Part shown: piece by piece, positions 1 to 64,000 of the stretch | Numbering within the stretch: the stretch's first letter is position 1 | How the letters are laid out: each line of letters begins with the position of its first letter | NCBI RefSeq assembly: GCF_027359375.1 | Contig: NZ_CP114779.1 | Coordinates: 682,001-746,000, forward strand | Reading direction: 5' to 3' | From: Prochlorococcus marinus str. MIT 0919 | GTDB lineage: Bacteria; Cyanobacteriota; Cyanobacteriia; PCC-6307; Cyanobiaceae | Length of the DNA: 64,000 bases | Notes under the pieces: model-generated | Told to the model about the DNA's origin: nothing | Database searches by the model: none | What the model saw: the letters and a program-made list of their open reading frames with translations, nothing else | Translations under genes and position numbers: made by a program

Positions 1-1
1 A

Positions 2-22
2 GCCTTTATCGGAGATAAAGGC
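2..22 (-). terminator. Probable ftsH terminator hairpin
   Basis: Perfect inverted repeat GCCTTTATC / GATAAAGGC (2-10 and 14-22) around a GGA loop, 30 bases past the ftsH stop codon. Read on the minus strand it would end the ftsH transcript. The U-run that would confirm this lies beyond the window edge, so the call rests on the hairpin and its position. Confidence 0.5.
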
Positions 23-52
23 CCCTTTCGTCAAGTCCTAATCAAACAAACT

Positions 53-1912
53 TCATGGCAGGGAAGACTCTGCAAGCATATTTTTAAGATCATCTCCTTC
101 TATAACTTCTTTCTGGAGAATCTTTTGAGAGATAGTTTCAAGTAAAGAAAGATTATGCCTAAGAATATTTAGCGCGCTTTCATGAGCTTCATCTACGAGA
201 CTTCTTACTTCCTTATCAATAGCTTGAGCAGTTGCATCACTAACAACCCTTCGTGGATTGTTATTACCTCCTAAGAAAGAACCTCCTCCCTGCTTGTCAT
301 AAGCCAGAGGTCCCAAAATTTCACTCATTCCATAGGTCCCAACCATCTGTTCAGCAAGATCTGTCGCTCTCTGCAAATCATTAGAAGCCCCTGTTGTGAT
401 TTTCCCAAATACAATTTCTTCTGCTGATCTTCCTCCCAAGAGAGTTGCTATTTGACCTTTTAGATCATCTTTTGAATTCAAAAACCTCTCTTCAGTAGGC
501 AATTGCAGGGTATATCCAAGTGCACTCATACCTCTAGGTACTATAGAAATCTTGGCCACCTTTGTTCCGCCAGGCATTAGATGCCCGACAATTGCATGTC
601 CAACTTCGTGATAAGCAACAACTCTCTTTTCATCTTCTTGAAGAACCCTGCTTTTTTTCTCTAAGCCTGCTACAACCCTTTCTATAGCTTCATTTAAATC
701 TTGCTGTTCAACTTTAGTTCTCTTATTTCTTGCTGCTAGCAATGCAGCTTCATTAACCATGTTTGCTAAATCTGCCCCAGCGAATCCGCTAGTGGCTTGA
801 GCAATTAAATCGATATCTATATCTTCCGCTAATTTGACTTTTTTAGTATAGATATCAAGTATTGTCTTCCGTCCTGAGAGATCAGGCCTATCAACTAAAA
901 CTTGTCGATCAAACCTTCCTGGACGCAATAGAGCCGCATCAAGAACTTCTGGTTGGTTAGTTGCCGCTAGTACAATTACTGGCTTATCTGCAGATGCAAA
1001 ACCATCCATTTCAGTAAGCAATTGATTTAAAGTTTGCTCTCTCTCGTCATTACCCCCAACGACACCCATTGATCCTGATCTGCTTTTACCAATTGCATCA
1101 AGCTCATCAATAAAGATTATGCAAGGTGCTTTCTTTTTAGCTTGTTCAAACAAATCTCTAACTCTAGCTGCCCCAGCCCCTACAAAAAGTTCTACAAATT
1201 CAGATCCTGAGATAATAAAGAAGGGTACTTCTGCTTCTCCAGCGACGGCTTTGGATAGCAAAGTTTTACCTGTTCCAGGAGGACCTACTAATAAAACTCC
1301 TTTAGGTATGCGAGCTCCTATATCTGAGTACCTTTGAGGCCTTTTAAGGAAATCAACTATTTCAGTCAATTCATCTTTCGCTTCGTCTACACCTGCTACA
1401 TCAGCAAAAGTTACTCTTGACTCTTCATCCGGCACATATACTTTTGCTTTGCTTTTAGTAAAGCTCAAAGCACCTTGAGCACCACCTCCACCCATACTTC
1501 TTCTGGCAAAAAATTGAAGAACTAAAATAAAAATCAAAGGTGGGACAACCCAACTAAGAATTGTTGTAAATATGTTTGGTTTTTTAGGAGGTGCTGCTGC
1601 AAATTCGACCCCCTTATTTTCTAGTCGCTGAGGAAGATCCATATCAAATATTGGCGTTGTTGCCAATACAGATGGTGAGCCTTCAATAGGAGATGAAAGC
1701 TCATATCTAATTTGTTCTTGGGTTATATATGCTCGCTTTACTTCTCCATCATTAACTTGATTAATGAACAGGGAGTAAGGGACTCTTGGCACTTGCATAT
1801 TTTGATTAGGGAAAAAGCTACTAAAAAGCAATAGAGCTCCAAATCCAATCAGTACAAGGTTGATAATTCCAAACCGCCGATTAGGTGGATTTTCGTCTTG
1901 TCGAATCGGCAT
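53..1912 (-). CDS. ftsH: ATP-dependent zinc metalloprotease FtsH
   Basis: Membrane-anchored AAA+ protease that degrades membrane and regulatory proteins; cyanobacterial FtsH proteins also take part in photosystem II repair. The 619 residues show an N-terminal membrane segment (about 17-34), a second at about 117-135, Walker A GPPGTGKT (210-217), Walker [12 protein letters not shown] (about 265-275), an RPGRFDRQ second-region-of-homology motif and the zinc-binding HEVGH (435-439). Length and domain order are normal for the family. ATG start. It is a single gene with its own downstream hairpin and is separated from ribD by about 100 bases. Cyanobacteria carry several FtsH paralogues, and which one this is cannot be told from sequence reading alone. 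Confidence 0.97.
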
Positions 1913-2017
1913 GAAAACAATTTTTTATTGATTACCAAACTAAACAAATATCATGAAATCCGTTAATGATTTTCAGGTGTAAGAACCGAACGAGCTTGAC
2001 TTCAAAACCTATATGGG

Positions 2018-3109
2018 CTATTTCAAAAGCATTTTTAATACAAAATCTTTACCTATTTTCTCTAAGGAAACATCTGTCAAAGAGAAAACTTCCTCCATGG
2101 AATAAAAACCAAAATTAGAAAGAGGGTTCATAGAAGACAGTCCACCTATAAGTTTTGGTGCCATAAAAACAAATATTTCTTGAACACAATCATTCTCTAT
2201 AGCTTTGGTAGCCAATGATGGACCACACTCCCATAAGATTCGATTGCATCCTTTCTTTGCTAACTCTTCTAATAATTCCTTAGGGTTGCTTTCATTAAGA
2301 GGCAATTTGGATGGTGCCTGAGGTAATTGCTCTAACTGTTCAGATCGAACCTCAGAGCCAAAAGCAATAATTGATTCTGCAGTTTCTGTATCCCAAATTT
2401 TTGCTGATTTTGGCAAATCTAAACTACTAGTAAAAACAACCCTCTTAGGTTCAGGATCACTCATCCCTCTACTGGTTAATAAAGGATCATCAGCTCGCAG
2501 AGTTCCTCCTCCAATAATAACTGCATCACATTTAGCTCTTAAAGCATGCACTTTACTTCTTGCATCCTCACTAGTTATCCATTTACTAGTTCCATTAGGA
2601 AGCCCTATTCGACCGTCAAAACTCATGGCCCATTTAAGAATTCCCCATGGTCTACCTGTTTGTACACGAAAAACAAAAGCTCGGTTTTGATATAAAGCCT
2701 CTTCTTCAAGAACGCCAGTAATTACATCAATCCCTGATGATTTCAAAATGGCAATACCCTTCCCTGAGACTCTTGGATCAGGATCTTTTAAACCAATTAC
2801 AACTCTCTTGATGCCTGAATTTAAAATGAGGTCTGTGCATGGAGGTGTTCTTCCCTGATGGCAACAAGGTTCAAGAGTAACCATTAAAGTCCCTCCTTGC
2901 GAGGCATCACCTGCTTGACGCAATGCCTCTACTTCTGCATGAGGCTTGCCCGCAGCAGAGTGAAAACCTTCTCCTATTAAATTGTCATTACTGTCAAGAA
3001 CGACAGCACCAACAAGTGGATTGGGACTCGTTTCTCCATCTGCCAAATCAGCAAGCTGTAATGCTCGACGCATCCATGGGATCCATTTCTCACTATTGAA
3101 GTTATTCAT
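2018..3109 (-). CDS. ribD: Bifunctional riboflavin biosynthesis deaminase/reductase RibD
   Basis: Carries out the second and third steps of riboflavin synthesis: deamination of the pyrimidine from GTP cyclohydrolase II, then reduction of its ribose. The N-terminal deaminase domain has the zinc-site motif HAE (57-59) with PCC (81-83) and Cys91. The C-terminal reductase domain begins near residue 150 (RPWGILKWAMSFDGRI). At 363 residues it has normal length. Its ATG overlaps the stop codon of the preceding gene (ATGA), so translation is probably coupled to that unknown secreted protein. Confidence 0.96.
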   Translation of the reverse strand: MNNFNSEKWIPWMRRALQLADLADGETSPNPLVGAVVLDSNDNLIGEGFHSAAGKPHAEVEALRQAGDASQGGTLMVTLEPCCHQGRTPPCTDLILNSGIKRVVIGLKDPDPRVSGKGIAILKSSGIDVITGVLEEEALYQNRAFVFRVQTGRPWGILKWAMSFDGRIGLPNGTSKWITSEDARSKVHALRAKCDAVIIGGGTLRADDPLLTSRGMSDPEPKRVVFTSSLDLPKSAKIWDTETAESIIAFGSEVRSEQLEQLPQAPSKLPLNESNPKELLEELAKKGCNRILWECGPSLATKAIENDCVQEIFVFMAPKLIGGLSSMNPLSNFGFYSMEEVFSLTDVSLEKIGKDFVLKMLLK

Positions 3110-3636
3110 TTATTTTCTTCGCTTTTAATTGAAAAGTCTTTACCAATTAAAGTGCGCCATTCTTTAACAAGATAGGGTGGAATAGGCAATTCATTAAAGG
3201 CTCCTGCCAAGGAAAATCTTAATGGCCGATTATTTTTAAGCTCTAACAGCAAAGGCTCTAAATTAAACTCTGCGGCAGCTTCTCTTGAATCATTAGCTAA
3301 TTGCTCATTTTGCAAAGTTATATCCTCAAGAATCCAAGATTTTATTCCTGATTTAACCTTTAATTTTGCAGGGCGATCTAATCTCAGAGTCCCAGGAAAT
3401 CCAACAATTCGTAAGATAGTTTTCCCTTCATTTTTCTCATTTATTGGGTATACAACAATTTGCCAAGTTTGATAATCTAAGTCCCTCAAACTTTCCAAAC
3501 TTCTTTCAGTTTTCTCTCCATTATATCCTTCGGTTATTTGAATTGTTGCATGTCCAATTTTTGGCCCAGAAAAGAATAAGGTTAAAGCTGTAAGAAGAAC
3601 AAAGAAAAGCCTTTTAAAATTAAACAGATCATTCAT
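3106..3636 (-). CDS. DUF3122-type cyanobacterial exported protein
   Basis: 176 residues with a clear N-terminal signal segment (hydrophobic, about 10-30, after a Lys/Arg start), then a soluble domain. It resembles the cyanobacterial DUF3122 family as I remember it; no function is established. It lies in the middle of a tight three-gene minus-strand run, overlapping the upstream small gene by 8 bases and ribD by 4, so the three are probably co-transcribed and coupled. The role in the thylakoid lumen or periplasm is inferred only from the signal segment. Confidence 0.7.
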   Translation of the reverse strand: MNDLFNFKRLFFVLLTALTLFFSGPKIGHATIQITEGYNGEKTERSLESLRDLDYQTWQIVVYPINEKNEGKTILRIVGFPGTLRLDRPAKLKVKSGIKSWILEDITLQNEQLANDSREAAAEFNLEPLLLELKNNRPLRFSLAGAFNELPIPPYLVKEWRTLIGKDFSIKSEENK

Positions 3637-3907
3637 TGTGCGTTTGTTCCGAATCGAGCAAGGAATCCAAAGTGATTGCAGATCTAACTAAGGACTGATA
3701 TTTCTCTAGGATACGTCTGTTCCTGTCAATCCAATGAGCAGGGTCGCCCCTACCTTTAATAGTGCCAAGAAGTCTTGAAGCTTCTATATCTATAAGCTCC
3801 AAATCATCCTGACGTCGAATAAGGGCCAATAAGATTTCATGCTGTCTTTGACGCTTTACTGAAGAGTTAGTTTCCTGAAAATTAGGTTTTTCCACTGAAA
3901 AAAACAA
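3629..3907 (-). CDS. Conserved hypothetical protein, non-ATG start
   Basis: Small, charged, probably helical protein of up to 92 residues with no recognised domain. It contains no internal methionine, so translation must start at a rare codon: TTG at 3907 or GTG at 3895. It is the first gene of the tight run leading through the DUF3122 protein into ribD and is divergent from cobL, 77 bases away. The overlap with the next gene supports it being real. Function unknown. Confidence 0.6.
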   Translation of the reverse strand: MFFSVEKPNFQETNSSVKRQRQHEILLALIRRQDDLELIDIEASRLLGTIKGRGDPAHWIDRNRRILEKYQSLVRSAITLDSLLDSEQTHNE

Positions 3908-3984
3908 ATAACAAATCTAAGCTTTAGACCAAAGCTGGCCTAATTTATCTAAGAGCCCGTCAATGTGAATAGAAGAATACCGCA

Positions 3985-5277
3985 ATGAAAAAAACTTCTA
4001 GTGAAATTCAAGTAATTGGAGTAAGTGCTGGAGGAATTCAAGACCTTCCCTTATCACTTCAGGAAACAATAACTTCTGGACTAAAGATAGCTGGTTCCAA
4101 GAGAATTATTGCATCTTTAAAACATTGGTTCAAGATCAAAAGTTTTGAAGATCCTTTACCTGAATTATACGAAAGTGACAAGACAAATGAGCTAATTAAC
4201 TGGGTAAAGCAATTAAAAGAAAACGCTATTGTACTTGCAAGTGGGGACCCTCTTTGGTTTGGTATTGGGAGAAATTTATTAGAAAACTTTCCAGATAAGA
4301 ATATTATCTTTCACCCGTCACAAACTTGTTTACAGCTTGCTTTCTCTCGCATTGGCAGATCATGGCAGGATGCTTCATGGATTAGTTTACATGGAAGAGA
4401 TTCTGCTCTTTTAAAAGAAGCCTTACAAAAGCATCCAAAGGCAATTGCAATTCTTACTGACCCTAATAAAGGTGGGATAAAAGAAATCCGAAATTTCTTA
4501 AGGGCTATGGAAATAGAAAGAAATTATCATTTTTGGCTTTTTGAACAACTTGGTCACCCCAAAGAACGCATAACTAAAATCCTCCCTTCTGAATTAATCC
4601 CAAAAAATATTGATCCGTTAAACTTAGTAGTATTAATCAAGCAAACCAAACCTATTTTTTTAAAGAGTGAAATACCTCTTTTTGGAATAGAAGATGACAT
4701 CTTCCTTCAGTACGCGGATCGGCCAGGGTTAATGACTAAAAGAGAAGTTAGGGTGCAGATTCTTTCAGAGTTAGAATTACCAAAACAAGGCGTTCTTTGG
4801 GATATTGGAGCAGGTGTAGGGAGTATAGGCTTAGAAGCCTTAAGAATAAGACCTGAGCTTAAATTACTTTCAATTGATAAGCGAGTTGGCAGTAAAAATC
4901 TTATAGAAAAGAACTCTTCAAGGCTATCTGTTTGTCCATGTGAGGTTATTGAATCAGATATATTAAATGCACTTGAAAAAGAAAAAATACCTGGTTATTT
5001 ATCTAAGCCCGACAGAATAATTTTAGGAGGAGGATCATTATATGACAAGCAAATGCTTATTGAAAGTATACTTGAAAGGATAAGTTGTAAAGGAATTATT
5101 GTAATTCCCCTGGCAACATTGCAGTCCTTTAATATAATCGAAGAAATTTTAAAAAAGTCAGATTGCTCAATAAAAATTAGCCAGCATCAACATTCTAGAG
5201 GAGTGCAAATAGCAGAAGGAACAAGGTTTTCCCCTATGAACCCTGTATTTATTTTAAAAGCCAAGTTAGAAAAATAA
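3985..5277 (+). CDS. cobL: Precorrin-6Y C5,15-methyltransferase (decarboxylating) CobL
   Basis: Cobalamin corrin-ring synthesis: methylates precorrin-6Y at C5 and C15 and decarboxylates it. The 430 residues form the usual fusion of an N-terminal CbiE-like tetrapyrrole methylase (ASGDPLWFGIGR near residue 85-97) and a C-terminal CbiT-like domain with an SAM-binding glycine loop (WDIGAGVGSIGLEAL near 272-286). ATG start. It stands alone on the plus strand and faces nadK with only 9 bases between the stops. It belongs with cobD at 53.7 kb in the same pathway. Confidence 0.93.
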   Translation: MKKTSSEIQVIGVSAGGIQDLPLSLQETITSGLKIAGSKRIIASLKHWFKIKSFEDPLPELYESDKTNELINWVKQLKENAIVLASGDPLWFGIGRNLLENFPDKNIIFHPSQTCLQLAFSRIGRSWQDASWISLHGRDSALLKEALQKHPKAIAILTDPNKGGIKEIRNFLRAMEIERNYHFWLFEQLGHPKERITKILPSELIPKNIDPLNLVVLIKQTKPIFLKSEIPLFGIEDDIFLQYADRPGLMTKREVRVQILSELELPKQGVLWDIGAGVGSIGLEALRIRPELKLLSIDKRVGSKNLIEKNSSRLSVCPCEVIESDILNALEKEKIPGYLSKPDRIILGGGSLYDKQMLIESILERISCKGIIVIPLATLQSFNIIEEILKKSDCSIKISQHQHSRGVQIAEGTRFSPMNPVFILKAKLEK

Positions 5278-5286
5278 TTTTAATTT

Positions 5287-6195
5287 CTATGATTTGTCAG
5301 GCTTAGCCTCGTGTGGCAACCCCCAGCCCAGCTTATTCCTAAGGACTTGAAAGAATTCATGGTCAGATAAACGTATAAATTTTACAGGGTGGTTACTTCG
5401 TCTAATCAAAACTCGATCCTCAGGCCAGACATAACATCCTGCTGTACCATCAACAACCATCATTAACCTTTCAGGTGTAGCAGGAAAAACAGTAACTGGT
5501 TCTAAATCACTAAATACTAGAGCTCGAGACGCCAAAGAATGTGGCGCTATAGGCGTCAACTGGAGAACAGGACAATCGGGGGTAATTACAGGCCCGCCAG
5601 CGCTTAGAGAATAGGCAGTCGATCCTGTGGGAGTTGAAAGGATAACTCCATCAGCAGAGATATCAACTGGCGCATGTTTCCCAATAGATATTTCAAAGTG
5701 ACACATACTTGTAAGAGGTTCCCTATGTAAAGCCATCTCATTCAGGCAAAGCGCTTCCCATCTCCTTTGATCACCTCTCATAACGCTCACTACCAGGCTA
5801 GTCCTAAGCTCGATATCCCACTGCCTTGATAAAACTTGATCTAGTGCCTTATCAAGATCCGATAGATAAGTCTCGGCTAAAAAGCCTAAATGGCCCGTAT
5901 TTATGGTCAATATCGGGACTTGAACTGGAGCAGTCTGCCTAGCTGCTGATAAAACTGTTCCATCTCCACCAAGCACTATGGCCAACTTCATTGAAGAATC
6001 AAAACCGTCTGGGACACATGCGCTATAACCAAGCATTCTCATGTGCTGGTCTGGGTTAGCGAAACCAACCATGCCACCTGAGCTACTTGCTCTAACTACT
6101 TCATAGCCAGATTCCTCACACTTTTTCTGAATCGTGAGAGCAATTTCTACAGCAAGCTCTTTCCCGTCATTGACAATCAGTCCTAACTTTGGCAC
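5287..6195 (-). CDS. nadK: NAD kinase
   Basis: Phosphorylates NAD to NADP, the electron carrier that photosynthesis reduces. The 302 residues contain the family GGDGT motif (76-80), a conserved NE motif before MALHRE, and the glycine-rich [15 protein letters not shown] segment. GTG start. Length is normal. Cyanobacteria usually carry two NAD kinases, and this could be either one. It follows pheS on the same strand with a gap of about 93 bases. Confidence 0.95.
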
Positions 6196-6288
6196 TGGTC
6201 AAGAAAGATAACGATTAAAGCCATTTTGAAGTAGATATGTTTTTAGTTTTGAATTTATTTTAATAAAAAAATTAACCTCACTTTAAAC

Positions 6289-7296
6289 CTAAAACTGCTC
6301 AAGAAATCTCAGGTCACTTGTATAAAGACGTCTAATGTCATCTATACCATGTCGCACCATACAGAAACGCTCCACACCAAGGCCTGCTGCAAACCCTGTC
6401 CACCTTTCAGAGTCAATTCCTAAACCTTCCAAGACAGCTGGGTCTACCATCCCACATCCCATAACTTCTAACCATTTACCTCGCCATTGAACATCCACCT
6501 CAGCTGATGGCTCTGTAAAAGGGAAATAACTAGCTCTAAATCGCACTGGCAAATCCCCAAAGAATGCCTTCAAGAAAGCCATTACAGTCCCCCGTAGATG
6601 ACTAAAGTCCAGTCCTTCATCTATTGCTAACACCTCTATCTGGTGAAAAACTGGAGAATGTGTTGAATCAACTGCATCGCGACGATATACCCTTCCAGGT
6701 GCCACAATTCTTACAGGTGGCGGGTTTTTCTCTAAATATCTAATTTGAACTGGAGAAGTATGAGTTCGCAAAAGTGAGTTTCCACCTAAATAAAATGTAT
6801 CTTGCATATCCCTTGCAGGATGATTTTCTGGAATATTGAGAGCTTCGAAATTGTAATAATCATTTTCCACCTCAGGCCCCTCTTCGACGACATAACCCAA
6901 TCCACAAAATAAATCTATAATTTCCTCTTTGGTTGAATTCAAAGGGTGTCTTCGGCCTAATGGTGTACCAACAGCTGGGATAGTGACATCAAGAGTTTCT
7001 TTGGTTATTAATTCAGTTAGAGCTTTGGACTGGATCTTCTTAAGACGTTTTGAAATGAGATCTAATAAAAGATTCTTTAACAAATTTGCTCTTTGACCCA
7101 CTACTGGTCTTTCGCTAGGACTAAGCCCGCTCATAGCACCAAGTATTTTCGAGAGGCTTCCTTTCTTTCCAAGCAAATCAACTCTTAACTTTTCAAGTGA
7201 TGCCTCTTCTGCTATCTGCCCAATTTCTTTTGCAGCCTTTTGCTCTAAACGATCAAGTTCATCAGTAAGCTGCTTAAGAGATAAAGTTTCACTCAC
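6289..7296 (-). CDS. pheS: Phenylalanyl-tRNA synthetase alpha subunit
   Basis: Catalytic subunit of the alpha2-beta2 enzyme that charges tRNA-Phe. It shows the N-terminal coiled-coil, class II motif 2 (FHQIEV near the [18 protein letters not shown] segment) and motif 3 ([16 protein letters not shown]). The frame is open upstream to an ATG at 7332, but the extra 12 hydrophobic residues do not fit the family, so the GTG at 7296 (protein SETLSLKQL...) is preferred and gives 335 residues. The beta-subunit gene pheT is not in the window. Confidence 0.95.
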
Positions 7297-7367
7297 GAGT
7301 AAAAAGTATTGAATACAAACTTTAAACAGCAATGGGACAAAACTTCGCCTAAAGGATGCTCACATTA

Positions 7368-8156
7368 ATGAAACCTTTGAAAATTCTAATTAGCAATGAT
7401 GATGGTGTTTTTGCAGATGGGATAAGAACCTTAGCCTCCAAAGCAGCCATTAGAGGGCATAAAGTAACTGTTGTATGTCCTGATCAAGAGCGCTCTGCTA
7501 CTGGTCATGGCCTTACATTGCAATCACCAATACGGGCAGAGAGTGCAAACGAATTATTTGAGCAAGGAGTATCTGCATGGGGCTGCAACGGAACTCCTGC
7601 TGATTGCATAAAACTTGCTCTAAATGAACTGCTTGACGAACAGCCCGATTTGGTTCTCTCTGGAATCAATCATGGACCCAACCTGGGAACAGATGTTTTC
7701 TGTTCTGGGACAGTAGCTGCAGCTCTTGAAGGTACTCTCGCAGGCATTCCATCATTATCAGTAAGTATTGCAAGTTTTCAATGGAGAGATTTTGCATATG
7801 CAAGCCAATTAGCCCTAAATATTGCTGAAAAAGCACTTACTCAAGCTTGGCCCAAAAAACTGCTTTTAAACTTAAATGTGCCACCTTGCAACTCATCAGA
7901 AATGGGTGACTTAAGTTGGACAAGGCTATCTATAAGGCAATATGAGGAGCAGTTCTGCAAACGAATAGACCCTAGAGGTAATACTTACTACTGGATGGCT
8001 GGCAAAGCAGTTAAGGACCTATATTCTGCAGGTGAAGGTCCATCTTCTTGGCCTAGTGATGTTGCACAAATAGAGTCAAATTCTCCTTCAATTACTCCTA
8101 TTCAACCTGACCTTTTCTGGAGAGGTGATATTAATGAACTTCCTTCATTTAATTGA
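7368..8156 (+). CDS. surE: 5'/3'-nucleotidase SurE
   Basis: Metal-dependent phosphatase acting on nucleoside monophosphates and some polyphosphates. The N-terminal SNDDG metal site ([13 protein letters not shown]), the [22 protein letters not shown] segment and the overall length (262 residues) fit the family. I chose the second ATG (7368, MKPLKIL) because SurE proteins start just before the SNDDG strand; an ATG at 7356 would add four residues. It converges on the DUF3611 gene with 5 bases between them. Confidence 0.93.
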
Positions 8157-8161
8157 AATTA

Positions 8162-8725
8162 TTACTTACTTCTATAAATTCTTTGCAAAAGCCAAAGAGA
8201 AAATATTAATCCAATCAAATGAGCAAAAAGAACTTGTGTATTGCTTAAAACAGAAAGCATTTCCAATGAGGTGATGGGATAATTATTCATATCAAACTTC
8301 CCAACTCCCAAAGATATCCCTGGGGCTTGCATTGAAGCTTGTACGAAAAGAGCACCTGCTAAAGATTGATATCCGATAGAGGAAAAGACCAATCCCAACA
8401 GATCAACTATTAAGCCTCTTTTTAACAAGCGACTAGTTTCTCCTCGCGTAGGCCTAGCAGCAGTATTAATGGCCCTACCAGCACGGACTATCAACCATCC
8501 ATGCCAAAGACTGTATAACAATAAAAGAAATGCAAAAGTAGTTAATGAAAGTCCAGGTCCTAAACCCAATGCTCTTTCAGAATTCCTTGCCAAACTGCTT
8601 CCAACATTGTTAAAAAGCAAAACTCCTATCACCACAACTCCGAGGATTGTTTGGATCCAAAAACGAATCCAACCAATCCTTCGCATACCTAGAGATAGCA
8701 GTGGAAAATCAGGATGTTCTGGCAT
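8162..8725 (-). CDS. DUF3611 family membrane protein
   Basis: 187-residue membrane protein with four probable hydrophobic segments (about 23-40, 59-77, 108-130 and 162-182). It matches the cyanobacterial and plastid DUF3611 family as I recall it (RIGWIRFWIQTILGVV at the N-terminus is characteristic). The family is thought to sit in thylakoid or plastid envelope membranes; its function is not known. The ATG at 8725 is used in preference to a TTG one codon upstream. Confidence 0.75.
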   Translation of the reverse strand: MPEHPDFPLLSLGMRRIGWIRFWIQTILGVVVIGVLLFNNVGSSLARNSERALGLGPGLSLTTFAFLLLLYSLWHGWLIVRAGRAINTAARPTRGETSRLLKRGLIVDLLGLVFSSIGYQSLAGALFVQASMQAPGISLGVGKFDMNNYPITSLEMLSVLSNTQVLFAHLIGLIFSLWLLQRIYRSK

Positions 8726-8786
8726 CAAGTTGGATTCAGCTATATCTCAAACTTGCCATCTAAACGAAAATTTTGCACGTTAATCC

Positions 8787-9704
8787 TTGATTCCTCTCTG
8801 TTCTCCTTCACAAGCCAAACTTCCTACTGCATTAGCTCTAGGAAGTTTTGATGGCCTCCATGCGGGTCACAAAAAAGTAATCCAAGCAATCACTAAAACA
8901 GGAAATGGTGTACCCACTGTCGTAAGTTTCTGGCCCCACCCAAGAGAAGTCCTATATGGCGAATCAAAGCTTCGGCTATATTTACCTTCCGAGAAAGCAT
9001 CTATTTTAGAAAACTTAGGTATCAAACAATTAGTCTTAGTGCCTTTTGACAAGTCTTTAGCTCAACTTACTGCAAAAGAATTTTTTGATCAGATACTCTT
9101 AAAAAAGCTACAAGCCAAAAGAATTGCAATTGGAGCAAACTTTAGATTTGGGCATAATCGAGAAGGGGATGCAAATACTTTGGAAGAACTTTGTGCAAAA
9201 AAATCTATAGATCTCTCAGTGATTCCCATTCTTGAAGATATTCAAGGGAGAATGAGTAGTAGCAGAATCAGATCAGAGTTAAAAAAAGGTGACTTAAAGG
9301 CCACTCAAAGTCTCTTAGGCAGAGCGTACAATTTTCGAGGATTGGTTATTCCAGGGAAAGGGCTAGGGAGCAAATTAGGTTGGCCAACTGCAAACCTCAG
9401 AGTAGATGGCAGAAAATTACTTCCAGATATTGGGGTATACGCCGCATGGGCAAAAGAGTCGGATAAAGATATTACCTTTCCAGCTGTTATGAACTTAGGG
9501 CCTCAACCAACTATTGACCCAAATGCACCTTCAGCAGTTGAAGTTCACCTTATAGGCCAAGAAATTAATTTAGAAGGGAAAGAGCTGGTAGTCGAACCAA
9601 TTGAAAGGATTAGGAAGCAAATAAAATTTAAAGATCTAGAATCACTCAGCAAGCAAATCACTCATGACGCTAAGCAAGCCGAGATGATCTTAAAAAAAAT
9701 ATAA
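8787..9704 (+). CDS. ribF: Bifunctional riboflavin kinase / FAD synthetase RibF
   Basis: Turns riboflavin into FMN and then FAD. The N-terminal FAD synthetase has the nucleotidyltransferase motif SFDGLHAGH (about 20-28) and SSSRIR; the C-terminal flavokinase has PGKGLGSKLGWPTANL and the NLGPQPT motif. The 305 residues are normal. An in-frame TAA six bases upstream leaves only a TTG as the possible start. It works downstream of RibD at 2-3 kb. Its stop almost touches a convergent mini-gene. Confidence 0.95.
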   Translation: MIPLCSPSQAKLPTALALGSFDGLHAGHKKVIQAITKTGNGVPTVVSFWPHPREVLYGESKLRLYLPSEKASILENLGIKQLVLVPFDKSLAQLTAKEFFDQILLKKLQAKRIAIGANFRFGHNREGDANTLEELCAKKSIDLSVIPILEDIQGRMSSSRIRSELKKGDLKATQSLLGRAYNFRGLVIPGKGLGSKLGWPTANLRVDGRKLLPDIGVYAAWAKESDKDITFPAVMNLGPQPTIDPNAPSAVEVHLIGQEINLEGKELVVEPIERIRKQIKFKDLESLSKQITHDAKQAEMILKKI

Positions 9705-9705
9705 A

Positions 9706-9819
9706 CTAATTAGGGTATGCATTCGTTAACCCCCAAACTATAAAAAATCCAATCCCTCCAAGTAAAAAAACTCCCCAAATGAGCACATTAATTGTGCCGT
9801 CAAAATTGTTTTTCTCCAT
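9706..9819 (-). CDS. Single-span membrane mini-protein, 37 residues
   Basis: Starts MEKNNFDGTINV, followed by one hydrophobic helix (about residues 11-31) and a short polar end. The clean ATG, the single well-formed helix and the snug fit between ribF and thiE favour a real gene. Size and shape recall the one-helix subunits of photosystems, the cytochrome b6f complex or NDH-1, but I cannot match it to a named one. Divergent from thiE with 43 bases between them. Confidence 0.55.
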   Translation of the reverse strand: MEKNNFDGTINVLIWGVFLLGGIGFFIVWGLTNAYPN

Positions 9820-9862
9820 GAACTTGGGGCTATGGAACATAGCCAAGGTTCGCACGAAATAA

Positions 9863-10900
9863 ATGCCTGTCACCCCTAACCCTGACAAACGTGTTGCACA
9901 ACTCATAGATGCCAACCTTGACAGAGCAAGAGAAGGGCTGCGAGTAATCGAGGATTGGTGCCGCTATGTTCTTCAAAATCAAGCACTTGTAATAACGATC
10001 AAAGATTTCAGGCAGCAGCTCGGCCTTGCTCATAAGAATATTTACAAGCGAGCTCGTTCTACAGTGGCAGATCAGGGATTAGGGCTCACTCACTCTGCAC
10101 AACAAAGTCGGACAAAACCCATTCAAGTAGTCATTGCAAATTGTGCTCGAGTCCAAGAAGCTTTAAGAGTTGTCGAAGAGTTCTCCAGGCATACTGATAG
10201 TCAACTTTCAATTATCGCCTCACAAATCCGTTACAAGGTATATGACCTAGAGATCAATATTCTAAAAGTCTCTGCAGTTAGCAAATTACGTCAACAACTT
10301 AATTCTTGCAAATTATGCCTCATAACAAGACCACATTCAAAACTTCTTGAAACAGTATCTACTGCTTTGGATGCAGGTGTAAGCATGGTCCAATATCGCT
10401 GCAAGGAAGGTGATGATATTGAAAAACTTTCTCTAGGTAAAAGCCTTGCCTTAATCTGCAAGAAATATGAGTCCTTATTTATAGTTAATGATCGTATAGA
10501 CATTGCACTAGCCTTGAATGCTGATGGTATACACCTAGGCCAAAGAGATCTACCTGTTATTGAAGCAAGACGAATACTAGGTTCAGAAAAATTAATAGGG
10601 CTTAGCACGAGTACCTTTGAGGAAGCAAAGCAAGCAGAATTAAGTGGTTGTGACTACATAGGTATTGGACCAGTATATGAAACAAACTCAAAGCAAGGAG
10701 CGAAGGCTATTGGACTTAACTATTTATCTGAGATAAAGGATACCATTTCCCTCCCTTTTTTTGCTATTGGCGGTATAAACCAATCAAACGTCTCAGAAGT
10801 TTTTTCAAAAGGTGTGTCTCGAATTGCAGTAATAAATGCGATTATGAATGCAAAAGATCCTTATGCTGCAAGTTGCGATCTCTTGAAAAGTTTAATATGA
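9863..10900 (+). CDS. thiE: Thiamine-phosphate synthase ThiE with N-terminal extension
   Basis: Joins the thiazole and pyrimidine halves of thiamine to give thiamine phosphate. The C-terminal 200 residues are the ThiE TIM barrel (VSMVQYRCKEGDD, FIVNDRIDIALALNADGIHLGQ, IGIGPVYETNSKQGA, FAIGGINQSN). About 145 N-terminal residues (DANLDRAREGLRVIEDWCRY...) form the extra domain typical of cyanobacterial ThiE. The 345 residues fit that form. The stop overlaps the thiS ATG, giving a two-gene thiamine operon. I see no recognisable TPP riboswitch in the short leader. Confidence 0.95.
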   Translation: MPVTPNPDKRVAQLIDANLDRAREGLRVIEDWCRYVLQNQALVITIKDFRQQLGLAHKNIYKRARSTVADQGLGLTHSAQQSRTKPIQVVIANCARVQEALRVVEEFSRHTDSQLSIIASQIRYKVYDLEINILKVSAVSKLRQQLNSCKLCLITRPHSKLLETVSTALDAGVSMVQYRCKEGDDIEKLSLGKSLALICKKYESLFIVNDRIDIALALNADGIHLGQRDLPVIEARRILGSEKLIGLSTSTFEEAKQAELSGCDYIGIGPVYETNSKQGAKAIGLNYLSEIKDTISLPFFAIGGINQSNVSEVFSKGVSRIAVINAIMNAKDPYAASCDLLKSLI

Positions 10901-11109
10901 ATCTAATTGTCAATGGAGAGTCTAAAAATTTCTCCCATCTTTCAAGCGCTCCATCACTCTTAGAGATAATCCAAGAATTGAAACACCACCCCAAAACAAT
11001 TGTCGTTGAATTAAATGGCTTAATATTAAGCCCAGGTTTATGGAATGAAAAAGTAGTAAAACATGGTGACCGCATAGAAATTGTAACGATTGTCGGCGGA
11101 GGCTCTTAA
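10897..11109 (+). CDS. thiS: Sulfur carrier protein ThiS
   Basis: Ubiquitin-fold carrier that donates sulfur to the thiazole ring of thiamine. The 70 residues starting MNLIVNG contain the family core (VVELNGLI, EIVTIVGGG). The ATG at 10897 overlaps the thiE stop; an earlier in-frame ATG at 10873 lies inside thiE. The protein ends in GGGS rather than in the usual free Gly-Gly, so one Ser may need removal before activation (see findings). Confidence 0.9.
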   Translation: MNLIVNGESKNFSHLSSAPSLLEIIQELKHHPKTIVVELNGLILSPGLWNEKVVKHGDRIEIVTIVGGGS

Positions 11110-11196
11110 AGTCCTAGAACCAACTAAAAACAATTTGCTAAATTCCCAAAAGTCTCTTTTAGTTAATTAATTCTCAGTCTTATAAGAAGAGTTCTA

Positions 11197-11592
11197 TTGC
11201 CAATAATACTGATTTCATTACTCATATTTTCTATACCTACAATTTCAAATGCTTCACCAGGTGGGCGCATTGGAGGTGGTAGTTTCAGCTCCTCCCCAAG
11301 CAATAAAATTTATACTGGCAACCTCAAAACCAAGGAAAACACTGACGTCAGAAGAGCGTATTCTTTCTTATCGGAACTTAAAACATTTGCAAAACCTCTT
11401 TATTTAATCTCGAATTTTAAAATCTTCACAATTTCTTCCGCTAAAAACTCGCAATATCTCGCAAATGAGGGCTTCAACACAATTAAATTGTATGTACTTT
11501 GTTTTTCCCTAGGTGTCACCTTCCTCTCAACCAGAGCCTCGCTCAATGAAGTGGGAGCGCAATGGAGAATTAGCTCAAAGAGATCTATCTGA
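11197..11592 (+). pseudogene. Probable remnant of a DUF1517-type exported protein gene
   Basis: An open frame with a TTG start encodes a signal-like hydrophobic segment followed by ASPGGRIGGGSFSSSPS. That resembles the N-terminus of cyanobacterial DUF1517 proteins, which normally run on for about 300 residues through a glycine/tyrosine-rich stretch and a membrane helix. Here the downstream 90 residues match nothing I recognise and stop early, and another small frame overlaps the end. I read it as a truncated and decayed copy. It could instead be a short lineage-specific secreted protein. Confidence 0.35.
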
Positions 11593-11680
11593 ACTTGTAA
11601 ATCGATTACTGGATGTAGAGTCATCGACAAATAGCAATGAACTTTCTTGGCTAGGTGCCAAATGTGACGAAGAAGAATAA
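11513..11680 (+). CDS. Small KW-x-x-N-G-E-L protein
   Basis: 55 residues from GTG 11513 (or 44 from ATG 11546), overlapping the DUF1517 remnant in another frame. The segment SMKWERNGELAQRDLSEL resembles the KW-x-N-D-G-E-L segment in the C-terminus of the gene at 13690 and in the small gene at 58539. The rest is acidic and polar, ending in CDEEE. No ribosome-binding site is obvious for either start, and the existence of the gene rests on the motif and the open frame. Function unknown. Confidence 0.4.
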   Translation: MSPSSQPEPRSMKWERNGELAQRDLSELVNRLLDVESSTNSNELSWLGAKCDEEE

Positions 11681-11749
11681 TTATTAATTTTAGCTATTGC
11701 ACCTACTTCACTTATATATCAACTTTAAGCAATAAGAAGCCCAATACAG

Positions 11750-11902
11750 ATGATTAGAAGGTCAGTGAGCTGGATTAACACTCCCGTGATAATGGAAGCA
11801 ATGCATAGATATGAGGAGAACCGACTTCCTCGTTCAATGAGACTTTGGCTTGAGAAGCTGCTTGAAATAAAGCCTAACGAAAACTCAAGTCTTCTTAATT
11901 AG
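11750..11902 (+). CDS. Hypothetical 50-residue basic protein
   Basis: ATG-started frame MIRRSVSWINTPVIMEA... of 50 residues, rich in Arg, Met and Trp, ending 13 bases before the larB stop on the other strand. The composition (RYEENRLPRSMRLWLEKLLEIKP) looks like a folded amphipathic helical peptide and not random sequence, which is why I list it. I recognise no family. Confidence 0.45.
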   Translation: MIRRSVSWINTPVIMEAMHRYEENRLPRSMRLWLEKLLEIKPNENSSLLN

Positions 11903-11915
11903 CCAGACCATTCCT

Positions 11916-12587
11916 TTATAAAAGTCCATTAGTAAAGCTTGATTTAATAATCCTCAAAGCTGCCATAGCTGCTCCATAACCATTATCAATATTTACTACC
12001 GTCAAACCAGGTGCACAACTTGCAAGCATTCCTTCTAATGCAGCTCTACCCCCTTTGCTAACTCCATAACCAACTGAAACCGGGACTCCTATTACTGGCT
12101 GTGGAATAAGCCCTGCCAAAACTGTAGGCAAGGCCCCTTCCATCCCTGCGCAAGCAATCACAACATTAAACTTTTTGAGTTTATCCATATTTTCTAAAAC
12201 TCTGTGCAAACCTGCTACTCCTATGTCTAGAAACATTTCGGCATTAATTCCATGTAAGCGAAGTGCTAATGCTGCTTCTGCCGATACACAAAGATCACTA
12301 GTTCCACCACTGACCACAGCAACCTTGATCTCATCACAAAAAGGAGGTAGAGGCACTCCAAGTGTTAAGCAATGTGCTTTTTCATGGAACTCAGCCTGAT
12401 CAAAAGTATTTAACAAATGATCAGCTTTTTCTCTAGACACTCTTGTAACAAAAGCCAATTGATCATATTGCTCTAGCTCTCTTAGGATTTCAACTATTTG
12501 CTCAGATGTCTTGTGTTCTCCCCAAATAGCTTCAATCATCCCGAGCCTGGTTAAACGAGCAAAATCTATTCTTGCTTCTTTTGTCAT
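11916..12587 (-). CDS. larB: LarB-type pyridinium-3,5-biscarboxylate mononucleotide synthase
   Basis: PurE-related enzyme that, in characterised systems, carboxylates nicotinic acid adenine dinucleotide in the first step to the nickel-pincer cofactor of lactate racemase. The 223 residues contain the family features (ARIDFARLTRLGMIEAIWG, SGGTSDLCVSAEAALAL, ACAGMEGALPTVLAGLIPQPVIG). The ATG overlaps the stop of the upstream TIGR03792-type gene. No larE, larC or larA partner is in this window, so what cofactor it serves here is open. The older annotation as a PurE-like NCAIR mutase is less likely. Confidence 0.88.
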   Translation of the reverse strand: MTKEARIDFARLTRLGMIEAIWGEHKTSEQIVEILRELEQYDQLAFVTRVSREKADHLLNTFDQAEFHEKAHCLTLGVPLPPFCDEIKVAVVSGGTSDLCVSAEAALALRLHGINAEMFLDIGVAGLHRVLENMDKLKKFNVVIACAGMEGALPTVLAGLIPQPVIGVPVSVGYGVSKGGRAALEGMLASCAPGLTVVNIDNGYGAAMAALRIIKSSFTNGLL

Positions 12588-13036
12588 AACTGAGGAGAGA
12601 GTTCAGCTTCAAATTGAATAGGGAAAGGATTATCTAACTCTTTGCCAGTTTCCTCTCTAGCGAATCCTTCAAACAAAAGCTGAACCTGATTGATTTCAGC
12701 TTTTGAAATACTTTTCCAAGATTTTCTACTCGCCCAAGTAATAAGAACTGTTGCTTCTTCTCTTTGCCTATCCCATAAGAGTTGTCTGCTAAGAAAGCCT
12801 TCTTTACCTTCAAGCCAAGGTTCCCAACTTTTCTTTTCAGCAATTAACCAAGCATCTCTATCTTCAATAGGAACCTTTAATTTAAGACACTCCACCACAG
12901 TTGCAATTGAGTTATTTGAGGGAATTGATGAAGTAGCGAATGTCATGTCACTTTTACCAAAAACAAGCAGTGTTGCCAAGAAAAAAATTGATAAAAAGAT
13001 CAAAGGATTTCCAATTAGTCCAATTGGTTTTTTCAT
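12584..13036 (-). CDS. TIGR03792-type cyanobacterial exported protein
   Basis: 150 residues: an N-terminal hydrophobic signal or anchor (about 8-28), then a soluble domain with the pattern LKLKVPIEDRDAWL ... GKEGFLSRQLLWDRQ, which I associate with the uncharacterised family TIGR03792 (a dimeric alpha-beta barrel-like fold). Its stop overlaps the larB start and its start lies 3 bases from the ispF stop, so it sits in an ispF-this-larB operon. Its own function is not known. Confidence 0.65.
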   Translation of the reverse strand: MKKPIGLIGNPLIFLSIFFLATLLVFGKSDMTFATSSIPSNNSIATVVECLKLKVPIEDRDAWLIAEKKSWEPWLEGKEGFLSRQLLWDRQREEATVLITWASRKSWKSISKAEINQVQLLFEGFAREETGKELDNPFPIQFEAELSPQL

Positions 13037-13038
13037 TG

Positions 13039-13539
13039 TTATGTTTTTTCTAACAAGACAACGGCATGACTGCTAATTCCCTCTTCACGGCCTTCCGCGC
13101 CTAGGGACTCATTAGTTGTTGCCTTAACAGCAACACAGTCACAATTCACTTTTAACCTTTCAGCTATATTTTCCCTCATTAAATCAATATAATTCTTCAG
13201 CTTGGGACGTTCAGCAATAACTACTGAATCCACATTTACAATTTTCCAACCTCTATCTCTAACAAGTTTTTCAACATTTTCTAAAAGAACAAGGCTGTCA
13301 GCATCCTTCCATAGAGAATCATCTGGGGGGAAAAACTTACCAATATCTCCTAAGGCTAAAGCACCTAACATCGCATCCATGATCGCATGAACAAGAACAT
13401 CAGCATCACTATGTCCATCAAGGCCTAAGCCATCTGGATGCTTTAATTTTACTCCTCCTAGAATTAATTTTCTTCCTGAAACTAACCTATGGATATCATA
13501 GCCGTTGCCTATACGAAACTTTGGGGAAGAGGCAGTCAT
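13039..13539 (-). CDS. ispF: 2-C-methyl-D-erythritol 2,4-cyclodiphosphate synthase
   Basis: Fifth step of the MEP isoprenoid pathway, which supplies carotenoids, phytol and quinones. Metal and substrate residues are visible in GYDIHRL (Asp-x-His near residue 15) and [19 protein letters not shown] (about 42-60), and the C-terminus has [17 protein letters not shown]. The 166 residues are typical. First gene of a tight run with the TIGR03792-type gene and larB. Confidence 0.96.
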
Positions 13540-13689
13540 ATCAATAATTCTCAGTGTTAGGGAAAGAGCTGTAGCCTATCTACACTTCAATCAATATATT
13601 CTATAGGGTTTTGAAAGATTAAATAACAAACTAAAATCCATTCCAACATTTGAACTAGTCAATTTTTTAAAGATCTATATTGATTAGAT

Positions 13690-14016
13690 TTACGCAACCT
13701 CTTCATTTAATTCACATTGAGTTAATTCATTTTCTGAAAGCAAGCTAAGAACTCTTGCTTTATCAATGGAAGAAAGCTCACCGTCATTATTCCATTTAAG
13801 AGTTGTTTTACGTTGGGCAGCAACGACTTTTTTTCTACAAGGTTCAATAAACAACTTTGATTCTATATTTCTCAGCTCATATTTCGCAGAATGTAAGTCT
13901 CGTGAATAAATACATGTATCTGCAGAGCAAGATTGAAAAATCCTTTTATTGCCTTTATGCAAACAAGTAATAGAGCCACCTTTAGGGCTTATATAAATGG
14001 GTGTAATTTCAATCAT
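13690..14016 (-). CDS. Small protein with C-terminal KW-N-N-D-G-E-L motif
   Basis: 108 residues. The N-terminal part holds four cysteines (CLHKGNKRIFQSC, ADTCIY, EPCRKK); the C-terminal 40 residues (QRKTTLKWNNDGELSSIDKA...) are closely similar to the whole C-terminal half of the 58-residue gene at 58539. The central KWNNDGELSSID has the spacing of an EF-hand loop but a Lys in the first ligand position. It is the second gene of a two-gene unit: its ATG lies inside the end of the twin-CX3C gene, so translation is probably coupled. No function can be assigned. Confidence 0.75.
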   Translation of the reverse strand: MIEITPIYISPKGGSITCLHKGNKRIFQSCSADTCIYSRDLHSAKYELRNIESKLFIEPCRKKVVAAQRKTTLKWNNDGELSSIDKARVLSLLSENELTQCELNEEVA

Positions 14017-14167
14017 CTTCTACATCCTCCTTTAAATGAATTGCAACACATTCAGTAATGCATTCAATGCCTTCACCAACTAAAGAACAGTTAGTAATGC
14101 ATTCAAAATAAGAGTCAATTGTTTCCAAGGACAAGATTGATGAATTCTTTTCCTTTATTTTCTGCAT
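14009..14167 (-). CDS. Twin CX3C mini-protein, 52 residues
   Basis: Starts MQKIKEKNSS and holds two near-identical segments, ECITNC and ECITEC, spaced by eight residues. The pattern C-x3-C-x8-C-x3-C would make an antiparallel helical hairpin pinned by two disulfides or a metal site. At DNA level TGAATGCATTACT occurs twice. The stop codon overlaps the next ATG by 8 bases. Too short to be found by routine length cut-offs. I recall similar cysteine-paired mini-proteins in picocyanobacteria but no function. Confidence 0.65.
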   Translation of the reverse strand: MQKIKEKNSSILSLETIDSYFECITNCSLVGEGIECITECVAIHLKEDVEDD

Positions 14168-14438
14168 AATAGTTTCCTCTAATAAGAGGTTAGTTTTATA
14201 GCATAATTAGTAAACTTAAATAAGATTTAATTTCAAAATATAAACTACCTAGGCACTAATCACTAATGAATTCTTAATGCCTTAAATTCACTAAATCTTA
14301 ATATTTTCTTAATCAGCAAGAGGTCTCGCCTAAGCTTCCATATCTCGCCAAGTGCAAATTTATTGCAGCACTAGCTACTTTTAAAATAATGTATTATTTC
14401 TATTAGCCATTATTAAAACCACCCCTTAAGATGAGTAT
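14168..14438. other. AT-rich intergenic region
   Basis: 271 bases without a convincing gene between two divergent mini-genes. It should hold the promoters of both. A small hairpin CCTCTAATAAGAGG at about 14176-14190 lies just upstream of the twin-CX3C gene, within its leader. I see nothing else. Confidence 0.4.
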
Positions 14439-14540
14439 ATGCCTAAAAATATCACAAAAATAATCATTTTAATAATGGTATTTTTACTTCTTGCTTCTAC
14501 TTTTGGAGGGATGATTTTTACAATTGCTAAAGTTATATAA
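14439..14540 (+). CDS. Single-span membrane mini-protein, 33 residues
   Basis: MPKNITKI followed by one hydrophobic helix through about residue 29, then KVI and stop. A compact one-helix peptide with a basic N-terminus fits the style of small thylakoid subunits. There is no family match that I can name. It is flanked by non-coding AT-rich sequence on both sides; the 206 bases after it up to the trmD stop hold nothing I recognise. Confidence 0.45.
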   Translation: MPKNITKIIILIMVFLLLASTFGGMIFTIAKVI

Positions 14541-14746
14541 AGCAATTAAAGTCAAGTGGGGCAACAGTAAAGAAACTTGATCTGTAGAATAATAAGTCAA
14601 AAAAGCAGTTTAGGTAACAGTGCTATCTTCTATAAGCAAAAATAATCACTTAAAAATTTACCTAAATTGAATGATTGACAAGCCAATAAAAATAAGGCTA
14701 TGCACAATAATTTAAATAATCAAATTAATAAGTTATTTCATGGTTT

Positions 14747-15454
14747 TCAAGGTGACTGATTAGCAAGCCACCTAGAAAAAAGGTCAGGTCGCCTCGTTTT
14801 TGTTCTCAGTTCCCGTTGTTCTTGCCTCCATTCAGAAATCAACTGATGATTGCCGCTACGAAGCACTTCTGGCACATCCATCCCACGAAATGTCGCTGGT
14901 CGAGTGTAGTGAGGATGTTCTAGTAAATAATCTGAATGGCTTTCCTCAACTAAAGATTCGGGAGCGCCTAAGGTACCAGGTAAAAGTCGAACCACTCCGT
15001 TAATAATTGTCATGGCAGGTAACTCACCCCCTGTTAAAACAACATCTCCTATTGAGACTTCTTCATCTGCAAGACTTCTAATCCGTTCATCAAAGCCTTC
15101 ATATTGCCCGCAAACTAAAACTAGCTGTTTGTAGTTATGAGACCACCTACAAAGATCCTTCTGAGTAAAAGTTCGCCCTTGAGGAGTCATTAATAAAACC
15201 CTCCTGGCTAAATCTGAAGGTATTGAATCAAAAGCAGCAAAAAAAGGTTCTGGCTTAAGAACCATCCCCGCTCCTCCTCCATAAGGTTCATCATCAACCT
15301 TCCTATACTTGTCAGTAGCAAATTCACGAGGGTTATGGAGATGTAATTCTGCTATGCCTGTTGAAATTGCCCTTCCTATTACTCCAAGTTCGCTCAACCC
15401 AGAAAAAGATTCTGGCGCTAAACTTATAACATCGATACGAAAAGGAATCACCAT
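14747..15454 (-). CDS. trmD: tRNA (guanine-N1)-methyltransferase TrmD
   Basis: Methylates G37 next to the anticodon of several tRNAs and prevents +1 frameshifting. The 235 residues show RKVDDEPYGGGAGMVLKPEP, the knot segment LVCGQYEGFDERI and SIGDVVLTGGELPAM. Length normal. It follows era by 3 bases on the same strand, so they form an era-trmD pair. Confidence 0.96.
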   Translation of the reverse strand: MVIPFRIDVISLAPESFSGLSELGVIGRAISTGIAELHLHNPREFATDKYRKVDDEPYGGGAGMVLKPEPFFAAFDSIPSDLARRVLLMTPQGRTFTQKDLCRWSHNYKQLVLVCGQYEGFDERIRSLADEEVSIGDVVLTGGELPAMTIINGVVRLLPGTLGAPESLVEESHSDYLLEHPHYTRPATFRGMDVPEVLRSGNHQLISEWRQEQRELRTKTRRPDLFSRWLANQSP

Positions 15455-15457
15455 ATC

Positions 15458-16405
15458 TCAATCCCCTTTATAACCTAAATCTGCCAAGCTACTTGGCTTG
15501 CTGCGCCAATTAGGAACTACTTTCACAAATAATTCAAGGTATACAGGTCCACTTATCAAAACTTGCATTTGAATCCTTGCTCCTTGTCCAATTTTCTTTA
15601 ACATTGCGCCCCCTTTACCTATCAAAATTCCCTTTTGACTTTTTCTCTCAACGAAAACAGTTGCAAGTATTAAAGTATGCCTATTTTGTTTGGATTTTTT
15701 AAATTCTTTTGAGGGTCTTTCTTCCATTCTTTCAATTTTTACAGCAACGCTATGTGGAACCTCTTCTCTTGTATGGAACAAAATTTGTTCCCGGATTAAT
15801 TCACCTAATAAGATCTCTTCCGGCTGATCCGAAACCATATCAGCCGGGTAGAGTTTGGGGCTGATAGGCAAAATATTAGAAATCTCATCTATTAAATCTT
15901 CACAACCATCTCCATTAATTGCGCTGCAACAAAAAATAGGCCAATCCAATTTTTCAAACAAGTTTTGATATTCTTCCTTTCGCTTTTGCGCTGTTTTAGG
16001 TAAAAGTAGATCCCACTTATTCAATACAATTAACACTGGCTTGTCTTGGGCTTTCAATAAGTCAACTACAAAAACATCACCTTTCCCAGGTCGATGACAG
16101 CCTTCAAAGATAAGAAGAATACTATCTACTTCGCCAATTGATTTTCTAGAAGACTGAACCAAGCGTTGACCTAGCAAGTGATGGGGCTTATGAATACCAG
16201 GAGTATCAACTAAAACTAATTGCGCCTTTGGAGTAGTAAGGATAGCCCGCAATCGATTTCGAGTAGTTTGGGCAACAGGGGAAGTAATGCAAACCTTCTC
16301 GCCAACCAATTGATTAACCAAGGTTGATTTGCCCACATTTGGTCTACCAATTAAACCCACAAATCCAGATCGATAACCCTTTAAGGTGGGCTCGAGTGAA
16401 GACAT
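15458..16405 (-). CDS. era: GTPase Era
   Basis: Ribosome assembly GTPase that binds the 3' end of 16S rRNA. G1 GRPNVGKST (about 20-28), G3 DTPGIHKP, G4 NKWDLL and a C-terminal KH domain with GKGGAMLKKIG are all present. 315 residues, normal length. ATG start; co-directional with trmD, 3 bases apart. Confidence 0.96.
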   Translation of the reverse strand: MSSLEPTLKGYRSGFVGLIGRPNVGKSTLVNQLVGEKVCITSPVAQTTRNRLRAILTTPKAQLVLVDTPGIHKPHHLLGQRLVQSSRKSIGEVDSILLIFEGCHRPGKGDVFVVDLLKAQDKPVLIVLNKWDLLLPKTAQKRKEEYQNLFEKLDWPIFCCSAINGDGCEDLIDEISNILPISPKLYPADMVSDQPEEILLGELIREQILFHTREEVPHSVAVKIERMEERPSKEFKKSKQNRHTLILATVFVERKSQKGILIGKGGAMLKKIGQGARIQMQVLISGPVYLELFVKVVPNWRSKPSSLADLGYKGD

Positions 16406-16456
16406 GAATAAAAGATGTACTTCCTAATAGCCTGACTCGAAAAGCCTCATAAAGCC

Positions 16457-16975
16457 ATGAAACAACAAAACAACAATTTTCAAGATGCTCTTAAAACTGC
16501 ATCATTTTGGTGCAGAGCTTGGGATGAAGGCGAACTTAGCGATGAAGTTTTAGCCGACAAGATTGGGAATCTCTTAACAAATAAAGAAAGTGCTAGAGGT
16601 TTTTTTGTAATAAGCCTTACAAGCGAGTCCCCTCTTATGGATCGAATACCGGAGCCAATAATTTTTGAATTAATCAAAGGTGGAGAATTTATTGTTGATT
16701 TAATTGTTAAAAATTTGGCCATGAGTACAGCAATGGAAATCTTCCATCAAAGAAAAAACGACTCGGATCAAAAAAATACTTCTCATAGAATCAAAGTAAG
16801 GTGCATAGATCTTTTGAAAGTATTAGATTCAAAATCGGTAAAAGATAGGCTGGTTAAACTTTTAGAAGGTCTAAAGGGTAATGGAGAGGATGTCTATTTT
16901 ATAAAAAAATGGGGATATGATTCAGAACAAATTAGTGCGATTTCTGAGAGTATTAATGCTGTTGCAAATAAATAA
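16457..16975 (+). CDS. Conserved hypothetical cytosolic protein
   Basis: 172 residues, no signal peptide and no membrane helix, largely helical. The pattern FWCRAWDEGELSDEVLADKI near the N-terminus suggests a conserved picocyanobacterial protein, but I recognise no domain. It is divergent from era (51 bases) and ends directly in a strong shared terminator, which supports its being a normal expressed gene. Confidence 0.6.
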   Translation: MKQQNNNFQDALKTASFWCRAWDEGELSDEVLADKIGNLLTNKESARGFFVISLTSESPLMDRIPEPIIFELIKGGEFIVDLIVKNLAMSTAMEIFHQRKNDSDQKNTSHRIKVRCIDLLKVLDSKSVKDRLVKLLEGLKGNGEDVYFIKKWGYDSEQISAISESINAVANK

Positions 16976-17012
16976 AAAGTGGGAGTTAGCTATAAAGCTA
17001 ACTCCCACTTTT
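16975..17012. terminator. Bidirectional intrinsic terminator
   Basis: Perfect 16-base inverted repeat AAAAGTGGGAGTTAGC / GCTAACTCCCACTTTT (16975-16990 and 16997-17012) with loop TATAAA. A-run on the left and T-run on the right serve both strands. It lies between two convergent genes and overlaps the last base of the left gene's stop codon. Confidence 0.9.
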
Positions 17013-17042
17013 CAAATAGTTTATAAAATTAAAACTTTTAAA

Positions 17043-17780
17043 TCAATCTCTGCGTCCTCCACCCTGTAATGCAATAATCAAACGTAAAATGAAAACAAAC
17101 AAGTTTATATAAGTTAAATACATACCTAAAGCGCCTGCAAGATATTGCTCATCATTATATCTTCGAGGCATTGTATAAAAATCAACAAAAGACATCCCTA
17201 CAAAAAGAACTGTCCCAAATCCAGCAATCATCAATTCAAATCCACTCCCTCCAAACATTCCTGGTGCGAAAAAGCCTCCTATAAGTTGAACAACCATTGC
17301 GACTATTAAACCAATAAGACCCAGTCCAACAACTCCTGACAAGGCTTGGCCAACATTGTCGCTCATGCGACTGCCAACGGAAGATGCGACAACAAAAGTA
17401 ATACCAGTTGCAAAGGCTGCTGTACCTACCGAACCAATACCTGCGGTGCCAATAGCAATGAAAACAATTCCACTTAAAGTAAAACCAGTTAATACGCTAA
17501 AAGCAGTGAGGAGAGGTAAAGCCTTGCTATTGTTTGCGTTATTTGCAGCACTAGTGGCCATAAAAAACAAAACAATTTCAGCAATAAAAGCCACAAGAGC
17601 TAATGGCTGAAAAAGTGCAGGATTAGAGACCAAAAGAGAAAGGCCGCTAATTACTCCTAAAGCGGTGAGAACCATCCCCCCGCCTACGTAAGGCAAAGCC
17701 TTATTTACAACGTTAGGTCCAACCAAAGCACTAGATTGTGCTTCACGAATTGCCTGTTGGAAATTGCTACTTGCTGGCAT
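17043..17780 (-). CDS. Bax inhibitor-1 (YccA/BI-1) family membrane protein
   Basis: 245 residues with seven probable membrane helices. It ends in MYLTYINLFVFILRLIIAL, the usual C-terminal segment of the BI-1/TMBIM family. Known members are calcium leak channels or interact with FtsH (E. coli YccA); the role in cyanobacteria is not established. It follows phoH with a 56-base gap and ends before the bidirectional terminator. Confidence 0.88.
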   Translation of the reverse strand: MPASSNFQQAIREAQSSALVGPNVVNKALPYVGGGMVLTALGVISGLSLLVSNPALFQPLALVAFIAEIVLFFMATSAANNANNSKALPLLTAFSVLTGFTLSGIVFIAIGTAGIGSVGTAAFATGITFVVASSVGSRMSDNVGQALSGVVGLGLIGLIVAMVVQLIGGFFAPGMFGGSGFELMIAGFGTVLFVGMSFVDFYTMPRRYNDEQYLAGALGMYLTYINLFVFILRLIIALQGGGRRD

Positions 17781-17836
17781 AACAAACCAGTTAAACTTAT
17801 TTACTACTTTGGCAGAAAAAAAAATTATTGTGTGGT

Positions 17837-18826
17837 TTATGTTGTGCGGATGTCACTATCGTCTTTCTTTCTGGCATATGCATCAACAATACTTTGAACA
17901 AGGGGATGGCGAACAATATCTGCTGAAGTAAGTCTGCAAATAGAAATTCCTTTGACTTGCCCCAAAACTTTTACAGCTTCAATTAATCCACTCTGCTGGC
18001 TTCCTGGGAGATCTATTTGAGTTATATCTCCAGTAACAACCATTCTTGAATTCTCTCCCAACCGCGTAAGAACCATTCTCATCTGTGCTGATGTTGTATT
18101 TTGAGCCTCGTCAAGAATTACGAAAGCATCTTCAAGAGTCCTTCCTCGCATATAGGCCAATGGAGCCACCTCTATTACACCTTTTTCAAGGAAAGAAGTT
18201 GTTTTTTCTAGACCTAGCAAAGTGTGCAAAGAATCATAGAGAGGTCTTAAATAGGGATCAACTTTTTGTTGAAGATCTCCAGGCAAGAAGCCTAGCCGCT
18301 CCCCCGCTTCTACAGCTGGTCTAGTAAGAACTATCCTTTTTATTTGTCTTTCAGTCAACATTCGAACAGCAAGAACAGCCGCAAGAAAAGTTTTGCCTGT
18401 TCCCGCTGGTCCCAACGCAAAAGTCAGATCATGGTTCGTCATTGCCTCTAAATATTCCTTTTGCCTAAGAGTTCTTGGCCTTAAAAGGTGTCCCGTCTGA
18501 GTCTTGGCAAGAACATTTTCAGCTAACAATGCGTAATCATCTTTTCTACCTTTATCAAGCGATGTCAGAGCAACCTGCAAATCAACAGATGATACTGATT
18601 GGCCTTCTTGCCAAATAGGACGAACCAACTCAACTAAAGCAGCTGCTCTTTCTAGTTGATTTGAAAGTCCACTTATTTCCAGTTGAAGACCTCTAAGAAC
18701 TATAGAGGCGCCTGTAATAGCTTCTAGTCGATGGAGAGTCCTCTGCCCAGCACCAGCAAGCGCAATTGCAGAATCAGTATCAGGTAAATCAATTGAAAAA
18801 CGTCCTTTGGACGCTACTTCAGACAT
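17837..18826 (-). CDS. phoH: PhoH-like ATPase
   Basis: 329 residues: an N-terminal KH-like segment (LAGAGQRTLHRLEAITGA, about 23-40) followed by a helicase-like ATPase domain with Walker A GPAGTGKT (139-146) and Walker B FVILDEAQNTT. E. coli relatives (YbeZ) act with the RNase YbeY in rRNA maturation. Despite the name, phosphate control is not implied. It follows rpsP by 8 bases, so it probably belongs to an ffh-rpsP-phoH cluster of ribosome and translation genes. Confidence 0.93.
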   Translation of the reverse strand: MSEVASKGRFSIDLPDTDSAIALAGAGQRTLHRLEAITGASIVLRGLQLEISGLSNQLERAAALVELVRPIWQEGQSVSSVDLQVALTSLDKGRKDDYALLAENVLAKTQTGHLLRPRTLRQKEYLEAMTNHDLTFALGPAGTGKTFLAAVLAVRMLTERQIKRIVLTRPAVEAGERLGFLPGDLQQKVDPYLRPLYDSLHTLLGLEKTTSFLEKGVIEVAPLAYMRGRTLEDAFVILDEAQNTTSAQMRMVLTRLGENSRMVVTGDITQIDLPGSQQSGLIEAVKVLGQVKGISICRLTSADIVRHPLVQSIVDAYARKKDDSDIRTT

Positions 18827-18834
18827 AAAAATAG

Positions 18835-19215
18835 TTAACCTTCGGAATTGTTAGCTCCTGAGTTATCTTCTACAGAAGATTCTGGTTGTTCTTTCTTTTC
18901 TTCTACAGATTTTTTGGCGGCTTTTTTTCTTTCTAAAGCCTGATTAGCCTTACCAGCCGTCTCAGCAGGACGAATGGTTTTTTCTATCAGACCCCCTTTT
19001 TCCAAAAGCGATCTCACCGCATCTGTTGGTTGAGCTCCTTGGCTAAGCCTAAGCCTAAGTGCCTCAGTATCTAATCTGGTTTCTTTTGTGCGTGGATTGT
19101 AAAAACCTAGTTCCTCAAGGGGCCTGCCGTCTCTGCGAGACGTGCTATTACAGGCAACCAGACGGAAGCTTGCTTCCCTTTTTTTACCAAACCGCTTCAG
19201 GCGGAGCTTGATCAT
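18835..19215 (-). CDS. rpsP: 30S ribosomal protein S16
   Basis: The N-terminal 80 residues are the S16 fold ([40 protein letters not shown]). The remaining 45 are a low-complexity Ala/Lys/Glu tail, longer than in most bacteria, making 126 residues. ATG start. Between ffh (82 bases upstream) and phoH (8 bases downstream). Confidence 0.97.
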
Positions 19216-19297
19216 CTTGTGTTGACTTCTAGGTAGATGTGATTTTAAGGCATGTGATTATCCACGTGCCAAATTTACAGCTTAACCGGTTGAGGGG

Positions 19298-20752
19298 TCA
19301 TAAGTCTCCAAAACCTTTCTTTTTTTTATGCGGACGCTGTCTCCTAGGTGAAGAACCAGCCGAACCCTTGCCAGACCTTCCAGGGAATTGATTAGGTGGC
19401 ATCCCACTACCTGGCCCACCAACGCCAGGGAATCCCCCCATTCCAGGGATCCCTCCACCAGTAGCCATTTGCTTCATTAAACCTCTCATTTTTTGAAAGT
19501 CATTCAAAACCTTATCTACATCTCCAGGGCTATGACCACTCCCTAGAGCAACCCTTCTTCTACGTGAAGGCTGCGCAGCTAATAATTCAGGTTTGTTTCT
19601 TTCCGCTGGAGTCATTGATCCAACCATTGCTTCAATTCGCTTCAATTGGTCTTCACCACTTTTAATCATCCCATCATCAATTTTGTTCATCCCTGGGATC
19701 ATTTTCATCAACCCCCCCAAAGAGCCCATTCTCTTAATCAGCCGCATCTGTTTAACAAAATCAGAAAAGTCAAAAGTTGCTTCCTGAAATTTCTTTTGCA
19801 TTTGCTCTGCATCTGCTATCTCTACTTCTTTCTGTGCCTTCTCTACCAGAGTTAAAACGTCTCCCATTCCTAAGATCCTGCTAGCCATTCTTTCTGGATG
19901 AAATGGCTGCAAAGCTTCTACTTTCTCACCGGTACCTATAAATTTGATTGGCTGACCACTTACTTTGCGAATAGAGAGGGCAGCCCCACCTCTTGAATCA
20001 CCATCTAATTTTGTAAGAACAGCACCGGTTATTCCAACTTTTTCATGAAAAGATCTAGTCAAATCAGCTGCCTCTTGACCGATCATTGAATCGACAACTA
20101 ATAAAACCTCATCTGGCTCGACAGCAGTTCTGATACGAACCATTTCGTCCATCATGTCCGTATCGATTTGAAGTCTTCCGGCTGTATCTACTATCAAGGT
20201 GTCAAAACCTTCTTTGGAAGCTTTTTCTAAGGCTGAAGATGCTATTTCTTCTGGCTTGGAATCTTTTCCCAAACTAAACACGTCGACCTTAATTTGTTTC
20301 CCTAAAGCAATCAATTGATCGATTGCTGCTGGCCTGTAAACATCAGCAGCAACCATAAGGGATTTTCTACCTTTGTCCTTTAGGTGCAAGGCAAGTTTTG
20401 CAGTTGCCGTTGTCTTTCCAGCTCCTTGCAAACCCGCCATCAAAATAACTGTTGTTTTATCTTGAACATTCGCTAGCGGAGCATTGGCTCCTCCCATAAT
20501 CTCAACCAACTGCTGATGAACAACATCTATAAATTTTTGTCCTGGCTTGACCCCCCTAACAACTTCTTCTCCCACAGCTTTTTGACGAACTTCTTCTACA
20601 AAATCCTTTACAACTGCGAGGCTTACATCTGCCTCAAGCAAGGCTCTCCTAACTTGCTTTAAAGCAATACTTATATTGTCTTCACTTATTTTATTTTCCC
20701 CTCTAAGGCTTTTTATTGCATCTTCAAAGCTGGCAGAAAGGTCATCAAACAT
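19298..20752 (-). CDS. ffh: Signal recognition particle protein Ffh
   Basis: GTPase that binds signal sequences and the SRP RNA for co-translational membrane targeting. N domain, G domain with GLQGAGKTT (107-115) and DTAGRL, and a methionine-rich M domain (MKMIPGMNK) with a Gly/Pro/Met-rich, basic C-terminal tail. 484 residues, normal. Its RNA partner, the SRP RNA gene, lies at 47.8-47.9 kb in this window. Confidence 0.97.
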   Translation of the reverse strand: MFDDLSASFEDAIKSLRGENKISEDNISIALKQVRRALLEADVSLAVVKDFVEEVRQKAVGEEVVRGVKPGQKFIDVVHQQLVEIMGGANAPLANVQDKTTVILMAGLQGAGKTTATAKLALHLKDKGRKSLMVAADVYRPAAIDQLIALGKQIKVDVFSLGKDSKPEEIASSALEKASKEGFDTLIVDTAGRLQIDTDMMDEMVRIRTAVEPDEVLLVVDSMIGQEAADLTRSFHEKVGITGAVLTKLDGDSRGGAALSIRKVSGQPIKFIGTGEKVEALQPFHPERMASRILGMGDVLTLVEKAQKEVEIADAEQMQKKFQEATFDFSDFVKQMRLIKRMGSLGGLMKMIPGMNKIDDGMIKSGEDQLKRIEAMVGSMTPAERNKPELLAAQPSRRRRVALGSGHSPGDVDKVLNDFQKMRGLMKQMATGGGIPGMGGFPGVGGPGSGMPPNQFPGRSGKGSAGSSPRRQRPHKKKKGFGDL

Positions 20753-20800
20753 TTCAAATAAATAAAAAGTATTTTTGAATGTTTTTTAATTTTACTTGAT

Positions 20801-22897
20801 TCAAGTACTACTTGAAAAGTCAAGCAATTGCCATTGATTCTTATCTCTCCCTAAAACATATTTAAGCTTTAATGATGGGATGCTAGTTTCCGAGACTATT
20901 TGACCCGAAGAATTAATCCTTTGGTCCCTATAAGAGAGAATTGCTTTTACGGAAATCCTCTTTTCTGTTTGATCTTCTATTTCTAGAGATCTTATAGCTG
21001 CATAGATAATCTGACTTTGACCAAGAGAAATATCTTTCTCCCTCTGTTCTCTAACTATTTTAACCAATGAAGGCCTGGCTACTTTATCTAAATTTAGATT
21101 TTCCGCTCCAGACAGAATTTGTGCTTTTCCTGAAAGCCATGCCTCAATCAATTGTTGAATATCATCTTTTGAAGGGACTTCTTTAATCAATAAATCGAAA
21201 TCATTAACAATTATTTCCGATAATTCTTCTTTTGATTTAGAACCTAATTGATCTTCTTTCTTGGTTCTCAAATTCAATTGCTCTGGTTCCTTAGTATCAA
21301 AATTTTTGGAGGTTGGATCATCAGAACTATTAACAGTCACCTTTGGGGAGGATTGATTCCTAATGAATTGCCAGCCTATTAATGTTCCTGATGAGAATAA
21401 AATCAAAAAGGCAATAATCCCTATAAAAAAATTATTATTACTAGTTTGTTTATAGGTAAATAATTTATAAAGTTGCAACCTACTAATACTGTTTTCAAAT
21501 AAAAGGATTAATTCTTTAAAAGAATTTCTTTTATAAGTAGACTCTTCTTTATCCAGCTCATCAACAGGGGGTATTTCATTAAAAACAAGGTCACTTGAAT
21601 TTTGTGATTTGAGAGTAAGAGCATCTTGACTAGTCAACTCTTTAGATGAATCTCTTGATTGATCATTCTTATCAGGGGAAAACCCTGAAAGGAAAGAGAA
21701 ACCTGCCCTGGCTATACCTAAAGCACCTCTGCGTTCAATTTTCTCCACATACTCCTGCACATCCCGATCTGCAAACCAAGCTTCTAAATCGACAGCATCA
21801 ATTTCAATATCCCTAAACCCAAGCAAAACATCCGTTTGAAGCCAATTCCTGCAGTAATGACATAAAGCCGCCAATTGCTCACCAGGGTATGCATTTAACC
21901 AATCTTTCAAACCTTTATCAGGGCTACTTTTAAAACGTTCTGCTGCTTGATTAACATCCGCCAAAAGAAGCTCTATGCAACCAAGTAAAGGCATTGCATC
22001 AAATCCTTGATGATTCAAAGCATTCAATTGTTTCTTAGCTTTTTGTAGAACCTCAGGTTTTCTCCAATAAAAACCAGATGCTACTAGGGCTATTGCTCCA
22101 AGAAAACCAGCATCTGCAGACCCTCTTCTTTGCCAATGCAAGAACAAATCAACCTGTTCCTGAGCAGTTAAAAACATTCTTATTTGCTGAAAAAATAGTT
22201 CAAACTCGTTTTGGGTTAATTCAACAGAAGAATTAGATATATTTCGACCTTCTATCCCTCCTCTTTTAAGAACAAAATTATCAAGCAATTCAATTCCCTC
22301 TTGATGCGCTTTGCCATCAGATAAATCCCTGCTCAACAAATCAAGTATTCGATAAGGAAGAAGTCTCTCTAAATCTCTTTCAAGTATTTTCCTTTGTTCA
22401 GGAAGCTTTCCCATCCTTTGAAGTAATTGGATACCTTCTTGCAAAAGTTCTGCAGCGGAGGCGTAATGTCTTTGTTCTTGTTCTTGTAAAGACGCATCTT
22501 TACAAGACAAAGCTGCAACCAAGGCTAAATCTGCTTCTCTGCCACTTCCTAATGCAGGGGTTTGAGGAGGATTAAGCGCCTTTTTGGAAAGTTTAAAAGC
22601 TTCATATGCAACCCCTCCTTCCCATAAAAGTATTAAACCTGCAACTTCACGATTAAAAGACAGTTCAAGTCCTAAAGCACCATTGAGAAGTGCCTTTTCA
22701 TATTCCTCACGTTGCTTTTGTTCGCAAAGCAAGTCAGCAGACAATCGCAAAAGCTCAGAGCGTTGAGCCATTACTTCAGGTGTAAATCCTGGATGAGGTA
22801 TACGGTCCAACCTCAACTGAAAGAACCTAAGAACCTCCTCTGCACTTGCAGATGGGCTAACTCCAAGTATGCGAAAATGATCTATTGGAAGTTCCAA
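20801..22897 (-). CDS. ftn2: Cell division protein Ftn2/ZipN (ARC6 homologue)
   Basis: Membrane organiser of the cyanobacterial Z-ring, binding FtsZ. The 698 residues hold an N-terminal J-like domain (HFRILGVSPSASAEEVLRFF), a long helical region, one membrane helix at about residue 500 (FFIGIIAFLILFSSG) and a C-terminal DUF4101/IMS domain (about 570-695). TTG start. The J-like part lacks the HPD tripeptide, as is usual for cyanobacterial Ftn2. It is divergent from pdhA with 105 bases between them. Confidence 0.9.
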   Translation of the reverse strand: MELPIDHFRILGVSPSASAEEVLRFFQLRLDRIPHPGFTPEVMAQRSELLRLSADLLCEQKQREEYEKALLNGALGLELSFNREVAGLILLWEGGVAYEAFKLSKKALNPPQTPALGSGREADLALVAALSCKDASLQEQEQRHYASAAELLQEGIQLLQRMGKLPEQRKILERDLERLLPYRILDLLSRDLSDGKAHQEGIELLDNFVLKRGGIEGRNISNSSVELTQNEFELFFQQIRMFLTAQEQVDLFLHWQRRGSADAGFLGAIALVASGFYWRKPEVLQKAKKQLNALNHQGFDAMPLLGCIELLLADVNQAAERFKSSPDKGLKDWLNAYPGEQLAALCHYCRNWLQTDVLLGFRDIEIDAVDLEAWFADRDVQEYVEKIERRGALGIARAGFSFLSGFSPDKNDQSRDSSKELTSQDALTLKSQNSSDLVFNEIPPVDELDKEESTYKRNSFKELILLFENSISRLQLYKLFTYKQTSNNNFFIGIIAFLILFSSGTLIGWQFIRNQSSPKVTVNSSDDPTSKNFDTKEPEQLNLRTKKEDQLGSKSKEELSEIIVNDFDLLIKEVPSKDDIQQLIEAWLSGKAQILSGAENLNLDKVARPSLVKIVREQREKDISLGQSQIIYAAIRSLEIEDQTEKRISVKAILSYRDQRINSSGQIVSETSIPSLKLKYVLGRDKNQWQLLDFSSST

Positions 22898-23002
22898 GCT
22901 TGAAAGAGCTATTAAAAAGAAACTCTAGGCATATGAAAGATCTCTGCACATTCTTACGCCATAGAGCCTTAAAGTTGTAAAAGGATTGAATGATAGTTAC
23001 AG

Positions 23003-24088
23003 ATGGAAAATGCTTCCTTGACCAGTCATCAAGAGTCAAAAAGACTTCAGCATGAAGGGGAACACGCTGAGCGCCTTAGCTTGCTAAAGCAAGGCGAGTC
23101 AGCAAACCTTGACCGTAGTACCGGTTTAAGGCTTTTTAAAGACATGACATTAGGGAGAAGATTTGAGGATAAATGTGCAGAAATGTATTACCGAGGCAAA
23201 ATGTTTGGATTTGTACACCTTTATAACGGGCAAGAAGCTGTCAGTTCAGGTGTCATTGGAGCAATGAAGCTTAGGCATGATTGGTTTTGCAGCACATATC
23301 GTGATCATGTTCATGCTTTAAGTGCTGGAGTTCCTGCAAAAGAAGTAATGAGTGAGTTGTTTGGTAAAGAAACAGGATGCAGCAAAGGTAGAGGAGGATC
23401 AATGCACCTCTTTTCAAAAGAGCATCATTTGCTTGGAGGGTATGCATTCATTGGCGAAGGTATACCAGTTGCTCTAGGAGCAGCTTTTAGCAGTAAATAC
23501 AAAAAAGAAGTTTTTTCAGATCAAACTAGTGACTCTGTAACTGCTGCCTTCTTTGGAGATGGGACTTGCAATAATGGTCAATTCTTCGAATGCTTGAATA
23601 TGGCTCAACTATGGAAACTGCCAATAATTTTCGTTGTTGAAAACAACAAATGGGCTATAGGAATGGCGCATGATCGAGCCACAAGCGACCCCGAAATCTG
23701 GCGAAAAGCAGATGCTTTTGGGATGGCTGGAGAAGAAGTTGACGGCATGAATGTTCTTGCTGTTAGAGGAGCAGCCATAAGAGCTTTAAAGAGAGCAAGA
23801 TCAGGAGAAGGGCCTAGCTTGATTGAATGCCTTACATACAGATTTAGAGGTCACTCTCTAGCTGACCCAGATGAACTTAGATCAGAAGAAGAGAAAGATT
23901 TCTGGGCCAAAAGAGATCCTATAAAAACCCTTTCACAGGAATTGATATCGAAAGATCTGGTTAAAGAAAATGAGCTAAAAAGTATTGAAAAAGAAATTGA
24001 TAAAGAAATAAACGATGCTGTTGAATATGCTCTTAGCTCTAAAGACCCCGACCCCAACGAACTCACAAAATATATCTGGGCAGATTAA
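23003..24088 (+). CDS. pdhA: Pyruvate dehydrogenase E1 component, alpha subunit
   Basis: Thiamine-diphosphate enzyme that decarboxylates pyruvate for acetyl-CoA. The TPP motif GDGTCNNGQ is followed by [11 protein letters not shown], and the [10 protein letters not shown]-like loop, here [15 protein letters not shown], is present. 361 residues. The first 35 residues are a variable polar extension. Stand-alone; E1 beta and E2 are not in the window, while lipoamide dehydrogenase is at 32.8 kb. It faces the sigma factor gene 15 bases away. Confidence 0.95.
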
Positions 24089-24103
24089 GCAATTTTTATA
24101 AGG

Positions 24104-25045
24104 TCAAATACCGCTTGGCAACTTTCTAGTGAGATTACGTAGTTTGCGTAATGATTTCAACTCGACTTGCCTTACTCTTTCTCGAGAGACTTGCAGCAGA
24201 CGTCCAATCTCAGCGAGAGTATGCCTCTCATTACCTTCAAGGCCAAACCTAAGCTTAAGGACATGTTGCTCTTGCTCACTCAAATGAGTTAGCCATCTCC
24301 CAAGTTGCTCTTGATGAATTCGCTGTTCAACCTTATCCAAAGGTTCTTCTAGAGATCCATCAGCTATTAGATCACCTAAAAAACTTCTTCCATCATCACC
24401 ATTTACAGGTGCATCAAGACTGCTAGTTGTTAGAGCCTGTCTCAAAATTGAATCTAGTTCTTCAAGGTCAATATCCATAGCTTCTGCCAACTCAGAACGG
24501 TTTGGCATTGCACCCAATTTATGAGCCAGATCTGAACTCACCTTTCTAATAGTGGCTAATCTCTCACTTAAGTGGACTGGCAAGCGAATAGTCCTTGATT
24601 GACAAGCAATTGCTCTAGTCATGCTTTGTCTTATCCACCAAAAAGCATATGTAGAAAATTTATAGCCTCTAGTTGGATCAAATTTCTCGACTGCCCTTTC
24701 TAAACCAAGGGATCCTTCCTGTACTAGGTCCAACAACTCCAAGCCTTTACCCTGATATTTTTTGGCAACACTTACAACAAGGCGAAGATTAGCCTTCATC
24801 ATCCTTTCCTTAGCCCTGCGACCTATCCGAATTAATCGTCGCTGATGAGAGGTGAAATCCTTGCTTTTCGCGTCTATGTTTCCATCCTCAGTTAATTTCA
24901 TCATTACTTGAACTTGATTACCTAGTTCAATCTCCTCAGCTGGCGTAAGCAAAGGAACTCTTCCAATTGTTGATAAATACCAACTTATTGGATCACTATT
25001 TCGGCGTTTTTGAGATTCAACAGCCTTGGGTGCAGATGAAACCAT
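24104..25045 (-). CDS. Group 2 sigma-70 factor (RpoD-like)
   Basis: Non-essential RpoD paralogue of the kind cyanobacteria use for light, circadian or nutrient responses. 313 residues: region 1.2 (DPISWYLSTIGRVPLLTPAEEIEL), region 2 with core-binding and -10 recognition (LLDLVQEGSLGLERAVEKFD, FSTYAFWWIRQSM), region 3 (LPVHLSERLATIRK) and region 4 with the helix-turn-helix (HTLAEIGRLLQVSRERVRQ). It lacks the long region 1.1 of the main sigma. Which Sig letter it corresponds to cannot be told. Confidence 0.93.
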   Translation of the reverse strand: MVSSAPKAVESQKRRNSDPISWYLSTIGRVPLLTPAEEIELGNQVQVMMKLTEDGNIDAKSKDFTSHQRRLIRIGRRAKERMMKANLRLVVSVAKKYQGKGLELLDLVQEGSLGLERAVEKFDPTRGYKFSTYAFWWIRQSMTRAIACQSRTIRLPVHLSERLATIRKVSSDLAHKLGAMPNRSELAEAMDIDLEELDSILRQALTTSSLDAPVNGDDGRSFLGDLIADGSLEEPLDKVEQRIHQEQLGRWLTHLSEQEQHVLKLRFGLEGNERHTLAEIGRLLQVSRERVRQVELKSLRKLRNLTRKLPSGI

Positions 25046-25177
25046 CTTTTTCCTAATCCCAATTAATTGATACCGACTTTCCTACAGATATTGCAAAAGT
25101 GGCCGAGGCTTCAAAAACCCTTCAGATTCTTGCTTGCAAACCTACACATTTCTCCAAAAAACACTCATTAAAGACGC

Positions 25178-26755
25178 TTAAATGTATCTTTGGATACATT
25201 TCCGCTCTTGGATCCTCCTTGTAATTTTTTCCAAAGACGTACAAATTGATGATGCATTGCTTCCTTCTGTGTAATTACTGGCTACTTCAGCATGAAGGAA
25301 AGCTGCGGCAGCGAGCAAGTCACAATTCAAGCATTTTGGTTTTAACGCCACACCTACTGCGCCAATACCTGCAAGAAATCCGGCTAAAACATCACCTAAT
25401 CCAGTTCTGGCTACCAAACTTGAAGTCTGACCTAATTGCCAAACAGATCCTGAAGGGGAAGCAATTACACTATGTGCCCCTTTAAGCAAAACACCAGCCG
25501 AAGTCCTAATAGCGGCCTTAGAAGCGGCTTCTAAAGGCACCAAATTTTTTAAGTCGGGAAATAATCTTGAAAATTCCTGTGGATGCGGGGTTATCCAAGT
25601 AGGTCCTTCTCTGCGACGAATCCACTTCCAACCTTCTTCAGAAAGAGAAATACCATTTAAAGCATCAGCATCAACAACTAATAGGCCTGAAAAATCTTCT
25701 AATATTTGGCCAAATTCAGTCCAACTATTTTTAGCTGGCAAAAAACCAGGTCCAATTAAAACAGAATCAAACCGATTTAAATTGCTACTTGCAAAAGTTT
25801 TTTTTAGATTTGTAAAGCAATCATCTAAATTCCTAAAAGCACAGGAAACTACGACCTCTGGTAAAACTTGCCATAAATCATTAGCAATAGAATTGTCTAA
25901 AAAAGCACTGGTACTTCCTACTCCACTTGCCAATGCTCCTTTCAAAGCAAGAGATGCTGCTCCTTTATATTGATCACTACCAGCTAGAACTAAAACGCGT
26001 CCACGATGATACTTGTCTAATTCTTTAGAAGGATGAGGCCAGGAAATATGCTTCAAGTCATCAGACATAACCCTTAAATGATTTTTTGAATGCTTCTGAT
26101 CTAAAACTATTTGAGGTATACCAAAATCAACCCTGACTAATTTCCCAACATAAGGGAGCGCGAGATCTTGAATAAGCCCCTGCTTTACAAGCCCTACCGT
26201 TAAAGTAAAAGAAGCTTTTGCTGCTGATTTAGCCAAACTCTTACCAGTGTCAGAGCAAATACCTGCCGGCACATCCAAAGAAATCAATCGTCCTGGCTGA
26301 CTTTCATCTCTAGCCTTTAAGAGAGTAGATATCTCATCAGGCAAAGAGCGATCTTGTCCAATTCCAAATAAAGCCTCAATCCAAAGAGAATCGCAAGAGG
26401 CCTCTGGAGGTCTCTCTAGTATTTGTATCCCTAGCCATTTGCAATATTCAAAATGCTTAATTGTTAGGGGTTTTTTCAATAAGAAAGGACACCATAAAGA
26501 GACTTGGAATCCAAGTAAAAACAATTCTCTTGCTAAAACAAGACCATCGCCTCCGTTATGTCCTGGCCCAACTAAAAAAACAACTCCGTTTTTCAGAATA
26601 TCTGACCTTTTTAATATCCAATTTCTCATTCCCAACCCCACCTTTTCCATTAATGATTCAACGGGCATACCTTGAGAGATGAGTAGTTTTTCGAGACATT
26701 CCATCTCAGCAGATGTCACAATTAAATGATCTGAATCTGGTTTAGGCCAATCCAA
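25178..26755 (-). CDS. nnrD: Bifunctional NAD(P)H-hydrate repair enzyme Nnr
   Basis: Repairs hydrated, damaged NAD(P)H. The N-terminal epimerase domain (YjeF_N) has [10 protein letters not shown] (63-72); the C-terminal ADP/ATP-dependent dehydratase domain (YjeF_C) has PHPQEFSRL and GLGDVLAG. 525 residues, normal for the fused form. The start is a TTG at 26755; there is no ATG or GTG in frame upstream before non-coding sequence. Divergent from mnmA by 44 bases. Confidence 0.94.
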
Positions 26756-26799
26756 AATTATTCTCCATACAATTCCACTATGAAGAAAACATTACGATA

Positions 26800-28026
26800 A
26801 TGGCTATGGTTTCTAAAGAAGAAAAGGAAATATCTAAGTCAATGGGACTTCATGAATCATTGCCTAAAGATTCAGTCATCTCCCATCTAAAAGAATTAGA
26901 AGGTGATCATTCTGTAGCAGTAGGTCTGTCTGGAGGGGTAGATAGCTCCCTAACTGCTGCCCTTCTATTGGAAGCAGAGTGGGAGGTCGAGGGATTAACC
27001 CTCTGGTTAATGCAAGGTAAGGGTTCTTGTTGTACGGATGGATTAATTGATGCCGCAAGCGTCTGCGAGCAATTAGGCATCACTCATCATGTAGTAGATA
27101 CAAGAGCTTCATTTGAAAAAGAGATAATTGAAAATTTAATCACTGGTTATCAAAAAGGGATTACCCCTTTACCTTGTTCCAGGTGCAATCGATTTATAAA
27201 ATTCTCTCCAATGATTCAATGGGCCCAGGAGAATACCAACCTTAAAAGAATTGCAACTGGTCATTATGCGCGTATTCGTTATGCAAAGCATCACTCACTC
27301 GAAAGATCTCTCAACATCAACGAAAAAGGTAGAAATCAACTCTTAAGAGGTAAAGATCATAACAAAGATCAAAGTTATTTTCTTTATGATCTTTCTCAAG
27401 AGATTCTTGAAAAAGCTGTTTTCCCTTTAGGGGAACTCACCAAAGAGCAAACAAGAAACCAAGCCAATAGATATGGTCTGAGAACAGCCAATAAAGCTGA
27501 AAGCCAAGATCTTTGCTTGGCTGAGCATCATGGCTCTATGAAAGCTTTTTTGGATAATTATTTACCAGAGAGAAAAGGAGAGATTGTTCTTAAAGATGGG
27601 TCAGTAATAGGGGAGCATGATGGGATTGAACACTTCACTATTGGACAAAGAAAAGGGCTAGGAGTCGCATGGAAAGAACCTTTACACGTAATCAGTTTGC
27701 AAGCATCTTCAAATAGAGTAGTAGTAGCTCCTAGATCAGAGTCTGGACAAATAAAATGTACTGTTGGAGAAATTAATTGGGTATCAATATTTCCACCTAA
27801 AAAAGAACAAATTGTAGAAGTACAAGTTAGATATAGAAGCAATCCAGTAATTGCAAAACTAATACCTGAAGAGCCAACTGATCAGGATGTTCAAAGCAAT
27901 CGACCCTATAGATGCTCCATAGAGTTCCAAAATGAACAATTTTCAATTACACCAGGGCAAGCGGCTGTTTTTTATAAAGGGGAGGTTCTTTTAGGAGGAG
28001 GGATAATACAACCCTTTATAAATTGA
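26800..28026 (+). CDS. mnmA: tRNA-specific 2-thiouridylase MnmA
   Basis: Puts sulfur on U34 of tRNA-Lys, tRNA-Glu and tRNA-Gln. PP-loop GLSGGVDSS (42-50), first catalytic Cys in [13 protein letters not shown], second in [11 protein letters not shown]. The first 30 or so residues are a variable extension before the ATPase domain. 408 residues. It converges on lnt, with 2 bases between the stops. Confidence 0.95.
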
Positions 28027-28028
28027 GG

Positions 28029-29516
28029 TTAATGAAATTTAGTTTTCAAGCGGATTAACAATGTTAATGCTATAAAAAGAGTTATTATTAAAGGTTTTTC
28101 CCCCCATTTTACATAGCCAGTTTTTTTCTCTGAGAAAGGAAGACTTACTTTAACAACCTCTTCTTTATTAGGGGAAATTAATTGTGTAATTACACCAGAA
28201 CGAGAAACAAATGCTGTGGGTCCTGTATTAGCAACACTAATCAAGTCTCTTCCTATTTCTATACTTCTTAATTGTGCTAATGCAAGAAATTGTTTTTGAA
28301 GTTCTATTGGATATGGGTCAAGATTTGCTATAGAGACCAACCACTGGGCTCCTTCTCTAACTGCTTTAGCCAAAGCATTACCATTACTTAGTTCATAACA
28401 AATTGCCACGGCAAATGGAGGGCCATCCCAAATAAATAATCGCGAAGGCTCTCCAGATTCAAGACCACCTATCGCAGAAAGACCTTTAAAAGAGTGAGAT
28501 AAGAGATTAGGTATCCATTCCCCTAGAGGTACTAAGCGATGTTTATCAACAAAGCTTGAATAAGTTTGCTGATTTTCATTGATAAGCAATAGCGAACTTC
28601 GTTGCTTTCCATTTACTTCTCTAAATCCACCTGTAAGCAATTTAATCGGTGAAGGTGAAAGAAGTTTTTGGCCAAGAGGCAAGGTACCTTCAGGTGCAAT
28701 CATTAATTCTGAGCCTATTTCTTTTGATTCATCCAAAGCATGCTGCAAAGAAATAGGTAAACGTTTTAATCGGCTAGAGAGAAATTTTTCCCTAGTTGGG
28801 ATGTTTGTTTGCCAAACAGAAGCAGAATAACTAGAAGCAGTAGTCTCTTTTTCTAAAAGTATCCAACCCATAGAATGGCTAACTATTATTACCAGCAATC
28901 CAATAGGAAAAAGCCTTTCCCAAGTTTTTCTACTATCAAATAAAAGTGATACTTGCCATATCCACCATCCAATAAGAAGTTGAATAACTGTCAATCCCCC
29001 TGCACCAAACCAAGCAGCCAAACCTCCAATCAATCTATCCTGAGGGAAAAAGCTACTCGATATCCCTATCCAAAAAAATGGGTATTTAGCGAGGACTACT
29101 TCACCAAGTCCCCATATCGCTGCCAAAATAAAAGCAGAAAGAAATTTTGAACGAAGGCAATCACTTTGTAATTCTTTAAAGAAAAGCAACTTAGCCAACC
29201 AACTCCACAGGCCCACCAAAAAACCCCCTAATAATCCGCAAAAAGACCAAATCAAAAATGTTATGAGGTAACTAGCAAATGGTGAAATTCCTAGCCATGT
29301 AAGTGGATGTAGGTCCAATAGCCAACAATGACTAAGGAGTACTACACATATCCCCCACAGAGCAGCAGCCATTGGATAGCTACTTATAGACCAAAGCAAT
29401 GCAATCCCAAAGGACATTGCAAAAATCCCACCCCCAAAAGAAGAGGAAAGGCCTAGACCAGCAAGGCCTCCGCCAATCAGTGCTCGACCAGGAATAATAT
29501 ATTTACTCATTCTCAT
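28029..29516 (-). CDS. lnt: Apolipoprotein N-acyltransferase Lnt
   Basis: Adds the third acyl chain to lipoproteins at the cell membrane. Six or so N-terminal membrane helices (residues 10-220) are followed by a nitrilase-like domain with the catalytic triad visible as Glu in IAPEGTLPL, Lys in VDKHRLVPLGEWIP and Cys in AICYELSNG, then one C-terminal helix. 495 residues, normal. It is divergent from the FKBP gene. Confidence 0.9.
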   Translation of the reverse strand: MRMSKYIIPGRALIGGGLAGLGLSSSFGGGIFAMSFGIALLWSISSYPMAAALWGICVVLLSHCWLLDLHPLTWLGISPFASYLITFLIWSFCGLLGGFLVGLWSWLAKLLFFKELQSDCLRSKFLSAFILAAIWGLGEVVLAKYPFFWIGISSSFFPQDRLIGGLAAWFGAGGLTVIQLLIGWWIWQVSLLFDSRKTWERLFPIGLLVIIVSHSMGWILLEKETTASSYSASVWQTNIPTREKFLSSRLKRLPISLQHALDESKEIGSELMIAPEGTLPLGQKLLSPSPIKLLTGGFREVNGKQRSSLLLINENQQTYSSFVDKHRLVPLGEWIPNLLSHSFKGLSAIGGLESGEPSRLFIWDGPPFAVAICYELSNGNALAKAVREGAQWLVSIANLDPYPIELQKQFLALAQLRSIEIGRDLISVANTGPTAFVSRSGVITQLISPNKEEVVKVSLPFSEKKTGYVKWGEKPLIITLFIALTLLIRLKTKFH

Positions 29517-29631
29517 AAGGAATTACTGACAGTCTGAATCTTCTATGAAGACATTCTCTTGTGATAAGAAGCTAAAAACAGTTTTTAGTACTAATCTTCT
29601 GAAGATCATCAAATGTTTATAAGACAATTTC

Positions 29632-30231
29632 GTGAAAGAAGTCTTTATTAGTTTCACCATTTTCTTGGCTTGCGTAGTGGTCGCAGTTACAAGTCAAGTC
29701 ATTTCCCCCACAAAGGTTGAAGCTACAACTTTCCCATCAAGCATTCAAGCTGTATCACAGGAAGACAATCAATCTTTCGGGAACTCCTTTGAATTAGATC
29801 CTGATGATCCAAATCCAACTCTATTTACAATGGCAAAAGATAACTCAACCAAACCCTCTACTCCTTTAGGCGCAGGAATGGAAGTTGAAAAATCAATTCT
29901 TACTGCCAGTGGTTTAAGAATTACTGATATAAAAATTGGCGAAGGGCCTGAAGCAACTGCTGGACAAAACGTTTCAGTCAACTATGTAGGAACACTTGAG
30001 AACGGAAAAGAATTTGACAGCAGCTATGGAAGAGGTCCTTTTTCATTTCCTCTTGGTGCAGGAAGAGTCATTAAAGGATGGGATGAAGGTGTTGCAGGAA
30101 TGAAAGTTGGAGGGAAAAGGAAACTTATTATTCCCTCTTCTCTTGGATATGGAAGCAGAGGAGCAGGTGGAGGACTAATACCTCCTGATGCAACATTGAT
30201 TTTCGAAGTCGAGCTACTAGGAATCAAATGA
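29632..30231 (+). CDS. FKBP-type peptidyl-prolyl cis-trans isomerase, exported
   Basis: Folding helper that isomerises prolyl bonds. GTG start, N-terminal signal/anchor (about 5-25), a linker, then one FKBP domain over the last 110 residues ([52 protein letters not shown]). 199 residues. Location is probably the periplasm or thylakoid lumen, or membrane-anchored. It sits 81 bases before sodN on the same strand; a functional link is possible but not shown. Confidence 0.92.
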
Positions 30232-30312
30232 TATTGAACTAAAGAACAATTAAAAATTATCAAATTGGGAGATTGCCAAGTAAAGTAGCATCAGGCTTCA
30301 TCTTTATGACAG

Positions 30313-30786
30313 ATGTTGTATTCAGTACTTTCGTCGATTCTCAATAGAGTTCCATCTCAATCAGTTCATGCTCATTGTGATGGTCCATGCGGTGTCTACG
30401 ACCCCGCATCTGCAAGAGTCGCAGCAGAGGCTGTACTTTCTATGACAAAAAAGCTTCTAGCGTTGGCACCTCCAGAAGGCAACGATCCATCTGCATGGGC
30501 CGTATATAACAACACCTTTTCAAGATTCGTAGCCGTAAAAGAAGAGCAAGCACAAGAGGCTAAAAAAGAGCTTCTTATCCTTTGGACTGACTACTTCAAA
30601 CCAGAGCACCTAGAAGCGAACCCAGATCTGCACAATACTTTCTGGAAAGCAGCCAAACTTTGCAGCGCATGCAAGGTAAACATTGATCAAGGGAAAGCAG
30701 AAGAACTAATGGAAGCTGTAAAAAAAATCCATCATATTTTCTGGCAATCCAAGGGTCGTTCTGACGGCTGGGTCACAGCAAGCTAA
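30313..30786 (+). CDS. sodN: Nickel superoxide dismutase
   Basis: Converts superoxide to peroxide and oxygen with a nickel centre; the form used by marine picocyanobacteria in iron-poor water. The mature protein begins at His21 of the nickel hook HCDGPCG (21-27), where His21, Cys22 and Cys26 bind nickel. The 20 residues before it (MLYSVLSSILNRVPSQSVHA) are the pro-peptide to be cut off. 157 residues, typical. The maturation protease gene follows at once, and a nickel transporter gene converges on it. Confidence 0.98.
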   Translation: MLYSVLSSILNRVPSQSVHAHCDGPCGVYDPASARVAAEAVLSMTKKLLALAPPEGNDPSAWAVYNNTFSRFVAVKEEQAQEAKKELLILWTDYFKPEHLEANPDLHNTFWKAAKLCSACKVNIDQGKAEELMEAVKKIHHIFWQSKGRSDGWVTAS

Positions 30787-30809
30787 GCCAAAAAGTCTTT
30801 TCCCCAATA

Positions 30810-31151
30810 ATTAAGCTACTCAAATCTCTTTTCTTTGTAATTATTGGACTTCGACGATACTGTCGTGTTGTCGGAGACTCTATGCAGCCAACTATTAATC
30901 CTGGTGATTTTTTAATTTATAAGCCTTTAAAAAATCAAACTCACCGCCTTGAGGAGGGGAAATTAGTTGTTATCAAGCATCCAATCCAAAATAAACAATT
31001 ATTGGTAAAGAGAATTTTTAAATTAGCCTTACCCTTAATTGAAGTCAGAGGCGATAATAAAGATAGAAGTATTGATAGTCGTCAATTCGGATTGATCAGG
31101 AAAGAACAAATAATGGGAATTGTTGAAGAGATAATCCCAAGAAAAGTATAG
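30810..31151 (+). CDS. sodX: Nickel SOD maturation protease (S26 signal-peptidase-like)
   Basis: Expected to remove the SodN pro-peptide and expose the nickel-binding His. Signal-peptidase motifs are GDSMQPT (catalytic Ser), the Lys region LLVKRIF and the GDNKDRSIDSRQFG box. The first ATG (30882) would begin after the catalytic Ser, so the real start must be upstream, where the frame is open to 30765 but has no ATG, GTG or TTG. I placed the start at an ATT (30810, 113 residues with an N-terminal hydrophobic helix). The exact start is uncertain. The symbol sodX is used by context. Confidence 0.8.
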   Translation: MKLLKSLFFVIIGLRRYCRVVGDSMQPTINPGDFLIYKPLKNQTHRLEEGKLVVIKHPIQNKQLLVKRIFKLALPLIEVRGDNKDRSIDSRQFGLIRKEQIMGIVEEIIPRKV

Positions 31152-31163
31152 TTTTTTGCTAAT

Positions 31164-31832
31164 TTAAAGAATATAAGATGAGGTTTTTTGAACCCAGAAA
31201 AATCCGGTCAAAATAGATATTCCGCCTATAAATCCAACCATTAAAGGCAAAGCTTTCCTTCCTGCCTTGAAAGTTGCCAAAGATATGGCAAGTACAACAC
31301 CTTGCATTGCAGCGATAGAACCAAAAAGGTAGGAAATAATATAAGTAAAGGCTCCTATTGGTGGCAGCGCCAAAGCAGGAATAACAGCAAGCAAATGACT
31401 AGCTCCTGCAAGTCCATGCAAAACCCCTAGGCTCGTCACAGCATGTGTATGAACTCCATGTTGCTTATTACCTCGTAAATGAAAATGTACATGCTGATGT
31501 TGATAGCCTTTGCCATGGTTGTGATCGTGAGTATGTATATGGAGGCCAAAAGCTCTCTTCAGAGCAAATACACCTGCCACTAGAAGGACTATCCCTACAC
31601 TAAATTCAGCCAAAGTAGACATTTTTTGTATCTGAACTAAATCTTTAACGCATATTGCTATTGCGGATAAACCGACAACACCTGCAGAATGACCCAGGCC
31701 CCAAGCCAGTCCATTCTTGAAAGCCAATCGAGGGTGTTTTAGTGCAGTTGGAGCGATAGCAACCAAATGGTCTGCTCCGCCTACAACGTGAACAGCCCCA
31801 GCTGCAAATCCAGTGAATATACTTACTAGCAT
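31164..31832 (-). CDS. Putative nickel transporter (NiCoT/UreH-like)
   Basis: 222-residue membrane protein with six probable helices and a strongly His-rich loop (residues 98-130, e.g. HIHTHDHNHGKGYQHQHVHF). Family-type motifs are HVVGGADHLVAI near the N-terminus and HGLAGASHLLAV later. The position tail to tail with the SodN protease, 12 bases away, suggests it supplies nickel for SodN. A homologue is usually found beside sodN in marine picocyanobacteria and is sometimes called sodT. Nickel as substrate is inferred from context and histidines. Confidence 0.8.
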   Translation of the reverse strand: MLVSIFTGFAAGAVHVVGGADHLVAIAPTALKHPRLAFKNGLAWGLGHSAGVVGLSAIAICVKDLVQIQKMSTLAEFSVGIVLLVAGVFALKRAFGLHIHTHDHNHGKGYQHQHVHFHLRGNKQHGVHTHAVTSLGVLHGLAGASHLLAVIPALALPPIGAFTYIISYLFGSIAAMQGVVLAISLATFKAGRKALPLMVGFIGGISILTGFFWVQKTSSYIL

Positions 31833-31930
31833 TTTCCCAAGAAGTTACTTTCAGTCTGCCTTATCAATAAGCTTGGTGTTGCAATTTTTCGCACATACAA
31901 AGATATTGAATTTGTCATTAGCAAATACAT

Positions 31931-32815
31931 TCAACCTGAGATTAATTTTTTCAAAGCAGTTTGAACATCAGATTGGCTAACTAAAAACTCTCCAACTAAT
32001 ACTGCGTTTGCTCCATAGGAAGCAACACTATCTAAATCTTTCCGCGAAGATATCCCAGATTCACTTACTAAAACGACTTCTTGATTATGTAATCTATCTC
32101 TATTGGAATTAATAACTTTTTCAGTAGTTTTCAAATCAATTTCAAAATTTTTAAGATCGCGATTATTAATTCCGATAAGGTCAAAACTTTGGATATCTAA
32201 TACTCTTGAAAGTTCTTTCGAATCATGAACCTCTACCAATACATCCATACCTAGATTAGATGCAACTTTCTTTAAATAAACAAGGTCTTGATCTGAAAGT
32301 ATTGCTGCAATTAACAAAACCGCATCTGCACCTGAGACTCTAGCTTGATACAACTGATATGGTTGAATAATAAATTCCTTACAAAGCAAAGGCAAATCAA
32401 CTGTTTTTCTTACTTGCTTGAGCACATCAAAGCCCCCTTGAAAGAATTTTTTATCGGTAAGTACTGACAAGCATGTTGCACCTCCTTCTTTATAAGAAAG
32501 CGCTATATCAATAGGGTTAAAATCTTCACGAATAACACCTTTACTAGGACTTGCTTTTTTTATCTCTGCTATGACTGCGGGACATTTCTTAGATGTTCTG
32601 AGTGCTTCTAAAAAATTTTTTGTTTCAGGCAAACCTACAATCTTTGATTTAAGTTTTTCTAATGGCACTCGATTTTTGGAAAGAGAAATTTCGTGATCTT
32701 TCTCCCATAAGATCTTTTCAAGAATATTTCTTGGCTCACTATCTTCATGAGGTATTGCATACTCCAAATTAGCCACCTTGACTTTTGGATTTGGAGGACG
32801 TCGTCGAAGATCCAT
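31931..32815 (-). CDS. trpC: Indole-3-glycerol phosphate synthase
   Basis: Fourth step of tryptophan synthesis. TIM-barrel motifs are [17 protein letters not shown]-like ([18 protein letters not shown] here), [25 protein letters not shown] and VSESGIS. 294 residues, including a 55-residue N-terminal extension common in cyanobacteria. Single-function, not fused to trpF. Follows lpd on the same strand by 21 bases. Confidence 0.96.
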
Positions 32816-32836
32816 GTTTAAAAAGCTAACTCGAAA

Positions 32837-34291
32837 CTAAGTCTGTGAAACCTGAATTAATTGACTAGCAGCTTGCTTATAAGCGACTTCAACTACCTCA
32901 CTAAGAGTTGGATGAGTATGAACTTCCTTTGCCAATTCAACAACACTTTGCCGTCTAGATATTGCATTGGCAACTTCCTGTATCAAGTCTGCAGCATGCA
33001 TTCCAAAGATATGTGCACCTAAAACCTCTCCCGTATCTCTCCTGAAAAGTAATTTCATTAACCCATCACTCTCTAGTTCTGCTAATGCCTTTGAATTTGC
33101 CTTGAAGTAACTTCTAACAACTCCTAGATCAAACTTATCACTTTGAGCAAGTTTATTTGCTTCTAAATCACTTAATCCCACTGAACTTATCTCAGGATGA
33201 GTAAATGTTGCTGCGGGGATACTTCGATAATCTATTTCCCTAGATTCACCGAGAATGTTATCAACCGCTACTGTGCCTTGGGCTGCGGCTGTATGAGCAA
33301 GCATCAATTTCCCTGTAACATCACCTACTGCCCACAAATTAGATAGAGGTTTACCTTCTACAAGAACTCTCATTGAATCATCTATAGGTATATAGCCCCT
33401 ATTTGTTTTCACTCCTAATGATTCCAAATTCAATTCTGAACTAGTTGGGACTCTACCGGTAGCGACCAATACTGCATCAACTTCCAAATCTTCAACAAAC
33501 TCTCTGGTATTAACATCAGACAATTCAATTTTTACTGGACATCCTGGAGAAATTTTACTTGCCAAGACTCCTGAACGAGCATCTATATCCCTAGCTTGAA
33601 TCAAATTACGAGAAGCAATTTTTGCAATATCTGTATCAAAAGTAGGCATAACCCTCTCTAGAGCTTCGATCATAGTCACTTCGCAACCTAAAGCTGTATA
33701 AACATCTGCGAATTCCAGACCTATATAACCGCTTCCAATAATCGCTATCCAACGAGGTAACCATTCAAGGTTAATAGCTTCGTCACTAGTGAAAACAGTC
33801 CTGCCATCAATCTCAATACCAGGCGGAACAAAAGGGTCTGACCCAGTAGCAATAATTACATCATGTGCAGTAACTAGCCTGTCTATGCCATTAATTTCTC
33901 TTATACCTACCTTTTGGGGTCCTTCTAATCTTGCCTTTCCTCTTAAAATCTTCACCCCAGAGCGTTCAAGAGTCTTCGTTAAATTTTTTCGAATGTTAAG
34001 TACCAAATTATTGGCATGGTCAGCTATTTTTTGCCTTTCGAACCTAACTGGTGCTGAATGAATTCCAAAGGTTGCAAGATGCTCCGAATCTGCAAGTTCC
34101 CTTACCTTCCCACTTGCTGCAAGTAATGCTTTTGAAGGTACACAGCCTCTGTTCACACATGTACCTCCCATTTCCCTGGATTCAACAATCGCAACACTTA
34201 GCCCTTTCTCAGCGGCATGCTTTGCAGCATCAAAGCCACCGTAGCCTGCGCCTATGACAATTATGTCAAAGTCAAAATTTGCTTTGCTCAC
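32837..34291 (-). CDS. lpd: Dihydrolipoamide dehydrogenase
   Basis: E3 flavoenzyme of pyruvate dehydrogenase and of the glycine cleavage system. FAD motif GAGYGGFDAA (about 14-23), redox disulfide GGTCVNRGCVPSK (Cys45, Cys50), NAD motif IGSGYIGLEFADV and the C-terminal HTHPTLSEVV His-Glu pair. GTG start. 484 residues. Its first 20 bases overlap the end of the preceding rRNA methylase gene. Confidence 0.95.
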   Translation of the reverse strand: MSKANFDFDIIVIGAGYGGFDAAKHAAEKGLSVAIVESREMGGTCVNRGCVPSKALLAASGKVRELADSEHLATFGIHSAPVRFERQKIADHANNLVLNIRKNLTKTLERSGVKILRGKARLEGPQKVGIREINGIDRLVTAHDVIIATGSDPFVPPGIEIDGRTVFTSDEAINLEWLPRWIAIIGSGYIGLEFADVYTALGCEVTMIEALERVMPTFDTDIAKIASRNLIQARDIDARSGVLASKISPGCPVKIELSDVNTREFVEDLEVDAVLVATGRVPTSSELNLESLGVKTNRGYIPIDDSMRVLVEGKPLSNLWAVGDVTGKLMLAHTAAAQGTVAVDNILGESREIDYRSIPAATFTHPEISSVGLSDLEANKLAQSDKFDLGVVRSYFKANSKALAELESDGLMKLLFRRDTGEVLGAHIFGMHAADLIQEVANAISRRQSVVELAKEVHTHPTLSEVVEVAYKQAASQLIQVSQT

Positions 34292-35129
34292 CGTTCTTGT
34301 TCATATAAGTGGTCATTTTGGCCCTTCGCCTTTCCAACAGTAGAGGAACGGCTGAAGATGCAACATTTAAAGATTCAACTGCCTGACTATGAGGCAAAGT
34401 CACATAGTGTGTGCAGCAATCTTTTATTCTTGGATGAAGGCCATCACCTTCATTGCCTAAAACCAAAACAGTTGGCTTAAGCCAATCAATATTCCAATAG
34501 GGCAGAACCTCATTTCCATCAGAACCTCTATAAGGATAAGTTCCCACAACTTGATAATCATCTTTTGCAGATATTCGTAAATTATCGGCTAGTTGTTCAA
34601 CAGATTTTTCTACCGAATCACTCCACCGCAAAAAAGGTAATTGGAACACTGCGCCAGCGGAAGATCTTAAAACCTTTTGATTACATGGGTCTGCTCCCAA
34701 GGCAAGCCACAAAATATCTATATCAGCTGCAAGAGCTGTTCTAAATAATGTCCCAACATTCCCTGGGTCCTGCAACCTATCCAAAGCCAAAACAAAGTGA
34801 GGTTTATGCTTTAATTTTGGGAGGCAAGCCTTATCAAGTAAACATGCAACACCATCTGGAGTGCTAGTAGTTAAAGCAGCTTCAAGAACTGGAAAAGTTA
34901 CCAAATTCAACCGAATACTCTTTGGTAGGTTTTTTAATAGTTTTGGATGCTTTGCTACCCATTCAGGTGTTGCAATAACTTCTTTCGGGAATAATTTGTT
35001 ATTTATAGTTTCTTGCAACAAATGGGTTCCCTCTAAAAGCAATAAACTTTCTTTCGAACGTCCTTTGGCATTAGAGAAAGATCTAAAACGACGTACTAAA
35101 GGGTTACGCCGACTGGATATAACTGGCAA
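34272..35129 (-). CDS. SpoU-family RNA 2'-O-methyltransferase
   Basis: SAM-dependent knot-fold methylase for rRNA or tRNA. The three SPOUT motifs are visible: LDRLQDPGNVGTLFRTA, VLVLGNEGDGL and THYVTLPHSQAVESLNVASSA. The N-terminal RNA-binding domain begins SSRRNPLVRRF. TTG start, 285 residues. The target base cannot be read from sequence; RlmB/TsnR-like. It overlaps lpd by 20 bases, so the two are probably coupled. Confidence 0.9.
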   Translation of the reverse strand: MPVISSRRNPLVRRFRSFSNAKGRSKESLLLLEGTHLLQETINNKLFPKEVIATPEWVAKHPKLLKNLPKSIRLNLVTFPVLEAALTTSTPDGVACLLDKACLPKLKHKPHFVLALDRLQDPGNVGTLFRTALAADIDILWLALGADPCNQKVLRSSAGAVFQLPFLRWSDSVEKSVEQLADNLRISAKDDYQVVGTYPYRGSDGNEVLPYWNIDWLKPTVLVLGNEGDGLHPRIKDCCTHYVTLPHSQAVESLNVASSAVPLLLERRRAKMTTYMNKNGEQSKF

Positions 35130-35153
35130 GTCAAAAGAAATGGCTACTGCTCC

Positions 35154-35402
35154 TCAAAAGAGTGACAGCTGATTTACAGCAAAACTATTTTTTAAAACTA
35201 ACTTTTCATTTTCAACTTCAAGTCCATTTACTAAAGATATTTCGCCTTTCACCCCTTCCTCTGAAAGTGTCTTGATCATTTGTTTTATTATTGCTTCTTC
35301 TACAAGAGTTTCATCAATACCATCCGGTGTAAATCGTTCGATCAGTTGCCCCACCTTGGTAGCAATTAATTCAGATGAATTAGTTATTTTGATCAAAATC
35401 AT
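35154..35402 (-). CDS. Conserved hypothetical small protein
   Basis: 82 residues, soluble, with the pattern ATKVGQLIERFTPDGIDETLVEEAIIKQM; a picocyanobacterial protein of unknown function. ATG start. It is the first gene of a run with the RNA methylase (24 bases away) and lpd, and lies 23 bases from tRNA-Leu on the same strand. Confidence 0.6.
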   Translation of the reverse strand: MILIKITNSSELIATKVGQLIERFTPDGIDETLVEEAIIKQMIKTLSEEGVKGEISLVNGLEVENEKLVLKNSFAVNQLSLF

Positions 35403-35425
35403 GGCTATAAGATACTAACAATAAT

Positions 35426-35507
35426 GCGGATGGGGAGACTTGAACTCCCACAGCACAAGGCTACATGTACCTGAAACATGCGCGTCTACCAATTCCGCCA
35501 CATCCGC
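35426..35507 (-). tRNA. tRNA-Leu (anticodon CAG)
   Basis: Read on the minus strand: acceptor GCGGATG pairs with CATCCGC, anticodon stem CATGT/ACATG around loop TTCAGGT gives anticodon CAG. A long variable arm (class II) and a T arm with GTTCAAGTC complete the cloverleaf. 82 bases; no encoded CCA. Confidence 0.95.
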
Positions 35508-35752
35508 ATAGTTTCACTTATTTTAAAGCATTTAAAACATATTGTCCTATAAGGAATTTAAGCATCTAAATTCAAGCTCTAATTGCCATATTGCAGACAG
35601 CTAAAAATAAAATTGAATATTCTTAAACTAGACAAATAAAAATTGACTTGTTAAATATTAAATAATTCCCAAGTTTTAGTATTTGTTATTCATATAGCTA
35701 GACTTCTCAAAAAGAACTTGTCAATATAGGTCTCTAATGATTAGATATATGC
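35508..35752. other. AT-rich intergenic region upstream of murA
   Basis: 245 bases with no convincing frame. It must contain the promoter of the minus-strand tRNA-Leu and of murA. No hairpin or repeat stands out. Confidence 0.4.
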
Positions 35753-37138
35753 ATGCCTCGCATTGCAGCTAGCCAAAGAAGCCTATATACAGAGTGTTTA
35801 GAAGTTTCTGGCACTAATTTTCTGTCAGGAGAAATACATATAAATGGTGCTAAAAACTCTGCTCTAGCCTTGATGGCAGCATCGTTGCTTACTGATGACA
35901 CTATTTTTCTAGAAAACGTTCCTGATCTTACAGATATAAAGGTGATGTCTAAACTCCTTAACTATATAGGTATCAGCACCCAACAAAATTCTCATACATT
36001 CCAATTAAACGCCAAGCAAATTGCAAATAAAGAGCTCCCGTCAAGTCTTGTCAATGCTTTAAGGGCAAGTTTTTTCTGCATTGGTCCTCTACTTGCAAGA
36101 TTAGGCGAAGTCAGAATCCCTTTGCCAGGGGGATGCAAAATAGGTCATAGGCCAATTGACGAGCATATTCGAGGTCTTAAAGCATTGGGAGCATTTGTAT
36201 CCATTAACGATGGAACAGTAATTGCCAAATTGCCACCATCTGAAAAAACTTTAAAAGGGACTTGTATCAAATTTAATTGCCAAAGCGTAGGAGCTACAGA
36301 GACTACTCTCATGGCTGCAACCCTTGCTGAAGGAAGAACTATTTTAGAAAACGCTGCGCAAGAGCCTGAGATACAAGATCTTGCAAAAATGCTTAATTCA
36401 ATGGGTGCCAAGGTCAAAGGAGCAGGTACTAAAACAATAATTATTGATGGGGTCACAAAGCTAAATGGCTGTCATCACAAAGTTATTCCAGATAGAATTG
36501 AGGCAGGAACTTTTTTAATTGCCGCAGCAATAACCAGATCTACGCTCACTATCAAACCTGTAACACCCGAACATTTGGAAGCCGTAATTCAAAAACTTCG
36601 TGATTGTGGTTGTGAAATAGAAGTAAATAATGACAATTTGACCATTATTCCAAAATTGATAACAGCTGTTGATATAACAACTGAGCCCTATCCTGGCTTC
36701 CCAACTGATTTACAAGCTCCTTTCATGGCGCTAATGGCTACTGCTAAAGGTAATAGCATTATCAAAGAAACCATCTTTGAAAGAAGGATGCAGCATGTAG
36801 GGGAATTGCAAAAGATGGGCGCTTTAATTGACCTGCAGGGCAATACAGCTTTTATCAAAGGTGTTTCTAAATTAGTTGGAAAATCTATTTCAGCTGGCGA
36901 TTTACGTTCATCAGCTGCCCTTGTTCTTGCAAGTCTCTCTGCAAAAGGAAAGAGTAATATTCAAGGCGTTAACTATCTTGATAGAGGTTATGAAAAGATG
37001 GAGAATAAACTAAACAATGTTGGCGCAAACATAATTAGAGCGCATAGAAAAATAGACTCCTTTGCTAGTAAAAGCTATAAGAATAAATCACACTTTTTAA
37101 ACGAAAGCTTTTCAGAGAAGGAGAAGGAGGTTGCCTAA
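35753..37138 (+). CDS. murA: UDP-N-acetylglucosamine 1-carboxyvinyltransferase MurA
   Basis: First committed step of peptidoglycan synthesis. Substrate-binding [13 protein letters not shown] (31-43), catalytic loop [14 protein letters not shown] with Cys128, the fosfomycin target, and [15 protein letters not shown]. 461 residues, about 30 longer than usual because of a polar C-terminal tail ([15 protein letters not shown]...). Single gene, flanked by the two leucine tRNAs. Confidence 0.95.
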
Positions 37139-37422
37139 GTTTCCTTAGAGATTTTAAACAACTTCATTTCACGACCTTCCTAATATATTTAAACTAAGTA
37201 AAAAGAAGTAGATTTGAATATAATAAAGTTGAATCCTTGAAATTTCAAATACAAATTATTAATTTCCTTCTATATATGTCACTCATGAAAATTAATTCGT
37301 CTAGTTCATTTTGTTCGTCCATTCAAAAGCAACAACATTCTATTCATCCATAAGAAGCCAAAAACAGGCATTTTCTCGCCTATAGTTCTACAATGTCCAG
37401 TGAGAAATCGCTGGGATCCATT
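37139..37422. other. Intergenic region upstream of tRNA-Leu
   Basis: 284 bases. A 25-codon Ser-rich frame at 37276-37353 is not convincing. TATAGTTCTACAAT at about 37381-37393 has -10-like hexamers at a suitable distance from the tRNA start and could be its promoter. Nothing else is seen. Confidence 0.35.
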
Positions 37423-37504
37423 GGGAGCGTGGTGGAATTGGTAGACGCACCGCACTCAAAATGCGGCACCTTCGGGTTTGTCGGTTCGAGTCCGACCGCT
37501 CCCA
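37423..37504 (+). tRNA. tRNA-Leu (anticodon CAA)
   Basis: Acceptor GGGAGCG pairs with CGCTCCC, discriminator A. Anticodon stem CCGCA/TGCGG around loop CTCAAAA gives CAA, reading UUG. Long variable arm with CACCTTCGGGTT, T loop GTTCGAGTC. 82 bases. Only eight bases separate it from the argD start codon. Confidence 0.96.
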
Positions 37505-37512
37505 CTCCTTTA

Positions 37513-38691
37513 ATGCAAACATATCAAAGACTTCCTATTCATATCGCTAAAGGGAAAGGAGTATGGGTTTGGGATCAGAAAGGCAACAAATATCTTGATG
37601 CAGTCGCTGGAATTGCAACTTGCACGCTTGGGCATAGCGACAGGAAAATACGGAAAGCACTTACAAGGCAATTAAAAAAGATCCAACATGTCTCAAACCT
37701 TTATCACATTCCAGAACAAGAAGAACTAGCACAATGGTTGATAGCTAAGAGTTGCGCAAGCAGTGTTTTTTTCTGCAACAGTGGTGCAGAAGCCAATGAA
37801 GCCGCTATTAAATTAGCGCGCAAATATAGCAAGAAAAGAGGGATTGATAATCCTATTATCCTTTCTGCTAAAAGAAGTTTTCATGGAAGAACTCTCGCTA
37901 CATTAAGTGCCACAGGTCAAGAAAAGTACCAAGAAGGTTTTTCTCCACTAGTTCAAGGATTTAATTTCTTTACATATAATGATTCCAATTCCTTTCAAGA
38001 ATTACACTCTAAAATAATTGGAAGTGGGTCAGAGATTGCTGCAGTTTTAATCGAGCCAATCCAAGGGGAAGGGGGATTGCATCCAGGTGAAAAACAATTT
38101 TTTAAATTAATCAGAGACATTTGTACTAAACACAAAATACTTTTAATTTTTGATGAAGTGCAAACAGGCATGGGAAGGACAGGGAAACTATGGGGATATG
38201 AAAATCTTGATATAGAACCAGATGCCTTCACTATTGCAAAAGGCCTAGGCAGTGGTCATGCGATTGGTGCCTTATTGGCTAAAGAAAATGCAAATATTTT
38301 TGATATAGGTGATCATGCAAGCACTTTTGGCGGCAACCCTTTTGCATGTAGAGCAGCATTGACAGTTGCTCAAGAGATCGAATGCAGAGATTTACTCGAG
38401 AATGTTGTTCATAGAGGCAATCAGTTAAAAGAAGGGCTTTTAAAAATTATTGATAAGAATCCAATACATCTGCAAGAAACTAGAGGCATAGGTTTAATGC
38501 AAGGTCTTGTTATCAGAGAAGACTCCCATTTAAAAGCGAAAGGCATTATAGATGAAGCAATTCAGCAAGGTCTTTTAATCATCTCTGCTGGAGAAAATGT
38601 CATTAGATTTGTGCCTCCCCTTATAATTACTAAAAAGGAAATAAATATTCTGCTAAATAAATTAAATAGAACATTTTCTAGTTTACTTTAA
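37513..38691 (+). CDS. argD: Acetylornithine aminotransferase
   Basis: PLP enzyme of arginine synthesis. N-acetylornithine aminotransferase features are FFCNSGAEANEAAIKLARKY, SFHGRTLATLSATGQ, LIFDEVQTGMGRTG and the PLP lysine in TIAKGLGSGHAIGA. I start at ATG 37513 (MQTYQRLPIHI, 392 residues); the frame is open upstream to 37393, but that part is the tRNA-Leu gene. The start is eight bases after the tRNA 3' end. folC follows with no gap. Confidence 0.95.
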   Translation: MQTYQRLPIHIAKGKGVWVWDQKGNKYLDAVAGIATCTLGHSDRKIRKALTRQLKKIQHVSNLYHIPEQEELAQWLIAKSCASSVFFCNSGAEANEAAIKLARKYSKKRGIDNPIILSAKRSFHGRTLATLSATGQEKYQEGFSPLVQGFNFFTYNDSNSFQELHSKIIGSGSEIAAVLIEPIQGEGGLHPGEKQFFKLIRDICTKHKILLIFDEVQTGMGRTGKLWGYENLDIEPDAFTIAKGLGSGHAIGALLAKENANIFDIGDHASTFGGNPFACRAALTVAQEIECRDLLENVVHRGNQLKEGLLKIIDKNPIHLQETRGIGLMQGLVIREDSHLKAKGIIDEAIQQGLLIISAGENVIRFVPPLIITKKEINILLNKLNRTFSSLL

Positions 38692-39933
38692 TTGGGAATT
38701 ATTAAGCAAAAAAGCTCTAATAAGATAAAAACATTATTAGATTCAGCCAATCCCAAAAGTATGACTCTTGGCCTAGAGCGAATCAAAGTTGCTTTGCTAG
38801 AAACAAAAAAATGCTATAAAGATATTCCTGCTATCCAAATTGCTGGCACTAATGGCAAAGGATCTATTACTTGCTTCCTTGAGAGTTGTTTAACCGAAGC
38901 TGGTATCAAAACTGGTTGCACTACATCACCTCATCTTGAGAGTTGGTGTGAAAGAATTAGAATAAACTGTCAAGAAATTCAATCTGAAGAATTCGAAGCA
39001 AGGCTGAATAAACTTAAACCCATAATAAAGAGAAATAATTTAACTTCTTTTGAAATAATAATTCTTACAGCATTAGATCATTTTTACTCTAATAAAGTTG
39101 ATTTAATAATTCTTGAAGTTGGTCTTGGAGGAAGACTAGATGCAACTACAGCCTATCCTTATAGACCTTTAATAGGGTTCGGTGGCATTGGGTTAGATCA
39201 TTGCGAACACCTTGGGAAAGATTTATCTAGTATTGCCAAAGAAAAAGCTGCTGTTATTTCCAATGGAAGCAATATCTTTAGTTGTAGCCAAGACAATGAA
39301 GTAAGAAATATTATAGAAAGAGTTGCATCTAACAAAAATGCAAAAGTTCATTGGTTAAAGCCTTTATCTAAGCAATGGCAACTAGGGATACCTGGAGAAA
39401 TACAAAGGGAGAATGCAGCTGTTGCAAAAGGGATTTTGGAATCTTTATCAGGTCTTGGATGGAATATTAACAATAAAGCAATTAAAAAAGGTCTCGCAAA
39501 TGCACAATGGCCAGGAAGACTACAAAACATTTCCTGGAAAAATATTCCTTTAATTCTTGATGGTGCACATAATGTACATGGAGCGAAAGCTTTAGCTAAA
39601 GAACGCTTATTATGGAAGAATCAAGAAAAAGGTATTTATTGGATTATTGGTATACAAGCTCATAAGCAAGCTCCTGAAATAATTAACACTTTGCTGGGTA
39701 ATAATGATATTGTTTCTATAGTCCCGGTACCAGGCTCAGCTAGTTGGAAAGTACAAGAAATTGAGGAAATTTTTCCCAAAATCTCCAAAAGGATATTTCC
39801 CGCTAATAGTATTAGTGAAATCTTAGAAAGTTTATTATTAAAAGGAAACTATAAAGAGAAATTACCCATAGTAATAACTGGCTCTCTGTATTTAATCGGG
39901 AATTTCTTATCGAATGAAATATATTCTCAATGA
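38692..39933 (+). CDS. folC: Folylpolyglutamate / dihydrofolate synthase FolC
   Basis: Adds glutamate to folates (and to dihydropteroate). ATP loop AGTNGKGSI, LEVGLGGRLDATTA, a dihydrofolate-site HLESWCERI segment and C-terminal LDGAHNVHGAKAL. 413 residues. The TTG start follows directly after the argD stop. The first internal Met (24) would lose conserved N-terminal sequence, so TTG is preferred. Confidence 0.93.
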   Translation: MGIIKQKSSNKIKTLLDSANPKSMTLGLERIKVALLETKKCYKDIPAIQIAGTNGKGSITCFLESCLTEAGIKTGCTTSPHLESWCERIRINCQEIQSEEFEARLNKLKPIIKRNNLTSFEIIILTALDHFYSNKVDLIILEVGLGGRLDATTAYPYRPLIGFGGIGLDHCEHLGKDLSSIAKEKAAVISNGSNIFSCSQDNEVRNIIERVASNKNAKVHWLKPLSKQWQLGIPGEIQRENAAVAKGILESLSGLGWNINNKAIKKGLANAQWPGRLQNISWKNIPLILDGAHNVHGAKALAKERLLWKNQEKGIYWIIGIQAHKQAPEIINTLLGNNDIVSIVPVPGSASWKVQEIEEIFPKISKRIFPANSISEILESLLLKGNYKEKLPIVITGSLYLIGNFLSNEIYSQ

Positions 39934-39934
39934 G

Positions 39935-41266
39935 CTATAACCAACCTTTTAACTTTCCAGGGTTAAGTATTCCTTTTGGGTCAAAAGATTTCTTGGCGTT
40001 AACTTGATCTGCATCCACAACACCCAAGCCACCATCTTCTACAGTTACAACATGTGGGTTGAATACAATTGCTCCAACATTCTTACAATCATCAATTAAT
40101 TCTTTTAATTCAGTTTCACCTTGCCACCTAACCAAAGGCAGTGCAGCAATCCGTTGTCCTCCTTGCTGACGAACTGACTCAAGATGCCAAAGTATATTTT
40201 TTTTCCATTTTTTACTAATAATTTTTATCGCTTCGATCTCATTTAAAGGTAAAAGCATTTGCAAATAAGTCCAATTTGAATCTATAGATCTCATATGTAA
40301 GGTGGTGTGATTCCATGTCATTTCCCTTAAACCATTACTATTCCCTTCTTTCCCTAAATGATTAAAAGAGGCACCTCTTTCTATAGCCAGTCTTTTAAGT
40401 GTTTTTATCCCATCGGGGTCTACTAAAAACAATAATCGATGTTGCCCGGTAGATTCTCCACTCCAGTTTGGAATATTTTCTACGATCTCTTTTTGCAACA
40501 AACTGCCCAGAAAAAGATTTACAGCGACTTCACTACAACGTTTTAAAAGGTGAACGGCATCAGTCCAGCTAGCACAATCAATAGTAATTTCATGCCATTG
40601 AACTAAAGGCGCGGTAGAGAGCGTTAGAGCTGTAATAATTCCGTTTGTACCATAAGCATGATTCAACGCCTCTGAGGAAGAAGCGTCAAGGTTTATCTGC
40701 TGTGGGTAGTCTCCTATTGTAATTACTTCAAGCCCATGCAAATGGCCGGGGTCACGCAAAAATCCCCATCTAATAGATCCAACACCGCCTGAACCTCCTG
40801 AAACAAACCCACCTATAGATGCCGTCTTCCAAGTACTTGGTAATAGCCTTAACTGCCTACCCTTATCAGAAAGATATTTATCCAGATCGCCCATTAAGCA
40901 TCCCGGTTCCACAGTTACCTGACCTGTAAAAGAATCAAACTCCCTTATAGAATTCAAAGCACTCATAATGATCACAACTCCTCCTTTTAAAGGAACACAT
41001 TGTCCATAATTTCCAGTTCCTGCTCCTCTTAAAGTTATGGGAATTTCATATTGACTACATATGCTAACTACAGAAATAACTGCCTTAATAGAATATGGCT
41101 TTACTGCAATATCAGCACAACAATCACTTAATTTTTTTGCAAGTACTGGAGAGTAATCATAAAAATCTCTTGAAAATCTTCTTCTTTCATTTAGGTTTTG
41201 AAAACAATCCAATTCATCTAATTCAAGAAGTTCTTTTAAGAAGTCATTTGGCAATGCATTAGTCAT
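39935..41266 (-). CDS. FAD-linked oxidoreductase (GlcD/FAD_binding_4 type)
   Basis: 443 residues. The FAD-binding domain of the vanillyl-alcohol oxidase superfamily is visible (PITLRGAGTGNYGQCVPLKGG, VTVEPGCLMGDLDKYL, IGGFVSGGSGGVGSIRWG), and the C-terminus ends FDPKGILNPGKL, as in GlcD and related 2-hydroxy-acid dehydrogenases. Substrate unknown. It follows the amidohydrolase by 15 bases on the same strand; the pair is probably an operon for breakdown of some small nitrogen compound, which is inference. Confidence 0.85.
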   Translation of the reverse strand: MTNALPNDFLKELLELDELDCFQNLNERRRFSRDFYDYSPVLAKKLSDCCADIAVKPYSIKAVISVVSICSQYEIPITLRGAGTGNYGQCVPLKGGVVIIMSALNSIREFDSFTGQVTVEPGCLMGDLDKYLSDKGRQLRLLPSTWKTASIGGFVSGGSGGVGSIRWGFLRDPGHLHGLEVITIGDYPQQINLDASSSEALNHAYGTNGIITALTLSTAPLVQWHEITIDCASWTDAVHLLKRCSEVAVNLFLGSLLQKEIVENIPNWSGESTGQHRLLFLVDPDGIKTLKRLAIERGASFNHLGKEGNSNGLREMTWNHTTLHMRSIDSNWTYLQMLLPLNEIEAIKIISKKWKKNILWHLESVRQQGGQRIAALPLVRWQGETELKELIDDCKNVGAIVFNPHVVTVEDGGLGVVDADQVNAKKSFDPKGILNPGKLKGWL

Positions 41267-41281
41267 TTCATTAAGTATTCG

Positions 41282-42568
41282 CTATTTAGATGAAACGCAA
41301 TCAAAAAGCTGGTCTTCGAGAATACTGCCTCTGATTATGACTTTTCTCTGAGCAGAACAAGAAAGAACTTCTGACCAATTTTCTGCTTCTAAAACAATAA
41401 AGTCTGCCGAACCTCCTACTTCAAAAGTACAATCCCATTCAAGATTCATTAATCTAGCGGCAGCAGTAGTAAAAGGGGCTAAACCAAGCCTAGTCCAAGG
41501 TCGAAGTTGTGTAATTGGCATTGAAGAAGCAATTAAAGATAAAGGATCAAAGTTTCCTCCGGGGAACCATGGATCTTGAACATTGTCTCCCCCTATAGCA
41601 ACATTTACGCCTGCCCTTTGCAGCTGCGCGATAGGAGCCATTGGTCTTTTCAAAGGGGTCTTAGCCTCAACTCGACCCAATAACCAAGCATTAGTCAAAG
41701 GCAGGGCTACAACATTTACTTGATGATGAGCTAAACGATCTGAAAAAAAATTCATACTTCTATCTGAAAGCAAACTCATATTGCTTAAATGACTACAAGT
41801 TATAGGCACTTCTAAATGAATATGATCGAGAGCATTAATTAATTGATTCAAACCAGCAGCAGGATAACTTTGCGATTCATCTATATGCAAATCAATTCCG
41901 CACCCAAGGGAGTTTGCAAGATTAAATAATGTTCGTAAACAATTTTTTGCATGGACGGAGTTAAAAGGAGGGGCTAACACACCTCCCAAAAGCCCACCTT
42001 TATTGGCAACTTTTTTAGCCATCTTTTTACCTTCCTCAGTCATCCAATAATCCAAAGGCACCATGGCAACAAGCTGTAAGTGAATAAATTGAGCCCATTT
42101 TTTTTGAAGTTCAGCAATAACTTCCCAAGTAAAGTCTGCAAAGGGTCCGAAACTATCAATATGTGTTCGAATTGCTCGAAAACCATTCCTTATTGAGAGT
42201 TTCAAAGAAGTTTCTGCATTAAAGAAAACGCTCTGCTCAGTCCGACACTGATGCTCTTTTATATTTGCTTCAAAAGCCCCAATATAAGTTCCATCTAAAT
42301 TTGGATAATTTTTCCAAGTAAATGCTTTGTCAATATGAGCATGGGTTTCAACAAACCTAGGCAAAATAAAGTTCAAAGAAGAATTAGATGGAGTTTCAAT
42401 TGGTTGCAAGCTGCTAATACCTTTTTCACTCCATGAAATGCGAAGTGGGCAAAGGCCTCCTGCTGTAATTTCTGCATCTGCCAGGTCAATTCCTTGGCCT
42501 ATTAAGCCTAAAGGGACCAAAGCCTCAAGAGAAGAAATATCTAAATCTGACGTTTTTTTGTCAATCAT
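41282..42568 (-). CDS. Cytosine-deaminase-like amidohydrolase
   Basis: 428 residues with metal-dependent hydrolase motifs of the cytosine/isoguanine deaminase group: HAHIDKAFTW, GIDLHIDES, ITCSHLSNMS and IGGDNVQDPWFPGG, the last being close to the E. coli CodA active-site Asp loop. Cytosolic. The real substrate may be cytosine, creatinine or another ring amidine. First gene of a two-gene run with the FAD oxidoreductase; divergent from tRNA-His. Confidence 0.85.
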   Translation of the reverse strand: MIDKKTSDLDISSLEALVPLGLIGQGIDLADAEITAGGLCPLRISWSEKGISSLQPIETPSNSSLNFILPRFVETHAHIDKAFTWKNYPNLDGTYIGAFEANIKEHQCRTEQSVFFNAETSLKLSIRNGFRAIRTHIDSFGPFADFTWEVIAELQKKWAQFIHLQLVAMVPLDYWMTEEGKKMAKKVANKGGLLGGVLAPPFNSVHAKNCLRTLFNLANSLGCGIDLHIDESQSYPAAGLNQLINALDHIHLEVPITCSHLSNMSLLSDRSMNFFSDRLAHHQVNVVALPLTNAWLLGRVEAKTPLKRPMAPIAQLQRAGVNVAIGGDNVQDPWFPGGNFDPLSLIASSMPITQLRPWTRLGLAPFTTAAARLMNLEWDCTFEVGGSADFIVLEAENWSEVLSCSAQRKVIIRGSILEDQLFDCVSSK

Positions 42569-42610
42569 TTCACTGACGGTAAAGGCGAATTGGTAAATTT
42601 ATATATACAC

Positions 42611-42684
42611 GGCGGGCGTCGCCAAGTGGTTAAGGCAGCGGCTTGTGGCGCCGCTATTCGGGGGTTCGAATCCCCTCGCTCGCC
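42611..42684 (+). tRNA. tRNA-His (anticodon GTG)
   Basis: Acceptor stem starts with the histidine-specific extra G(-1) at 42611, which pairs with C73 at 42684. Anticodon stem GCGGC/GCCGC around loop TTGTGGC gives GTG. T arm GGGGG-TTCGAAT-CCCCT. 74 bases without CCA. Confidence 0.96.
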
Positions 42685-42792
42685 CTTGTAAAACAATTTT
42701 ATGGAGTTTAAGTTTTTATCAAAGCTAAAAAGTCCTTCACAACCGGAATATTAAGAGCTCTATGAACTTTTAGTAACGGATCCTTTCCAACT

Positions 42793-44193
42793 GTGTTATC
42801 AACCAAGCCAAATTCTATAAACGAACCACCTCAAAGGAATAAGCCCAGCAGAGGTAGTTATTGGATAACCACTTTTGGGTGCCAAATGAATAAAGCAGAC
42901 TCAGAACGAATGGCTGGGATTCTTGAAAGTATGGGTTACCAAATAGCAGAAGCTGAACTCAAAGCAGACTTAGTTGTTTATAACACTTGCACTATTAGAG
43001 ATAATGCTGAACAAAAGGTTTATAGCTATCTAGGACGTCAAGCTCTAAGAAAAAAATCATCTCCTAATCTCAAATTAGTTGTAGCAGGCTGTGTAGCTCA
43101 ACAAGAAGGTGAATCCCTTCTTCGTAGAGTTCCCGAGCTGGATCTCGTTATGGGACCCCAACATGCAAATAGGTTGGAAACTCTTTTAAATAAAGTTGAC
43201 ACTGGTCAACAAGTAATCGCAACCGAAGAAAGTCAAATATTAGAAGATTTGACGACTGCTAGAAGAGATAGCAACGTATGTGGATGGGTAAATGTTATTT
43301 ATGGATGTAATGAAAGATGTACATATTGTGTAGTTCCAGCAGTGAGAGGGAAAGAACAATCAAGAGTTCCTGAAGCAATCAAAGAAGAAATAGAAATACT
43401 TGCCGACAAAGGCTATAAAGAAATAACACTGCTTGGACAAAATATTGATGCGTATGGGAGAGATTTACCAGGCATAACTTCTCAAGGGAGAAGAAAAAAT
43501 ACATTAACTGATTTACTTTATTTTATTCATGATATCGAAGGGATCAAACGCATTAGATTCGCAACGAGTCATCCAAGATATTTCAGTTCTAGATTGATAC
43601 ACGCTTGTTCGCAATTACCAAAAGTTTGCGAGCATTTTCACATCCCTTTTCAGAGCGGTGATAACGAGATTCTTCAAGAGATGGGTAGGGGATACAAAAT
43701 AGAAAAATACAAAAGAATAATCTCTCAAATAAGAGAATTGATGCCGGATGCTTCTATCAGTGCAGATGTAATCGTTGCTTTCCCAGGAGAAACCAATCAT
43801 CAATTCCAAAAATCCCTTGAACTTGTTGAAGAAATTGGTTTTGATCAATTAAATACAGCAGCTTATTCACCTAGGCCCAATACACCTGCTGCATTAAGAC
43901 CCGATCAAATTTCCGAAGAAGTAAAAATAGACCGCTTAAGAAAACTAAATGCTTTAGTAGAGAAAACAGCCAAAGAAAGAAATAAACGCTATCAAGGACA
44001 ACTAGAAGAAATCTTAGTCGAAAGTATTAATCCAAAGGACAGTAGACAATTAATGGGAAGGACAAGGACAAATCGACTAGTTTTCTTCCCAGGAGAAGAT
44101 TCTAAAAGCAAATCGTATAAACCAGGAGATTTAGTTAACGTAAGGATCAAAGAAGTTCGATCCTTCTCGTTAAGCGGGGTAATTGCGATATAA
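42793..44193 (+). CDS. miaB: tRNA-2-methylthio-N6-dimethylallyladenosine synthase MiaB
   Basis: Radical SAM methylthiotransferase acting on A37 of tRNAs that read U-starting codons. N-terminal cluster Cys in [12 protein letters not shown], then Cys in [13 protein letters not shown] and [10 protein letters not shown]; radical SAM CxxxCxxC in [13 protein letters not shown]-terminal TRAM domain. GTG start, 466 residues. Followed 37 bases later by ddl. Confidence 0.95.
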
Positions 44194-44230
44194 AAAAGAC
44201 CTTTTACCGAACACTTAATTTCGATTTTAT

Positions 44231-45292
44231 ATGTCTAATCCCCTAATAAAAGTAGGTATTATTTTTGGAGGTGCTTCTAGGGAACACAATGTCTCCATTA
44301 AATCGGCAATAGCAATAGCAAACTCCTTACAAACAAGAACTAATTCAAACCGTTTCAAAGTGATTAACAATTATATTGATCACAAAGGTAGATGGTGGGG
44401 TGATCCGGTAGCAGCTAAAGCATTAGGGAAAGGGTATGAATTGAAGGAAGAAGATCTTCCAGACCCATTACCAAAGGAAGGGTTTAGAGCTCTACCGAAA
44501 TGCACAGAAGAAGTAGACGTATGGTATCCAATACTACATGGACCTAATGGAGAAGATGGGGTAATTCAAGGGCTTTTACAATTAACAAGCAAACCTTTTG
44601 TTGGGTCTGGAGTCTTAGGCTCTGCGTTAGGCATGGATAAAATTGCGATGAAAATCGCTTTCACAGCAGCAGGTCTACCTCAAGTCCCATACTGTGCTTG
44701 TGAAGCAAATGAACTATTACAGCCAGATAGTCTTTTGTCGTTAATTAAAAGAATTGAGAACCAATTGGGATACCCCTGTTTTATAAAACCTGCCAACCTG
44801 GGGTCTTCAGTTGGTATTAGCAAGGCATACAAAAGAGAACAACTTGTAAAAGGCCTAGGAATTGCATCATCTCTTGATAAAAGAATTGTTGTCGAGAAAA
44901 GTGTTATTGCTAGAGAACTTGAATGTGGTGTTCTAGGCAAAAAAGACATTCGAACTTCATGTGTTGGTGAAGTTCGACATCATTCAGATTGGTATGACTA
45001 TGAAACTAAATACACGGAAGGTTTGAGCAAAACCTTGATTCCGGCACCTATCTGTGAAGAAACAACGAAGCAAATTCAAAACTTAGCTTTAAAAGCATGC
45101 AAAGCTATTTGTGCCGAAGGTCTTGCAAGAGTTGATTTTTTCTATAGAGAAGAAAGCAACCAAATCTGGATCAATGAAATAAATACTTTGCCTGGGTTTA
45201 CCAAACAAAGCATGTATCCAATGCTATGGAGAGAATCTGGGTTAGAGATGCATGAATTAGTCTCAATATTAGTTGAAACAGCTAGAGAATGA
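44231..45292 (+). CDS. ddl: D-alanine--D-alanine ligase
   Basis: Makes the D-Ala-D-Ala dipeptide of peptidoglycan. N-terminal FGGASREHNVSIKSA, ATP-grasp segment PCFIKPANLGSSVGISKA, and ARVDFFYREE...INEINTLPGFT metal-site motif. 353 residues. Begins the ddl-unknown-ftsQ-ftsZ division and wall gene run. Confidence 0.95.
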   Translation: MSNPLIKVGIIFGGASREHNVSIKSAIAIANSLQTRTNSNRFKVINNYIDHKGRWWGDPVAAKALGKGYELKEEDLPDPLPKEGFRALPKCTEEVDVWYPILHGPNGEDGVIQGLLQLTSKPFVGSGVLGSALGMDKIAMKIAFTAAGLPQVPYCACEANELLQPDSLLSLIKRIENQLGYPCFIKPANLGSSVGISKAYKREQLVKGLGIASSLDKRIVVEKSVIARELECGVLGKKDIRTSCVGEVRHHSDWYDYETKYTEGLSKTLIPAPICEETTKQIQNLALKACKAICAEGLARVDFFYREESNQIWINEINTLPGFTKQSMYPMLWRESGLEMHELVSILVETARE

Positions 45293-45339
45293 ATTAGTTT
45301 GATTTCACTGGTGCCTAGAGAAACACTTTTACTAAAACT

Positions 45340-45750
45340 ATGACTCATGGCTTGCTCTGGTTCCCTCTATTAATAGTTTTTTTACTTTTAGCCTCGCTTG
45401 GGTGGATAGAAAGAAGAAGGCAAAATCTTTTTAGAAATTGGGCTAAAGATTCAGAACTGGCAAAGCTAGATAGTTCTGGTGCAGCACGATTAAAAGATGG
45501 AATACTTTGCTGGAGCAGTTTCGAAGCAGGAAAATTCAGCGACCAAGACTCTTTTGAAATTAAACAATTAGAACTTGTTGAACTCATGGCGCTTAGCTCA
45601 GGCGAAGCACCTCTTACTAGTGAATCCCAAGGCCAATGTCGATTAAGATTAATCGGCTGCGGAAAAGAAATAGATGTCCCATTTTCAGATGCTGAAAGAG
45701 CTCGGCAATGGATGGGGCAACTTATGGGAAAAGCCCGTTGTGATCTATGA
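45340..45750 (+). CDS. Conserved membrane-anchored protein between ddl and ftsQ
   Basis: 136 residues: one N-terminal membrane helix (about 5-22), a basic ERRRQ after it, then a soluble domain. It overlaps ftsQ by 4 bases (ATGA), so it is translationally coupled to a division gene. The same arrangement, as far as I recall, occurs in other marine picocyanobacteria. Function unknown; a role in wall synthesis or division is only suggested by its place. Confidence 0.65.
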   Translation: MTHGLLWFPLLIVFLLLASLGWIERRRQNLFRNWAKDSELAKLDSSGAARLKDGILCWSSFEAGKFSDQDSFEIKQLELVELMALSSGEAPLTSESQGQCRLRLIGCGKEIDVPFSDAERARQWMGQLMGKARCDL

Positions 45751-46511
45751 AGAAATTAAAACCGAAGAATTCATATGATCCAAATCTTCCCTCTACATTG
45801 ATTTATCTTTGGAGAGTTTTCTTTTTTATTTTCGCATCCTCATTTTTAAGTTTGTGCTTAATCAACAATGGCTGGGAAGAAATTAATGCAGAGAATATTC
45901 AAATTAAAGGCAACAACTATATACATAAGAAAAGAATTGTCAGACATTTAGGAATCAAACTACCCGTCCCATTATTAGAAATAAACCCTAAGCAAGTTGA
46001 AGAAAGTCTGCTGAAAAAACTTCCCATAAAAGTAGTTAGGTCTAGCCGGAGGATCTATCCTCCAGGGATCTACCTTGAAATTCAAGAGAGAGAGCCAGTA
46101 GCAAAAGCAACTCGCATTGGCCCACAAGGGATTGAGCAAGGGTTGATAGATAAAGATGCCCATTGGATAGAGCTTGGTGATCCTCTTCAGTCAAGGTACA
46201 AAATCAACGACCTGAGTCTTTCTATTGATGGCTGGATGAAAAGTCATCAAAAATGGATTGCATACATTTATCAAAACCAAGACAAGCTAAGAAATCCTCT
46301 GCAAAAAATAATTTTGTCCCCAAATGGAGAAATCAGTCTTAAAACTAAAGACTTTGAACTAATTGAATTGGGCTACAACCCTTCTATCCTTAGAGAGCAA
46401 GTTTCAACAATTGTTTATCTGACAAAGAACTTACCTAAAAGGTTTACAGACGATTTACAAACGACTATTGATTTAAAAGATCCTTCTAGGCCTAAATTAC
46501 TTTTCAAATAA
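45747..46511 (+). CDS. ftsQ: Cell division protein FtsQ/DivIB
   Basis: Bitopic divisome protein that links FtsZ-side and wall-side components. 254 residues with an N-terminal cytoplasmic stub, a membrane helix (about 22-42), a POTRA domain (about 50-120, IQIKGNNYIHKKRIVRHL) and the FtsQ beta domain (REPVAKATRI, GLIDKDAHWIELG). Sequence is diverged, as usual in cyanobacteria. ftsZ follows after 172 bases. Confidence 0.88.
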   Translation: MKKLKPKNSYDPNLPSTLIYLWRVFFFIFASSFLSLCLINNGWEEINAENIQIKGNNYIHKKRIVRHLGIKLPVPLLEINPKQVEESLLKKLPIKVVRSSRRIYPPGIYLEIQEREPVAKATRIGPQGIEQGLIDKDAHWIELGDPLQSRYKINDLSLSIDGWMKSHQKWIAYIYQNQDKLRNPLQKIILSPNGEISLKTKDFELIELGYNPSILREQVSTIVYLTKNLPKRFTDDLQTTIDLKDPSRPKLLFK

Positions 46512-46573
46512 GATAAATTAGGCTCCCTAGCCTTAATTAGGATTTTATTTTCAAAACTAAGGTTAAAGAAAAG

Positions 46574-46587
46574 TCAGTGATCACTGA
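46574..46587. promoter_or_regulatory. Perfect 14-bp palindrome upstream of ftsZ
   Basis: TCAGTGATCACTGA, fully self-complementary, in the 172-base ftsQ-ftsZ gap and 97 bases upstream of the ftsZ start codon. Placed where a regulator of ftsZ transcription could bind. It does not fit the NtcA consensus GTA-N8-TAC. No regulator can be named. Confidence 0.35.
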
Positions 46588-46683
46588 TTTTACGCCCACT
46601 TATATCTAGACTTTATTGAAAAAGCCAACAGAACTCTCTCACTAGTTCATAATGCACAAAAAATTAGTATTTAAATCCTTCAT

Positions 46684-47808
46684 ATGGTCATGGGCATGGG
46701 CAACAATTTAGGGCTTTCCAACGTTGAAGGCATTCAACCAAGTCAAAACGCCCGGATAGAAGTAATTGGTGTTGGAGGTGGAGGCAGCAATGCTGTTAAC
46801 CGAATGATTCTCAGCGACCTAAAAGGGGTCTCATATCGTGTCCTTAATACAGACGCTCAAGCGTTGCTTCAATCCTCTGCTCAGAACAGAGTTCAACTTG
46901 GTCAAACTTTGACTAGAGGCCTAGGTGCTGGAGGGAATCCAAGCATTGGCCAAAAAGCCGCAGAAGAATCTCGTGCTGATCTTCAACAGGCACTAGAAGG
47001 GGCAGATTTAGTATTTATTGCAGCGGGCATGGGAGGGGGCACTGGCACTGGAGCCGCGCCGGTGGTAGCTGAAGTTGCCAAAGAGACTGGAGCCCTTACC
47101 GTTGCCATTGTTACCAAGCCCTTTAGTTTTGAAGGGCGGCGAAGAATGCGTCAAGCCGACGAAGGGATAGAAAGACTTGCAGAAAATGTTGACACATTAA
47201 TTGTCATACCAAATGATCGATTAAAAGATGTCAATGCAGCTGCTCCTCTCCAAGAAGCCTTTCGCAATGCAGACGATATACTAAGAATGGGCGTCAAAGG
47301 CATTAGTGACATAATCACTTGTCCTGGGTTGGTAAATGTTGACTTTGCAGATGTTCGATCTGTCATGACTGAAGCTGGAACGTCTTTACTTGGCATTGGT
47401 TTTGGCTCAGGACGATCTAGGGCTGTAGAAGCCGCTCAAGCTGCAATAAATAGTCCTTTACTTGAAGCCAGTCGCATTGATGGTGCTAAAGGATGTGTTT
47501 TAAATATTACTGGAGGCAAAGATATGACCTTGGAAGATATGACATCAGCATCTGAAGTGATTTCAGATGTAGTGGACCCAGAGGCAAATATTATTGTAGG
47601 TGCAGTTATTGACCCGGAACTTGAAGGCGAAGTCCAAGTAACTGTCATAGCAACTGGATTTAATGGCAGCCAGCCTTATAAAAATCAAAGGTCAAGCTCT
47701 AAACTGACACCTCAATCTCTTTATAGGCAAAATACAAACAAAGAACCTGGAGCAAGTATTCCTGAATTCCTTAGACTCAGACAAATTCGAAGAGAGTCTG
47801 ATACTTAA
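46684..47808 (+). CDS. ftsZ: Cell division GTPase FtsZ
   Basis: Tubulin-like protein that forms the Z-ring. GTP-binding [13 protein letters not shown], tubulin signature [17 protein letters not shown], and a conserved C-terminal tail [10 protein letters not shown] that binds division partners. 374 residues. Start at the first of three close ATGs (MVMGMG). Ftn2 at 20.8 kb is its membrane organiser. Confidence 0.97.
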
Positions 47809-47821
47809 GTGTTGAATTTTA

Positions 47822-47920
47822 GGTGACCCGGATTCCACGCCTGCTTTAAGCATCCCGTTTGGCTGCTACCTTCCGGTCCTGACCAGATATAGGCGTTAAA
47901 GCCGCATGGGCCGAGTCTCC
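47822..47920 (-). ncRNA. ffs: Signal recognition particle RNA (small bacterial type)
   Basis: On the minus strand the sequence contains the invariant SRP domain IV element CAGGACCGGAAGGTAGCAGC with its GGAA tetraloop, flanked by long complementary arms; the ends GGAGACTCGG and CCGGGTCACC pair. About 99 bases, the short 4.5S-like form. It binds Ffh (encoded at 19.3-20.8 kb). It faces ftsZ, ending 13 bases from its stop. Confidence 0.95.
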
Positions 47921-47960
47921 TAAATTTTAGCAATTACTCCCCCTTTAGCAGAAAAGCTAA

Positions 47961-48731
47961 ATGATCCCAAAGGAATTAGTTCGATTCAAAGAACTTAGAA
48001 AACCAATCACAATACTTACTGCCTGGGATAGTATTTCATCCTCAATAGTCGAAGATGCTGGGGCAGATGTAGTTCTAGTAGGGGATTCGTTGGCAATGTT
48101 TGTCCATGGACATACAACAACATTGCCCATAACACTTGAACAAATGCTTCATCATGCTCAAGCCGTTGGAAGAGGGTTTAAAAATCCAGTTGATAAGCAA
48201 CCTTTAGTAGTTTGTGATTTACCATTTCTCAGCTATCAATGCGGAGAAGATAAAGCAGTTTCAGCTGCTGGCACTTTACTTAAAAACTCATGTGCATCTG
48301 CAGTAAAACTTGAAGGCGCTGAAAGAGAGGTGCTTACAGTTATAAATCGATTAATTCGTATGGGTATTCCAGTAATGGGGCATCTTGGATTAACTCCTCA
48401 ATCAGTAAATAATCTTGGGTACAAAAGACAAGCTGAAGATCCTATTAGCCAAAACAAACTCATTGATCAAGCAATTCAATTGGAAAATGCCGGATGCTTT
48501 GCAATCGTTCTAGAGCATGTCCCAGATAACATTGCAAAGAATCTAAGAGAAAAATTGATTATTCCCGTTATTGGAATAGGAGCTGGAGATCATTGTGATG
48601 GGCAAGTAAGAGTAACGGCTGATTTACTAGGGCTCACAGACAAGCAGCCCCCCTTTACAAAGCCCCTAATAGAAGGAAAAGAATTATTTAGTCATACTCT
48701 TAAGCAATGGGTAAAGCAACAGCATCTTTAG
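47961..48731 (+). CDS. panB: 3-methyl-2-oxobutanoate hydroxymethyltransferase
   Basis: First step of pantothenate (coenzyme A) synthesis. Barrel motifs [25 protein letters not shown]-like start (here in residues 18-43), [11 protein letters not shown], and [15 protein letters not shown]. 256 residues, normal. The ATG follows 40 bases after the SRP RNA gene. Its last 32 bases overlap the end of the convergent hemW. Confidence 0.95.
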
Positions 48732-49947
48732 GAAGGGAATCCCACCACAAAAGCATTTCCACAAGCACATGATTACTAACATCCATTCCTTCAGGATCGT
48801 GAAGAGCAAATCTTGAGCCTTTACGCTGTATCCATCCCCTTTTCAAAGAATCCTTCCAATACTTTTCTAATTCTTCTAAGAATGCTTTTCTTTGAATTGG
48901 ATTCCAACCCCAATCTTCAGCTAATTCTTCAAAATCAATTCCTTCTCTACGACGAAGTCCAACAATGAAAAGCTCATCCAAATCGATTGGCTGTTGATAT
49001 AAATGCTGCAAAGATTTATCAAGACCATAAGTTTCTTGAGTTAATAACCAAGCTTCATATTCAGAGCGTTTCTTTGGTCTATGCAATCTTTTACCCCAGG
49101 GGCAACTAGCAGCACCTAAACCTACCCCCCACCAACCTGCTCCACTCCAATAAACTCTGTTATGCCTGGAAGCATGTCCAGGCAGAGCATAATTTGAAAT
49201 TTCATATCTGGCATAGCCAGCATTCTTCAACTTAGAGCTAGTTAATTGAGCTACATCCGCTGCAAGATCATCATTGGGTAAGTTCAATTCTCCACGAAGT
49301 TTTCTCCAAGCGAAGACTGTTCCTTTCTCAATAGAAAGATCATAAATAGAAAGGTGTGGTGGACAAATTTCTAAAATCATTTCCAACTGTTTTTCCCAAA
49401 AAGCAAGATTATGTCCTGGAAGGTTTTGAATAAGATCTAAGCTCCAGCTATACATTTCACCTTGCTCAAAAAAAGCAGAAATCCATTCGCAAGAGTCCAA
49501 TAATTGATTGGAATCATGGCGTCTACCAAGCGAAGCTAAAACTTCATTATCAAAACTTTGCGCCCCAAGGCTTACTCGATTAATTCCAACACCCAGATAT
49601 TCTTGAAGTTTTTGCTTATTAAAACTTGCAGGGTCTATCTCTAGAGTAATTTCAGCACCATCTTGAAAGCCAAAATGTCTTTCAAGGCGACCCAACAATG
49701 CAGATATTTGCTTTGGACTCAAAATAGAAGGAGTTCCACCGCCTATATAAACTGTTGACAAAGGATAAGCTTTGGGAATCAAGGCAACTTCTCTAAAAAG
49801 AAGTTCTAAGTAAGCTTTAACTGATGCACTGCCTGAACCAAATTCTCCATCTGCAAAATCTCCTAAAGGGACTATAGGAAAGTCACAATAGAAACAGCGT
49901 CTATGACAAAAAGGAATATGCACATAAATACTTCTGGGACACTTCAC
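48700..49947 (-). CDS. hemW: HemW-type radical SAM protein
   Basis: Radical SAM protein formerly called oxygen-independent coproporphyrinogen oxidase; HemW members are heme chaperones. CxxxCxxC motif in [15 protein letters not shown] (Cys 14, 18, 21), [10 protein letters not shown], and a HemN C-terminal domain. The N-terminal residues typical of true HemN are missing, which favours HemW. GTG start; 415 residues. Convergent overlap with panB. Confidence 0.9.
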
Positions 49948-50056
49948 AGATATACCTATAAATCATTCCGCAAAGGTATTCGTATCTTTATTGGCGAATG
50001 CCTGGTATATGAATCATGCTGCATGTACAAAAGAACAGGTCCCTAATCTTAATTTC

Positions 50057-51160
50057 ATGGTGGGATTGCTAGTCCTCATTCTATTCTTGATTGCTGGGAT
50101 AGCCAGTGCTTGGTTTGGTCGTGATTTTATACCAGAAACTTTATTTGATAATTTCCAAAATCCCGAGATTCTGATCTCAAGCATTGGAGGATTAATAGGT
50201 CTTATCACAGGAATATTGTTTCAGCAGTTAAATAAAAATCTTACCAAGCAAACAAAAGATACTCCTACAGATCTACTTGTAAGTCGCGCATTAGGTCTAA
50301 TACTTGGTCTTCTTGTAGCAAATTTAATTTTAGCTCCAATACTTTTATTGCCTCTTCCAAAAGAAGTTTCTTTCATAAAGCCCTTAATAGCAGTTCTAAG
50401 TAATATTTTCTTTGGAGTTCTAGGCTATAACCTTGGCGAGATTCACGGAAGAACATTTCTTAGGCTATTGAATCCAAATAGCACAGAAGCCCTTTTAATT
50501 GCAGAAGGGATTCTTACTCCTGCAAGGGGTAAGATTCTAGATACAAGTGTAATTATTGATGGCAGGATTAAAGGCCTACTTGATTGTGGACTAATTGAAG
50601 GGCAAATAATTGTTGCTCAAACTGTCATTGAAGAATTGCAAAAACTTGCCGATTCAAGCAATACAGAGAAGAGGTCAAAAGGTAGGCGGGGACTTAAGTT
50701 ACTAAATAATTTGAGGGAAAGTTTTGGAAGAAGACTAGTTATTAATTATACGAAATATCAAGGCAATGGTACCGATGATCGACTTTTAAAACTAACAGAA
50801 GAAACCGGGGGGACATTAATTACTGCTGATTTCAATCTTGCTCAAGTTGCACAAGTTAGAGAACTCAAAATCTTAAATCTTAGTGATTTAGTTATAGCAC
50901 TGAGGCCAGAAGTACAACCTGGTGAAAAATTAAACTTAAAAATCGTTCGAGAAGGGAAAGAAGATACACAAGGAGTCGCTTATCTTGACGATGGGACAAT
51001 GGTAGTAATTGAAGGTGCTAAGAAATTAATAGGAGAAAGATTAGAAGTTATCATTACTGGAGCTCTCCAGACACCATCGGGAAGAATGATTTTCGGGAAA
51101 CTGGAAAGAGATCTTCCTGCTAACAAATCTGATAAAAAAAAGCCCTCTTCTGGTCAGTAA
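50057..51160 (+). CDS. PIN/TRAM domain membrane protein (YacL-like)
   Basis: Four N-terminal membrane helices (within the first 130 residues), a PIN nuclease domain (GKILDTSVIIDGRIKGLLD, ETGGTLITADFNLAQVA) and a C-terminal TRAM RNA-binding domain (GEKLNLKIVREGKED...). 367 residues if started at ATG 50057 (MVGLLVLILF), which fits related proteins; in-frame TTG 49991 and ATG 50009 are alternatives. The Asp residues of the PIN active site are present, so RNase activity is likely; its target is unknown. Confidence 0.85.
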   Translation: MVGLLVLILFLIAGIASAWFGRDFIPETLFDNFQNPEILISSIGGLIGLITGILFQQLNKNLTKQTKDTPTDLLVSRALGLILGLLVANLILAPILLLPLPKEVSFIKPLIAVLSNIFFGVLGYNLGEIHGRTFLRLLNPNSTEALLIAEGILTPARGKILDTSVIIDGRIKGLLDCGLIEGQIIVAQTVIEELQKLADSSNTEKRSKGRRGLKLLNNLRESFGRRLVINYTKYQGNGTDDRLLKLTEETGGTLITADFNLAQVAQVRELKILNLSDLVIALRPEVQPGEKLNLKIVREGKEDTQGVAYLDDGTMVVIEGAKKLIGERLEVIITGALQTPSGRMIFGKLERDLPANKSDKKKPSSGQ

Positions 51161-51194
51161 TAGCTAGGCTCAAATCCTGGACAATTTGTTTCAT

Positions 51195-51878
51195 ATGACA
51201 GTCTCTGCTCCTTACTACGGTGATTCTTCAGTTCTAAGAACACCGCCACCTGATTTACCTTCATTACTTCTTAAAGAACGAATTGTTTACTTGGGGCTGC
51301 CTTTGTTTTCTGATGATGATGCAAAAAGGCAACTTGGAATGGACGTAACCGAATTGATTATTGCTCAACTTCTATATCTTGAATTCGACAATCCGGACAA
51401 GCCAATTTATTTCTATATCAACTCCACAGGAACGAGTTGGTACACAGGAGACGCAATTGGATTTGAAACAGAAGCTTTTGCCATCTGTGACACTATTAGC
51501 TATATAAAGCCACCAATTCATACTATTTGTATAGGTCAAGCGATGGGCACCGCAGCCGTAATCCTTTCTGCAGGGACAAAAGGACAAAGAGCTGCCTTAC
51601 CTCATTCATCAATTGTTCTTCACCAACCAAGAAGTGGCGCACAAGGACAAGCAACAGATATACAAATTCGTGCAAAAGAAGTTATTCACAATAAGCATGC
51701 GATGCTTGAAATCCTTTCAAAAAATACAGGGCGGAGCATAGAGCAACTATCTAAAGATTCGGACAGAATGAGTTATTTAAACCCTCATCAAGCTGTTGAA
51801 TATGGATTAATTGACAGAGTTTTAAAAAGTAGAAAAGATTTACCGACTTCCCTACCAGCCAAAGGATCAACCTCTTGA
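51195..51878 (+). CDS. clpR: ClpR, catalytically inactive ClpP paralogue
   Basis: Partner of ClpP3 in a mixed ClpP3/R core protease. The fold motifs are present (YINSTGTSW, CIGQAMGTAA, LHQPRSG), but the catalytic Ser (GxASMG in ClpP) aligns with Gly, and the Asp position (RDYFL in ClpP3) is RMSYL here. The catalytic His remains. ATG 51195 is preferred over an upstream TTG, giving 227 residues. clpP3 follows after 64 bases. Confidence 0.92.
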   Translation: MTVSAPYYGDSSVLRTPPPDLPSLLLKERIVYLGLPLFSDDDAKRQLGMDVTELIIAQLLYLEFDNPDKPIYFYINSTGTSWYTGDAIGFETEAFAICDTISYIKPPIHTICIGQAMGTAAVILSAGTKGQRAALPHSSIVLHQPRSGAQGQATDIQIRAKEVIHNKHAMLEILSKNTGRSIEQLSKDSDRMSYLNPHQAVEYGLIDRVLKSRKDLPTSLPAKGSTS

Positions 51879-51942
51879 GAATGATGCCTCCATAAAAACT
51901 TACTTGGTCAATCTCTTTAATTCCATTACCTAAATCATCATC

Positions 51943-52545
51943 ATGCCAATTGGTACTCCAAGTGTTCCGTATAGACTTCCTGGAAGTCAATTTGAACGAT
52001 GGGTAGATATTTACACAAGACTTGGCGCAGAAAGAATCTTATTTCTCGGTCAAGAAGTTAACGATGGTGTTGCGAACAGTCTCGTAGCTCAGATGCTTTA
52101 TCTTGACTCTGAAGATAGTACAAAACCTATTTATTTGTACATAAATAGTCCTGGAGGTTCTGTCACTGCAGGTCTAGCCATATACGACACTATGAAATAT
52201 GTAAAAAGTGATGTAGTTACAATATGCGTTGGGCTTGCGGCTTCGATGGGTGCATTCCTTTTGTCAGCTGGTACTAAAGGGAAAAGACTCGCGTTACCCC
52301 ATAGCCGAATAATGATTCATCAACCTCTAGGAGGGACCTCACAAAGGCAAGCAAGCGATATAGAGATTGAAGCCAAAGAAATACTGCGCATCAAAGAAAT
52401 GCTAAATATTTCGCTGGCTGAGATGACAGGTCAAAGCTTTGAAAAGATTGAGAAGGATACTGACAGGGACTACTTTCTAAGTGCTTCAGAAGCCAAAGAG
52501 TATGGATTAATTGACAAAGTTATCTGTCATCCAAATGAGGCTTAG
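51943..52545 (+). CDS. clpP3: ATP-dependent Clp protease proteolytic subunit ClpP3
   Basis: Serine protease subunit of the Clp system, active with ClpR and the ClpC chaperone in cyanobacteria. Catalytic Ser in [11 protein letters not shown], His in IMIHQPLGG, Asp in [11 protein letters not shown]. 200 residues, normal. Second gene of the clpR-clpP3 pair. Confidence 0.94.
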
Positions 52546-52649
52546 TAATCTAATAATCACAATATTTCTTAGAATTATCAAAAGTTTTTTTAGAAGCGTT
52601 TAAAACTTATACGCTATCTTTCTAAAGCTCTGCACTAATAGAACACTAA

Positions 52650-53657
<1,008 letters not shown>

Positions 53658-53689
53658 CACATCCTATTTCGTTAATTTTTGGCGCCATA

Positions 53690-54670
53690 TTGCTTGATTT
53701 AGCAATAGGAGATCCTCGGCCACTTCCCCACCCTGTAGAGGTTATGGGGTTAATTATCAATAATTTAAGAAGAGTAGTTGAGAATTTAGCTAGAAATAAT
53801 CATTTAGGACTAAGGATAGGAGGTTCATTTATAACTTTCGTTATATTCTCTATTACAATTCTCATTGGATGGATTACTGAACAATATTTGCTTTACAGAC
53901 TTTCACTGCCACCTTTTATTAGTTCAACAATACTTATATTTTTTTTAGCAAGTTCATTGGCAGCAAAAAGTTTATCTAAAAGTATTTTAAAGGTAATTGA
54001 TAACTTAAACAATCAATCATCCGAACAAAGAATCGAGAAAGCACGTAAAGAGCTAAGCCAAATTGTCGGAAGAGACGTCTCGCTATTAAACGAGAAAGAA
54101 ATCTTGAGAGCAACTGCAGAAACTGCAAGCGAAAATGGTGTAGACGGAGTTTTTGCACCTCTTTTTTGGATGGGAATAGGAGTATTTTCTTGGCAAGTAC
54201 TATCTCCTTCTTTACCTGGTCCTTTAGCTTTAGCTTTAGGGTTTAAAGCCAGTAGCACGATGGATTCTATGCTTGGCTACAAGAAAGGAACCCTTAAGTG
54301 GCTTGGGACTGCAAGTGCAAGACTTGATGACCTATTAACTTTTATACCTTGCAGATTAGTCGTTATAACATTGCCATTAGTCACGAAGAAATGGAAAGAC
54401 ACACCTTATCTAATAAGGCATGCAATCAAAGATGGTTCTAAAGATCTATCTCCAAACTCAGGTCTTTCAGAAGCAATTTTTGCTTACTGCACAGAAATAA
54501 AAATGGGCGGGGAGAATATATACAAGGGCGAAACCATAACCAAGCCAATTCTTGCGGGAAATTGCAGCGAAGCAGATCAAAAAGGTATTTTAAAAATTTT
54601 AAACCTGATTATTAGACTTGAAATATTATGGCTATTTTTAATAGGTTTTATATCCCTTATTCTTAAATAG
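53690..54670 (+). CDS. cobD: Adenosylcobinamide-phosphate synthase CobD/CbiB
   Basis: Membrane enzyme attaching the aminopropanol arm in cobalamin synthesis. LLLDLAIGDP-like start, RPLPHPVEVMG, ATAETASENGVDGVFAPLFW and LGYKKGTLKWLGTASARLDDL. Four to five membrane helices, 326 residues from the TTG at 53690. The frame is open further upstream (HPISLIFGAI), resembling the usual N-terminal helix, so the real start may lie at a rare codon overlapping the ilvC end. Works with CobL at 4 kb. Confidence 0.88.
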   Translation: MLDLAIGDPRPLPHPVEVMGLIINNLRRVVENLARNNHLGLRIGGSFITFVIFSITILIGWITEQYLLYRLSLPPFISSTILIFFLASSLAAKSLSKSILKVIDNLNNQSSEQRIEKARKELSQIVGRDVSLLNEKEILRATAETASENGVDGVFAPLFWMGIGVFSWQVLSPSLPGPLALALGFKASSTMDSMLGYKKGTLKWLGTASARLDDLLTFIPCRLVVITLPLVTKKWKDTPYLIRHAIKDGSKDLSPNSGLSEAIFAYCTEIKMGGENIYKGETITKPILAGNCSEADQKGILKILNLIIRLEILWLFLIGFISLILK

Positions 54671-54677
54671 ATTTAAT

Positions 54678-55316
54678 TCAATAAGCTCCTCTATCTCTTG
54701 GAAACAATAAAACAAAAATGGTTCTTATAATTATTCTAAAGTCCATCAAAAGACTCCTTTTGCGTACATAAGCAATATCTAGATCTACTCTTCTTTTATA
54801 ACTTAAATTATTTCTACCACTAATTTGCCATAAGCCAGTTATACCAGGCTTTATAGCATTGACTTCATTCATACATTCTCCATAACGAATTACCTCTTCC
54901 TGGATAATAGGCCTAGGACCAACAACACTCATATCACCTTTTAATACATTTATAAATTGAGGCAACTCATCAAGACTTGAACGTCTAAGGAATTTACCAA
55001 CAGGTGTCACACGTGGATCATTTCGAATTTTAAAATCTCTCTCAAACTCTTCCCTAAAATTAGGATGATTTTCAAGAAGATTATTTAAAATATCTTCTGC
55101 CTCAGGGTACATAGTACGAAATTTTATACATCCAAATTTAGATAAATTACGGCCAACCCTTTCTTGTTTATAAAAGACTGGTCCAGAAGAGCTTATTTTC
55201 ACAAGTAAACCTATTAAAATATATACTGGAGAGCCTATTAACAGGACTGTCAGGGAGAAAACAATGTCTCCTGCCCTTTTAAGGCTTCTATCATACGAAT
55301 GCTTTGTTTTTACCAT
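54678..55316 (-). CDS. Undecaprenyl-phosphate sugar-phosphate transferase
   Basis: Starts polysaccharide synthesis by moving a sugar phosphate onto undecaprenyl phosphate. 212 residues: one membrane helix (about 15-36), then the bacterial sugar transferase domain (KFRTMYPEA, DPRVTPVGKFLRRSSLDELPQ in residues 102-121, GDMSVVGPRP, PGITGLWQISGR). It is the short form without the N-terminal multi-helix part. Sugar specificity is unknown. It forms a minus-strand pair with the glycosyltransferase. Confidence 0.9.
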   Translation of the reverse strand: MVKTKHSYDRSLKRAGDIVFSLTVLLIGSPVYILIGLLVKISSSGPVFYKQERVGRNLSKFGCIKFRTMYPEAEDILNNLLENHPNFREEFERDFKIRNDPRVTPVGKFLRRSSLDELPQFINVLKGDMSVVGPRPIIQEEVIRYGECMNEVNAIKPGITGLWQISGRNNLSYKRRVDLDIAYVRKRSLLMDFRIIIRTIFVLLFPRDRGAY

Positions 55317-55432
55317 TTTAAAAATTTAATACCAAATAGAATTGACAACAGAAGTTTATTTTATGCTTACATTCATTAGATGTTTCACCTTAACGTCAAA
55401 CATAGCAATTATATGTTCTTAAGGCACTCTCA

Positions 55433-56635
55433 TTATTCTTCAGTTTGAGAGTAAAATCCCAAATGGTCTTTATATGACTTCATCAAGAAGGAAGAAAGGC
55501 GATTGGAAAACACTTCTGGTCGAAAGTTTTGCGCCCAATTATTAATTCTTTCAGAACTTAATTTTGTGTATAGTTTTTGTTCCTCAAACCAAGAAACTGC
55601 ATCAAACAAAGATTTTTCAGTTTGCTCTGGGAATAGCACTCCAGTGGAGGCAGTTAGATCCTTTTCAAAATATCTAACTGTATCTAAAAGCCCTCCTTTC
55701 GCCAATCCGATCACAGGCGCTCCTGCCGCCATAGCTTCAACCGGAGCTATGCCAAAGTCTTCTATACCTGCATATACATAAGCTCTACATCGTTCCATCA
55801 ACCTTTCCACCTTCTCCTTTGATTGGAACCCAAGAAGCTCGACAGTAGGGCCAGCAAGTTGTTTTAAATACCCATAATCAGGACCATCCCCTACAACAAT
55901 TAAAGGTAAGTTCAGCAAATTAAAAGCTCGTATTACAACATCAACTTTCTTATTTGGAACAAGTCTACAAAGACATAAATAGTAATCATCCCTATCTCTC
56001 TGATATATAAACCGCTCAACGTCAACTGGGGGATGGATAACAATGGCTTTACGGTGCCAATACTTCATCACCCTTCTCGCCGTAAACCGCGAATTGGCTA
56101 TAAAGCAATCAACCCTTTGAGCACTAAGCTGATCCCATTGTCTAAATTTATGCAATTGGAACCTAATCAAAGGTTCCAAACCAGCTTGACTTAACGAAGA
56201 TCGTTCCAAGTAAAGATTCATCTGATCCCAGGCATACCTTGCTGGCGTGTGTACGTAACTAATGTGCAACTGGTCAGGCGACGTAATAACTCCTTTGCCT
56301 ACGAGGTGACTACTACTAATCACAAGGGGGAATTCAGAAACATTTATTTGCTCAATTGCATATGGCAAAATTGGCAGGAATTTCTGTACGTTATTTGCTC
56401 CAAAAGGCAATTGTTGAATCAAACTGGTTTGAATCGACCTTCCAAAAAGCCAACTTTCTTTCCTTTTACTTTCACTCTCTGTTAAAGAGAATAGTTGAGC
56501 TTGACTACCTAGAGAAGAAATTAATTTATCAATAGAACAAACAACCTGCTCGGCACCTCCAACCGATCGAGATAAGAACCATTCATGCACAAGTGCAATG
56601 TTCTTTGGTAACACATTAGATTCTTTTGAGATCAA
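55433..56635 (-). CDS. Glycosyltransferase family 4 protein
   Basis: GT-B fold glycosyltransferase, 400 residues. Donor-site segment LCRLVPNKKVDVVIRAF followed by VVGDGPDYGYLKQL, then the conserved GIEDFGIAPVEAMAAGAPVIGL acidic motif. N-terminal VHEWFLSRSVGGAEQVV. TTG start at 56635. With the adjacent sugar transferase it probably builds a surface polysaccharide; the polymerase and exporter are not in this window. Confidence 0.9.
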   Translation of the reverse strand: MISKESNVLPKNIALVHEWFLSRSVGGAEQVVCSIDKLISSLGSQAQLFSLTESESKRKESWLFGRSIQTSLIQQLPFGANNVQKFLPILPYAIEQINVSEFPLVISSSHLVGKGVITSPDQLHISYVHTPARYAWDQMNLYLERSSLSQAGLEPLIRFQLHKFRQWDQLSAQRVDCFIANSRFTARRVMKYWHRKAIVIHPPVDVERFIYQRDRDDYYLCLCRLVPNKKVDVVIRAFNLLNLPLIVVGDGPDYGYLKQLAGPTVELLGFQSKEKVERLMERCRAYVYAGIEDFGIAPVEAMAAGAPVIGLAKGGLLDTVRYFEKDLTASTGVLFPEQTEKSLFDAVSWFEEQKLYTKLSSERINNWAQNFRPEVFSNRLSSFLMKSYKDHLGFYSQTEE

Positions 56636-56742
56636 ACTCTAGGGCTCCTGTAAAACCTTCTCAAAATAGTTAGGTACAGTTTATTCATAACAAGAAAGAA
56701 TTTTAAGATATAAAAAGTGCAGAAATGAAATTGACAACAAGG

Positions 56743-57198
56743 CTATTGCAAAGAGAAGCCACCAATCAAGCTCTGAGGTATATCGCTACTTATAAGAGAA
56801 AGGAATATTAAGCCACTAGCGAAGGATACTAAAGTGACATATCTCACATAACCTGTTTTTCTTGGCAGGCGAAAGTACGAGGTTGTTAACAGTAAAATAA
56901 CAATTAGGCCAACAGTGATCAAAGCAACCTCAGAGGATTTATCTACAGCTAAGTGTAGTTTTAGGCTTTGATTTAAAACATCAGCCTGCCAATCAAGAAC
57001 TATTCCAGATTCATGGCTCAATAATAAAAATAGGCTGATTAATGTTGATGTTAATATACTAATAATAGATAAAAAAGTAACAGGTTTAGAAAGCCTGTTC
57101 ATTGTTCTATTAAATAGCAGAAGCAATAATGCTATAAAAACAGAAATAGCCAAAGGGGATGCTGGGATCAACCAAGAAGCTTCAAATAAAGAATGCAT
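56743..57198 (-). CDS. NdhF N-terminus-like membrane protein
   Basis: 151 residues with four probable membrane helices. The first 60 residues (EASWLIPASPLAISVFIALL, FNRTMNRLSKPVTFLS) resemble the N-terminus of NDH-1 subunit NdhF, and later KTGYVRYVTLVSF resembles the segment before the NdhF proton-channel core, but the protein stops there, at about a quarter of NdhF length. Its start codon overlaps the stop of a 37-residue membrane peptide (TAATG). Coupling and good helices argue against a pseudogene. Function unknown. Confidence 0.65.
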   Translation of the reverse strand: MHSLFEASWLIPASPLAISVFIALLLLLFNRTMNRLSKPVTFLSIISILTSTLISLFLLLSHESGIVLDWQADVLNQSLKLHLAVDKSSEVALITVGLIVILLLTTSYFRLPRKTGYVRYVTLVSFASGLIFLSLISSDIPQSLIGGFSLQ

Positions 57199-57311
57199 TA
57201 GCGTGCTTTACTTCTAACTGCAAACCCAAGCTCCTTAAACAGTTCAACAGATCCTATTAACGCAAGTACTGCAAACGAAACACCGCATACAATTGGAACA
57301 ATAGCTTCCAT
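57198..57311 (-). CDS. Single-span membrane mini-protein, 37 residues
   Basis: MEAIVPIVCGVSFAVLALIG then a charged ELFKELGF and a basic RSKAR end: one helix with positive C-terminal side. An upstream in-frame ATG at 57323 would add four residues. Stop overlaps the start of the NdhF-like gene, so the two are translated together. It could be a small subunit of the same membrane complex; this is inference. Confidence 0.6.
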   Translation of the reverse strand: MEAIVPIVCGVSFAVLALIGSVELFKELGFAVRSKAR

Positions 57312-57453
57312 GACTAACCTCATTTAATTAAGTCCTAGCAAGAAACGATGTAAATGACCATATAATTTAAGAGAAGTCAAAAGTTATTCAAATACCAGTC
57401 TAAGGTTATCTATAGAATGACATTAGAATACAACCAAAATACTTCTTTCAAAA

Positions 57454-57609
57454 GTGACTTACTACATTTGTCTTTTTCTAATTATCCTTCTTGTTTCTTA
57501 TACAGGGTATAGATTAAATGCACATGAGAAGAATTATTTAACTAGCAAGTCGGTTCGAATGATAAAGAAACTCAGAAAAAAAAGAAAAAGACGTAGGAAG
57601 AGCAAATAG
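57454..57609 (+). CDS. Membrane peptide with very basic C-terminus
   Basis: GTG-started frame of 51 residues: a hydrophobic helix (YYICLFLIILLVSYTGY), a polar middle and an extreme basic tail (KKLRKKRKRRRKSK). Ends 33 bases before the Hli start. The order helix then Lys/Arg tail is regular enough to look selected. No family recognised. Confidence 0.45.
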   Translation: MTYYICLFLIILLVSYTGYRLNAHEKNYLTSKSVRMIKKLRKKRKRRRKSK

Positions 57610-57642
57610 AATTGATTGGTAATTTAAAAATCCTTTTTGGCA

Positions 57643-57903
57643 ATGACTAAACCAAGCAAAGAGCAAGAAGAACAAATAATCAAACAAACTATTCAAAAGA
57701 ATAATGAAACAGCATTAGAGAGCAGAGAGAATGCAAGATGGCTAGATAATTCAGGACAATCTGTAGACCAAGTTTTTGGCTTTAATGAAAATGCAGAGTT
57801 AGTAAATGGAAGAGCAGCTATGTTTGGCTTCTTGATGCTTATAGTAACTGAAATAGTCTTTGGCGGACAAGCCGCAACTCATAGTATATTTGGTCTAGGT
57901 TAA
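57643..57903 (+). CDS. High-light-inducible (Hli) chlorophyll-binding protein
   Basis: One-helix relative of plant light-harvesting proteins that binds chlorophyll and protects photosystems under stress. The signature ENAELVNGRAAMFGF sits at the start of the C-terminal helix (about 48-75). 86 residues from ATG 57643; a TTG two codons upstream is not needed. A 40-residue polar N-terminus precedes the helix. Followed by another small membrane protein in the same direction. Confidence 0.93.
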   Translation: MTKPSKEQEEQIIKQTIQKNNETALESRENARWLDNSGQSVDQVFGFNENAELVNGRAAMFGFLMLIVTEIVFGGQAATHSIFGLG

Positions 57904-57963
57904 CTCACCATCTTTATAAGAGTTTCTAAACTATTTAATTAATCTAAATCATTCTAAATAACC

Positions 57964-58179
57964 ATGAAAAAAGAAGATTGGCTTGGGATTAGCTATGTAT
58001 CTATTTGGGTAATAATATGGGGAACTCTTGGTTCTTTAATTGATTACCCTTTGCTTCAAAAGAATATCTACGCTGCCGGATCAACAGGGCAGTATTCAAC
58101 ATTTACAATAACAGCTTTAATATCGATTGTTATAGGGGCCCAACTCTTCTCTAATTTCATGAATAAGTTTGGGAAATAA
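57964..58179 (+). CDS. Conserved two-helix membrane protein downstream of hli
   Basis: 71 residues with helices at about 7-28 and 46-65, lumenal-looking middle (DYPLLQKNIYAAGSTGQYS). ATG start, 60 bases after the Hli stop and on the same strand, so it may be co-expressed. I recall similar small proteins in cyanobacteria but no function. Confidence 0.65.
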   Translation: MKKEDWLGISYVSIWVIIWGTLGSLIDYPLLQKNIYAAGSTGQYSTFTITALISIVIGAQLFSNFMNKFGK

Positions 58180-58227
58180 AATTAGTCAAACTCATACAAG
58201 TTAATCAATACGAAAAAAACGTTTTTT

Positions 58228-58479
58228 TTAATATCTATATCTTTTCAACACTTTTGCAGGCTTCTCATCTAAATGATCCTCAAAAAGCAACCATTGCCTT
58301 GTTTCAAGATCATGGTCGCAGCCAAATTTCTCATCCTGAGCAAAGCTGATTTTGAGGTCAGAGTGACACCGTTGGTCAGCCTCAAATGCCGATAAAAATT
58401 TAGGAGAAAAATATAAGACCCCCACGAGAACAGCAGTGAAAAATAAAGTTGCTATTGAAACTATGGCAGCAACTTTCAT
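58228..58479 (-). CDS. Hypothetical membrane-anchored small protein
   Basis: 83 residues: N-terminal helix (about 4-26), then a polar domain with two Cys (DQRCHSDLK and FGCDHDLETRQW). ATG start. Possibly anchored with its domain outside the cytosol. No family recognised. The neighbouring gene upstream on the same strand is the small KW-G-N-D-G-E-L protein. Confidence 0.55.
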   Translation of the reverse strand: MKVAAIVSIATLFFTAVLVGVLYFSPKFLSAFEADQRCHSDLKISFAQDEKFGCDHDLETRQWLLFEDHLDEKPAKVLKRYRY

Positions 58480-58538
58480 TCTTACTATTAAAACTTAAGA
58501 AAGCCTAGCTAAAAGCTTACAAATTAACTTTTCAAATA

Positions 58539-58715
58539 TCAATTGTCCAAATTACACGTCAAATCACATCCTAATAGCTCACTCTTCTCAAGCTTTTCAA
58601 GAATTCTTGCCATATCTACGGCTGATAATTCTCCATCATTTCCCCACTTCAGAGTTGTTTTCCTCTGAATCGACGATTTACCACTCTCAGGACTTTTCTT
58701 CTCTTGAGGAACCAT
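58539..58715 (-). CDS. Small KW-G-N-D-G-E-L protein, 58 residues
   Basis: ATG-started: MVPQEKKSPES, then QRKTTLKWGNDGELSAVDMA and a helix ending ELLGCDLTC. The last 40 residues closely match the C-terminus of the 108-residue protein at 13690 (QRKTTLKW identical, NDGELS identical, same spacing). This is strong evidence that both are real and related. It is missing the cysteine-bearing N-terminal part of the longer one. Function unknown. Confidence 0.7.
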   Translation of the reverse strand: MVPQEKKSPESGKSSIQRKTTLKWGNDGELSAVDMARILEKLEKSELLGCDLTCNLDN

Positions 58716-58749
58716 ACCCCCCCGGTAGCAATCGATACATTTAACGCCA

Positions 58750-58985
58750 AAACACCACTTTCTGGCTTAAATCTTTAGCATTCTTCATCTTTGTCTCAAG
58801 TGGAACGCCTCCCCCAACTGTCACTGTGACAGTTGAGCTAGTTGCAACAAGGGAAGTTGTAACTTCGAAGGCATTCGCAATAATGGTCTTGTGAGGAGTT
58901 GAGCTTCTCTAAGGAGTCGAAACTAGGAAAGACTTCCTTATTGAATCTCAAAGAAACCCTGCCTTCGGCAGGGTTTCTTTTTGTC
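58750..58985 (+). ncRNA. Candidate structured small RNA
   Basis: 457 bases without a gene lie between 58716 and 59172. Within them, in order, are a perfect 10-bp hairpin (58815-58835), a 9-bp hairpin with one G-U pair (58840-58864), a third with loop GAAACTAGGAAA (about 58911-58939) and a strong UUCG terminator (58951-58982). No open frame fits. The transcript start is not visible, so the left boundary is only a guess. 58986-59172 holds nothing I recognise. Confidence 0.5.
58951..58982 (+). terminator. Intrinsic terminator with cUUCGg loop
   Basis: AAGAAACCCTGCC pairs with GGCAGGGTTTCTT around TTCG (58964-58967), followed by a T-run to 58982. The T-run is on the plus strand, so it ends a plus-strand transcript; no protein gene precedes it within 700 bases on that strand, which is why a non-coding RNA is proposed. 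Confidence 0.9.
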
Positions 58986-59172
58986 TATATGTAAATTGAG
59001 CAATTAAATCGCAATAATAGCTTAAATAGTTGATTTTTATTAGTCCTTAAAATTAGCTTTCAAGTCATCACACTTATAACTTTTAATCAGAATCATTGCA
59101 AATTATAACTACACTTGAAAACCTCTCAGAGAGAGTAGATGGCGCGATATGAAAATTGAAACTCAAAAACAA

Positions 59173-59478
59173 TTACCGGCCGACGTTATAAATGAATTCT
59201 TTAAATTGAGGAACGTAAAAATAGAGAGCCACTGCTATTAAAAGAAGCATATTCAAACCCACTACAAGAGAAGCAACAACAATTCTCTGTCTTTTACCAG
59301 GCATTTTATATTCAAAACCTCCTGGGAGCTTCAAAAGGACCTCTTGTTTTGATGATTCTTCCTGAGGACTGGACTTTTTAAAAGAATTCTTTGCCTTCTT
59401 CGATTTACTATTAGGAGCTATGGATTTAGGACTTTTTGACATCGCATCTCCAGAAGACGCTGATTTGGTTTCATCCAT
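59173..59478 (-). CDS. Conserved hypothetical membrane-anchored protein
   Basis: 101 residues from ATG 59478 (a TTG at 59493 would add five). A Ser/Lys-rich disordered N-terminal half (SKSPKSIAPNSKSKKAKNSF), a short conserved-looking block KLPGGFEYKMPGKRQRIV, then one helix near the C-terminus (about 70-90) and a short tail. Tail-anchor-like layout. Function unknown. Confidence 0.55.
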   Translation of the reverse strand: MDETKSASSGDAMSKSPKSIAPNSKSKKAKNSFKKSSPQEESSKQEVLLKLPGGFEYKMPGKRQRIVVASLVVGLNMLLLIAVALYFYVPQFKEFIYNVGR

Positions 59479-59593
59479 AAATACATTGACCAAGGTGACC
59501 TCTTAAGAGAATTAGCAGTAAATTGCCCTTATTTATAAATTAAATAGTAAAACTCAATAAATATATGCCTACTCAATTTGATTAAAACCTTTT

Positions 59594-59947
59594 TCAAAGG
59601 TATTTGCATGTTTTTTGAAGATCACTAAGCATAGTTAGACTTAATGCCTTACTCCGAGGCGAGTTTAATATGATCATAATTAAATCAGCTTGTAAGCCTA
59701 ACAATCTTGTCTGGCAAGAATACCTTCCTTTTGAAGATGCATATAACTGAAAAGACTCTGCTTTCCTCAAAGCATCCTTACAAGAACTTACCCTTCTAGA
59801 GTGGATGCATTTAGCAGACAAGCTACTAACTTGGTTCAAGTAGCTGCCCTGGGCTTTTAATGGATGCTTTAAAATCTCTACCCCTGTAAAGAGTAAAGCG
59901 AATAGCATAAATCCTTTCAATGTATTTTTTAAAGTTAGTAGTTTCAA
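59594..59947 (-). CDS. Exported hypothetical protein with paired cysteines
   Basis: 117 residues. Signal-like N-terminus (KNTLKGFMLFALLFTGVEIL), then a helical domain with four Cys (AKCIHSRRVSSC, YSCQTR, LQKTCKYL at the very end). The TTG start overlaps the gluQ stop (TTGA), suggesting coupling; ATG 59908 is an alternative but would shorten the signal. Probably periplasmic with disulfides. No family recognised. Confidence 0.55.
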   Translation of the reverse strand: MKLLTLKNTLKGFMLFALLFTGVEILKHPLKAQGSYLNQVSSLSAKCIHSRRVSSCKDALRKAESFQLYASSKGRYSCQTRLLGLQADLIMIILNSPRSKALSLTMLSDLQKTCKYL

Positions 59948-60870
59948 GAAATAAATTGACTTTCACATAAATTATCTAGTTGATAACTTCTTTGCTTTAT
60001 ATCGCTTAAAAGCTCGTCACATGATAACTCAGAGTACTTTGGCACTAAGTTAAGAGTCGAAGCAAGCAGTCCTATTACTTTTGAAGATTTCATCCCTTTT
60101 TCTTTGAAATAATCTAAAGTAATTCCACCATAACGTTTTGATAACTTTGTTCCATCTGAGTTCAACATAACAGGTAAATGACTGTAAATAATTTTTTCAT
60201 AATGTAAATCATCCTTAATGGCAAGTTGTGAAGGCAAAGATGAGGCCAAGTCACTACCTCTTACAACTTCAGTAATACCAAGAGAAAGGTCATCTATTAC
60301 TGTTGCCAAATGGTACGCGATAATGCCATCTGAACGTCTCACAATTACATCACCCGATGATTGTAAATAATATTTATCAACTTTTAATCGCAAACTATTA
60401 GGTATTGAATTTGAAGAGTCTAAAGGCAAGCCCAAATCCCTACATCTTCCAGGGTAAATATTCAACCCAGCAACAGATTTACTAATAGCCGCTAAAGTTT
60501 TCCTAGTGCATTTACAAGCGTATATGTTCCCTTTTTCTATAAGAAATTTTATTGCTGATTCATATAAATCCTTCCTATTACTTTGAAAAACTATTGGGTC
60601 ATCCCAAGACAAACCTAACCATAAAAGGTCTTCCTTAATTTTTTCTATTGAGCCAGGAAAAATCCTTGGTGTGTCGAGATCATCAATTCTAAGAATCCAT
60701 TTCCCTGAGGAACTACGAGCTTTTAGCCATGAAATTAAAGCCGTACGAAAATTACCCAGATGAAGTGGGCCTGTTGGGGAAGGGGCAAAACGGCCAGAAT
60801 AGCCAACCTCCCTAAGGCTAGAGCCAGTTTGAAATGCCTTAGCAAGAGAAACAGACAACAATTTATCCAT
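59944..60870 (-). CDS. gluQ: Glutamyl-Q tRNA(Asp) synthetase
   Basis: Attaches glutamate to queuosine of tRNA-Asp; a glutamyl-tRNA synthetase paralogue without the anticodon domain. HIGH-type motif RFAPSPTGPLHLGNFR, zinc site CKCTRKTL with a later Tyr and Cys (YPGRC), and KLSKR-type GTKLSKRYGG. 308 residues, right for GluQ and too short for GltX. It starts just 6 bases past the hupB terminator T-run. Confidence 0.92.
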   Translation of the reverse strand: MDKLLSVSLAKAFQTGSSLREVGYSGRFAPSPTGPLHLGNFRTALISWLKARSSSGKWILRIDDLDTPRIFPGSIEKIKEDLLWLGLSWDDPIVFQSNRKDLYESAIKFLIEKGNIYACKCTRKTLAAISKSVAGLNIYPGRCRDLGLPLDSSNSIPNSLRLKVDKYYLQSSGDVIVRRSDGIIAYHLATVIDDLSLGITEVVRGSDLASSLPSQLAIKDDLHYEKIIYSHLPVMLNSDGTKLSKRYGGITLDYFKEKGMKSSKVIGLLASTLNLVPKYSELSCDELLSDIKQRSYQLDNLCESQFIS

Positions 60871-60876
60871 TTCTAT

Positions 60877-60912
60877 AAAAAGTCTTAGAGACCAAGAAAG
60901 CTGGGTCTCTAA
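60877..60912 (-). terminator. hupB terminator
   Basis: Stem TTAGAGACC (60885-60893) / GGTCTCTAA (60904-60912), and on the minus strand GAC then a run of five U (60881-60877). Lies 43 bases past the hupB stop and immediately before gluQ. Confidence 0.75.
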
Positions 60913-60955
60913 GAAACTTAAAGAAATTTACTAAACCAAATTGTGTACTAAAAAA

Positions 60956-61231
60956 TCAGCCTTGAACCCGATCTTTAAATAGCTTTCCGGCAGTAAAGGC
61001 AGGAACCCGCTTGGCAGGAATTTTGATTTTCTCGCCTGTTTTAGGGTTAAGGCCCTGACGAGCCGAGCGATCACGAGGTTCAAAAGAACCAAAACCAAGA
61101 ATTGAGACTTTCTTGCCTTCCACTACTGAATCAATAATGGTTTCTATGGCTGCATCAATAACTAGTGCAACGTCTGTTTTAGTGAGCTCTGTACGAGCTG
61201 CAACCAGGTTGACCAGGTCTGCTTTGTTCAT
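60956..61231 (-). CDS. hupB: HU-family DNA-binding protein
   Basis: Histone-like dimer that bends DNA and compacts the nucleoid. 91 residues with the full HU pattern: MNKADLVNLVAAR, GFGSFEPRDRSARQGLNPKTG and KIPAKRVPAFTAGK. ATG start; own promoter and terminator. Confidence 0.97.
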   Translation of the reverse strand: MNKADLVNLVAARTELTKTDVALVIDAAIETIIDSVVEGKKVSILGFGSFEPRDRSARQGLNPKTGEKIKIPAKRVPAFTAGKLFKDRVQG

Positions 61232-61389
61232 TGGAAAAGATAGTTGTTGCAGAGAGTGAATGGCAAATGACCCTTAATAGGGATCAATTCACCAAATACT
61301 CGAACGTGCTAATGGTATGGAGCTAACGCGCGAGAAGCAATAGAAAGATTGAGGAAGGCAAAGCTTTATACAAAGCAGTTACACACATT

Positions 61390-62007
61390 TCAACTTTTTG
61401 CTAGTGGCTCCCAGGCATCCCATTGGAGCAACTTATCTTTTCCTAGGGAATAGAAACCTAATCCAGAAGCAAGTAATGGCAATGCATCTGAAGGAAGCCA
61501 TTCTCTAAGCTTAAACAAACTACGCTCTTGAGTTGTCCAATGAAATGTCTTTGATTTGCCCAAAGGTGCAAGTTTTGAAGTTGACACGGGTATTAACAAA
61601 CGTCCGCAGAACAGCACATTAAGGGGTGCAGGAGCATACACAACACAGCTCCCAGGAGTCGGTCCTGGGGTCCATAGCAATTCCAATCCAGAGTTTGTGC
61701 GATATTCCTCTCCAAAGCTCTTCAAGCCTTTTAAGCCTGGCAGCAGGTAAGCCTCTTGCTCTTGAACTAATAAAGGCCATCCCAAAGCCTCATGCAATTT
61801 TCTTGCATTTTCATGTGAATATTTGCTTGTGAGAAGAATGCTCGCTTTGCGTCCCTTTGAAAGAACTTTTAATTGCGCTAAGAATTCTGTTGTTATTTCA
61901 GGACAATCAATCAATACTGGCCCCGTTCCCAAGTCAAGCCACCATGATGTGAGATCGTCAGCACCTCTTTTGGGAGGGAAAGCCCAAATAAGTTCTCTTA
62001 CTTGCAT
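61390..62007 (-). CDS. Metallo-beta-lactamase-fold protein lacking metal ligands
   Basis: 205 residues with the outline of an MBL hydrolase (WWLDLGTGPVLIDCP, ASILLTSKYSHENARKL, TPGPTPGSCVVYA, NVLFCGRLLIP). However, HxHxDH is replaced by SKYSHE, the His of GHTPGS by Pro and the Asp of TGD by Arg. It is therefore probably non-catalytic. It is divergent from glgX, 76 bases apart. Function unknown. Confidence 0.75.
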   Translation of the reverse strand: MQVRELIWAFPPKRGADDLTSWWLDLGTGPVLIDCPEITTEFLAQLKVLSKGRKASILLTSKYSHENARKLHEALGWPLLVQEQEAYLLPGLKGLKSFGEEYRTNSGLELLWTPGPTPGSCVVYAPAPLNVLFCGRLLIPVSTSKLAPLGKSKTFHWTTQERSLFKLREWLPSDALPLLASGLGFYSLGKDKLLQWDAWEPLAKS

Positions 62008-62083
62008 AGACTTAAATCAATTAAATGAAACTAATTAGAAAAATGATGTTGCCAAAAATAGTTAATCAACTAATTTGTCTTTG

Positions 62084-64000
62084 ATGCTTACTATTAGCAA
62101 TGGAAAACTAGTGAGCAAAATCTATAAAGGGTCTCCATGGCCGCTAGGCACTAGCATAACCAAAAGAGGAGTCAATTTCTCAGTAGCTTGTCCGAAAGCT
62201 AATTATCTAGAACTTATTATATTTAAAAGTGAAGATGACTCTTTACCAAAAGAAGTAATTTCCCTGGATGAAACTCATAAATCTGGAGATTATTGGCATG
62301 TTGAAGTGGAAGGTTTGACTATAGGTTGCCATTACTGCTATAGGATTCCTACGCAAAAAGAAGTTTTTAAGGAAACAAGATTTTCAAACAAAATATTATT
62401 AGACCCTTGCTCCAGAGAAATTAGTGGATGGAATGTTTACGATCGTAATAAAGCGATTTGCTCGAATGAGAATGTTGGTAATTGCCTAAAGGGTGTTGTA
62501 TCTGAAAGAAAAAAGTTTGACTTTGCAGCCCATCCACGTCCAAAACATCCCTGGAATAAAACTATTATTTATGAATTACATGTAGGCGGGTTTACAAATA
62601 ATATTGAATCAGGAGTCCCCTCAAGCATCAAAGGAACTTTCCTTGGCTTAATTGAAAAAATTCCTTATATAAAGGATCTAGGCATTACTGCTATTGAGCT
62701 ATTACCAGTTTTTGCATTTGATGATTCTGATTCACCTGCTGGACTTAATAATTATTGGGGGTATAGTCCTATAAGTTGGTTTGCACCTCATAAAGGATTC
62801 ATTGATACAAATTGCTCCTTAAATGCAAGGGAGCAATTTCGCAAACTTGTAGAAATATGCCATGATAATAATATAGAAATAATATTAGATGTTGTATATA
62901 ACCATACTACGGAAGGAGGTGATAGAGGTCCGGTAATTAGCTGGAAGGGATTTGGAGATTCAACTTATTACCATAAAGGAGAAAAAGGAGAGTATTTAGA
63001 TGTTACTGGTTGTGGGAATACCATTGCTGCAAATAAACCTCTTACAACACAATTAATACTTGAATCAATGAGATGTTGGGCTAATGAATTAGGCGTAGAT
63101 GGGTTTAGGTTTGATCTAGGAATATCTCTAAGTAGAGGAGAATACCTTCACCCTTTAGAGAATCCACCCCTTTTTGAAGCAATTGAAAGTGATCCATTTT
63201 TAAGTGATTTAAAACTAATTAGTGAACCGTGGGACTGTGGAGGACTTTATAAAATTTCTGATTTTCCAGCCAAACGAGTAATGACTTGGAATGGTCATTT
63301 TAGAGATGATATTCGCAAGTTTTGGAAAGGGGATAAAAATACTACTTGGCCTCTAAAAGATCGCCTAATGGGAAGTCCAGCTATTTACAAAGACAAAAGT
63401 AAAAGCTCTAGTAAGTCAATAAATTTTATAACTTCCCACGATGGTTTTACGCTTAAAGATTTAGTTAGTTATAACCATAAGCATAATCTCTCCAATGGAG
63501 AGTGTAATCGTGATGGAGAGAATCACAACAATAGTTGGAATTATGGAATAGAAGGGCCAACTACGAATAAGGAAATCATTGCAATTAGGAATCGGCAGCA
63601 AAGAAATCTTTTTGCAACTCTTATTTTTTCTCCAGGGATTCCAATGATCTTAATGGGAGATGAAGTGGGTAGAAGTCAAGGAGGGAATAATAATTCCTGG
63701 TGTCAAAATAACCCTCTTGGTTGGATGGTCTGGAATCAAGCAGATGAAGATGAAGAGTTGAAAGAATTTGTCAAAAAAACTATTTATCTACGTATGCAAT
63801 TTTCAAAAATCTTCAATCCTTTAATAAATCTAACATCAGAGAAACCAGCTTCAGAAAAAACTGAAGAGATATGGCTGCAATGGCATGGGGTAAAGCTGTC
63901 GTCACCAGATTGGGGTAGCTGGTCCAACACAATTGGCTATAGCATTAATGAAAGTGATAGTGGCTCAATAATTTGGATTGGGTTAAACGCCTATAACCAA
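62084..64000 (+). CDS. glgX: Glycogen debranching enzyme (isoamylase), 3' end cut off
   Basis: Cleaves alpha-1,6 branches in glycogen, the dark-phase carbon store. 639 residues are present and the frame runs off the window; the family has roughly 660-720. N-terminal CBM48 domain (KIYKGSPWPLG, GVNFSVACPKA), then the GH13 motifs: VVYNHTTEGG, GFRFDLG (nucleophile Asp), EPWDCGG (acid Glu), and FITSHDGFTLKDLVSYNHKHN. ATG 62084. Confidence 0.93.
   Translation, partial: MLTISNGKLVSKIYKGSPWPLGTSITKRGVNFSVACPKANYLELIIFKSEDDSLPKEVISLDETHKSGDYWHVEVEGLTIGCHYCYRIPTQKEVFKETRFSNKILLDPCSREISGWNVYDRNKAICSNENVGNCLKGVVSERKKFDFAAHPRPKHPWNKTIIYELHVGGFTNNIESGVPSSIKGTFLGLIEKIPYIKDLGITAIELLPVFAFDDSDSPAGLNNYWGYSPISWFAPHKGFIDTNCSLNAREQFRKLVEICHDNNIEIILDVVYNHTTEGGDRGPVISWKGFGDSTYYHKGEKGEYLDVTGCGNTIAANKPLTTQLILESMRCWANELGVDGFRFDLGISLSRGEYLHPLENPPLFEAIESDPFLSDLKLISEPWDCGGLYKISDFPAKRVMTWNGHFRDDIRKFWKGDKNTTWPLKDRLMGSPAIYKDKSKSSSKSINFITSHDGFTLKDLVSYNHKHNLSNGECNRDGENHNNSWNYGIEGPTTNKEIIAIRNRQQRNLFATLIFSPGIPMILMGDEVGRSQGGNNNSWCQNNPLGWMVWNQADEDEELKEFVKKTIYLRMQFSKIFNPLINLTSEKPASEKTEEIWLQWHGVKLSSPDWGSWSNTIGYSINESDSGSIIWIGLNAYNQ

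Follow-up and report, generated by a model that had tools for sequence, protein, structure and literature searches.

Few photosynthetic cells are as abundant as those of Prochlorococcus and Synechococcus, and to our knowledge few of their regulators are known. CP12 regulates GAPDH/PRK in cyanobacteria; another small cyanobacterial protein, NsiR6, was later named NblD. CP12 is a small Cys-pair regulator of picocyanobacteria that is carried by their phages too (PMC7760959), and NsiR6 contains four conserved Cys, for which a redox or metal function has been proposed (PMC5126843). The proteins described here form an uncatalogued picocyanobacterial microprotein family made of three small modules, named X, N and C. 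X resembles NsiR6 in being a small cyanobacterial protein in which four Cys are conserved; however, by description NsiR6 has a CPVC pair, whereas the pairs of X are two CX3C motifs, and the sequences differ.

Three genes carry the C-module in the window, i.e. the whole stretch of 64,000 nucleotides that was analysed (positions 682001-746000 of the single contig of Prochlorococcus marinus str. MIT 0919, 1,716,770 bases). Their coordinates and lengths had been given correctly by the original prediction, and the strands (minus, minus and plus for the 108-, 58- and 55-aa proteins) are added in Table 1. The three proteins have in common the pattern KW-x-x-[DN]-G-E-L-x-x-x-D, and the six-frame translation of the window contains KWxx[DN]GEL 3 times, versus 0.0 expected from 100 first-order Markov simulations. 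The segment shared by the two closest copies, QRKTTLKW..NDGELS..D..R(V/I)L..L..(E)L..C.L, is real, with 59% identity over 39 aa between the 58-aa and the 108-aa proteins (E=3.5e-10); searching the whole contig with the 108-aa protein returned only itself and the 58-aa gene. The fusion of a cysteine-bearing N-terminal part to one member is borne out as well, this member being the 108-aa N-C protein. As for the weaker match proposed in the third gene, profile comparisons indicate that the 55-aa protein is a true distant homolog, because hhalign of the main group (A1) with the third group (A2) gives 90% probability (P=1.7e-6, 26 columns) and the profile searches agree in both directions: profile A1, built without the third copy, recovers third-group orthologs in relatives at E ~3e-4, and the reverse profile A2 recovers C-only and N-C members at E 5e-4 to 7e-3.

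Table 1. Features of the X, N and C genes in the window (window coordinates).
Feature	Position	Strand	Basis
X, 52-aa twin-CX3C peptide, 8-nt overlap with the downstream N-C gene	14009..14167	minus	upstream of 24/26 N-C loci
AAAGGAGG, strong Shine-Dalgarno inside the 3' end of X, 9 nt ahead of the N-C start codon	14026..14033	minus	read from sequence
N-C protein, 108 aa: Cys-bearing N-domain and KW..DGEL C-module	13690..14016	minus	ORF, homologs, purifying selection
N-domain, residues 1-56 of N-C; Cys18, Cys30, Cys35	13849..14016	minus	AlphaFold2 model
C-module, residues 67-103 of N-C, QRKTTLKWNNDGELSSIDKARVLSLLSENELTQCE	13708..13818	minus	alignments
EF-hand-like 12-residue stretch of N-C, K74-W-N-N-D-G-E-L-S-S-I-D85	13762..13797	minus	per-position counts, 137 distinct modules
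C-only protein, 58 aa: C-module and C-terminal CX3C (CDLTC)	58539..58715	minus	ORF, syntenic orthologs
Distant third copy, 55 aa, MKWERNGELAQRDLSELVNRLL, GTG start	11513..11680	plus	reciprocal profiles

None of the window proteins has a Pfam match above the curated cut-off, and no family was found when NCBIfam and Pfam were searched with consensus or relative sequences, several queries being composed consensus sequences and one query with an artificial N-terminus being left out of the evidence. Pfam was also run on every member of alignments A3 and A4; the Dockerin_1 matches in A3 are described below. CP12 was considered and rejected as a family assignment, no CP12 family appearing in these scans. 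A PDB sequence search with two profiles, including that of X, gave no match, and full-text literature searches, sequence words included, returned nothing relevant and no paper on these genes.

The family is nevertheless widespread, and Pfam and NCBIfam thus miss a common group of proteins of about 50 aa. The profile search of picocyanobacterial genomes suggested by the original prediction found many short proteins carrying the module, with copies in syntenic positions: of the 251 Cyanobiaceae genomes sampled, 201 contain relatives of the 58-aa protein and its C-module, 183 contain third-group relatives and 72 contain the N-domain. Further divergent C copies occur in Synechococcus genomes, as in G130, with seven matches at E<=1. 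In a class-wide cyanobacterial sample the C-module profile matched 37 of 291 genomes. All but one belong to the Cyanobiaceae (36), and there was no clear match outside this family; the only other hit (G386, E=0.006) is marginal and partial, and was judged to be due to chance. Among the sampled cyanobacteria the C-module is therefore restricted to picocyanobacteria. Median dN/dS values of 0.09 for the third group, 0.23 for the N-C group and 0.22 for the C-only group, computed for these three C-module groups with synonymous sites saturated in many of the pairs, indicate that all three window proteins are under purifying selection. The third gene has the same flanking genes in 30/30 loci read and the orthologs of the 58-aa gene are syntenic in relatives. 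Thus, given the wide distribution, the constraint and the kept neighbors, each of the three copies represents an old orthologous group of its own, found throughout the Cyanobiaceae, and none is a recent local duplicate; the lineage-specific expansion that had been proposed from their presence in the window does not hold; neither of the outcomes that would have spoken against a protein family, a lack of homologs outside the strain or of protein-level constraint, was observed.

Two other small ORFs were seen beside these genes: an 83-aa, membrane-anchored-looking protein with two Cys (window 58228-58479, minus strand) adjoins the C-only gene and is kept in 19 loci, and a 50-aa ORF lacking a Pfam match (window 11750-11902, plus strand) adjoins the third copy and is kept in 26/30 loci.

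The C-module is built on a small set of fixed residues. Counted over 137 distinct modules, the first loop position holds Lys in 135 and His in 2, and W at position 2, G at position 6, L at position 8 and D at position 12 are invariant in 137/137; position 5 is mostly D/N, position 3 is unconserved and the flanks vary around the invariant K/H-W, G, L and D. Many modules also bear a C-terminal CX3C. In the AlphaFold2 model of N-C the module is a turn followed by a helix (residues 83-94), predicted with lower confidence than the N-domain. The original prediction had compared this stretch to an EF-hand loop with Lys at the first ligand position; the spacing and the Lys (135/137) stood, but a canonical Ca2+ EF-hand was rejected, since the oxygen ligand at position 1 is absent from all 137 modules. 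As judged from the residues, canonical Ca2+ binding by the C-module is unlikely, because position 1 has no oxygen ligand and position 3 is not conserved.

A broader version of this idea is that the C-module represents a degenerate EF-hand/dockerin-like Ca2+ loop with its exit helix, used as a Ca2+ sensor or as an attachment module. Indeed, loop spacing and exit helix resemble half a dockerin, with D/N at position 5, G at 6, a hydrophobic residue at 8, S/T/A at 9 and D at 12, and a C-only ortholog (L237) exceeds the Pfam Dockerin_1 gathering score (26.8 vs 22.9 bits); since this ortholog passes the cut-off, the dockerin resemblance is real. However, membership fails for the window proteins, which do not match dockerin type I (PF00404), and just 2 of the 30 members of alignment A3 match Dockerin_1, one of them above the cut-off. 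Moreover, each protein has one loop-helix, whereas dockerin type I calls for two repeated segments; the C-module proteins are cytosolic-looking microproteins in which no secretion signal was noticed, their first ligand is Lys/His and not an oxygen donor, and the S-x-x-D residues could just as well be an ordinary helix N-capping box. Taken together, a Ca2+ or dockerin-type role appears very improbable.

In the window, X and the 108-aa gene overlap as a two-gene cassette in which X comes first. The original prediction had missed this arrangement, as it had the N-X fusions and the copies in phages described below. X has two CX3C pairs whose four Cys are all invariant in the family alignment; its model is a helical hairpin (10-30/34-49, mean pLDDT 71) with the four Cys on facing helices. 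The X family is present in 166/167 near-complete Cyanobiaceae genomes, and in Synechococcus it is single-copy, in a fixed place and without C, beside genes that we take from their sequences to be of the ABC-F and HtrA types. Two more X paralogs occur in the same genome (G000:C1:782329-782454, minus strand, and G000:C1:41274-41387, plus strand), with no C-module nearby in the stretches read. The N-domain is modeled with high confidence by AlphaFold2 (pLDDT ~90) as four strands and one helix (beta4-alpha), but its Cys set varies, Cys30 alone being invariant in alignment A6. In the fold searches, which bear on the N-domain and X and barely cover the C-module, X gave no structural match and the best N-domain matches (PDB Z 6.2, Foldseek E >0.6) were not meaningful.

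These Cys could point to metallochaperone or metal-storage microproteins, in which X would provide a four-Cys Cu(I)/Zn(II) site on its helical hairpin and N-C would carry or receive the metal. The facing position of the four invariant Cys of X in the model agrees with this reading, as do the extra Cys of N and the C-terminal CX3C of many C modules. Conversely, paired Cys are missing from the third group and from most C copies of phages, the neighbors seen include no metal transport or metalloenzyme genes, and the unfixed Cys set of N, with its one invariant Cys, argues against one strict metal site; a dedicated metal function is thus considered unlikely.

The three modules recur in several combinations. 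X lies upstream of N-C in 24/26 loci and of a C-only gene in 19 of 54, the latter mostly in high-light-type Prochlorococcus, while N-only genes are found directly downstream of X in five loci (L289, L292, L293, L294, L295); N and X are also fused in one reading frame in L300 (2615-3091, minus strand), L301 (2664-3266, minus strand) and L302 (1192-1698, plus strand). Most C-only genes, including those at 58539 and 11513 in the window, have no X neighbor. Since recurrent neighboring is accompanied by two fusion types, N-C and N-X, the modules probably work together; adjacency and fusion suggest a functional linkage and not necessarily a physical complex. Alternatively, X, N and C could be unlinked small proteins, adjacent by chance, with the C-module as a general folding motif devoid of a shared role. 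Compact genomes and the varying neighbors of C-only genes would be compatible with such an explanation; however, the recurrence of X+N-C, X+C and X+N, the N-C and N-X fusions and the invariant K/H-W-G-L-D are hard to obtain by chance, making it hardly probable.

C is also encoded by viruses. Scanning viral contigs with phage-type query sequences identified it on 33 marine viral contigs, the viral status of the IMG/VR contigs being judged from the phage genes that they carry. In 18 of them C is beside gp32/gp33/phoH/gp53, neighbors that were identified by PHROGs, and in 14/33 it is beside psbA/ferredoxin/major head genes. The viruses include an isolate, P-SSM7, where PSSM7_229 (L257 3926-4201; profile E=6e-11) has a carbamoyltransferase on one side and the major head gene on the other, with psbA and ferredoxin close by. 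Since phage C copies are mostly alone, C must have a role that does not require X or N. In phage NATL2A-133, CYPG_00065 (57 aa; L310 5627-5800, minus strand) is related to the N-domain (profile E=9e-5 in a set of 14 proteins); the best fold match of the N-domain in BFVD, a 57-aa protein of this phage, is taken to be the same protein. The tblastn search of phages with composed N consensus sequences gave chance matches only. A host protein (L295 5922-6116) is similar to CYPG_00065. X-like twin-CX3C peptides ending in CITSCR.LL are encoded on three viral contigs (L343, L344, L345), and X has a weak match to phrog_665 (19/22 members, best E 1e-4).

An overlapping cassette of two small proteins, several copies per genome and the existence of phage copies could also point to a toxin-antitoxin-like system or an immunity pair, formed by X with its downstream partner and disseminated by phages and islands; the patchy distribution of the N-domain (72/251 genomes) and the differing genes that flank N-C loci would be expected in this case. 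However, X is near-universal and, in Synechococcus, occupies a fixed single-copy place without C, the C-only genes and those of the third group keep stable, syntenic positions, and the phage C genes hold fixed core positions; no toxin or antitoxin family was matched in the Pfam and NCBIfam scans. A pair of this type is thus quite improbable.

The reading that we tentatively prefer, while giving it somewhat less than even chances, is that C docks a common host partner, with X and N as the Cys-bearing partners of C, and that phages carry C to reach the same host protein. The C-module, 25-40 residues long, would have little room for a core by itself and may fold upon docking one conserved host protein. 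X, N and C together would probably form a small cytosolic complex, whose cysteines may sense the redox state or hold a metal; against this step, the twin-CX3C pairs might form only structural disulfides, and the varying Cys of N speak against one strict metal site. The variable tails of the C paralogs could tune the effect, and T4-like cyanophages would use their C-only copies on the same host partner during infection. A bolder version, unlikely as a whole, is a picocyanobacteria-specific mix-and-match regulatory cassette with X as redox/metal sensor, N as adaptor and C as docking segment. Cyanophages of both the T4-like and the T7-like type would have taken up C, and perhaps N and X, and would use it during infection to control the host target of the cassette, so that a second system would exist alongside CP12. 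An unnamed, conserved microprotein family that most picocyanobacterial genomes contain, and that phages place beside psbA/ferredoxin or in the gp32 core region, is a candidate for both host regulation and host takeover.

Among known proteins, the small Tim/CHCH proteins resemble X in having two paired-Cys motifs on two antiparallel helices, as seen for X in its model. However, small Tims have 11 or more residues between the Cys pairs, whereas the pairs are 8 residues apart in the window X, which also has no PDB sequence match; the likeness is at most a convergent geometry. CP12, a small Cys-pair regulator that is also phage-carried, is the closest functional precedent. Like CP12, the proteins of the window family are short, Cys-bearing, conserved in picocyanobacteria and carried by phages; unlike CP12, they have KW..DGEL as their invariant core and consist of three separable modules. 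The family can be counted among the host microproteins shared with phages, its unusual feature being the modular three-part arrangement.
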